From: Parcubacteria group bacterium GW2011_GWA2_47_26
GTDB lineage: Bacteria; Patescibacteriota; Patescibacteriia; GWA2-47-26
Reading direction: 5' to 3'
Length of the DNA: 33,513 nt
Assembly: GCA_001001705.1 (NCBI GenBank)
Contig: LCOG01000009.1
Location: forward strand, 1 to 33,513
Made by a program: the position numbers and the translations under genes. The notes under the pieces are model-generated. The model did not search any database. It worked only from the letters and a program-made list of their open reading frames with translations, and was not told where the DNA came from. Of this stretch, positions 1 through 33,513 are shown one piece after another. Positions within the stretch are counted from its first letter, which is position 1. Each line of letters starts with the position of its first letter.

Positions 1-53
1 CCAAAATCGTTGCTTTGATCGTCCCATTGATTGGTTTGTACATAGGTTTTTAG
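1..53 (+). CDS. 3' end of a membrane protein gene (partial)
   Basis: The frame starting at base 3 is open from the window edge to a TAG at 51-53. It encodes about 16 residues ending KIVALIVPLIGLYIGF, which reads as the last half of a transmembrane helix. Only the C-terminus lies in the window, so the family cannot be named. A chance open frame this short is possible, but the uniformly hydrophobic composition favours a real gene end. Confidence 0.3.
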   Translation, partial: KIVALIVPLIGLYIGF

Positions 54-469
54 CATACGCGGATTGAGAAAGTGTGTCTAGTATACGGGGTACAGTCCAA
101 CCGTCAAGGGAGCATGGGGAGGAATTAGTCTTTTCCTGCTCATTCTGATCATGGTAGCAGCTATCGGTATGCCAGTTGTCGGCCCGCCGCTACTACTGTA
201 CTACTGGCTCCTACACCAAGGCATCGGCCATGATGCGGCCAGTATCATTGCGATGATTCTGGGGTTTGGGTGTTTAGCGGCGTGATAGGGATCATGTCCG
301 CAAACAATGAGATACTCAACAGATTTCTCGGCCGCTGGTTTTAGACACATGATCCTACTGTAGTTGATCCACGCTCCTTCCGTGCGCCGGGCACGTTCAA
401 CTCCCGGCTTCTTTCTTTTTACAACAAATATCAAAATCGATCCCCCACTTTCCCTCACTAAATAACCAT
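54..469. other. Mostly empty intergenic region with one inverted repeat
   Basis: No convincing gene is seen. An inverted repeat GGATCATG (289-296) / CATGATCC (348-355) could form a stem with a 51-nt loop. A weak hydrophobic small ORF is listed separately. Confidence 0.4.
151..285 (+). CDS. Possible 44-aa hydrophobic peptide or gene remnant
   Basis: An ATG at 151 opens 44 codons to TGA at 283-285. The product is strongly hydrophobic (starts MVAAIGMPVVGPPLLLYYW) and could cross the membrane once or twice. The same frame is open back to a stop at 79-81, with more hydrophobic residues but no ATG, GTG or TTG start. No ribosome binding site sits at the usual distance. It could be a small membrane protein or the remnant of a larger permease-like gene. 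No family is recognised. Confidence 0.2.
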   Translation: MVAAIGMPVVGPPLLLYYWLLHQGIGHDAASIIAMILGFGCLAA

Positions 470-506
470 GGTTCAGATTCCCCACGATCGTGAGGTTTTT
501 GACCCA
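470..506 (+). repeat. 37-bp palindromic repeat, copy A (upstream of the Cas2-like gene)
   Basis: This copy matches 1176-1212 at 36 of 37 positions, in the same orientation. Its core CCCCACGATCGTGAGG is a 16-bp palindrome with one mismatch, followed by TTTTT, so it can also act as an intrinsic terminator on the + strand. The right end of the repeat contributes the -35 box (TTGACC) of the promoter for the next gene. Confidence 0.85.
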
Positions 507-527
507 GTTAATTAGGAATGCTATACT
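499..527 (+). promoter_or_regulatory. Promoter for the Cas2-like gene, overlapping repeat copy A
   Basis: TTGACC at 499-504, a 17-bp spacer, then TATACT at 522-527. The -35 lies inside the repeat, immediately right of the palindrome CACGATCGTG, so a protein bound to the palindrome could control this promoter. The predicted leader is about 45 nt. Confidence 0.6.
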
Positions 528-579
528 CCACTATGATACTAAACCACTAAATCCCTTTTAAACTTTGATTGAAATAAAT

Positions 580-1152
580 ATGGCAAAACGGCAACTGCCC
601 AAACCTACATCAAAGGTACGCGCTGGATTAAGTATTGCGCGAGACTACCTGCAAGAATTGGCTGGCCAGCTTTATTGGGCTTGCTCAACCAATAATCATA
701 TTGACTATGGATTATACAAAGAAATTGAACGGCGCAAAATGCTTAAAGACAAACGGGAACAATTAAAATATCTCAAAAAGCAAAAATTGATAGAGATGGA
801 AAAAATTGGCAAACGCGTGATTGTGCGGCTGACTGAAAAAGGGTGGGGTGAGGCATTGCGGGATCGTATTAAATCCGAACGGACACGTTGTAAAAACGGT
901 TTTTGCTTTGTGCTTTTTGATGTGCCGGAAAAAGAACGTTTTGCTCGAGATACTTTGCGCGATTTTCTAAAGGAATGCGGCTTTAAAAGATTACAGCACA
1001 GTGTCTGGATGACGGACAGAGAGGTGATAGAACCCTTGTGCGAACTTCTTCAATGCCGCAAACTTGAACGCTGGATCCGCATTGTCCAAGGACATATTAT
1101 TGCCGCCTCGCCTCTTGACCGCCTGGTGATTCGCCAAAATTACCGCTCATAG
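580..1152 (+). CDS. Winged-helix protein with Cas2-like domain (PaaX-like family)
   Basis: The 190-aa protein has an N-terminal winged helix (about residues 15-95, including LKYLKKQKLIEMEKIGKR and a wing ending in RLTEKG). A ferredoxin-like Cas2-type domain follows (about 100-175) with the strand FCFVLFDVPE, whose Asp sits where Cas2 and PaaX-family domains carry theirs, and then the strand HSVWMT. This domain order is that of PaaX-type repressors; similar CPR proteins are often labelled Cas2. No CRISPR array or other cas gene is in the window, so a transcriptional regulator is more likely than adaptation machinery. The ATG at 580 is preferred over an in-frame TTG at 565 because the protein then begins MAKRQLPKP. 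Identical palindromes flank the gene, which suggests self-regulation. Nuclease activity is unproven. Confidence 0.75.
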   Translation: MAKRQLPKPTSKVRAGLSIARDYLQELAGQLYWACSTNNHIDYGLYKEIERRKMLKDKREQLKYLKKQKLIEMEKIGKRVIVRLTEKGWGEALRDRIKSERTRCKNGFCFVLFDVPEKERFARDTLRDFLKECGFKRLQHSVWMTDREVIEPLCELLQCRKLERWIRIVQGHIIAASPLDRLVIRQNYRS

Positions 1153-1175
1153 TAGAAGGCATAATTTAGACGCTT

Positions 1176-1212
1176 GGTTCAGATTCCTCACGATCGTGAG
1201 GTTTTTGACCCA
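1176..1212 (+). terminator. 37-bp palindromic repeat, copy B, acting as terminator
   Basis: It starts 23 nt after the Cas2-like stop codon. The core CCTCACGATCGTGAGG is a perfect 16-bp palindrome followed by five Ts, a textbook rho-independent terminator for the + strand. It is a direct repeat of 470-506 and the flanking bases are also conserved, which a terminator alone does not require. Confidence 0.75.
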
Positions 1213-1247
1213 AATGTATTTTGACAACAGGCACAAAGGCGCAACTT

Positions 1248-1526
1248 CTATGCAGGAACTTTTTCACCAATTGTCTTGAAGGTTAACTGTACGCTTGGGT
1301 TGTCCGAGGGAAGCATCCTCACACGATCACCATATTTCTCTCGAAGTACACTAATAAATTCATCTCCCCACGAAGGAGTTAAGACCAACACTTTACCAAA
1401 ATCTAACTCAACAATTTCACCCTCTTTAAGATTACGCAACACATTTGCTTGCAATGCTAAAGCGGCCTCGCGTCCGACAGGCCGTGAAAGCAAAGATTCG
1501 CCAAATTTACTGATATCAATTCGCAT
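1248..1526 (-). CDS. STAS-like DUF4325 family protein
   Basis: A 92-aa protein with a conserved GREAALALQANVLRNL helix followed by EIVELDFGKVLVLTPSWGDEF. This matches the DUF4325 pattern as I know it: a helix, a strand with ELDF, then a helix after a 'TPSF/W..E' motif. The family has a STAS-like fold, like anti-sigma factor antagonists, and its genes usually sit beside a GHKL-type ATPase gene. Here the gene overlaps the end of such a gene (1516-1934) by 11 bp, suggesting translational coupling. The partner is broken, so the present role is uncertain. The molecular function of DUF4325 is not established. Confidence 0.65.
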   Translation of the reverse strand: MRIDISKFGESLLSRPVGREAALALQANVLRNLKEGEIVELDFGKVLVLTPSWGDEFISVLREKYGDRVRMLPSDNPSVQLTFKTIGEKVPA

Positions 1527-1934
1527 ATTTCATTTGTATGTGGAGTTCGCTGTATACCCCACGTAACGGCATTTCAGCTACACCAATATACGCTTCTATA
1601 CGGCTTGGGTCAAGGGGCAATTCTGCGCTCATCCGTGCCGTGCCTGATTGTAAAAGAAACGAACCGGCTGCGCTACTATGAAGCGCATCAACTGCAAATT
1701 TGAGTCCATTTCCTCGCTTTTCCGGAGCTCGGCCTGATACTCGCTCAGTTAATGCAACTCGAAGCGCCTCGCTATCGGTATGAAGCCCCGGCCGCACTGC
1801 TTTAAGCGAAGTTAAAATACCACGGCCACGATCAACTTTGTAAAACGCCCTTGCCACACATCGCTTGTTTTACAATAAAATTCCGCGGGCGGTTCGGTTG
1901 GCGTTTGTGCGGTTGCCCATTCAAATGCGATCAT
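1516..1934 (-). pseudogene. Broken GHKL/HATPase-type ATP-binding protein gene
   Basis: Two frames together resemble one protein. The first starts at an ATG (1932-1934) and encodes MIAFEWATAQTPTEPPAEFY and on to QGRFTKL. The second, open from a GTG at 1857, encodes the ATP-lid part: VDRGRGILTSL, then SGRAPEKRGNGLKF, then a C-terminal strand region. In intact relatives the GHKL N-box helix (E..N..DH) lies between these halves. Here it is missing and the frames do not join, so an internal deletion of roughly 50 codons plus a frame change is inferred. A -10 box TATAAT (1944-1949, minus strand) sits 9 nt before the ATG. The C-terminal half may still be translated from the GTG, but it lacks the Mg/ATP-binding N-box. 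Confidence 0.6.
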
Positions 1935-1956
1935 AGTATTGATATTATAGCATGTT

Positions 1957-2050
1957 GGGACTGTTGCCGAATATCCATTTTGGCCATTTCTTCCCAAATA
2001 CGGCTGCGACTCGTTGAAAATTACTCGAAATAGCTCTGCTATTCCTGCGT
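1957..2050 (+). mobile_element. 5' fragment of a GGGACTGTTGCC-type MITE
   Basis: These 94 bp are identical to 29191-29284. The left terminal inverted repeat GGGACTGTTGCCGAATA is present, but the right inverted repeat is missing; identity ends abruptly at 2050. The fragment lies just upstream of the broken ATPase gene's promoter. Confidence 0.85.
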
Positions 2051-2061
2051 ATTTTCTCTAA

Positions 2062-2084
2062 CTCCCCCTTACCTTAAGGGGGAG
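2062..2084 (-). terminator. Hairpin after polA
   Basis: CTCCCCCTTA (2062-2071) pairs perfectly with TAAGGGGGAG (2075-2084) around a 3-nt loop, 3 bp beyond the polA stop. No good T-tract follows on the minus strand, so it may be a weak terminator or an mRNA 3'-end stabiliser. Confidence 0.5.
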
Positions 2085-2087
2085 AAA

Positions 2088-4619
2088 CTACAGTGTTTCC
2101 ATCTCTCCCCAATTTTTACCTTGCTTTATATCAACGACAATTGGAACTTTAAAAGAATGGATATTTTCCATGATAGATTTAATCTTTGGTGTAATCTCTG
2201 CCATTGCGCCCTCTTTCCCCTCAAACACCAATTCATCATGCACTTGCAACAACATCCGCACACCTGTGAACTGTGAACTGTCGACTGTGAACTGCTCGTA
2301 GAGCTTTGTCATCGCCATTTTCATGAGGTCAGCGCTAGTTCCTTGAATGGGCATATTTTGTGCCATGCGCTCGGCCGCGGCGCGCACTTGTTGCACTCCG
2401 GAATTAATCTCGGGCAAAAATCGGCGACGGCCAAAAAGCGTTTCCACATAACCGAGGATACGCGCCTTTTCTTTTAATCCTTCTAAATAATCATGCAAAG
2501 TACTGAACACTTCAAAATAGCGCTCAATAAATTGTTCGGCATCTTGCCGCGATAAACCGGTGCTTTGGGCGAGGCTTTTTGCGCCCATACCATAGACAAT
2601 GCCGAAGTTAATGGCTTTGGCATTGCGGCGCATTTCAGAAGTTATTTTATCTTCCGACTTTCCAAAAACGAGCGCAGCAGTTTTTGTATGAAAATCCTCC
2701 CCACTATTGAAAGCCTTGATCATCTGCGCGTCGCTTGAAAGCGAGGCGGCTATGCGCAGTTCAATTTGAGAATAATCCGCCGACAGCAGTTTAAACCCAC
2801 GTTCAGCAATAAAAGCTTTGCGGATTTGCCGCCCGGTCTTAGAACGAATAGGAATGTTTTGGAGATTGGGATTGGAAGAGGAAAGGCGGCCGGTCGCGGT
2901 TACGGCCTGATTAAAGGTGGTGCGGAGGCGGCCGTCTTTTTTATTAACCAAGGCGATTAGGGCATCGGTATAGGTAGATTGCAACTTCGCGAGTTCGCGG
3001 TATTCAAAAATCAAATCCACAATGGGATGACTGCCGCGCAATTTTTCAAGCTCTCCGGCAGCGGTAGAGGCGACACCGCCCTTAGCAGTTTTTTTTACTC
3101 GACCGGATACGGGCGCGAGTTTTAATTTATCAAACAGCATTTCGCGGAGCTGGGCCGGAGAGTTTATATTAAATTCTTGTCCGGAGCTCTCATGGATTTT
3201 TTTTGTCAACCGCGCGAGTTCTTTGCTAAATTCGTGAGACAGCTTTTTTAAATACGCGACATCAACTTTTATACCCCTTTCTTCCATGACAGCCAGCACT
3301 GGAATAAGCGGCATTTCAATATTCTCAAATACAAAATCAAGTTTTTCTTTTTTAAGCTCCTCGCGGAGAATGGAGACGAGTTGGTGCAAAACCGTGACCA
3401 AGTCACTTTTCGCCGTGACTTGGTCACGAAGATGTTCTTTTGTCACACTCTCAAAATCATGCGCCCTACTGCCGGGATGCAAAAGATAAGAAGCGATCAT
3501 GATGTCAAACAATTTTTCACCATTCCATTGTAAAGTTCCGTCGCGCAGGAGTTGTTTTAAATCGTGGCCGATAATAGTTCCATTTTGCCGCACATACGAT
3601 GTAGCGGCAGTCTTTAGGCTGCCATTGTCTTGTGGCGACCTCAAGGTCGCCGCTACGTTATTGCCGCCCAGCAACGAGGTTTGCTCTTTTTGCGCCAGCT
3701 CACGACCTGCGGCTACCTCTTCTTTATCCAGTCGCGCGAGCAAATTTTTAAACTCAAATTTTTCAAAAATCTCCCGTAATTTTTGAGTGTCCTGCGGCGG
3801 TATCTTGCAATCTGCAAGCGACACACTGATTGGCACATCGCGCACAAGTTGGACGAGTTTTTTGCCAAGCAAGGCGTCCTCTTTGTATGTACGTAAAAGC
3901 TCAATTGTCTTCGGCCTTACCTTTTTAATAACCTTATCGCCTGCTCTCTCGATCTCTTGGTATAGATCCTCTACATTCCCAAAATCCCTGATAAGCTCCG
4001 CGGCGGTTTTTTCTCCAATCCCCTTGACCCCCGGAATATTATCGGAAGGGTCGCCGCGCAAGGCCTTAAAATCAGTCATTTGCGCCGGAGAAAGTCCATA
4101 ACGCTCTTGCACTGCGGCTTCGTCATAAATAACCGTATCGGAAAATCCTTTGCGAAAGCTATATACTTTGGTACTTTTATCCACGAGCTGCAAAGTATCG
4201 AGGTCGCCCGTTACAATGACGGTTTCAATTGGCTGTGAGCTGTCGGCCGTGAACTCTGAACTCAATGTCGCAATCACATCATCGGCCTCCACTCCTTCTT
4301 TTTCAACCACGGGAATACCAAAAGCCTTGACTACTTGTTTTACTAAAGGTAGCTGATCGTAAAGCTCTTGAGGTTGTTTTATGCGAGTGGCCTTGTATTC
4401 TTTATACAACTCGTGCCGAAAAGTTGGCTTGGGCAAATCAAAAGTTACTGCGGCATAAGTTGGCTTTAGTTCTTTTAGAGCCTTGAGCAGGACAGTTGTA
4501 AAACCATACACCGCATTTACAATTTTCCCGTCTTTGGTGGAAAGCGAGGGCAAAGCATGAAAAGCCCGATGCACTAGGGCATTGCCGTCAATAATCATGA
4601 AACGGGGTTTGTTGTCCAT
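2088..4619 (-). CDS. polA: DNA polymerase I
   Basis: An 843-aa protein, near the usual family length. The N-terminal 5' nuclease domain starts MDNKPRFMIIDGNALVHRAF. The C-terminal polymerase domain shows motif A (SADYSQIELRI, about residue 613), motif B (RRNAKAINFGIVYG, about 661) and motif C (QVHDELVFE, about 790). The middle 3'-5' exonuclease-like domain lacks clear DxE and YxD catalytic motifs, so proofreading is probably absent, as in many bacterial Pol I enzymes. It fills gaps and removes primers in replication and repair. The ATG at 4619 is chosen over an upstream start at 4655 because the family begins there. Unusually, four repeat units lie within the frame (2264-2294, 3394-3427, 3601-3656, 4233-4263), adding lineage-specific peptide segments. 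Confidence 0.97.
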   Translation of the reverse strand: MDNKPRFMIIDGNALVHRAFHALPSLSTKDGKIVNAVYGFTTVLLKALKELKPTYAAVTFDLPKPTFRHELYKEYKATRIKQPQELYDQLPLVKQVVKAFGIPVVEKEGVEADDVIATLSSEFTADSSQPIETVIVTGDLDTLQLVDKSTKVYSFRKGFSDTVIYDEAAVQERYGLSPAQMTDFKALRGDPSDNIPGVKGIGEKTAAELIRDFGNVEDLYQEIERAGDKVIKKVRPKTIELLRTYKEDALLGKKLVQLVRDVPISVSLADCKIPPQDTQKLREIFEKFEFKNLLARLDKEEVAAGRELAQKEQTSLLGGNNVAATLRSPQDNGSLKTAATSYVRQNGTIIGHDLKQLLRDGTLQWNGEKLFDIMIASYLLHPGSRAHDFESVTKEHLRDQVTAKSDLVTVLHQLVSILREELKKEKLDFVFENIEMPLIPVLAVMEERGIKVDVAYLKKLSHEFSKELARLTKKIHESSGQEFNINSPAQLREMLFDKLKLAPVSGRVKKTAKGGVASTAAGELEKLRGSHPIVDLIFEYRELAKLQSTYTDALIALVNKKDGRLRTTFNQAVTATGRLSSSNPNLQNIPIRSKTGRQIRKAFIAERGFKLLSADYSQIELRIAASLSSDAQMIKAFNSGEDFHTKTAALVFGKSEDKITSEMRRNAKAINFGIVYGMGAKSLAQSTGLSRQDAEQFIERYFEVFSTLHDYLEGLKEKARILGYVETLFGRRRFLPEINSGVQQVRAAAERMAQNMPIQGTSADLMKMAMTKLYEQFTVDSSQFTGVRMLLQVHDELVFEGKEGAMAEITPKIKSIMENIHSFKVPIVVDIKQGKNWGEMETL
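2264..2294 (-). repeat. Heptamer tandem repeat inside polA (polymerase domain)
   Basis: On the + strand this reads CTGTGAA, CTGTGAA, CTGTCGA, CTGTGAA, CTG: four 7-bp units. In PolA it encodes part of QFTVDSSQFTG, just before motif C. A diverged copy of the same array lies at 4233-4263. Confidence 0.8.
3394..3427 (-). repeat. In-frame palindromic repeat inside polA (13-bp arms)
   Basis: GTGACCAAGTCAC (3394-3406) and GTGACTTGGTCAC (3415-3427) are perfect inverted arms around an 8-nt loop. In PolA they encode DQVTAKSDLVT in the middle domain. The same arms, with one base change, occur in frame in trxB at 32393-32435. Confidence 0.85.
3601..3656 (-). repeat. Two-armed 56-bp repeat inside polA
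   Basis: Outer arms GTAGCGGC (3601-3608) and GCCGCTAC (3649-3656) enclose two hairpins. One is GGCGACC-TCAA-GGTCGCC (3634-3651) and the other is around GGCAGTC-TTTA-GGCTGCC (3606-3623). It encodes part of the variable linker near residues 321-339. Related units occur at 4646-4702 and 15286-15334, both intergenic. Confidence 0.75.
4233..4263 (-). repeat. Diverged heptamer tandem repeat inside polA (5' nuclease domain)
   Basis: Units CTGTGAG, CTGTCGG, CCGTGAA, CTCTGAA, CTC follow the 7-bp period of the array at 2264-2294. In PolA they encode SEFTADSSQ in the 5' nuclease domain. Confidence 0.65.
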
Positions 4620-4645
4620 ATACGCTTGTCCACATAATAGCACAT

Positions 4646-4702
4646 GTAGCCGCAAGCTTCAGCTTGCATACCTTGCAACGCCTGCTAAAGACCGGCGACT
4701 AC
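4646..4702. repeat. Two-armed intergenic repeat upstream of polA
   Basis: It begins GTAGCCGC and ends GGCGACTAC, giving imperfect outer arms. The inner hairpin GCAAGCT-TC-AGCTTGC lies at 4652-4667. The architecture matches the unit inside polA at 3601-3656. It occupies the leader region of polA. Confidence 0.6.
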
Positions 4703-4725
4703 AAAACTCTTACAGCCATATTTTA

Positions 4726-4763
4726 AATAAAAAGAACCCTCCGCAGGAGAACCCTGGGAGGGT
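4726..4763 (-). terminator. Intrinsic terminator of the GC-rich orphan gene
   Basis: On the minus strand ACCCTCC (4757-4763) pairs with GGAGGGT (4736-4742), followed by TCTTTTTATTT. It ends the cassette 33 nt past the orphan gene stop codon. Confidence 0.8.
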
Positions 4764-4796
4764 GAGAAGGAAGGAGCGATGCGGAAGGAGCGAGGG

Positions 4797-5918
4797 CTAG
4801 ATCGTCGGGGTGGCGGAGGTCCAGCCCTGGCCGGACCGGAGCGGGCGGATGCCGCACAGGTTGACCGAGGTGCCGATCGCCGAGGCCGACTCCTCCGCGC
4901 TGTCGCGGATGGTCGCCTGGAACGTGATCGACCCGTCCTGGCCCAGCACCATGGTGAAGTGCGGGACGTAGCCCCGCATGTTGCCCACGATCCTGGCCAC
5001 CTTGTCGGTCGCCAGACCCGCGAAGCTCGCCTTGCGCTCGGTCTGGTCGCCCGCGACGTAGTCGCCGAGCATGTGGCGCGCGACCGCGAACCAGGCCGCC
5101 ATGTTGACACCGGTGGGGGCGCCGTGCAGCTGCGCCTGGTTGCTGCGGACCCGGTTCTCGGCGGAGATGACGATCGTGCGGTTGACGACCACGTTGCCCG
5201 AGGTCGCGATCTGCGTCTTGAGCAGGTCGATGACCGCCGGCCGGAGCTTGGCGTCCACCCCGCGCAGGGCCTTCCAGGCCTGCTCGTTGGCGAACACCGG
5301 GGTGACGTCGGTCAGCTCTCCGCGCAGTGCCGCGATGTGCGGGAACTCGATCCCGTCGCAGCAGCGCTGGATCGTCCGGAAGGCCTCGAGGGCCTGCCGG
5401 TTGATCTCGGCCTTGGTCGACGACTGCTCGCCGCCCCGGGTCTTCGCGCCGAAATCCGACGCGAACGCGTCCGACTCGACGAGCTTGCCCGCGGCGTTGA
5501 GCACCTTGTACGCCGGCCGCAGGATCGCGATCACGGTCCGGGCGTACTCGTTGAAGGGCGTGACGTCCGTCGGCGGGATCACGATCCCGGCGAGGACGTA
5601 CTCGATCGCCACGGTCAGGGCCTGGGCCTTGTTCAGGTCCAGCGCCAGGGCCTCGTCCGCGAAGTACGCGACGAGCGAGGCCAGGTCGGCCACGAACTCC
5701 TGGCCGGCGATCTCGGCCTTGGCGCCGAAGCGCTCCTGGAGGAAGCCCTTGTGGTCGGCCGGCACCGTGATCGCGCCCTGCGGCAAGTAGCCGCCGAAGG
5801 GCTTGACCCGCATGCCGTCGGGCACCCGGGCACTGGTCATGGCCTCGGTCTGCAGGGCGATGGCGACCCGCGAGAGGTCGTAGGTGCTGGGACGGGAGGG
5901 ATTGCCGTTCGTGCCCAT
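4797..5918 (-). CDS. GC-rich orphan protein, function unknown
   Basis: A 373-aa protein starting MGTNGNPSRPSTYDLSRVAI. I do not recognise a family. It has no signal peptide, no membrane segment and no obvious enzyme motif; alanine, valine and glycine are abundant, and there is one CC pair near the middle. The ATG at 5918 is chosen because AGGAGA lies 9-10 nt upstream, while an earlier in-frame start at 5948 has no such site. Codons end almost always in G or C (GCC, ATC, GTC, CTG, AAG, TTC), unlike all neighbours, and the GC-rich stretch stops sharply near 4740 and 6075. It has its own promoter (6211-6239), long leader and terminator. Options are recent transfer (phage or plasmid), a very highly expressed protein, or an assembly chimera. 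A viral structural protein is conceivable but unsupported. Confidence 0.8.
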   Translation of the reverse strand: MGTNGNPSRPSTYDLSRVAIALQTEAMTSARVPDGMRVKPFGGYLPQGAITVPADHKGFLQERFGAKAEIAGQEFVADLASLVAYFADEALALDLNKAQALTVAIEYVLAGIVIPPTDVTPFNEYARTVIAILRPAYKVLNAAGKLVESDAFASDFGAKTRGGEQSSTKAEINRQALEAFRTIQRCCDGIEFPHIAALRGELTDVTPVFANEQAWKALRGVDAKLRPAVIDLLKTQIATSGNVVVNRTIVISAENRVRSNQAQLHGAPTGVNMAAWFAVARHMLGDYVAGDQTERKASFAGLATDKVARIVGNMRGYVPHFTMVLGQDGSITFQATIRDSAEESASAIGTSVNLCGIRPLRSGQGWTSATPTI

Positions 5919-6075
5919 GGGTGTTTGTCTCCTGGTTGCCCTCGTCATGAGGGGCTTGAGTTGCCGCTCTTGTCCCGGAAGAAAATAGATTGCTCCTTTC
6001 TCCGTAGGGACAAACGGACTCGCGCGGGTATAGGGCGCACCCGCGGGGCGGACTGGAAAGAGCGGCTTGCCCTAA

Positions 6076-6158
6076 CTTGAAATCTCATAAAAGATCTCAA
6101 GCCAGAGCAAATCAATTTCCCAAATTTTTCCAAACTGAAATCCCGCCAGGGCGGGATC
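6076..6158 (-). other. Leader of the GC-rich gene with two hairpins
   Basis: The predicted transcript from 6211-6239 has a 5' leader of about 285 nt. It contains ATCCCGCC-AG-GGCGGGAT (6141-6158) and a 10-bp stem with one mismatch, CTTGAAATCT / AGATCTCAAG (6076-6101). No known riboswitch is recognised. Confidence 0.4.
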
Positions 6159-6210
6159 AAATAATCCGTATTTTGGATCCGTTTGCAAATCGTTTTTACA
6201 GATTGACTAC

Positions 6211-6239
6211 ACTCTACAAAACCTGCTAAATCTTGTCAA
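6211..6239 (-). promoter_or_regulatory. Promoter reading toward the GC-rich gene
   Basis: On the minus strand: TTGACA (6239-6234), a 17-bp spacer, TAGAGT (6216-6211). It has a perfect -35 and a 4/6 match at -10. It lies between tRNA-Cys and the orphan gene. Confidence 0.6.
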
Positions 6240-6280
6240 GCCCTCACTATCCACAAGGGTCTCTTGTGGAAAAACAAAAA

Positions 6281-6352
6281 AGGCCCGGGCGGGAATTGCA
6301 CCCGCGTATAAGAGTTTTGCAGACTCCTGCCTTACTACTTGGCTACCGGGCC
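6281..6352 (-). tRNA. tRNA-Cys (anticodon GCA)
   Basis: The minus strand folds as a cloverleaf. The acceptor stem is GGCCCGG/CCGGGCC with discriminator U. The anticodon stem GGAGT/ACTCT carries loop CTGCAAA (anticodon GCA), and the T-arm is GCGGG-TGCAATT-CCCGC. CCA is not encoded. A T-run follows the 3' end directly, then a stem TCCACAAG/CTTGTGGA (6250-6270). Confidence 0.95.
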
Positions 6353-6382
6353 CGATTTTAGGGGGTTGAGTCGGGTAATACG

Positions 6383-8356
6383 CTATTTTACTAGGAACCC
6401 CACGATTAGCAACGCTACGATATTGATAATCTTAATCATGGGATTGATGGCTGGACCGGCGGTATCTTTATAGGGATCGCCAACAGTGTCGCCGGTCACC
6501 GCGGCTTTATGCGCATCTGAACCTTTGCCGCCGTGATGTCCGGCCTCAATGTATTTTTTGGCATTATCCCAAGCGGCTCCGCCGGTGGTCATGGAGATAG
6601 CCACAAAAAGTCCGGTTATAATTGAACCCATGAGCAATCCGCCTAAGGCCTTTGGCCCCAAGAGAAAACCAATAAGTATCGGGGCGACAACCGGAATGAG
6701 CGCGGGTACAATCATGCGGGCTAGAGCCGCGCGAGTGACAATGTCTACGGCGCGACTGTAATCTGGCTTGGCCGTCCCTTCCATAATACCCTTGATCTCT
6801 TTAAATTGCCGGCGGACTTCATCAACGACTGCTCCGGCGGCTTTACCAACAGCTTCCATGCCCGCAGCTCCAAACCAGTAAGGCAAGAGCCCGCCGATAA
6901 AAAGGCCGACTAGCACGCGCGGATCACCGAGCTCAAAAACTATTTGCGCGCCGCGGACGGAGAGCTCTTCGGTATAAGCGGCAAAAAGCACGAGAGCGGC
7001 GAGTCCGGCTGAAGCAATTGCGTAGGCTTTGGTTACGGCTTTGGTAGTATTGCCTACAGCATCTAGAGGATCAGTCACGTCGCGTACTTCTTTGGGCAAG
7101 CCGGCCATTTCGGCAATGCCGCCCGCATTATCGGTAATCGGACCGAAAGCATCAATCGCCACAATAATGCCGGTAAGCGAAAGCATGCTCATAGCGGCAA
7201 TGGCCACGCCGTAAATACCGGCTAACTCATAAGCCAGAAGCACCCCGGCGGCGATGGTCAACACGGGCAAAGCAGTAGAGCGCAAAGAAACGGCTAGTCC
7301 GGCGATAATATTGGTACCATGACCAGTTTCAGAAGCTCTGGCAATTCCTTGCACGGGCTTATGAGTGGTGCCGGTATAATATTCGGTAATAAGGATCATC
7401 AGAGCGGTAACGACTAAGCCAATGAGTGCGCTCAAAAATAACCTAATGGGGTTGGCTCCGACTGGCGCAATCAAGGGAGTCACAAAATAAAATGCCAGAG
7501 CCGAAAGTACTCCCGCCACTACTAAACCCTTATAAAGAGCGGCCATTATTTTCGCATCTTTTAGGCGGATAAAGAGAGTGCCCACGATTGAAGCGATGAT
7601 GGCAATGGCTCCAATAACTAGAGGAAACATAATTGCCGAGGGACCAAAAGTCAGAGCGCCTAAAAGCATGGCCGCAATAGCGGTTACGGCATAGGTCTCA
7701 AATAGGTCGGCGGCCATGCCGGCACAGTCGCCAACATTGTCGCCTACGTTATCAGCAATCACTGCCGGGTTGCGCGGATCGTCTTCGGGAATACCGGCCT
7801 CAACCTTGCCGACCAGATCCGCACCTACATCCGCGGCCTTGGTATAGATGCCGCCGCCCAAACGCGCAAACACAGAGATAAGCGAACCGCCAAATCCCAG
7901 ACCGATAAGCGCATTGACATCACGGGTCAAAAAATAATATCCGGCGACTCCGAGCAAGCCTAACCCCACTACTAACAAGCCGGTGACGGTTCCGCCTTTT
8001 ACAGCAACATCCATGGCTTGTTTTAAGCCGTGCTTGGCGGCTTCAGTAGTGCGGACGTTAGCGCGCACCGAGACGGTCATGCCAATAATACCGGCTAACG
8101 CAGAAAAAACTGCGCCCACTAAAAAACCCAGCGCGACTTTAAAGTTTAGCCCAAAACCAAGAATAAGAAACAGGAGGATCCCGATGGGAGCGACTGTTTT
8201 ATACTGTCGTATAAGGTAGGCTTTGGCACCCTCTTGAATGGCCCGAGCAATACCAATCATTTTTCCTTCGCCACCCGGCAATTTAATGATCCGAGAGGCC
8301 AGGAATAGTCCCCATAGAATCGCCAAAGCGGCCGAGGCAAAAATAAAAATAAACAT
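6383..8356 (-). CDS. hppA: Membrane-bound proton-pumping pyrophosphatase, K+-independent type
   Basis: A 657-aa polytopic membrane protein with about 16 helices. It couples hydrolysis of pyrophosphate to ion export across the inner membrane. Diagnostic motifs are [12 protein letters not shown] and [20 protein letters not shown] (near residues 172-205), SITDNAGG-like [16 protein letters not shown], and a C-terminal [19 protein letters not shown], supplying the acidic and lysine residues that bind Mg-PPi. The motif GNTTKAVTK has Lys where K+-dependent enzymes have Ala, which marks the K+-independent H+ pump class. The gene stands alone upstream of tRNA-Cys on the same strand. In a reduced genome it could supply proton motive force from biosynthetic pyrophosphate. 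Confidence 0.96.
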
Positions 8357-8463
8357 AAATGACTTGATATTAAGACTTATTCATTGATAAACCCGTAATT
8401 AAGGTATCAGAAAAGCCGCATAAAATCAACTGACAGTATGCACAGCTTGTGGATGGCAGACCA

Positions 8464-8492
8464 TTGACAATTAGCAATTCTCATGGTAGTAT
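8464..8492 (+). promoter_or_regulatory. Promoter of the LysM-M23 gene
   Basis: TTGACA (8464-8469), a 17-bp spacer, TAGTAT (8487-8492). The ATG at 8502 is only 10 nt after the -10 box, so the mRNA is probably leaderless or nearly so. Confidence 0.75.
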
Positions 8493-8501
8493 ACGGATTG
8501 C

Positions 8502-9794
8502 ATGAAAGAGTCTCTGTTTCGGCTCGTGCTCCGATCGAGCCTTAAACTGTTATACGTCTTCATCCTCGCTGGCCGAGGACTTGGTTTTTTGGGTTATATA
8601 TTAGGATGCCTAATCCGCTCTGGAGCCCATCTTGTCATCCCGGTTTTACTAATTGGCTATTTAAACGGCCGTAAAGTAAAAAGTGCGCTTTTAAATTTTA
8701 TCGCCCCAGTACGCACACGCACTTTTTATATCATGGGCCACCGTTATTTTGTCCACGCTCTAGTTATATTTATTGTACTGCTTACAGCAAGCCAATCATT
8801 GCTCGCTGCGAATACGGCACAAGAAAATTTTGGAGAGCGCTCACTCCTTAAAGAGCTCGTTGGCGAAGAGGAAGAAAACATTGTTGATGATACTTTGCCC
8901 GCGGAAGAATTGCAAAACTACTTGGAAGGATTATTTCAAAATCAGCCACCCGCAAGAGGCGAGGCAGGATTGCCCCTTGCCCTCGATGGTGCGGCTTTGC
9001 TAAATCAAGAGTTGCCCGGTACGCTTACAGCAATAACACGCACGGAAATTGTAGAATATGAAGTGCAAAATGGCGACACAATTTGGGGGATTGCCGAGCG
9101 TTTTGGCGTGAGTGTCACTACGGTTTTATGGGAGAACAAACTTTCGTTATATAGCGTAATTCGGCCGGGCCAAAAATTGACGATTTTGCCCGTCTCCGGT
9201 GTTTCTTACGCTGTGCGCAAAGGAGACACTTTGGACAGCATTGCCAAGCGCTACAACGGCTCCGCTGAAGAAATTAAACAGTACAATAAAATTGCGGGCG
9301 AGGGAGAATTAGCTGTTGGCTTGAAAATCACAGTGCCGGGCGGGCGACCTTATTCCCCGCCAGCATCTCAACTGCAGCCGCAACGCCGAGAGGTTGTGGT
9401 TGCTCCGAAACCGGCAACCAATATCGGGGGTAAAGGGTTTATTTGGCCCACGGTCAGTCGCCGTATCACGCAATACTTCAAGTGGAGACACGCGGGTATT
9501 GATATTGGCGGCAAAAATGGTGTTGATCCGATTTACGCGTCAGAAGCGGGCATTGTTGAATATGCGGGCTGGGGCCGCGGCGGTTGGGGAAATACTGTAG
9601 TTATTGATCATGGCAATGGCACAAAAACCCGTTACTCGCATGCTAGCAAGATTTTTGTCGCGGTTGGCACACAAGTCAGTAAGGGGCAGACTATCGCTCT
9701 TATTGGTTCAACTGGACGCTCTACCGGACCGCACGTAGACTTTCGTATTTATATTAACGGGCGTTCAGTTAACCCGCTGGGGTATATCCGATAA
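8502..9794 (+). CDS. Membrane-anchored LysM and M23-family peptidase
   Basis: A 430-aa protein. The N-terminal 100 residues hold hydrophobic stretches, including FVHALVIFIVLLTASQSLLA, that anchor or export it. Two LysM peptidoglycan-binding domains follow (about 184-230 and 235-281, each with a GDT core), then a linker and an M23 lysostaphin-type domain (about 312-430). The M23 motifs are HAGID (His330, Asp334), YSH (His380) and GPHVDF (His411). The usual HxH is HxD here, so one expected zinc ligand is Asp413 instead of His. Normal M23 enzymes cut peptide cross-bridges in the cell wall; this one may be altered or act as an activator, like degenerate M23 proteins of the EnvC type. The start is fixed by the promoter 10 nt upstream. 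Confidence 0.9.
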   Translation: MKESLFRLVLRSSLKLLYVFILAGRGLGFLGYILGCLIRSGAHLVIPVLLIGYLNGRKVKSALLNFIAPVRTRTFYIMGHRYFVHALVIFIVLLTASQSLLAANTAQENFGERSLLKELVGEEEENIVDDTLPAEELQNYLEGLFQNQPPARGEAGLPLALDGAALLNQELPGTLTAITRTEIVEYEVQNGDTIWGIAERFGVSVTTVLWENKLSLYSVIRPGQKLTILPVSGVSYAVRKGDTLDSIAKRYNGSAEEIKQYNKIAGEGELAVGLKITVPGGRPYSPPASQLQPQRREVVVAPKPATNIGGKGFIWPTVSRRITQYFKWRHAGIDIGGKNGVDPIYASEAGIVEYAGWGRGGWGNTVVIDHGNGTKTRYSHASKIFVAVGTQVSKGQTIALIGSTGRSTGPHVDFRIYINGRSVNPLGYIR

Positions 9795-9827
9795 GGGGAC
9801 ATAACACTAAATATTCGATTCAAGAAA

Positions 9828-9856
9828 TTGTGCTGATTTTACTTTCGGTATAAAAT
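9828..9856 (+). promoter_or_regulatory. Promoter of the 9883 gene
   Basis: TTGTGC (9828-9833), a 17-bp spacer, TAAAAT (9851-9856), giving a leader of about 20 nt. It lies in the 88-bp gap after the M23 gene. Confidence 0.55.
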
Positions 9857-9882
9857 AACATTAATCCTTAACCTTAATCACT

Positions 9883-10578
9883 ATGGTAAAAAGTAAATGG
9901 TTAATAATAATTGTGACAGCGGTTATCACTGCTATCGTGGTGGGCGGTGGCGTTTACTGGTGGCAAAATAAGGAAACTCAATCAGCTCTAACGCAACAAG
10001 TAAATCAAGAACCAGAGGTTCGCTTGCTTGCGGACTGTAGCAAATTAGGTTCTCCGTGGACACGGTTCGAGAACAGTGGAACATCACTGTCTTTCTGCTA
10101 CAAAAATTCGTGGGGCAGCCCACAGCTTAAACAAGAAACACTGGACCCAAGGGGAGGAAAGGGAAGCCAATGGTTTATTACTTTTCCATCTGCCCCACGC
10201 GTTAAATCAGTTCTTGGCAACCAATATCCTCTTATCAATTATGAATCACTGGACTTCCAATTGACTGGAGATACAGATGGTACTCCTTTCAGCGCATGGG
10301 CTTCGATTGACTTTAATAAAAGTGGAAGCGAGCTCGCTCGCCTATTATTTTCCAATGAAAACGCCGCCGTCAAAAAACTTACTGTGAATGGGAAGCAAGT
10401 TCTTAAAGTTAAAAGTGATCTTATTGAACCGCTGTCACAAGAACGCATAACTCCACTCGATTACTTCATTCCAAATGTAGTTATCAATGGGACGACATAC
10501 AATCTCCATATTATAGGTGGAGTCGAGCAAGAGGCTGACTTGGATAAATTATTAGAGTCAATGGTTTTTAAAAAATGA
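9883..10578 (+). CDS. Exported, membrane-anchored hypothetical protein
   Basis: A 231-aa protein that begins MVKSKWLIIIVTAVITAIVV, a clear N-terminal membrane anchor or uncleaved signal. The rest is a soluble domain of about 190 residues, rich in polar residues and beta-strand-like segments such as NSGTSLSFCYKNSWG near residue 63 and a C-terminal DLDKLLESMVFKK. The pattern (short strand, 'fcYP.sWg' turn, C-terminal 'll.S..f') recalls PsbP-like extracytoplasmic domains seen in other bacteria, but the resemblance is loose. It has its own promoter and follows the M23 gene on the same strand. The function is unknown. Confidence 0.75.
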   Translation: MVKSKWLIIIVTAVITAIVVGGGVYWWQNKETQSALTQQVNQEPEVRLLADCSKLGSPWTRFENSGTSLSFCYKNSWGSPQLKQETLDPRGGKGSQWFITFPSAPRVKSVLGNQYPLINYESLDFQLTGDTDGTPFSAWASIDFNKSGSELARLLFSNENAAVKKLTVNGKQVLKVKSDLIEPLSQERITPLDYFIPNVVINGTTYNLHIIGGVEQEADLDKLLESMVFKK

Positions 10579-10582
10579 AGCT

Positions 10583-10600
10583 CCACGGGCAAGCCCGTGG
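10583..10600. repeat. Small hairpin after the 9883 gene
   Basis: CCACGGGC-AA-GCCCGTGG is a perfect 8-bp stem starting 5 nt past the stop codon. No T-tract follows, so it is a weak terminator at best. Confidence 0.6.
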
Positions 10601-10629
10601 CCTTCTGGTACTGTTGGTAAAAAACCGTC

Positions 10630-10665
10630 GCGCGCAAAATCCTACGATCGTAGAATTTTGCGCGC
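10630..10665. repeat. 36-bp palindrome centred on CGATCG
   Basis: GCGCGCAAAAT (10630-10640) and ATTTTGCGCGC (10655-10665) flank CTACGATCGTAG. The whole is palindromic except for one mismatched pair (10641/10654). It shares its CGATCG centre with the palindromes at 470, 1176, 23041 and 33352. The surrounding gap 10579-10757 holds no gene. Confidence 0.8.
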
Positions 10666-10757
10666 AAAACTTGCTTTCCCGTAAAAATCGGACAACCTAA
10701 CACCAAACAACGCATTGTTGGGGAAACCAGCCACATGATCGGTTGGTTTTTCGCAAA

Positions 10758-10786
10758 TTGCCGATTTTTCTTTTATTTGTTATCCT
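10758..10786 (+). promoter_or_regulatory. Promoter of the MntA/HepT operon
   Basis: TTGCCG (10758-10763), a 17-bp spacer, TATCCT (10781-10786). The ATGATG at 10795-10800 follows after 8 nt, which supports a leaderless start and rules out the longer start at 10735. Confidence 0.55.
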
Positions 10787-10794
10787 TGCGCTAT

Positions 10795-11085
10795 ATGATG
10801 CAAGAAAAAATACGCGAAAAAATTCATGAACAACTCCCCTTATTAAAAGCCAAATATCATGTTAAAAAAATCGGGATTTTTGGCTCCTTTGTTCGCGACG
10901 AGCAGAAAAAAGGGAGCGATTTGGATATTCTGGTGGAATTTGAAACCCCCATCGGCTTTTTTGATTTTATTCGATTGGAAAATTTATTGAGCCGCACTTT
11001 GCGCAAAAAAGTAGATCTAGTTTCAAAAAAAGCTATCAAACCGGCTGTTAAAAAAGGGGTTTTAAAAGAAGTGCAGTATGTCTAA
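10795..11085 (+). CDS. mntA: MntA-like nucleotidyltransferase antitoxin
   Basis: A 96-aa minimal nucleotidyltransferase. It shows the MNT signature GSFVRDEQKKGSDLD (GS, ten residues, DxD) and a third acidic residue in KKVDLV, the usual metal-binding set. In characterised MntA/HepT pairs this enzyme adds AMP to a tyrosine of the HEPN toxin and silences it. The downstream hepT overlaps by 8 bp, so the two are translationally coupled. The start is ATG 10795 (or 10798), placed by the promoter. The antitoxin looks intact even though its partner is frameshifted. Confidence 0.85.
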   Translation: MMQEKIREKIHEQLPLLKAKYHVKKIGIFGSFVRDEQKKGSDLDILVEFETPIGFFDFIRLENLLSRTLRKKVDLVSKKAIKPAVKKGVLKEVQYV

Positions 11086-11423
11086 ACGAGGTTTGAAACT
11101 TTATCTCAAAGACATTCAAGAATCTATCCGAAAGATAGCAAAATATGTGCGCGGCGTCAGTTTTGAAAAATTTTCCGATGACGAGGAAAAGATTGATGCG
11201 GTAGTGAGAAATCTTACGATCATCGGGGAAGCAGTCAAAAATATACCGCTGGAAACGAGAGCCAAAAATCCCGATGTGGCATGGCAAGAAATCAAGGGTA
11301 TGCGAAATAAAGTTGTCCATGAATACTTTTGGTATTGACGAAGAAATTTTGTGGAAAACAATCCAGGAGGATCTCCCAATCTTCAAAAAGCAGATCGCAG
11401 CACTTTTACGGGGAATCAAATAA
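11078..11423 (+). pseudogene. hepT: HepT-like HEPN toxin with a single-base frameshift
   Basis: The open frame gives 86 aa and stops at 11336-11338. It includes the HEPN active-site motif RNKVVHEY (Arg76, His81, Tyr83), where Tyr83 is the residue AMPylated in studied systems. The family continues after this motif with FGIDEEILW. That continuation is present in another frame: removing one T from the TTTT at about 11326-11329 restores FGIDEEILWKTIQEDLPIF through to a TAA at 11421-11423. The frameshift removes about 30 C-terminal residues, probably a helix that packs the dimer. It may inactivate the toxin, be a sequencing error in a homopolymer, or be bypassed by slippage. Confidence 0.75.
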
Positions 11424-11448
11424 AAGCGCGTTGCTTAAAGAGAATTCC

Positions 11449-12981
11449 CTACTCACTCTTTTGTCTGTACTGTATGGCTTCGGCCACGTGCGTCATTTGA
11501 ATTGGAGCCGAGTTTTCGACATCGGCGATAGTGCGCGCGAGTTTTAAAATGCGATGGTAAGCGCGCGCGGATAGGTGCATGCGGTCAACGGCATTGCGCA
11601 AAAGGTCCTGGGTTGTTTGATCAACCGGACAAAATCTTTTTATATCTTGGGCTGGAATTTCGGCATTAGTACTATAGGGCAAGCCTGCGTAACGCTCCTG
11701 TCCAATTTTGCGCACGGCTTCTATTTTAGCACGGACTTCTGAAGATGATTCAGCAACTTTTTCCTCGGTTAATTTATCAAATTTGAGCCGGGGCACTTCC
11801 ACATGCAAATCAATGCGATCAATGATAGGCCCGGAAAGTTTTTTGCTATATTTGGCAACTTGGCCGGGCAAACAAGTGCAGGGTCGTTCGCGATCGCCAA
11901 GATATCCGCAAGGGCAAGGATTATGCGCGGCCACTAACATAAACTTGGCTGGAAAACGCAAAGATCCGGTCGCTCGTGAGATGGTAATACACCCGGTCTC
12001 CAGCGGCTCGCGCAATGACTCTAAAACATCGCGATGAAATTCCACAACTTCGTCCAGAAATAAAACACCGCGATGGGCCAAGGTAATTTCGCCAGGCTTG
12101 GGCGAACTCCCGCCGCCAACGAGCGCGGGGGCGGAAGCAGTATGATGGGGCGCGCGATAGGGCCGCCGAGTAATGAGCGGCGTACCCGGGGGCAGTAAAC
12201 CGGCGATACTATAGATACGCGTTACGTCAATCATTTCCTCAAAAGTCAGATTGGGCAAAAGGCTAGCGACCGCGCGAGCAAGAAGAGTCTTGCCCGATCC
12301 GGGCGGGCCGGACATTAAAATATTATGGTGGCCAGCAGCGGCAATCATTAGGGCGCGCTTGGCATGTTCTTGGCCGGCAATGTAGGCGAGGTCTACCTCA
12401 AAATTATTTTTGGCAAAAGCAACCTCGGTCGGCGCTATTGGTTCTATGGTTTTGAGCGCTTTGATGTGCTCGACAAGCTCCCGCAAATCCCCCACTGGAA
12501 AAACTTTGAGCTCTTTAACTAAAGCGGCTTCTCCCGCGTTATTTTTAGGAACAAAGATTCCTTCTAACCCAGCGCGCAAAGCAAAAAGAGCGGCGGGGAG
12601 TACGCCATTGACGGGGCGCAAGGTTCCGTCCAGGGCGAGTTCGCCTAAAAATAAAAAACGAGAAAAAAAATTAGGGCCTAGGCCCGCGGCGGGTTTTATT
12701 TCTTCAGCAGCCAATAATACGGCGAGAGCCACGGGTAAATCGTAGGACGGCCCTTCCTTTTTCAAATCGGCCGGCGCAAGATTTACGGTAATCTTCGTGG
12801 CCGGAAAGTTCAGACCACTGTTGCGGATGGCCAGTCTTACGCGTTCGCGCGCTTCTTGAACAGCAGTATCGGGCAAACCGACGATTGTAAAAGCAGTGAG
12901 AGAAGGGGTGATCCCGGCCTCAACTTCAACTAAAGCCGCATCTAGCCCAACTAGAGCCGTGGAAAAAACTTTGGTTGACAT
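11449..12981 (-). CDS. comM: YifB/ComM-family Mg-chelatase-like AAA+ ATPase
   Basis: A 510-aa protein with an N-terminal Lon-protease-like fold (starts MSTKVFSTALVGLDAALVEV). The Mg-chelatase-type AAA+ domain follows, with Walker A GPPGSGKTLLARAV near residue 224 and Walker B GVLFLDEVVEF. A cysteine cluster NPCPCGYLGDRERPCTC and a C-terminal helical domain end the protein. ComM in competent bacteria is a hexameric helicase that drives branch migration during integration of transformed DNA; the YifB name is used where this is untested. It starts 35 nt after a hypothetical gene on the same strand, so the two may be cotranscribed. Its presence fits DNA uptake reported for other CPR bacteria. Confidence 0.93.
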   Translation of the reverse strand: MSTKVFSTALVGLDAALVEVEAGITPSLTAFTIVGLPDTAVQEARERVRLAIRNSGLNFPATKITVNLAPADLKKEGPSYDLPVALAVLLAAEEIKPAAGLGPNFFSRFLFLGELALDGTLRPVNGVLPAALFALRAGLEGIFVPKNNAGEAALVKELKVFPVGDLRELVEHIKALKTIEPIAPTEVAFAKNNFEVDLAYIAGQEHAKRALMIAAAGHHNILMSGPPGSGKTLLARAVASLLPNLTFEEMIDVTRIYSIAGLLPPGTPLITRRPYRAPHHTASAPALVGGGSSPKPGEITLAHRGVLFLDEVVEFHRDVLESLREPLETGCITISRATGSLRFPAKFMLVAAHNPCPCGYLGDRERPCTCLPGQVAKYSKKLSGPIIDRIDLHVEVPRLKFDKLTEEKVAESSSEVRAKIEAVRKIGQERYAGLPYSTNAEIPAQDIKRFCPVDQTTQDLLRNAVDRMHLSARAYHRILKLARTIADVENSAPIQMTHVAEAIQYRQKSE

Positions 12982-13016
12982 AAAAAGTCAGGCCTTGCAC
13001 TCGCCGATACAATGCA

Positions 13017-13709
13017 TCAGGGTAGCTCATTGTCGGCCAGGGTCAGCACGCCTTGGTAATAATCAATTACGCCATCCACATCCTCCTCATGGAAAGTGCG
13101 CTCAAAATAGCCAAAGGCCTCTTCAAAAGTTTTCACTTTATCAAGAATTTCGGCTTGCCAGCGTTCACTTTTCACGGCCATATCTTTTAGAATGCCGAGC
13201 TTAATTTCAATCCGCGCGAGTTTCTGTCGATGGTCTTCAATCACTTCATCGCATTCATTCTTTTTTTCTAAACGACAAGTTCCCGCAATATCTTTGAGCA
13301 CAAAGGCGTGCGCCTCAAGCACAGCCTGACCAATCTCAAATTTTTCTTCTGCGGCAAAGTAGGTCTCCAGTGCTGTGCCGCGCCGAAAATCAGCAAGGCT
13401 ACCGCCTTGTGCCAAAAACTGTTCATATTTCACGCGCAATTCCGGGTTAAGTTTTTCGCACACTAATTGTTCTTCTTTACTTTTACCATAACGCCGATAC
13501 AGCTCTTCCAGGGCTTCGTGATAGGGCCAGACTTCTTTACCAACTGCCACAATTTTTTGTTGAATCATTTCTTGGGTAACGCCCGGATCAGAAACCAGCT
13601 TTTCATATTCCGCACGTAATGTTACAACGCGCTCGGGGGATAAAAGCGTGTGTTCGCTTTTATCAATCAAAAGTTTAAGGAGTGAGAGGGTATAGTGATA
13701 GGGGTGCAT
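13017..13709 (-). CDS. Hypothetical helical protein
   Basis: A 230-aa soluble protein beginning MHPYHYTLSLLKLLIDK. It is rich in Glu, Lys, Leu and Ala with long predicted helices, and has no signal peptide, membrane segment or recognisable catalytic motif. Two cysteines lie near residue 145 (TCRLEKKNEC). It sits between the Nudix gene (79 nt upstream) and comM (35 nt downstream), all on the minus strand, so an operon is possible. The family is not recognised; it is probably specific to CPR lineages. Confidence 0.75.
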   Translation of the reverse strand: MHPYHYTLSLLKLLIDKSEHTLLSPERVVTLRAEYEKLVSDPGVTQEMIQQKIVAVGKEVWPYHEALEELYRRYGKSKEEQLVCEKLNPELRVKYEQFLAQGGSLADFRRGTALETYFAAEEKFEIGQAVLEAHAFVLKDIAGTCRLEKKNECDEVIEDHRQKLARIEIKLGILKDMAVKSERWQAEILDKVKTFEEAFGYFERTFHEEDVDGVIDYYQGVLTLADNELP

Positions 13710-13788
13710 AGAAGTTGATTTAATCGACTACAAATAGGCCGTACTCCCATGATAGCGGAAAACACAAATAAAGTACACGGCGACTCCC

Positions 13789-14256
13789 CTACTCCTTGCG
13801 CTTACTCGAGGTGAGATACATTTCCAGTCCTTGTAAAATTCCGGACTTAAAATATTGTTTTAAATCTATAGCATAGGGATCGAGCCAGGCGTGGTCAGTG
13901 TGTTCGTCGCTGATAGTCAGTACGCCATCAAGATAATCAGCTTCAAAAAAGATGTAGAGAACATGGATCTCGCGATTAAGTTTTCCGGAATATCTTGGGT
14001 CAATCTGGTGACGGCCAATTGCGACTGGCACAGGACGAATAATAAATTGTGCTTCGTCGCCAATCTCTTCGTGAATTTCTCGCTCAAGCACTTCTACGAA
14101 TGGCGTACTAAATTCATCAACATTCAACCGCCCGCCCGGTAAATCGTAGTAGCCACCAAATGTGCCAGTCGCCACTGCTTTCAAGGCGAGAATTTTCCCG
14201 TCTTTATTTTTCAAGATTGCTTTCAACGATACTTGGTAAAAATCTTTTTCAGACAT
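13789..14256 (-). CDS. Nudix hydrolase
   Basis: About 155 aa. The Nudix box is present as GGRLNVDEF...EREIHEEIGDE, with the REIHEEIG core intact and about three extra residues between the first Glu and the Arg. Such enzymes hydrolyse nucleoside diphosphate derivatives, often damaged or surplus nucleotides, and need Mg2+. The substrate cannot be told from sequence. The start is uncertain. ATG 14256 (MSEKDFYQVSLKA) places the domain start near the N-terminus and avoids overlap with the upstream endonuclease gene, which stops at 14270. The longer frame from 14331 would overlap it by 62 bp. Confidence 0.85.
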   Translation of the reverse strand: MSEKDFYQVSLKAILKNKDGKILALKAVATGTFGGYYDLPGGRLNVDEFSTPFVEVLEREIHEEIGDEAQFIIRPVPVAIGRHQIDPRYSGKLNREIHVLYIFFEADYLDGVLTISDEHTDHAWLDPYAIDLKQYFKSGILQGLEMYLTSSKRKE

Positions 14257-14269
14257 ATCGGACAGATTG

Positions 14270-14800
14270 TTACGCTGTCGGGTCATAGTAGCGAGAGTCG
14301 TGGTCAAATTGAAATAGCGGAATTTGATCAACTGATTTGATTTTGTTTTGTTCTAGGATTAGTTTTCTTTTCTCAATTCTTCCATTCATTTTTGATAGCT
14401 CGGCGGCTAACGCAAGTAGCTTGGGCATTTCGTGGCGGTACATGCGTGCTTTAAACTCCACCATCCTTTTCCAGATTACAAAGGCTTTGGCTTTTTCCCC
14501 CTGCAAGGGATATTCCTCAAAATGCCGCGTCACTTTAAAAAGCTCCGCAATTTTCACAATCCGAAAATATGCGCGGGCACCCGAGATAGATTTTGGATTA
14601 CTAAATTTACCAGCTACGGGTTTAGAAAAATAAATTTTTCCGCATCCAAAAAATTCTCGAACTTTTTTCAAAAGTTCAAGGTCCTTAATATTCAAAGCGA
14701 TTGCATAGTACAAACTAAGATTCCGGACTTTTGACATACGACTATAAGTGAACGTTCCTTCTCCGTCAGTTAAGCCAGTTACGTAATTGGGGTTGAGCAT
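14270..14800 (-). CDS. Free-standing LAGLIDADG homing endonuclease
   Basis: A 176-aa protein. Residues 6-17 read YVTGLTDGEGTF, a LAGLIDADG-type motif with the acidic DGEG catalytic end. A beta-strand pair follows (YYAIALNIKDLELLKKV) and then FGCGKIYFS, typical of single-motif enzymes that work as homodimers. These enzymes cut long, specific sites and spread their own gene. No intron, intein or rRNA surrounds it here. Instead it lies downstream of tRNA-Arg and tRNA-Ala and upstream of a Nudix gene. A 17-bp direct repeat sits 3 bp before its start codon. It may be a mobile gene that landed beside the tRNAs. Confidence 0.85.
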   Translation of the reverse strand: MLNPNYVTGLTDGEGTFTYSRMSKVRNLSLYYAIALNIKDLELLKKVREFFGCGKIYFSKPVAGKFSNPKSISGARAYFRIVKIAELFKVTRHFEEYPLQGEKAKAFVIWKRMVEFKARMYRHEMPKLLALAAELSKMNGRIEKRKLILEQNKIKSVDQIPLFQFDHDSRYYDPTA

Positions 14801-14803
14801 AAA

Positions 14804-14820
14804 TGTCTGTGCTGAAACAG
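14804..14820 (+). repeat. 17-bp direct repeat, left copy (flanking the tRNA pair)
   Basis: TGTCTGTGCTGAAACAG, identical to 15200-15216. The two copies bracket tRNA-Ala and tRNA-Arg; this one is adjacent to the endonuclease start codon. The 100 bp between it and tRNA-Ala are AT-rich with no gene. Confidence 0.8.
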
Positions 14821-14920
14821 CGGCTTATGTGAATCACGAAACAATTGCTTATTTTGATATAACACACTTGAGATATACTATTCTTTTATCCTTACAACTC
14901 GTTCACTTAATTTACTAACT

Positions 14921-14994
14921 TGGTGGACCTGGGGAGAATCGAACTCCCGCCTCCGCAATGCGAATGCGGCGTTATACCACTTAACTACAGGCCC
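14921..14994 (-). tRNA. tRNA-Ala (anticodon CGC)
   Basis: Minus-strand cloverleaf with acceptor GGGCCTG/CAGGTCC, which contains the G3:U70 pair that marks alanine tRNAs. The anticodon stem CCGCA/TGCGG holds loop TTCGCAT (anticodon CGC). The T-arm is GGGAG-TTCGATT-CTCCC, with discriminator A. CCA is encoded (14921-14923), unlike the other two tRNAs here. Confidence 0.95.
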
Positions 14995-15035
14995 TTGTAA
15001 AATTTGTGGAATAAATTGATTAAAAACAGGTTATA

Positions 15036-15107
15036 TGCCCCCGGCACGAATCGAACGCACATCCACCCCTTAGGACGGGGTTGTTCTATCCATTGAACTA
15101 CGGGGGC
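15036..15107 (-). tRNA. tRNA-Arg (anticodon CCT)
   Basis: Minus-strand cloverleaf with acceptor GCCCCCG/CGGGGGC and discriminator A. The anticodon stem ACCCC/GGGGT has loop GTCCTAA (anticodon CCT, reads AGG). The T-stem has two G-U pairs. CCA is not encoded. It lies 41 bp upstream of tRNA-Ala and is probably cotranscribed with it. Confidence 0.93.
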
Positions 15108-15199
15108 TCAGATTATTGAAAATGGATCTTCTCGTAAGTCACCTACCATAGCCGGAAACAGGATAGCTAACTTAAATCAAGAAACATAAGGCCTTTTTC

Positions 15200-15216
15200 T
15201 GTCTGTGCTGAAACAG
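15200..15216 (+). repeat. 17-bp direct repeat, right copy (flanking the tRNA pair)
   Basis: TGTCTGTGCTGAAACAG, identical to 14804-14820 and about 396 bp away, on the other side of the two tRNA genes. Confidence 0.8.
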
Positions 15217-15261
15217 TATAACATAAAATATGGCTGAAAATCTAGGGGGTAGACCAAAATC

Positions 15262-15279
15262 TGTGGATAATGTTATACT
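15262..15279 (+). promoter_or_regulatory. Consensus DnaA box and -10 element upstream of rmuC
   Basis: TGTGGATAA (15262-15270) is the exact reverse complement of the DnaA box TTATCCACA. It ends 3 bp before TATACT (15274-15279), a good -10 box for a promoter reading toward rmuC. No good -35 is seen, so DnaA bound here would overlap the promoter. Confidence 0.5.
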
Positions 15280-15285
15280 ACGGGA

Positions 15286-15334
15286 TGTGGCGATCCCTCG
15301 ACAAACTCGGGACAGGCTCTAAGGGTCGCCGCTA
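15286..15334. repeat. Two-armed repeat between promoter and rmuC
   Basis: GGCGATCCC and GGGTCGCC form imperfect arms, followed by GCTAC, around CCTCG...TCGGGACAGG. The arms and the GTCGCCGCTAC end match the unit inside polA at 3601-3656. Confidence 0.5.
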
Positions 15335-15351
15335 CATTACCGCATCATATT

Positions 15352-16422
15352 ATGAGTCAAGTCTTAACGCTAATCCTCGGGATCGTTGTTCTGATCTTAA
15401 TCGGGCTGGTATTTTACCTTAGCCGCCGGAGCCATGGCAAGGGGGAGGGAATCCTTATTTTGGAACAACGGCTAGAAAACCTTAACAAGACAATGTTAAG
15501 TCAGCTCAATGCCGTAACTGGTCAAATCAATGAGAGGTTAAAAGAAAATATGGAGGCGGTGGCGGGAGCGAACAAAACCGTGGGGGAGCGACTGGATAAT
15601 GCCTCCAAAGTAGTCGGTGCGCTACAGCACAAGCTTGGTGAGCTCGGGGAAGCTACTAAACAAGTTTTTATGGTTGGCCGGGATATTTCCTCTTTGCAAG
15701 AAATTTTGCGCGCGCCAAAACTGCGCGGCGGACTGGGCGAACTTTTTTTGGGAGACTTGCTGGCACAAATTTTACCGCCGGCTCATTACAAACTCCAATA
15801 CCACTTCAAAAGCGGGGAGGCTGTGGACGCGATAGTCCAATTACGAGATGACAAGCTCGTACCGGTGGACTCAAAATTTCCTTTGGAGAATTTTAAAAAA
15901 ATGATTGAGGCGCCGGATGATACCGCGCGCGCAACATATCGAAAGCAATTTATTAACGATGTTAAAAGACATATTGATAAAATCGCCAAATTTTATATCT
16001 TGCCTGATGAGGGAACATTTGATTTTGCGCTGATGTATATTCCGGCCGAGAACGTTTACTACGAGACAATCATAAAAGGGGAGGATGAACATTCGCTCAT
16101 GCACTATGCTTATGACCGTCGGGTGATTCCGGTTTCACCTAATACACTCTATGTTTATCTACAGGCGATTGTGCTGGGCATGAAGGGTATGCAGGTTGAA
16201 AAATCGGCCGGAGATATTCTAAAGAACCTGACGCGCTTGACTGGCGATCTAGAAAAATTCCGAGGCGACTTTGAATTGGTCGGCACCCATCTTAGCCGCG
16301 CTAAAAATTCTTATGAGGAAAGCGTAAAACGTCTAGACCGGTTTCAGGACAAACTCGGTTTAGCAGCTCCGTCTGAAATAGCCGAGGAGCCGGCCCTGCC
16401 CTTGCCTAAAATAGGGGAATAG
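15352..16422 (+). CDS. rmuC: RmuC-family protein
   Basis: A 356-aa protein. Residues 1-22 form a membrane helix (MSQVLTLILGIVVLILIGLV). A coiled-coil region of about 80 residues follows, then the RmuC domain with the characteristic LRAPKLRGGLGELFL, PVDSKFPLENF and FALMYIPAENVYYE segments. The fold is a PD-(D/E)XK nuclease-like core. In E. coli, RmuC limits recombination at inverted repeats, although the mechanism is not settled; that is notable in a genome this rich in inverted repeats. It is shorter than E. coli RmuC (475 aa), mainly in the coiled coil. An exact DnaA box lies at its promoter. Confidence 0.93.
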   Translation: MSQVLTLILGIVVLILIGLVFYLSRRSHGKGEGILILEQRLENLNKTMLSQLNAVTGQINERLKENMEAVAGANKTVGERLDNASKVVGALQHKLGELGEATKQVFMVGRDISSLQEILRAPKLRGGLGELFLGDLLAQILPPAHYKLQYHFKSGEAVDAIVQLRDDKLVPVDSKFPLENFKKMIEAPDDTARATYRKQFINDVKRHIDKIAKFYILPDEGTFDFALMYIPAENVYYETIIKGEDEHSLMHYAYDRRVIPVSPNTLYVYLQAIVLGMKGMQVEKSAGDILKNLTRLTGDLEKFRGDFELVGTHLSRAKNSYEESVKRLDRFQDKLGLAAPSEIAEEPALPLPKIGE

Positions 16423-16430
16423 AGTATAAT
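16402..16430 (+). promoter_or_regulatory. Promoter of rpsT
   Basis: TTGCCT (16402-16407), a 17-bp spacer, TATAAT (16425-16430). It overlaps the last codons of rmuC and leaves a leader of about 35 nt before the rpsT ATG. Confidence 0.7.
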
Positions 16431-16473
16431 GCCCCGAGTAAGTCTTATTAAAGAGGTAACTTATATATAAGAT

Positions 16474-16734
16474 ATGGCGCATACTAAAGCGGCGTTGAAA
16501 GGAATACGTCAAACTAAAAAAAGAACAGCACGAAATCGCCAAGTCAAAGAAAGAATTAAGGATGCCCTTAAAGCGCTGGGAAAACTAGTGGCGGCAAAAA
16601 AAATAGATGAGGCTAAAGCAATGTTACCCAAGCTCTATAAAATGTTGGATAAGGCCGCGAAAATGCAGATCATGCCAAAAAATAAAGCCGAACGACTCAA
16701 AAGCCGCTGGGCCAAACAACTAGTAAAGCAGTAA
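16474..16734 (+). CDS. rpsT: 30S ribosomal protein S20
   Basis: An 86-aa, strongly basic, all-helical protein starting MAHTKAALKGIRQTKKRTARN. It has the family's RQVKERIKDALKAL core and an end near NKAERLKSRWAKQL. S20 binds 16S rRNA early in 30S assembly. The length matches the family (about 85-90 aa). It has its own promoter (16402-16430) and terminator (16740-16762), so it forms a single-gene unit. Confidence 0.96.
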   Translation: MAHTKAALKGIRQTKKRTARNRQVKERIKDALKALGKLVAAKKIDEAKAMLPKLYKMLDKAAKMQIMPKNKAERLKSRWAKQLVKQ

Positions 16735-16739
16735 CGAAC

Positions 16740-16762
16740 GCGCCCCACTATGGGGCGCTTTT
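16740..16762 (+). terminator. Intrinsic terminator of rpsT
   Basis: GCGCCCC (16740-16746) and GGGGCGC (16752-16758) form a 7-bp stem with a 5-nt loop, followed by TTTT. It overlaps the end of the convergent holA gene. Confidence 0.88.
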
Positions 16763-17762
16763 ATGTTGTAGCTCGTGTGGGCTGTTTTTGGAGCAAGGTG
16801 CGTAGAAGCGTGGTGGTGAGTTGTACCCGGCCATCACCGGCTAGGCCACGCTTGATGGCGAAGTCTAGGGCCATGAATTTGAAAAGGAGTTTTTTTAGTT
16901 CAAATTTATTCCAGTGCCGCACTTGGGTCTGGATTTTTTTTAATTGAAAAGGATGCAGGCGCAAGGCTTGGCTACCACTGCTACCTTTAGACGAGACTAA
17001 AAGTAGGGCGCGGAGGTGCCCGATAATACGCGACATCAACTGTAAAGGGTCGGATTCGCTAAGTTGTTCTTCTAGTCGTGTGGATAGTTGACGCATGTCT
17101 TTTGCGCCAAATGCGTCTAAAAACTCAAAAATACTGCGTTCTGGCGAAGATATACACACTTTCTTAACATCTTCGGAAAGTACTCTGGGCGGGCCGGAAG
17201 TTGACTGGCCAGTACCTGCTTTAAAAGCCGCTAATTTAGTCAGCTCCTGCTCTGTAGCTCCTAAATCGCTACCACAAAATAGGGCGAGAAGGCTACAAGC
17301 GCTGCGTTCAATCTCCAGGCCAACTTGCTTGGCCTGCTTTTCAATAACGGCCTCGAGTTTCAGTCCGTAGAACGGCTTAAACTCTTCGGTCATAGCTTCC
17401 TTTTCCAAATATTCCCAAAGCGCCCGAGCATCCGAATTTTTCCAGGTTTTGGGTTTGCTGCTATTCTCATCAATTATCAAGATTGTGTTTTCGCCTATAT
17501 CTTTACAGGTCTTCAACAATATTTCAGCAAGCGTTTTTTTCCGGCCCTCGCTAAAAAAATTTTGTAAAATAACCAGGCGTTTACGCGCCAAAAAGGGTTG
17601 GGCTAAAATCCGGCTACGCAAAGTTTCTTCCTGTAGATCAGCAGGGGAGATGGTCGCAAGATTCAATTTAGAGGGGTCAATATCGCGAATAAAGCGCTCT
17701 TTTAATTGGTTGAGCTTTTGCTTCTTGCGCCAGGGGTCTTCACCGTAAAGAAAAATGACCAT
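16761..17762 (-). CDS. holA: DNA polymerase III delta subunit
   Basis: A 333-aa protein. It begins MVIFLYGEDPWRKKQKLNQL, the HolA entry motif (FLYGED), and carries the mid-protein SACSLLALFCGSDLGATEQEL helix typical of clamp-loader delta. A C-terminal collar domain follows (LHPFQLKKIQTQVRHW). Delta opens the sliding clamp (DnaN) as part of the clamp loader. The gene lies 11 nt after yidD and ends the rpmH-rnpA-yidD-holA run, a layout that ties it to the replication-origin region. Its end meets the rpsT terminator tail to tail. Confidence 0.92.
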   Translation of the reverse strand: MVIFLYGEDPWRKKQKLNQLKERFIRDIDPSKLNLATISPADLQEETLRSRILAQPFLARKRLVILQNFFSEGRKKTLAEILLKTCKDIGENTILIIDENSSKPKTWKNSDARALWEYLEKEAMTEEFKPFYGLKLEAVIEKQAKQVGLEIERSACSLLALFCGSDLGATEQELTKLAAFKAGTGQSTSGPPRVLSEDVKKVCISSPERSIFEFLDAFGAKDMRQLSTRLEEQLSESDPLQLMSRIIGHLRALLLVSSKGSSGSQALRLHPFQLKKIQTQVRHWNKFELKKLLFKFMALDFAIKRGLAGDGRVQLTTTLLRTLLQKQPTRATT

Positions 17763-17773
17763 ACCTTATTATA

Positions 17774-18019
17774 TTAGGACTCGTCTAGGCCGCCCTTGCT
17801 CCAAGGGTGACAGCGCAACAGGCGGCCTAGCGTAAGAGCAGTGCCGCGTAAAATGCCGTGTTTTTGCAGGGATTTCTTGGCATATTCAGAACAGGTCGGT
17901 AAAAACTTGCAGCGTGGAGCAGATACAAAATAACGCAGGGGGCCATGATCAGAAGATAACACTTTCTGGTATAGCGTGATCAGGGCGTGGCTGAAGGTGA
18001 GAAGAATTAGGCGCATCAT
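17774..18019 (-). CDS. yidD: Membrane protein insertion efficiency factor YidD
   Basis: An 81-aa protein with the family core YQKVLSSDHGPLRYF, the CKFLPTCSEYAKKSL motif with its cysteines, and the C-terminal GRLLRCHPWSKGG. YidD is a small amphipathic membrane-associated protein that helps YidC insert proteins. The start ATG (18017-18019) overlaps the rnpA TGA stop (18016-18018); a second ATG follows directly. The order rpmH-rnpA-yidD is conserved in bacteria. yidC, usually next, is replaced here by holA. Confidence 0.95.
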   Translation of the reverse strand: MMRLILLTFSHALITLYQKVLSSDHGPLRYFVSAPRCKFLPTCSEYAKKSLQKHGILRGTALTLGRLLRCHPWSKGGLDES

Positions 18020-18351
18020 ATCAGGCGCGCCTTTTTAAGCAATTGTTCTAACTCCGACTTGAGTTCAAAAAATGATTTGCCGATAGCGGCTTTGGTTATA
18101 AAAACCATGAGATTAATCGGCGGAGAGATTCTGGCGAGCAGTGGCCGCAGGGCCTCGCGGCACTGCCGTTTAAGACGGTTGCGCACTACGGCGCTCTTAG
18201 ACACGGTCAAACCGGCCACAACTGTAGCGCGAGAAAGTGGCCCTCTCGCGGGTGCCCACTTGATACGTAAAATTGCTCCTCCTATGCTGCGGCCGCGTTT
18301 AGCAACAAAACTAGCGGTCCGGCCAGTAAGACGGGATCGGGTGGGGAGCAT
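18016..18351 (-). CDS. rnpA: Ribonuclease P protein component
   Basis: A 111-aa basic protein with the RnpA signature VVRNRLKRQCREALRPLL and an upstream RGPLSRATVVAGLTVSKSAV segment. It helps RNase P RNA cleave the 5' leader from pre-tRNAs; the RNA partner gene is not in this window. Length is typical (about 110-120 aa). It starts 19 nt after rpmH and its stop codon overlaps the yidD start, so translation of the three is linked. Confidence 0.95.
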   Translation of the reverse strand: MLPTRSRLTGRTASFVAKRGRSIGGAILRIKWAPARGPLSRATVVAGLTVSKSAVVRNRLKRQCREALRPLLARISPPINLMVFITKAAIGKSFFELKSELEQLLKKARLI

Positions 18352-18370
18352 ATACCGAGGTGTGCCACGC

Positions 18371-18508
18371 TTAAACCGTTAAGCGATGCCGGCCTTTGGC
18401 CCGCCTTCTTTTTAAAACTGCGCGTCCGGCGGTGGTTCGCATTCTGGCCCTAAAGCCGTGTACTCGCGCGCGCTTGCGCTTTTTAGGTTGATAGGTTCTT
18501 TTGGGCAT
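18371..18508 (-). CDS. rpmH: 50S ribosomal protein L34
   Basis: A 45-aa protein, [19 protein letters not shown] then [20 protein letters not shown], ending RHRLTV. This is the highly conserved L34 sequence with its Arg/Lys-rich helices. It is the first gene of the rpmH-rnpA-yidD-holA cluster and faces away from dnaA, the classic arrangement at bacterial origins. A possible promoter TTGCTT-16 bp-TAGGAT lies upstream on the minus strand. No clear Shine-Dalgarno is seen. Confidence 0.96.
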
Positions 18509-18805
18509 AGTTTTGGAGATTTAAATATTTAAGGAGAAGGCTTTGTTACTTCATCCTAACATAGGTTGCTCTAAAAGCAAAGGCTGTGTCGCCGAAATGC
18601 TCCTACACGAAACTAGTCACAGTATTTGAACATCTTATCAACTTGACGGACTCTGTTGTGGTCTGGTGGTGTCTAAATTGTTTATAGGCTGTGGCCTTGA
18701 CTCGCTCTTGTGAGCATGATAAAGTCTTTCAAATGTAGTTCGCACTTCAAGGGACTGAGCATACAATAAACTCCGACTAACAATCGTTAGAACTCCTACA
18801 CATCT
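18509..18805. other. Divergent rpmH/dnaA intergenic region
   Basis: 297 bp without a convincing gene. It holds promoters for both directions. I found no near-consensus DnaA box here, so the origin more likely lies between dnaA and dnaN. Confidence 0.5.
18697..18725 (+). promoter_or_regulatory. Promoter of dnaA
   Basis: TTGACT (18697-18702), a 17-bp spacer, TAAAGT (18720-18725), leaving a leader of about 75 nt to the dnaA ATG. Confidence 0.5.
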
Positions 18806-20152
18806 ATGACATCCGAAGAGCTTTGGCAAGCCGCGTTGGGAGAGCTGGAAATTGCCCTCTCAAAAGCCAACTTTACAACTTGGTTCAAAAATACGGCGCT
18901 TACTCAATTTGAAAACGACCAAGTAACGATTTCGGTTCCTAATACTTTTACCAAAGCCTGGTTTGAAAAAAAATATCATCGAGCAATTCTGGATACTTTA
19001 CAAAGAATCGGAGGCAGGCCCATTAAAACTATTACTTACCAAGTAGGGGGCAGATCCTCTTTTGCGGCTGTGCCGGCTATAACTATGGCCCCAATCTCCG
19101 CGCCAGCATCGCGAGGCGTAGCAAGCACTACCGGAAACGGTCTAAATCCCCGATATGTTTTCTCGACTTTTATTGTGGGCAAGGGCAATGAACTCCCGCA
19201 CGCCGCGGCGCGTGCGGTGGCCGCGCGGCCGGGTGCGGCTTACAATCCTTTGTTTATATATGGAGGAGTTGGGCTGGGCAAAACCCACCTTATACAAGCA
19301 GTGGGCAATGAAATTTTGGCGAGCGATCCCACCAAAAAGATTCTTTACGTCACCTGCGAAACTTTTACCAATGATTTTATCCATGCGGTGCGAGGCGGGA
19401 ACGCTAAGCGGTTTCAAGACACCTACCGCGGCGTTGATGTGCTTTTAATTGACGACATCCAATTTATTACGGGCAAAGAAGGAACTCAAGAAGCTTTTTT
19501 CCATACTTTTAACGCTCTGCACCAGACCAATAAACAACTGGTCTTAACCTCGGACCGACATCCCAAGGCTATCCCCGCGCTCGAGGCGCGACTGCTCTCG
19601 CGGTTTGAATGGGGAATGATCGCCGATATTATTTCGCCGGATTTTGAAACTCGAGTGGCAATTCTTGAGGCTAAATGCCAAGAAAAACAATATCAACTGG
19701 ATAAAAACATCGTCAGCTACATCGCCACCATGATACAAAATAACGTCCGTGAACTGGAGGGAGCCCTTAATAAAATTGTGGCCTTTCACCAATTAAAAAA
19801 CATCCCGCCCACCCTAGAGTTCATAAAAAAAATGCTGGCCTCTTCGCAGCCTATTCGCAAATCCGTAACCAATAAACAAGTCCTCCAGACGGTTTCTCTG
19901 TTTTTTGACATTCCACAAGAGGAACTGCTGGGTAAAAGCCGAGAAAAACGCTTGGCTTTCCCACGCCAAATTATTATGTATCTTTTGCGCACAGAGTTGC
20001 AGGCTTCTTTTCCTGCCATTGGTTTAGAGCTAGGCGGACGCGATCATACTACAGCCATGCATGCTTGTAGCAAAATCACCAGGGAGGCCGAGGAGGATCC
20101 AAAGCTAAAGCAGGATATTGAGTTGATTAAACAGCGACTATACAATGGATAA
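18806..20152 (+). CDS. dnaA: Chromosomal replication initiator DnaA
   Basis: A 448-aa protein with all four domains. Domain I is at residues 1-80 (ELWQAALGELEIALSKANF...TTWFKNT). A short linker of about 35 residues follows. The AAA+ domain has Walker A GGVGLGKTHL (about 152) and Walker B LLIDDIQF (about 212). The C-terminal DNA-binding domain ends in the signature LGGRDHTTAMHACSKI (about 408-423). It binds DnaA boxes, melts the origin and starts replication. The gene diverges from rpmH and is followed by oriC-like DNA and dnaN. The start is ATG 18806, with no Shine-Dalgarno. Confidence 0.98.
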   Translation: MTSEELWQAALGELEIALSKANFTTWFKNTALTQFENDQVTISVPNTFTKAWFEKKYHRAILDTLQRIGGRPIKTITYQVGGRSSFAAVPAITMAPISAPASRGVASTTGNGLNPRYVFSTFIVGKGNELPHAAARAVAARPGAAYNPLFIYGGVGLGKTHLIQAVGNEILASDPTKKILYVTCETFTNDFIHAVRGGNAKRFQDTYRGVDVLLIDDIQFITGKEGTQEAFFHTFNALHQTNKQLVLTSDRHPKAIPALEARLLSRFEWGMIADIISPDFETRVAILEAKCQEKQYQLDKNIVSYIATMIQNNVRELEGALNKIVAFHQLKNIPPTLEFIKKMLASSQPIRKSVTNKQVLQTVSLFFDIPQEELLGKSREKRLAFPRQIIMYLLRTELQASFPAIGLELGGRDHTTAMHACSKITREAEEDPKLKQDIELIKQRLYNG

Positions 20153-20384
20153 TCTGTGCGCATAAAGTTGGTAGGACCAAATTTATGCGGGATAACTTTG
20201 CGCCTTACCCACAACGATCTTATAGCGGGACCGAGCTATCAACAGTGTTGCACTTTTTATTCCCCCCACCTTACACTTTAGATCAACATCGTTTTATAAC
20301 AATTTGTTAAACAAATTACAGATATCCACCTAATCCACAGGCTTATTATTAGTACGATTAATATAATTAATTAAATCAAACTAA
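20153..20384. other. Probable replication origin (oriC) between dnaA and dnaN
   Basis: Three near-consensus DnaA boxes are seen: TTACCCACA (20205-20213), ATATCCACC (20322-20330) and TAATCCACA (20331-20339), the last two directly adjacent. They are followed by an AT-rich stretch from about 20342 to the dnaN start (TTATTATTAG...ATTAATATAATTAATT), a good unwinding element. A perfect 17-bp palindrome AATTTGTTAAACAAATT (20301-20317) lies just before the boxes. The neighbourhood (rpmH, dnaA, dnaN) supports an origin. None of the boxes is a perfect match. Confidence 0.55.
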
Positions 20385-21497
20385 ATGAGGTTCAGTTGTA
20401 CACAGGAAAATTTAGTCCAGGGTCTTAGCATGGTTTCGCGTATAGCTTCTAGGGCGGGCAATCTCCCAATTCTTTCCAATATTTATCTTAAGACTACCGC
20501 AACGGGTTTGGAGTTAAGGGCTACTAATTTGGAAATCGGATTGACCTGCATGGTGCGCGGAAAAGTGGAGGAGGTGGGAGAGTTTACGGTGCCGGCCAGG
20601 CTTTTTAGTGAGTACATCGCGCTTTTGCCAAAGGATAAAGTTGATCTAGTATTGGCGGGGTCAGAGCTGCAAGTGGTCTGCGGAAAAAATAAAACCAAAA
20701 TTAAGGGAATGCCGGCGGTAGATTTTCCAGTAATCCCGCAAGTGGAAAATGGGGAAGGGGGAGAGGTGTCTTTACCGGCCTTAATGGAAGCGTTGGAGCA
20801 AGTTCTTTTTACAATTTCGCCAAATGAGGGCAGGCCAGAAATATCAGGGGCCTTGATTGTGTTGGACGGCTCGCATTTAACCGTGGCCGGGACAGACAGT
20901 TATCGGTTAGCAGAGAAAGCTCTGATTACCAGCGGCACGGATAAAAGCGCGGCCAGAGCGATTCTTCCCTTGCGCGCGCTTCAAGAGCTGGTGCGGGTTT
21001 GCGGTTCCTTGAAAGAAGAAGCGGCTACCGCCAAAATTATCATGTCATCAAATCAGTTTGCCTTAAGCGTGCCAACAGTGGAATTTGTTTCACGGCTTAT
21101 TGAAGGGCAATATCCGGATTACAAAGCGATTATTCCGACGCGCTTTGGCATTAAGGCAAAAATTTCAAGAGCGGAATTGGCCTCGGCACTTAAGGCCGCC
21201 GGTCTATTTTCAAAAACCGGAGTTTATGATGTGGCAGTCTCTTTTAATCCCGAGAAAAACGAGGTGGAGATAGCCTCACTAAATTCTCAAACCGGAGAGC
21301 ATGCGAGTGTCCTTCCAGCAGAGGTGCAAGGGGTGGGCACAAAGATTGCTTTTAATTGGAAATATTTGCTGGATGGGGTGCAGGCTTTAAGGGGGGAAAA
21401 TATTATAATCAAAGCGACGGATTCAGCTTCGCCAACCATGCTTACCGAAGAGGATGGCACGGATTATTTCTATATTGTCATGCCGATCAAGGAGTAA
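20385..21497 (+). CDS. dnaN: DNA polymerase III beta subunit (sliding clamp)
   Basis: A 370-aa protein, the usual length, with three repeated clamp folds. The family landmarks LPILSNIYLKTTATGLELRA near the N-terminus, DSYRLAEKAL in the second domain, and the C-terminal end YFYIVMPIKE are visible. A homodimer ring tethers the polymerase to DNA; HolA, encoded nearby, helps load it. The gene follows dnaA and the putative origin on the same strand. The start is ATG 20385, in an AT-rich context without a ribosome binding site. Confidence 0.97.
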   Translation: MRFSCTQENLVQGLSMVSRIASRAGNLPILSNIYLKTTATGLELRATNLEIGLTCMVRGKVEEVGEFTVPARLFSEYIALLPKDKVDLVLAGSELQVVCGKNKTKIKGMPAVDFPVIPQVENGEGGEVSLPALMEALEQVLFTISPNEGRPEISGALIVLDGSHLTVAGTDSYRLAEKALITSGTDKSAARAILPLRALQELVRVCGSLKEEAATAKIIMSSNQFALSVPTVEFVSRLIEGQYPDYKAIIPTRFGIKAKISRAELASALKAAGLFSKTGVYDVAVSFNPEKNEVEIASLNSQTGEHASVLPAEVQGVGTKIAFNWKYLLDGVQALRGENIIIKATDSASPTMLTEEDGTDYFYIVMPIKE

Positions 21498-21515
21498 AAT
21501 AAATAATATTTGACT

Positions 21516-22553
21516 ATGCCTTCATCATTTAGAATCCCTGGCGAAGTCCCGGTTGAAGAATTTGATCGTATAGGTGAGAAACAGAGAGAATTCGATAATA
21601 TTGAAAGCTTAGTGAAAGATCCACAAGATCGACCAACAGCCGCTTCTTTTTTCGCAGAAGCAATCCACGGATCTGACTATACAAAGGAAGCTCCCCGTCA
21701 GTCAAAACTCGAGGGATTTAAAAGGGCGATTCAACTTATTGACGAGGGCGGTGAGGAGTCAAACAGAAACACGGCAAAAATTCTCATTGATATTGTTCGA
21801 ACCGAACCAGACATGACCGTGCGCCTCCGGATGATGGCAATATTGAGCCATGATCTGCAGCATAGATTTCTTCCGGCAATTCCGGCAAATGAAGCAGACC
21901 TTGCTCAAATTATGAAGGCAATGAAACGCATTGAATCATTTCATGCGCTTGCTAGCGGCAAGGATATCCCAGAGGCGTACCAACAATGGGCGCAAATGTT
22001 GCTCGATGAAGAAGGTTCTTTAAGAGAGTGGAATGATCTTTATGCCCAAGATCCCAATGTAGAAATACCGCCAATAATTCAGACTGATCTAAGGGCAATT
22101 ATAGAGAATGCGGCGCCAAGTCCCGATACGTCTATAGCAGATAGGATTGGGCAGGTTTTCACCGGTCGCATCACCATTCTTCCAGAGGCAATTTTCCCTA
22201 GTCCGGAAAAGATTGAAGAGTATGAAAGACAAATGGGGCGGCCCTTGCCAGTATATGTCACTCTTCGACAAGGGGCAGAATATAAACCTATACCCTTTCC
22301 TGCGGATATCACTAAAGAACTTCTTGAAACCGTGGCGCGATTTAGAGACAGTTCAATTACCAGGAAAGAAGTAGTGGAGATTACCCACGAAGTGCTTATG
22401 CGTTTTGAGCGCAGACTTAATACGCGGCAATTAGTAGAAATTGAACAGGCTTATGCAAATCAAAATGTCGAAATTCGTTTTGGAACTGAAAAAAGCCGCT
22501 GGATAAATGCACCAGTTGCTCCGATGGCTGAAGAGAGGCAACTGGAACTTTAA
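21516..22553 (+). CDS. Hypothetical protein downstream of dnaN
   Basis: A 345-aa soluble protein starting MPSSFRIPGEVPVEEFDRIG. I recognise no family. It is acidic and largely helical in the first two thirds (many Glu, Ala, Gln, with LDEEGSLREWNDLY), then has a mixed alpha/beta C-terminal part with the segment RPLPVYVTLRQGAEYKPIPF. No signal peptide, membrane helix or catalytic motif is apparent. The ATG at 21516 is preferred over an in-frame TTG at 21510. It starts 18 nt after dnaN and may be cotranscribed. Mid-protein runs of Arg/Met (TVRLRMMAILSHD) suggest HEAT-like helical packing, but this is only an impression. Confidence 0.75.
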   Translation: MPSSFRIPGEVPVEEFDRIGEKQREFDNIESLVKDPQDRPTAASFFAEAIHGSDYTKEAPRQSKLEGFKRAIQLIDEGGEESNRNTAKILIDIVRTEPDMTVRLRMMAILSHDLQHRFLPAIPANEADLAQIMKAMKRIESFHALASGKDIPEAYQQWAQMLLDEEGSLREWNDLYAQDPNVEIPPIIQTDLRAIIENAAPSPDTSIADRIGQVFTGRITILPEAIFPSPEKIEEYERQMGRPLPVYVTLRQGAEYKPIPFPADITKELLETVARFRDSSITRKEVVEITHEVLMRFERRLNTRQLVEIEQAYANQNVEIRFGTEKSRWINAPVAPMAEERQLEL

Positions 22554-22594
22554 ATAAAGAAAAGAGCCCGGTCTTAACATTTTAGACCAAGCTC
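22551..22594 (-). terminator. Intrinsic terminator of the 22574 gene
   Basis: On the minus strand GAGC-TT-GGTCT pairs with AGACC-GG-GCTC (arms 22564-22574 and 22584-22594), then TTTTCTTTATTT follows. The hairpin overlaps the last codons of the gene. Confidence 0.7.
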
Positions 22595-22918
22595 GGCGCG
22601 ACACTTTGCTTCAAATCCCCGATTAAGGAACCCTATTGTGGCGCTGTCAAACCATGTAAACGCCTCCACGATGTTTTCAAGGGCGATATGCGGGGCAAAG
22701 GTATAGTCTGGCTGATCAGCACGGAGACGGTCCAGCACGAGGTACCAGGGGCCGTTCTGTTGTACAAGTTGCGGGTTTCGTCCTCCCACGGACCTTGGGC
22801 CAGTGGGGGTCATGTACCGCACGAAGCACAGCTCGCGCGGCATGAACAGGGTTTGTCCGCTCCCCAGATCGTAGACAAAGAGCGGATATTTTAGCTCCCA
22901 GGGTCGAGGATTGCGCAT
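22574..22918 (-). CDS. Small hypothetical protein in a self-contained cassette
   Basis: A 114-aa soluble protein starting MRNPRPWELKYPLFVYDLGS. I recognise no family. It is rich in aromatic residues and Arg/Pro (GPWYLVLDRLRADQPDY), with two cysteines in the last ten residues. The start at 22918 is fixed by a strong Shine-Dalgarno, AAGGAGGAG, just upstream; an in-frame ATG at 22966 lies before it. Few genes in this window have such a site. It has its own promoter (22938-22966) and terminator (22551-22594) and a higher GC content than its neighbours. In those respects it resembles the GC-rich orphan cassette at 4797-5918. Confidence 0.65.
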   Translation of the reverse strand: MRNPRPWELKYPLFVYDLGSGQTLFMPRELCFVRYMTPTGPRSVGGRNPQLVQQNGPWYLVLDRLRADQPDYTFAPHIALENIVEAFTWFDSATIGFLNRGFEAKCRAELGLKC

Positions 22919-22937
22919 CTCTCCTCCTTCCCATTTG

Positions 22938-22987
22938 ACACTATCGAATAAAAAGATATTTGTCAAGGGTGTTGACGGGGATATAAT
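22938..22987. promoter_or_regulatory. Overlapping divergent promoters
   Basis: Minus strand: TTGACA (22966-22961), 17 bp, TAGTGT (22943-22938), driving the 22574 gene. Plus strand: TTGTCA (22960-22965), 16 bp, TATAAT (22982-22987), driving the candidate small RNA. The two -35 boxes share bases 22961-22965, so the promoters should compete. Confidence 0.6.
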
Positions 22988-22993
22988 AATAAA

Positions 22994-23144
22994 AGGACCA
23001 GCCCCTCCTTTTCCTCCGTCAGCGTATCAACGCATGCAACTCGTCCCGCAATTCTCGCGATCGCGTCAATCACGGGACGACTAAAGGTGGACTCTAAACA
23101 ATCAACTACGCGCGGCCACGCGTAGTTGATTGTTTATCTTTTTT
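22994..23144 (+). ncRNA. Candidate small RNA with strong terminator
   Basis: A promoter TTGTCA-16-TATAAT predicts a start near 22994. A very strong terminator ends it: a perfect 17-bp stem (23096-23112 with 23119-23135), a 6-nt loop, then ATCTTTTTT. Between them is a palindromic hairpin with arms TCGTCCCG (23041-23048) and CGGGACGA (23073-23080) and the centre CGCGATCGCG. The only ORF inside is 16 codons (23034-23084, MQLVPQFSRSRQSRDD), written by the hairpin itself and without a ribosome binding site. No + strand gene follows, so this is not a leader. No known RNA family is recognised. Confidence 0.5.
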
Positions 23145-23236
23145 CAAAAAAATTGAAAAGAGCCCAATCAAAATATTTCCAATTATTTGTTGTTCAAAAT
23201 TGCGTATAATGGCTCGCGTGCATCTGAAGCCCTGCT

Positions 23237-23656
23237 TTATTTTTCGACGGCATTATTGTGAATAAAATCTGTCAAAAGCTGCAGCATGCCTTCACGATTA
23301 TCACTCCGAGATGTCGCGACAGTTACAGCAATATCATAGAGTTCTCGCCAGCTTGTTTTGAGCCATGTATTATTGAGGGAGAGTAAGACCATGAGCGAAA
23401 CACAAGCAATGCGTTTGTTACCATTCAAGAAAGGATGTTGCTTGATTAACTCGTAAAACAAAACTGCCGCTTGTCGCGACATCGAGGAGTGAACAAATTT
23501 TCCGCCGACCCACGTTTGAGGAGAAGCCAGCACAGCTTCTAGCTTCTCTGGAAATCGTGTGTCAAAAGAAGAAATAGGCTCATCGTGGGCAAGATGAGCC
23601 TTGGCGTAAACGTAACAAATATCGCGTACGTCTTCGAGCGTCAGAAAGTGGGACAT
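23237..23656 (-). CDS. doc: Doc-type (Fic-fold) toxin
   Basis: A 139-aa protein of the Fic/Doc family. The active-site motif reads HPFLNGNKRIA, close to the Doc consensus HxFx(D/N)(A/G)NKR. The N-terminal FLTLEDVRDICYVYAKAHL is typical of death-on-curing proteins. Doc of phage P1 phosphorylates elongation factor Tu and stops translation; here the target is unproven. It starts 6 nt after a 48-aa ORF that is probably its antitoxin. The motif looks intact, so the toxin may be functional. Confidence 0.85.
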   Translation of the reverse strand: MSHFLTLEDVRDICYVYAKAHLAHDEPISSFDTRFPEKLEAVLASPQTWVGGKFVHSSMSRQAAVLFYELIKQHPFLNGNKRIACVSLMVLLSLNNTWLKTSWRELYDIAVTVATSRSDNREGMLQLLTDFIHNNAVEK

Positions 23657-23662
23657 ACTTAT

Positions 23663-23809
23663 TCATTCAGCACCGAGTCGCTTGAGAGCTTCACCATACT
23701 CCGCAATTGTGCGTTTCACTGCTTGCTCTATAATCTGTTTCCGCTGCGCTGGCTTTCTCGGATCAAGTTTCTTTGGTCTGAGTTGAAATTTTTCTAGCAT
23801 CTTCTTCAT
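23663..23809 (-). CDS. Small antitoxin paired with Doc
   Basis: A 48-aa basic protein starting MKKMLEKFQLRPKKLDPRKP and ending EYGEALKRLGAE. It does not resemble the usual Phd antitoxin: there is no Phd DNA-binding fold, only a short basic segment followed by a helix (QIIEQAVKRTIAEYGEAL). The position 6 nt before doc, with a shared promoter, argues that it is the antitoxin. The start ATG lies 9 nt after a perfect -10 box, so the mRNA is probably leaderless. The short Glu/Lys helix could bind the Fic active-site groove, as class I Fic inhibitors do, but the inhibitory (S/T)xxxE(G/N) motif is not clearly present. Confidence 0.65.
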   Translation of the reverse strand: MKKMLEKFQLRPKKLDPRKPAQRKQIIEQAVKRTIAEYGEALKRLGAE

Positions 23810-23818
23810 AGCAATTCC

Positions 23819-23847
23819 ATTATAATGCAAGTCGAAAAATAAAGCAA
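23819..23847 (-). promoter_or_regulatory. Promoter of the antitoxin-doc operon
   Basis: TTGCTT (23847-23842), 17 bp, TATAAT (23824-23819) on the minus strand, 9 nt before the antitoxin ATG. Confidence 0.7.
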
Positions 23848-23943
23848 AATTTCGAATTGACCGATGTAAAATCTAACCCAAAGGGCATACGTTTACCGAC
23901 GAGAAAACCTAACCGAGGCACGATAAGGAATTAACCATAATTC

Positions 23944-26517
23944 CTATTTTACCACTTGAAATCGCAGACTTGTCTCGCCGCGGTTGAGGATGTCGTCATA
24001 GGCGCGGGCGACAACGATGTGTTCGCCAGCGGGGACATCATTAAGAGAGAGGGTTGTCGTATAGGGCGCACTTTGCAGAGTAGTTTTGACTATCCCGTCT
24101 AAAATAATTTCAACGCGAGCGATACCCCGTGGGGCAGAGCCTTGTACCTCCACATCAAGATTATTGCCGGCGATGGTTGCGCCTGAACCGGAAGGCCGAA
24201 TAAAAGAGATGTTTGGGCGGTTGGCCTCGGTATGCAGGTCGTCGTAAGTTGTGGGTGCTGATTCCATGTTGACTGTATTGCGTTCGGCCCATTGGCGCAC
24301 GGCGGCTTCCCAGTTTTCAAAATTGGGATCCTCGACAGGATTGGCTGGCGGCGGCGCGTCAAGATTATCTTTATTTATATAATAGAGAATAGAATGTGGA
24401 GCAGAGTAGGTGCGCTCCCCCACAAGTTCGGCGGGAGTTAAAGCGGTGGCGAGTTTTCCGGAAGCTCGATCAATACGCGCACGGATTTGTCCAAGGCCTT
24501 GACCGCGCAGAATTGGGTTGGCTACGGGCCGTGCCTCTGGCGCAGGGAACTGTTCTACGGGGGTGTTTCTTAAAGCGCGGGACATAAAAGCATTCCAGAT
24601 TGGCGCGGCTACAAGAACCCCGTCGGCTCCCCGTTTCATTTCCTTGTTATTGTTGTTGCCGACCCAAACTCCGGCGGCAAGCGAGGGGGTGTAGCCGATG
24701 GTCCAGCCATCATGCCAGTCATTGGTGGTACCAGTTTTAGCGGCCACGGGGCGGTCGGATAAGATAAGCGGGCTTTGCGGCCCGAAAATAAAAGTCCGCG
24801 CGGCATTATCGGAGAGAATGGAGGTGACTTCGTTGGCAATGCCTTCAGGTATAACTTGTTCGGGGCGTCGGGCTTGCCAAGCCTCAAGAGGCCGGCCGCT
24901 GCTATCTTCAATGCGCAGGAGCACGGTTTGATTTAAACGTTTGCCGCTTCCAGCGAGGGCGGCAAAAGCTCCGACGTGTTCTAAGAGTTTAACCTCGCCT
25001 CCCCCCAGTACGATGGAGAGCCCAAAGCGGCTGCGGTCTTTGAGGGTGGTGTAGCCCAGTTTTTCCGCAAGATCAAGCACGCGATCAATGCCGGTAAGAT
25101 AAATGGTTTTGACGGCCGGAATGTTAAGGGATCCAGCCAAGGCTCCGCGCATACTCAACGGGCCGTGCTCCTTGTCGTCATAGTTGTGCGGTGTGTAATC
25201 TTTAGGTTGGGCTTTAAAGGTGGTGACCACATCATAGAGCAGGGTGTCGGGGGTAAACCCTTTTTCAAAAGCCGCGGCGTAAACAATAGGTTTAAAGGAG
25301 GAGCCGGGCTGGCGCGGGCGGAGCGCCACATTAACATTGCCGTCTATGGCCTCATCAAAATAGTCGCGGCTGCCGACCATGGCTAGGATTTGACCGGTTT
25401 TGGGGTCTTCGGCAACGAGGGCGGCATTTTTTCCATTGTACTGTTTTTCGTTGCGCTGCGCACCTTTGCGTATTTCCTCTTCGGCAATTTGTTGGAGCCG
25501 CCAGTCCAGGGTGGTAATGACTTTAAGTCCGCCTTGCTCGACAAACTGCCCCCCGTATTTTTCAACCAGCAGTTCACGGACATAAAGCACAAAATGCGGG
25601 GCCAAAATATTATCTCGGCGAGGCTGGATGCGTTTTAGAATGTCTTGGGCTTGGGCTTGTTGCGCTTGCTCTTTATTTATGTAGCCTTCTTCGGCCAGGC
25701 CATTTATAATATGGCGCGTGCGGGCAACTAGTTCGTCAGTATGATTGCCATAAGGGGAGAGGCGGGTGGGGGCTTTGGGCAAAGCCGCCAGGACAGCGCT
25801 CTCTACCAAATCGAGATCTTTAGCGGGTTTGTTAAAAAGGGTCTCTGCGGCGGCTTCAATGCCATAGATTGTTGAACCGTAGGGAATTTCGTTGAAGTAC
25901 ATGTTTAAGATATCGTCCTTGCTGAAGCGTTTTTCAATTTGGTAAGCCAAGATCAGCTCCTTAAGTTTGCGGGTTAGAGTTTTCTCGCGGGTAAGCACGG
26001 CGTTTTTGATAAACTGTTGGGTAATGGTGGATCCGCCCTGGGCTTTGTCCAGCCGCGTGAGGTTGACAAGAAAAGCGCGCAGCATGGCTTTGAGATCAAA
26101 GCCTTCGTGTTTGTAAAAATTTCTATCCTCGGCAATAAGGGCGGCCCATTTGGCAATAGGAGGAATGTCTTGCAAGGCAATAGGAGTGCGCCTGACTTCA
26201 TTGTGTATGTCATATAGCAAGACTTTGCCTTCACGATCGTAAATTTTGGTGGAGATGGGGGTAGTGCGTTCAAGCAGTTTTCCCGGTTCGGGCAGGTTGC
26301 GGGAAATTGAAGCAATGGCAAAAGTTAGAAAAATTCCGCCTCCGACGACAGCTAATAAAAAGGCAATGAAAGCCTGCTTTAAAAAGCGCTTATGCAGTTT
26401 TTTGAATAAGGCGTTGGGAGACCTCCGGGGTTGTTTTTTGCGCAGCGTTGGGCGGCGTCTTACGGGCTGTTTGCGCCAAGTGCCGCCTCCACGGGCGCTG
26501 TAGACTAAACGGGACAT
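23944..26517 (-). CDS. Class A penicillin-binding protein (PBP1-type)
   Basis: An 857-aa bifunctional cell-wall synthase. A basic cytoplasmic N-terminus and one membrane helix (AFIAFLLAVVGGGIFLTFAI, about 52-71) lead into a GT51 transglycosylase domain with EDRNFYKHEGFD (about 126) and GGSTITQQFIKN. The transpeptidase domain has SSFKP (catalytic Ser, about 404), SLN (about 466) and KTGTTNDWHDGWTIGY (about 594). A C-terminal Ig-like or fibronectin-like domain follows (VEVQGSAPRGIARVEIILDG onward). It polymerises and cross-links peptidoglycan at the outer face of the membrane. It lies 9 nt after ftsK in the same direction, so division and wall synthesis genes are probably cotranscribed. Confidence 0.95.
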   Translation of the reverse strand: MSRLVYSARGGGTWRKQPVRRRPTLRKKQPRRSPNALFKKLHKRFLKQAFIAFLLAVVGGGIFLTFAIASISRNLPEPGKLLERTTPISTKIYDREGKVLLYDIHNEVRRTPIALQDIPPIAKWAALIAEDRNFYKHEGFDLKAMLRAFLVNLTRLDKAQGGSTITQQFIKNAVLTREKTLTRKLKELILAYQIEKRFSKDDILNMYFNEIPYGSTIYGIEAAAETLFNKPAKDLDLVESAVLAALPKAPTRLSPYGNHTDELVARTRHIINGLAEEGYINKEQAQQAQAQDILKRIQPRRDNILAPHFVLYVRELLVEKYGGQFVEQGGLKVITTLDWRLQQIAEEEIRKGAQRNEKQYNGKNAALVAEDPKTGQILAMVGSRDYFDEAIDGNVNVALRPRQPGSSFKPIVYAAAFEKGFTPDTLLYDVVTTFKAQPKDYTPHNYDDKEHGPLSMRGALAGSLNIPAVKTIYLTGIDRVLDLAEKLGYTTLKDRSRFGLSIVLGGGEVKLLEHVGAFAALAGSGKRLNQTVLLRIEDSSGRPLEAWQARRPEQVIPEGIANEVTSILSDNAARTFIFGPQSPLILSDRPVAAKTGTTNDWHDGWTIGYTPSLAAGVWVGNNNNKEMKRGADGVLVAAPIWNAFMSRALRNTPVEQFPAPEARPVANPILRGQGLGQIRARIDRASGKLATALTPAELVGERTYSAPHSILYYINKDNLDAPPPANPVEDPNFENWEAAVRQWAERNTVNMESAPTTYDDLHTEANRPNISFIRPSGSGATIAGNNLDVEVQGSAPRGIARVEIILDGIVKTTLQSAPYTTTLSLNDVPAGEHIVVARAYDDILNRGETSLRFQVVK

Positions 26518-26526
26518 AATTCGAAA

Positions 26527-28677
26527 CTAGGATTGCTCGTGGGAGACGAGGATCTCGCGGGGTTTGGCGCCGTCGCCGGGACCAATAAAACCTGCCGCCT
26601 CCAAAAGGTCAAGAATGCGCGCGGCGCGGGCGTAGCCGATTTTAAGGCGTCTTTGCAGTAAAGAAGCAGAAGCCTTGCCGGCTTGCAAAATAATTTCTTT
26701 AGCCTCGGCAAGCAGGGGATCGGAATCATCATCTGTAGCGCCGGCGCCATTAAAAATACTGGCGCTGGTTTGAGCGGTGATCTCAACATATTCGGGAGCG
26801 CCCACTTTTCTTAAATACCCCACGACTTTGCGGATTTCCTGGTCAGAAACATAAGCGCCTTGCAAACGTTTTGGTTTGCCAAGTTCTGAACTGATGAAAA
26901 GCATGTCCCCGCGTCCCAGCAATTTTTCCGCTCCGGCAGTATCCAGGATAGTGCGGGAATCTATTAGGGAAGCCACAGAAAAGGCAATGCGCGAAGTGAT
27001 ATTAGCTTTGATGAGGCCGGTAATAACATCTACGGAAGGGCGTTGGGTGGCGAGAATCAGGTGAATGCCGACCGCGCGAGCCATTTGCGCGAGCCGGATG
27101 ATGGCGGCTTCAACTTCAGAGGCGGCGGCGACCATGAGGTCCGCCAATTCATCGACAACAATAATAAGATAGGGCAGGCGTTCCTCGGTCGGTTTTATCT
27201 CGTTATAGCTTTTGAGATCGCGAGCACCTGCGGTGGAGAGAAGCCCGAAGCGCCGCTCCATTTCTATAAGGGCAAAGCGCAGGGCTTGCACAGTTTGTTT
27301 GACGTCAGTGATCACCGGGCTAATCAAGTGGGGAATTTCGTTATAAGAGGGAAGCTCCACGCGTTTGGGATCAATCAAAAGAAGTTTTAAATCATCGGGG
27401 CTGTTTTGATAAAGCAGAGAGACAATAATCGTGTTTAAGCAAACAGTCTTGCCCGAGCCAGTGGATCCGGCCACGAGCAAATGGGGCATACGACCCAAGT
27501 CGGAAATATAAGGCTTGCCCGAGACATCTTTGCCTAGGATAACGGTTAAGGGCGAGGCGCGTTTTTGCCACTCGCTAGATTCCAGAATTTCGCGCAGACG
27601 CACGGTAGAGATTTGTTCATTGGGAACTTCAATGCCTACGAGAGCCTTGCCGGGAATAGGCGCTTCAATGCGGATAGGGTGCGCGGCTAAAGCCAAAGCA
27701 AGATCATTTGAAAGCGCGGTAATGGAGGCGAGCTTAACTCCTTCGGCGGGGCGCAGGGTATATTGAGTGACAGTGGGACCCACCGAGACGTCGCCCATTT
27801 CTACGGCAATGCCAAAATTGCGCAGGGTTTTTTCAATAATTTCTTGACGAGCGCGAATGTTGCCGGAGACGGGTTTGCTGCCATTTTTTTCTAAAAGGTC
27901 AAGGGGCAATTCAATGCGGCCGAGACGCTTGCGAGGCAGGATTTTGAGGCCGCTTGCAAGGGCGGCAGAGGGATCGGATTCGTCTCCTGCCAGTGTTTCA
28001 GGCGATTGTGCGGTATCAGCCGCATCTTCTTTTGAGGCGGCGTCAAGGGGATGCTCTTCAAAGCGCAGTTCCTGCTCTGCAGGTTTTTCGTCATATTCTC
28101 CACTGATCCGCGGTTTAGCAAAAATGTTGCGCAGAGGAATTCCTATTGCCATACAATAACGCAATAATTGTTTAAGGGCGTGGAGCAGTTGTATAAAAGA
28201 CGCGGAGGCCAGCAGGGAAAGCGCAATGAACAAAAGAGCGACTAAAATAACGGCGGTGGCCCAAAAACCGAAGAGCTGATAAAGAGGATAGGCAATAAAC
28301 AATCCGAGATAACCTCCGCCAAGGCCTTGTTCTACGGCGGTAAATCCGGCTCCGCCCGGGTATTGAATAAGATGAGTGAGAGAAACCAAGGATATTGAAA
28401 ATATAATAAGACCAAGAAGAGCGAGGCTGCGCGGAGGAGATTTAGCCAGCAATCCTCCGATGGCGATAAGCAGGAGAGGGAGCAAGGGGCGCAAGGTTCC
28501 AAGCAGTCCGGAGAGCGCGCTGTCAATAAATAATCCAGCGCGGCCAGCGAGGTTAAAATAGGCGAGCAAGGCAAGGCCGGCCAAGGTGAATAAAAAAATC
28601 ATGCCGATTTCGCGTCGGGTTTGCTGGGGGAGTTGTATTTTTTTCTCAAGGCGCGGGCCGCGCCGTTTGCGGGACAT
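26527..28677 (-). CDS. ftsK: FtsK/SpoIIIE DNA translocase
   Basis: A 716-aa protein. The N-terminal region has four hydrophobic helices (about 22-165), then a linker. The motor domain has Walker A VAGSTGSGKTVCL (about 404), Walker B LIIVVDELADLM, and the FtsK segment ILATQRPSVDVITGLIKANI. It ends in a winged-helix gamma domain (ASLLQRRLKIGYARAARILD) that in other species reads KOPS sites. It pumps chromosome ends across the closing septum. The linker is short compared with E. coli FtsK, as in SpoIIIE. There is no Shine-Dalgarno: a MITE (28685-28846) begins 7 bp from the start codon and has displaced or replaced the native upstream region. Confidence 0.96.
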   Translation of the reverse strand: MSRKRRGPRLEKKIQLPQQTRREIGMIFLFTLAGLALLAYFNLAGRAGLFIDSALSGLLGTLRPLLPLLLIAIGGLLAKSPPRSLALLGLIIFSISLVSLTHLIQYPGGAGFTAVEQGLGGGYLGLFIAYPLYQLFGFWATAVILVALLFIALSLLASASFIQLLHALKQLLRYCMAIGIPLRNIFAKPRISGEYDEKPAEQELRFEEHPLDAASKEDAADTAQSPETLAGDESDPSAALASGLKILPRKRLGRIELPLDLLEKNGSKPVSGNIRARQEIIEKTLRNFGIAVEMGDVSVGPTVTQYTLRPAEGVKLASITALSNDLALALAAHPIRIEAPIPGKALVGIEVPNEQISTVRLREILESSEWQKRASPLTVILGKDVSGKPYISDLGRMPHLLVAGSTGSGKTVCLNTIIVSLLYQNSPDDLKLLLIDPKRVELPSYNEIPHLISPVITDVKQTVQALRFALIEMERRFGLLSTAGARDLKSYNEIKPTEERLPYLIIVVDELADLMVAAASEVEAAIIRLAQMARAVGIHLILATQRPSVDVITGLIKANITSRIAFSVASLIDSRTILDTAGAEKLLGRGDMLFISSELGKPKRLQGAYVSDQEIRKVVGYLRKVGAPEYVEITAQTSASIFNGAGATDDDSDPLLAEAKEIILQAGKASASLLQRRLKIGYARAARILDLLEAAGFIGPGDGAKPREILVSHEQS

Positions 28678-28684
28678 ATATTAT

Positions 28685-28846
28685 GGGACTGTTGCCGAAT
28701 GCGCTTTTGAAGCGAAATTTACGAAATTAGAGATAAATTTTTCAGACAAGTTTTGAGGTTTATATGGAATATAAGCCGAAGAATTTTTTGGAAAATTTAG
28801 CCGAATTTTGGGAATTGCAGCCAAAATGGTATTCGGCAACAGTCCC
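28685..28846. mobile_element. Complete MITE with 16-bp TIRs and 5-bp target duplication
   Basis: Perfect terminal inverted repeats GGGACTGTTGCCGAAT (28685-28700) and ATTCGGCAACAGTCCC (28831-28846). Direct target duplications ATTAT flank them (28680-28684 and 28847-28851). At 162 bp it has no coding capacity and needs a transposase in trans; none is in the window. It directly abuts the ftsK start. Confidence 0.9.
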
Positions 28847-28878
28847 ATTATAAGTATAGCAAAAAATGTGTTCAGGTT

Positions 28879-28922
28879 CAAGGCTAAGCCTTGGTGGAGG
28901 GCGATCCCAAGGCTTAGCCTTG
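28879..28922. repeat. 16-bp-arm hairpin
   Basis: CAAGGCTAAGCCTTGG (28879-28894) and CCAAGGCTTAGCCTTG (28907-28922) are perfect inverted arms around a 12-nt loop. Each arm is itself nearly palindromic, so cruciform or hairpin forms are both possible. Confidence 0.85.
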
Positions 28923-28932
28923 TTGCAATAAG

Positions 28933-29364
28933 AAAAGGCTGGGAATGGAACAGCAGACCGCGAAGCGGAAAGATTGAGGAGAGAGATACTCGTCTTGGGA
29001 AGTTCCCCCATAAAAATGGGAGGCTTCCATACCGACGAGGAATCTTTCCGCTGGTGGTCTTTGGGAACTGTTGCAGTCCCCAAGAATTCATCTTAAGGGC
29101 CTGTTGCCAAATACCATTTCTACTGCAATGTCCAGATTTCGGCTGCGGCTTTGCAGAAATGTCTCGACAGATACTGCGTATATGCCTTACGGGACTGTTG
29201 CCGAATATCCATTTTGGCCATTTCTTCCCAAATACGGCTGCGACTCGTTGAAAATTACTCGAAATAGCTCTGCTATTCCTGCGTCATTTCGTTACGAAAG
29301 CGTATTCGGCAACAGGCCCCTTAAAGCGCGTGCTTTAGATGTGCTGTTCCATTCCCAGCCTTTT
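28933..29364. other. Four-way structured element interrupted by a MITE
   Basis: Outer arms of 23 bp pair perfectly (28933-28955 with 29342-29364). Arm 1 pairs AGCGGAAAGATT (28964-28975) with 29041-29052, plus AGACC/GGTCT outside, CTCGTC/GACGAG inside (28989-28994, 29034-29039) and a terminal hairpin. Arm 2 is a 10-bp hairpin with one mismatch (29061-29070 with 29074-29083). Arm 3, CATC-T-TAAAGC/GCTTTA-GATG, appears only when the MITE at 29097-29319 and one CTTAA duplication are removed. The original unit would be about 204 nt with almost no unpaired joints, like a cloverleaf. It could be a structured RNA or a non-autonomous DNA element. No known RNA family is recognised. Confidence 0.65.
29097..29319. 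mobile_element. MITE with GGGCCTGTTGCC TIRs, containing a second left end
   Basis: Terminal repeats GGGCCTGTTGCC (29097 on) and GGCAACAGGCCC (to 29319), with 5-bp target duplications CTTAA (29092-29096 and 29320-29324). An internal left end GGGACTGTTGCCGAATA begins at 29191 and starts the 94 bp that are identical to 1957-2050. The element is therefore composite (one copy joined to or inserted in another). Length is 223 bp with no credible ORF. Confidence 0.85.
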
Positions 29365-29371
29365 GATTAGT

Positions 29372-29532
29372 AGACCTGTCCCCAAATAACATTCTGGCTA
29401 ATTCTCCTGATTTTCGGCTACAAACCGTTTCTCGGAATTCGCCGTAATCATCTATTACGCCTCATTTCTGCGAAACAGTTTTCGCTCAAAAATCAGGACA
29501 ATTATCTCAAAAGCTTATTTGGGGACAAGTCT
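29372..29532. mobile_element. Second MITE family (AGACCTGTCCCC TIRs)
   Basis: Terminal repeats AGACCTGTCCCCAAATAA and TTATTTGGGGACAAGTCT match at 17 of 18 positions. A 3-bp direct repeat AGT flanks them (29369-29371 and 29533-29535). Sub-terminal arms TCCTGATTTT and AAAATCAGGA add a second inverted pair. At 161 bp it is non-coding, and it begins 7 bp after the four-way element. Confidence 0.8.
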
Positions 29533-29572
29533 AGTGTAAGAGGAGGCGTTTTTTATGTCAAGCGAGTAAGCG

Positions 29573-29601
29573 TTGACTTTATCTTATAAAAAGCTTACAC
29601 T
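29573..29601 (+). promoter_or_regulatory. Promoter of infB-trxA-trxB
   Basis: TTGACT (29573-29578), a 17-bp spacer, TACACT (29596-29601). It predicts a leader of about 205 nt before the infB ATG. Confidence 0.6.
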
Positions 29602-29708
29602 GCGAGTACTTGTATGAATTCCGTTAGAGGTAATTAAACAAGGTATTACTTTGCACGAGATTTTCAGAGTGGCAAAACAAGTCTTAAAACTTAACCAGGT
29701 ACGGTCGT

Positions 29709-29814
29709 CCCGTTAGAAGTTCAGGCACGCCATTCATATATGTACGAGGGAAGGCGAAGCCGACTTTGTCTACAGGACATGATAATTGTAAGTAATTCTT
29801 AAACTTCTAACGGG
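29709..29814 (+). promoter_or_regulatory. infB leader: start-abutting stem and 20-codon upstream ORF
   Basis: CCCGTTAGAAGTT (29709-29721) pairs perfectly with AACTTCTAACGGG (29802-29814), whose last base touches the infB ATG at 29815. Inside the loop, an ORF from ATG 29740 runs 20 codons to a TAA at 29800-29802, exactly at the base of the right arm. A ribosome finishing this ORF would cover the right arm and could open the stem. Confidence 0.5.
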
Positions 29815-31791
29815 ATGAATGTTGCTGAACTAGCGCGCAGGTTGCGCATCTCTCCGCAAGAGCTCAAAGAAAAATTGCCCGAGCTCGGTTTTGATATTGG
29901 CATGCGGGCGATAAAGGTGGATGATCGGACGGCCTGGAGGATTATTGAAAACTGGTCGCAGCTCATGCGCGAGTGGCAAAAAAAGCATGCGGTGGCGGAG
30001 GTGGCGGAGGTGGCAAAGGCGGCGGAGGTGAAACGCGAAGTGATTTTGCCGCCGGTTTTGACGGTGCGCGAATTTGCCGCGCGTTTGGGTTTGCCGATTA
30101 CGCGGGTGATTTCGGAGTTAATGAAAAACGGAATTCTTGCGGCAATGAATGAGAGGATTGATTTTACGACCGCCTCCATTATTGCTCAAGACCTGGGGTT
30201 TGCCGTAAAAGAGCCGGAGGCGCCAGATGTGGCAGGGGCGACAGAGGTGAAGGATGTAATTCGTGAACGGATTGCAAAAGAAGATATGGCCGCGTTGCAG
30301 CCGCGGCCGCCTGTCGTCGTGGTCATGGGCCATGTGGACCATGGCAAGACCAAACTTTTAGATGCGATTCGCAGGACAAATGTTATGGCGGGTGAAGCCG
30401 GCGGAATTACCCAGCATATCGGCGCTTATCAGGCCATACGCCACAACCGCAATATTACCTTCATTGATACTCCCGGACATGAAGCTTTTACAACCATGCG
30501 TAGCCGCGGAGCGCGTATTGCGGATGTGGCTATCTTAGTTGTCGCGGCTGATGACGGAGTCCAGCCGCAGACCCTGGAAGCTTTGAAAATTATTAAAGCG
30601 GCTAAGGTGCCCTATGTGGTGGCGATAAACAAGATGGATAAGCCCGAAGCAGATGCTGATCGCGTGAAGCGCGAGCTTTCGGATAAAGGGGTGATGTCTG
30701 AAGAATGGGGGGGCAAGATTCCGTTTGTGCCTATCTCGGCAAAGCAAGGATCGGGGATAGACGCCCTGCTGGATGTGATTTTGCTCGTAGCCGATCTTGA
30801 TAAGGATAAGATTGTAGCTAATCCTGAAGCACTGGCACTAGGCACGGTAATTGAAGCACACATTGACCCCGGGGAGGGAACTGTGGCAACAGTGTTAGTC
30901 CAAAATGGGAGCCTGCAAAAAAATGATTATCTGGCGATTGGCCGGGCTTTATACGGGCGGGTGCGGGCCATGAAAGATTGGGCCGGTAAAGTCGTGGCAG
31001 TCGCGCCTCCGGGCATGCCGGTTAAGATCTTGGGCTTAAGGGTTGCGCCGGAGGTTGGAGATATTATTGAAGTGCCCAGAGAGGTTAAAGGTTTGGAAAC
31101 CAAAAAAGTGCGGCCGGCTTATAAAGAGGTGGTCAAGCTAGTTTTGACTGCGCCGGTACAGGCTGACGTAGCAGAGAAAGCCATGCTGAATGTTATTGTA
31201 AAAGCGGATGTGCTGGGCTCTTTAGAGGCGATCTTGGCAAGTTTGGAAAAAATACAGCACTCGGAGGTTGGGATTAAGGTGATTGGGCAGGGTTTGGGCA
31301 ATATTACAGAGGCAGAAGTGTTGCAGGCCGCAAGCGCGGGCGCGGTGGTTTATGGGTTTAATGTGGCGGCCTTGCCCCAAGTTAGCGATTTGGCGCGCGA
31401 GAAAGGGGTAGAGACGCGGACTTATAAAATTATTTATGAGCTTTTGAGCAATGTGAAAGCTCGTCTGGAGGCCTTATTGAAGCCAGAGATTATTCGAGAG
31501 ACTCTAGGCAGACTTAAAGTGCTGGCGATATTTCGCACGGAAAAGAATTATGTTATTATGGGGGGGCGTGTGGAAGACGGCAAGGTTTTGATGGGCGGCA
31601 AAGTTGATATTTACAGGGCACAGGAAATGCAGGGCAGTGGAGAGATTGTAGAGGTGCAATCAGCTAAACAAAAAGTGAATGAGGCGCGGGGCGGCTCGGA
31701 GTGCGGCATGAAGATCATAACTCGAGCAGTGATTGAGGTCGGGGATGTACTGGAGGTGTATAGAGAGGAGAAGAAAGAGAGGAAACTATAA
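29815..31791 (+). CDS. infB: Translation initiation factor IF-2
   Basis: A 658-aa GTPase that brings initiator tRNA to the 30S subunit. Two IF2-N modules lie at the start ([20 protein letters not shown] and, near 82, [20 protein letters not shown]). Between them is a short Ala/Glu/Val run written by a GCGGAGGTG-type repeat. The G domain has G1 [10 protein letters not shown] (about 172), G3 DTPGHEAF and G4 NKMD. Domains II-IV follow, including the C2 tRNA-binding beta barrel ([19 protein letters not shown]). The N-terminal region is short, as in reduced genomes. It leads an operon with trxA (1-nt gap) and trxB. Confidence 0.97.
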
Positions 31792-31792
31792 T

Positions 31793-32113
31793 ATGCTTAT
31801 GCTTACAGACCAAAATTTCGAAAAAGAAGTTCTTAATTCTAAAGAGCCTGTTTTGGTGGACTATTGGGCGCCATGGTGCGGGCCATGTAAAATTATGGGG
31901 CCGATTGTTGACGAGTTGGCGCAGGAATATAGCGGCAAAGCCATTAAATTTGGCAAGATGAATGTGGATGAAAATAGTATTATTCCGTCAAAATACGGCA
32001 TTATGTCTATCCCAACTTTTATTTTTTTTAAAGATGGAAAACCTCTTGAGCAGTTTATGGGAGTGCAGAAAAAAGAGGACTTAAAGAGAAAGATTGAGGG
32101 CTGGTTGAAATAA
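31793..32113 (+). CDS. trxA: Thioredoxin
   Basis: A 106-aa protein with the active site WAPWCGPCK, the cis-proline segment SIPTFIFFKDGK and the family length. It reduces disulfides in cytoplasmic proteins and is recharged by the thioredoxin reductase encoded next. The ATG at 31793 is one base after the infB stop. A GAGAGGAA site inside the infB end serves as ribosome binding site, and a longer start at 31733 would overlap infB. The CGPC motif is intact. Confidence 0.96.
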   Translation: MLMLTDQNFEKEVLNSKEPVLVDYWAPWCGPCKIMGPIVDELAQEYSGKAIKFGKMNVDENSIIPSKYGIMSIPTFIFFKDGKPLEQFMGVQKKEDLKRKIEGWLK

Positions 32114-32127
32114 GGTGGAAGACGGGT

Positions 32128-33216
32128 ATGGAAAAGGTGATTATTATTGGCAGCGGCCCGGCTGGTTATACGGCGGCAATATATACCGCGCGAGCAAACC
32201 TCGCGCCGGTTTTATTTGAAGGAGCGGAGCCGGGAGGACAATTGACTACGACATCCGAGGTGGAGAACTTTCCGGGTTTTGCCAAAGGGGTGAGGGGGCC
32301 AGAGATGATGGCGATTTTTAAAGAGCAAGCGGAACGTTTTGGTACGCGGGTGGTGGCGAAGGCGGTAACGGCGGTTGATTTTAGCGGCAGAAGTGACCAA
32401 GCCACTGCCGCAGGCGCAACCCGTGGCTTGGTCACGAGGAGCCGCATTTTTGAGGTTTTTTGCGAAGGGGAACTATATGAGTCTCGTGCGGTCATTATTG
32501 CCACTGGCGCTTCGGCTAAGCGTTTAGGTCTCCCGAATGAAAAGAAATTATATGGCAAGGGGGTTTCGGCTTGCGCAACCTGTGACGGGTTCTTTTTTAA
32601 AGACAAAGTTGTGGCAGTAGTTGGCGGCGGGGATACGGCAATGGAGGAGGCGAATTTTTTAACAAAATTTGCAAAAAGAGTTTATGTAGTACATCGGCGC
32701 GCAGAATTTCGCGCCTCGCCAATCATGCTTGAGCGCGCTCGCAATAATCCGAAGATTGAATTTATCATGAATACGGTGGTGGAAGACATCTTGGGAGTGG
32801 ATGAGGGGCGTGTGACAGGGGTGAGGCTCAAAAATGTAGGGCAGGGGCTTGTCCCCGGCCGCGGCGGGGCACCCGCCTCTCCCGCCGACGGTCGACCATT
32901 CGGTTCTGTGGCACCAGCAGACTCGGCGGGCAGGCAAGGCCCCGCCCTACCATCATTTCAGGATGACAAACGGGTATTGCTTTGCGATGGGGTTTTCGCG
33001 GCGATTGGCCATGAGCCTAATACGAAATTGTTTGCGGGTCAGCTTGAACTGGATCAGAAAGGATATATTGTAACGCGGCAAGGTTCGACCATGACTTCAA
33101 TTGAAGGGGTGTTTGCGGCGGGGGACTGCGCTGATTATAAATATCGGCAAGCTGTTGTTGCCGCGGGCGCGGGTTGCATGGCGGCGATTGATGCAGAGCG
33201 TTGGCTAGAGGAGTGA
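32128..33216 (+). CDS. trxB: Thioredoxin reductase with two in-frame repeat insertions
   Basis: A 362-aa flavoenzyme that passes electrons from NADPH via FAD to thioredoxin. The FAD motif GSGPAGYTAAIYTARA is at the N-terminus, the redox pair CATC at about 150, the NADPH motif GGGDTAMEEA at about 167, and the C-terminal FAD motif EGVFAAGDCAD near the end. The usual length is 305-320 aa; the surplus is explained by two palindromic insertions, at 32393-32435 (SDQATAAGATRGLVT) and 32836-32950 (about 38 residues rich in Gly/Pro/Ala). Both lie in loops between strands, so the enzyme is probably active. It is preceded by AGGTGG and follows trxA by 14 nt. Confidence 0.96.
   Translation: MEKVIIIGSGPAGYTAAIYTARANLAPVLFEGAEPGGQLTTTSEVENFPGFAKGVRGPEMMAIFKEQAERFGTRVVAKAVTAVDFSGRSDQATAAGATRGLVTRSRIFEVFCEGELYESRAVIIATGASAKRLGLPNEKKLYGKGVSACATCDGFFFKDKVVAVVGGGDTAMEEANFLTKFAKRVYVVHRRAEFRASPIMLERARNNPKIEFIMNTVVEDILGVDEGRVTGVRLKNVGQGLVPGRGGAPASPADGRPFGSVAPADSAGRQGPALPSFQDDKRVLLCDGVFAAIGHEPNTKLFAGQLELDQKGYIVTRQGSTMTSIEGVFAAGDCADYKYRQAVVAAGAGCMAAIDAERWLEE
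32393..32435 (+). repeat. In-frame palindromic repeat inside trxB (13-bp arms)
   Basis: GTGACCAAGCCAC (32393-32405) and GTGGCTTGGTCAC (32423-32435) are perfect inverted arms around a 17-nt loop. The arms differ from those in polA (3394-3427) at one position. The insert encodes a peptide absent from typical TrxB. Confidence 0.85.
32836..32950 (+). repeat. 115-bp GC-rich palindromic insertion inside trxB
   Basis: The ends GTAGGGCAGGGGCTTG (32836-32851) and CAAGGCCCCGCCCTAC (32935-32950) are inverted repeats matching at 14 of 16 positions. Inner arms CCCGCCGA and TCGGCGGG add a second stem. The reading frame is kept, and base composition is much richer in GC than the rest of trxB. Confidence 0.8.
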
Positions 33217-33416
33217 AGTGGTCTGGGAGCAAGGTGTTGTGTTTTTGTGCTGACACACGGGAGCATGGGCGTGTCAAATCATTTAACCATGATACCGAAC
33301 CGCATATTGAGGTATACGGAGAGTGCCACAATATGCTTCCAATATGCTTCTCTACTCGTCCCGCATTTAGCTCGATCGCGCTAAACACGGGACGAGTAGC
33401 GTTAAGGAAGCATCAT
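33217..33416. repeat. Non-coding region with stacked hairpins
   Basis: No gene is seen. GCATATTG (33302-33309) pairs with CAATATGC (33329-33336). Then CTACTCGTCCCG (33352-33363) pairs perfectly with CGGGACGAGTAG (33388-33399), and inside it TTTAGC pairs with GCTAAA (33366-33371, 33380-33385) around loop TCGATCGC. This second hairpin has the same plan as 23041-23080. Confidence 0.7.
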
Positions 33417-33513
33417 GGGCCTGTTGCCAAACACCGCTTATCCTCACTTCCAATCGCTCCAAACTTGATACAATAAAGATAGGAGTTTAATAAATAATTC
33501 TATCTCTCAGTAT
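33417..33513 (+). mobile_element. Left end of a GGGCCTGTTGCC-type MITE, cut by the window edge
   Basis: It starts GGGCCTGTTGCCAAACACC, matching the left end at 29097 (GGGCCTGTTGCCAAATACC). No right inverted repeat appears before the window ends. If it is a full element, the bases before it (ATCAT) predict an ATCAT duplication beyond the edge. Confidence 0.55.

Follow-up and report, generated by a model that had tools for sequence, protein, structure and literature searches.

Near-total G/C-ending codons in a fast-evolving gene between tRNA-Cys and polA in a class of Patescibacteria

The window, as the whole analysed stretch of 33,513 nt is called here, comes from the draft genome (80% completeness) of a tiny-genome candidate-phyla bacterium, Parcubacteria group bacterium GW2011_GWA2_47_26. 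It holds a gene whose third codon positions are almost all G or C, in a genome where the mean at this position is below one half. How did one gene come by such a composition, and is it a sign of recent arrival or a property that is maintained? A preliminary description had raised a chimeric contig, recent acquisition, a viral origin and extreme codon optimisation for high expression. The features of the locus are as follows.

4797..5918, minus strand: GC3-saturated orphan gene P0001, 373 aa (ORF call, codon-position GC, homologues)
4735..6074, no strand: compositional island, GC 0.686 against 0.43-0.47 outside (two-breakpoint likelihood fit)
6211..6239, minus strand: sigma-70-type promoter TTGACA-17-TAGAGT (sequence pattern; equivalents in most other slot genes)
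5919..6205, minus strand: structured 5' leader of about 287 nt (transcription start inferred from the promoter; fold -110.6 kcal/mol)
5928..5933, minus strand: Shine-Dalgarno AGGAGA (sequence)
4722..4763, minus strand: intrinsic terminator, hairpin ACCCTCC/GGAGGGT followed by a T-run (sequence)
2088..4655, minus strand: polA, conserved downstream neighbour (match kept in class genomes, and sequence)
6280..6353, minus strand: tRNA-Cys(GCA), conserved upstream neighbour

The two-breakpoint fit divided the region into segments with GC of 0.430, 0.686 and 0.473 (log-likelihood gain 63), giving 68.6% inside the breakpoints against 43-47% outside. The gene starts with ATG and stops with TAG. Its GC at codon positions 1/2/3 is 0.641/0.483/0.979, compared with genome means of 0.547/0.396/0.463. 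The comparison set comprised 186 other ORFs, each 200 aa or longer, from the window together with 15 more stretches of its genome; their GC3 was 0.463 +/- 0.059 with a maximum of 0.65, which places the window gene at z = 8.8. GC1 and GC2 are raised too, GC is strongly phased by codon position, and C and G endings are about equally frequent. The unit is self-contained, with a consensus promoter-like sequence 321 nt 5' of the ATG (chance expectation of the pattern 0.09 per 520 nt), a long leader, AGGAG about 10 nt ahead of the ATG, the ORF and a terminator. The leader and 3' UTR have a GC of about 0.6, far below the GC3 of 98%, and Rfam held no family for the leader. The assignment of polA is based on a match conserved in 110 of 115 class genomes and on its own sequence. 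The preliminary description was thus borne out in the near-exclusive G/C third positions, in borders near 4740 and 6075, in the gene's own promoter, Shine-Dalgarno and terminator, and in its position between polA and tRNA-Cys.

The protein matched nothing in Pfam, PHROGs, NCBIfam, PADLOC, PDB, phages, plasmids or IMG/VR, in agreement with the earlier statement that it belongs to no recognisable family. A defence gene was rejected, PADLOC giving no match, and so was a viral or plasmid origin, with zero matches in the phage, plasmid and IMG/VR collections; the suggestion of a virus-derived gene found no support. No donor was detected in the collections searched, where the pattern scan of genome contigs detects close relatives only. 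The structure prediction that had been proposed gave no reliable fold: AlphaFold2, run with the protein alone and with three sequences, reached a pLDDT of 38, its models suggesting only helices and a C-terminal hairpin. By eye, no signal peptide was apparent. With low confidence, the protein may be an abundant cytoplasmic product in a fast-changing role, whether host, phage or structural.

Whole-genome searches of the class revealed relatives in three genomes, all of one Uhrbacteria-like family, f19 (21-27% identity, E about 1e-13). The homologue adjoins tRNA-Cys in all three sampled f19 genomes and is then followed by polA, in the order of the window, in two of them. The order tRNA-Cys, gene, polA is seen in G060/L006 and G089/L005; in G020, the third f19 genome, polA lies on another contig. 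Independent assemblies thus place homologues beside the same tRNA-Cys, and we reject a chimeric contig. The profile search proposed earlier added no further real member among 381 class genomes, a sample of the class, where weak matches were housekeeping proteins by sequence. It found none among 380 phylum genomes besides the window's own. Between G020 and G089, which belong to the same genus, the slot protein is 0.45 identical and polA 0.72, and the protein therefore evolves faster than polA. In each of the three f19 genomes the gene is preceded by a strongly conserved hairpin, about 130 nt long, with a T-rich stretch after it (L002 2640-2770; L003 920-1050; L004 2800-2960); no Rfam family matched it.

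The region upstream of polA was read in about 60 class genomes. In G001 and G002, the other two genomes sampled from the window's own family f1, a different protein with GC3 of 0.92 and 0.98 is encoded immediately upstream of polA, whose own GC3 is about 0.41 and 0.50. Genes with GC3 of 0.975 in G003 (f2) and of 0.95-0.98 in G057, G086 and G016 (f15) occupy the same position; G093 (f23) is a weaker case at 0.845. In G235 (f23), a relative of the f15 type with GC3 of 0.92 lies between tRNA-Met genes. Units can move whole, because the G235 unit is at other tRNA genes and the G020 unit does not adjoin polA. Slot genes have GC3 of 0.80-0.98 whatever the genome GC, and near-saturated GC3 occurs in genomes of 46-67% GC. 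Most units follow a common plan of promoter TTGAC(A/G), a leader of 195-450 nt, an ORF of 285-376 aa, with start codons that in several relatives are guesses, and a terminator. Ten of the 12 units carry the promoter pattern, for which chance would give 0.09 per 520 nt in each; the promoter of G089 lies 568 nt upstream, beyond the 520 nt considered in the other units. Nine of the 12 slot genes end in TAG, compared with 27% of long ORFs in the window's own genome. In the AT-richer genome G058, a lipoprotein gene of foreign appearance (L075 269-1984, minus strand; GC3 0.75), PEGA-like by eye, lies between tRNA-Cys and polA. Matches to the f15 profile in f81 fell in gyrase-A-like proteins and were rejected.

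Carriers were clustered on a tree of polA from 53 genomes: five changes were needed, and none of 500 shuffles needed so few (mean 10.1). A clade of 34 rows was without any such gene. At least three well-supported changes are required by this tree, whose root is the midpoint only.

Shuffled alignments grouped the slot proteins into types. Within types, z was about 24 for the window and f19 proteins, 22 for both G057/G086 and G057/G235, 9 for G016/G057, and 7.3 for G001/G002 (0 of 400 shuffles). Between types it was 0.8 for window/G001 and -0.5 for window/G057. A lone cross-link joined G002 and G089 (z 5.3, reached by 0 of 400 shuffles), and profile-profile comparison failed to connect the window family with the other types. 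By these comparisons all types may share one origin; a single ancestral gene is not proven, because homology between types is mostly undetectable. The G001 and G002 proteins are related, and their gene has therefore stayed in the slot through deep divergence without loss of GC3. The f15 genomes G057, G086 and G016 show the same persistence of slot and GC3.

The best fit among the suggestions made beforehand is extreme codon optimisation for high expression, though not in its ordinary, expression-linked form. That form does not explain the gene, because the genome's own ribosomal-protein genes do not have these codons (GC3 0.41-0.51, with A/T endings preferred in most two-fold codon pairs). Codon selection would therefore be specific to the window gene. 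At four- and six-fold sites, synonymous choice agreed at near-chance levels in 6/6 homologue pairs from different genera (|z| at most 1.2). Only the same-genus pair G020/G089 exceeded chance, and its polA did likewise. Synonymous C/G choice is thus saturated between homologues of different genera, with GC3 still high. In G057 and G235, GC1, GC2 and amino-acid make-up are ordinary at GC3 of 0.95 and 0.92. Ordinary amino acids together with raised GC3 in some members point to selection on synonymous sites. The reading left, which we infer from these sequence comparisons, is that synonymous positions of an intensely used message are under selection.

We accordingly favour, at a probability of roughly 0.6, a long-resident, fast-evolving and lineage-specific gene in a conserved slot of the order tRNA-Cys, gene, polA, with its messages held at near-total G/C-ending codons. 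Transcription and translation of the unit would far exceed those of other genes, and A- and U-ending codons would be removed by selection acting on the message, chiefly at synonymous positions. Across the class, the slot proteins diverge very quickly or are replaced. Counting against this reading are the ribosomal proteins of the same genome and the near-equal use of C and G endings, unlike classical tRNA-driven bias. So do the positions of the G235 and G020 units, the changes on the polA tree and the mostly undetectable homology between types.

The window gene is the extreme of a small GC3-rich set and not the sole such gene in its genome: a few more (0.87-0.89) were found in a 696 kb sample, or 83% of the genome. 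In L051 (G000:C12) a diversity-generating retroelement (DGR) occupies segments 7734-8309, 7244-7393 and 5870-6943, all on the minus strand. It comprises a target gene (GC3 0.87), which has a consensus promoter, together with a 3' copy and a reverse transcriptase (RVT_1, E 1e-20). Of the 31 differences that separate the 3' copy from the target, most (18) are changes to A, 12 of them G>A, with many Asn codons. The window gene itself was rejected as a DGR target: no second copy of any part of it was present in the sampled 83%. In L168 (G000:C5:40001-60000), positions 3786-6618 on the plus strand encode two exported proteins with GC3 of 0.89, one with MopE motifs (PF11617); the two share a leader hairpin and a signal peptide and differ in their mature parts. 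An inverted repeat of 40-70 nt is dispersed over many stretches of this genome, including L168 3600-3710, in copies that are 71-91% alike.

The accessory appearance of these further genes is compatible with an insertion hot spot upstream of polA, in which each lineage would separately have acquired a GC-rich foreign gene from high-GC donors and the composition would be the donor's. The foreign-looking lipoprotein gene in the G058 slot, the different protein types within one family, the G235 unit at another tRNA site and the raised GC1 and GC2 of the window gene fit the same account. We nevertheless consider it unlikely. The pairs and groups G001/G002, G057/G086/G016 and window/f19 retain slot and GC3 despite deep divergence, amino acids are unshifted in G057 and G235, and none of the searched collections yielded a donor. 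A recent transfer fails to account for the gene, because such homologous pairs keep both slot and GC3; the recent acquisition suggested earlier is improbable for a slot that diverged homologues and equally GC3-saturated genes occupy in related genomes.

A local DNA bias, such as GC-biased repair or recombination, would produce a GC-rich, fast-evolving island with no selection on the message. Sharp borders, the fast evolution seen between G020 and G089 and the about equal use of C and G agree with it. Such a bias does not explain the composition, because it would enrich the untranslated parts too, yet these are at about 60% GC, and in G057 and G235 GC3 alone is raised; we regard it as highly improbable. 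Least probable is a function in the RNA, an abundant and strongly folded transcript with a secondary reading frame: leaders are long, structured and strongly conserved among f19 genomes, and coding parts fold a little more strongly than they do with shuffled codons (mean z about -1.5, 11 genes), but ordinary genes give -0.6 to -0.9 in the same test, synonymous choice is unconserved and GC is phased by codon position. Conserved RNA structure in the coding region was rejected as weak and not clearly beyond controls.

Extending the favoured reading of a resident gene with selected codons, we propose tentatively that this class of Patescibacteria may have a single dominating transcript in an ancestral polA slot. 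Its protein would turn over rapidly or even be replaced by unrelated ones and its near-total G/C-ending codons would run opposite to the genome, a gene-specific codon selection undescribed in bacteria. Should the composition be actively maintained, a single extreme transcription unit of these uncultured symbionts would be given over to a fast-changing protein, and the role of that protein and the use of codons against the genome would become directly askable questions. In genomes of this kind an anomalous GC content does not prove recent transfer or contamination, and genes like these may be removed by binning tools.

Three known kinds of gene invite comparison. Genes with expression-linked codon bias, such as those for ribosomal proteins and elongation factors, resemble the window gene in near-consensus promoter and Shine-Dalgarno and in extreme, non-random synonymous codons; the window gene departs from the codons of its own ribosomal proteins, has C and G endings in about equal numbers and is fast-evolving. 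GC-anomalous ORFans and single-gene 'moron' cassettes are likewise self-contained units of foreign-looking composition, with a tRNA neighbour and no family, whereas the slot composition recurs in the same position in several families, and diverged homologues occur within families. Literature searches returned no described bacterial case of a gene with GC3 so near saturation, and we know of none in a fast-evolving gene recognised by position. Fast-evolving syntenic genes known mainly by their position share with the slot genes a conserved position and architecture and little similarity; the slot genes differ from them in having near-saturated GC3 in genomes of 46-67% GC.
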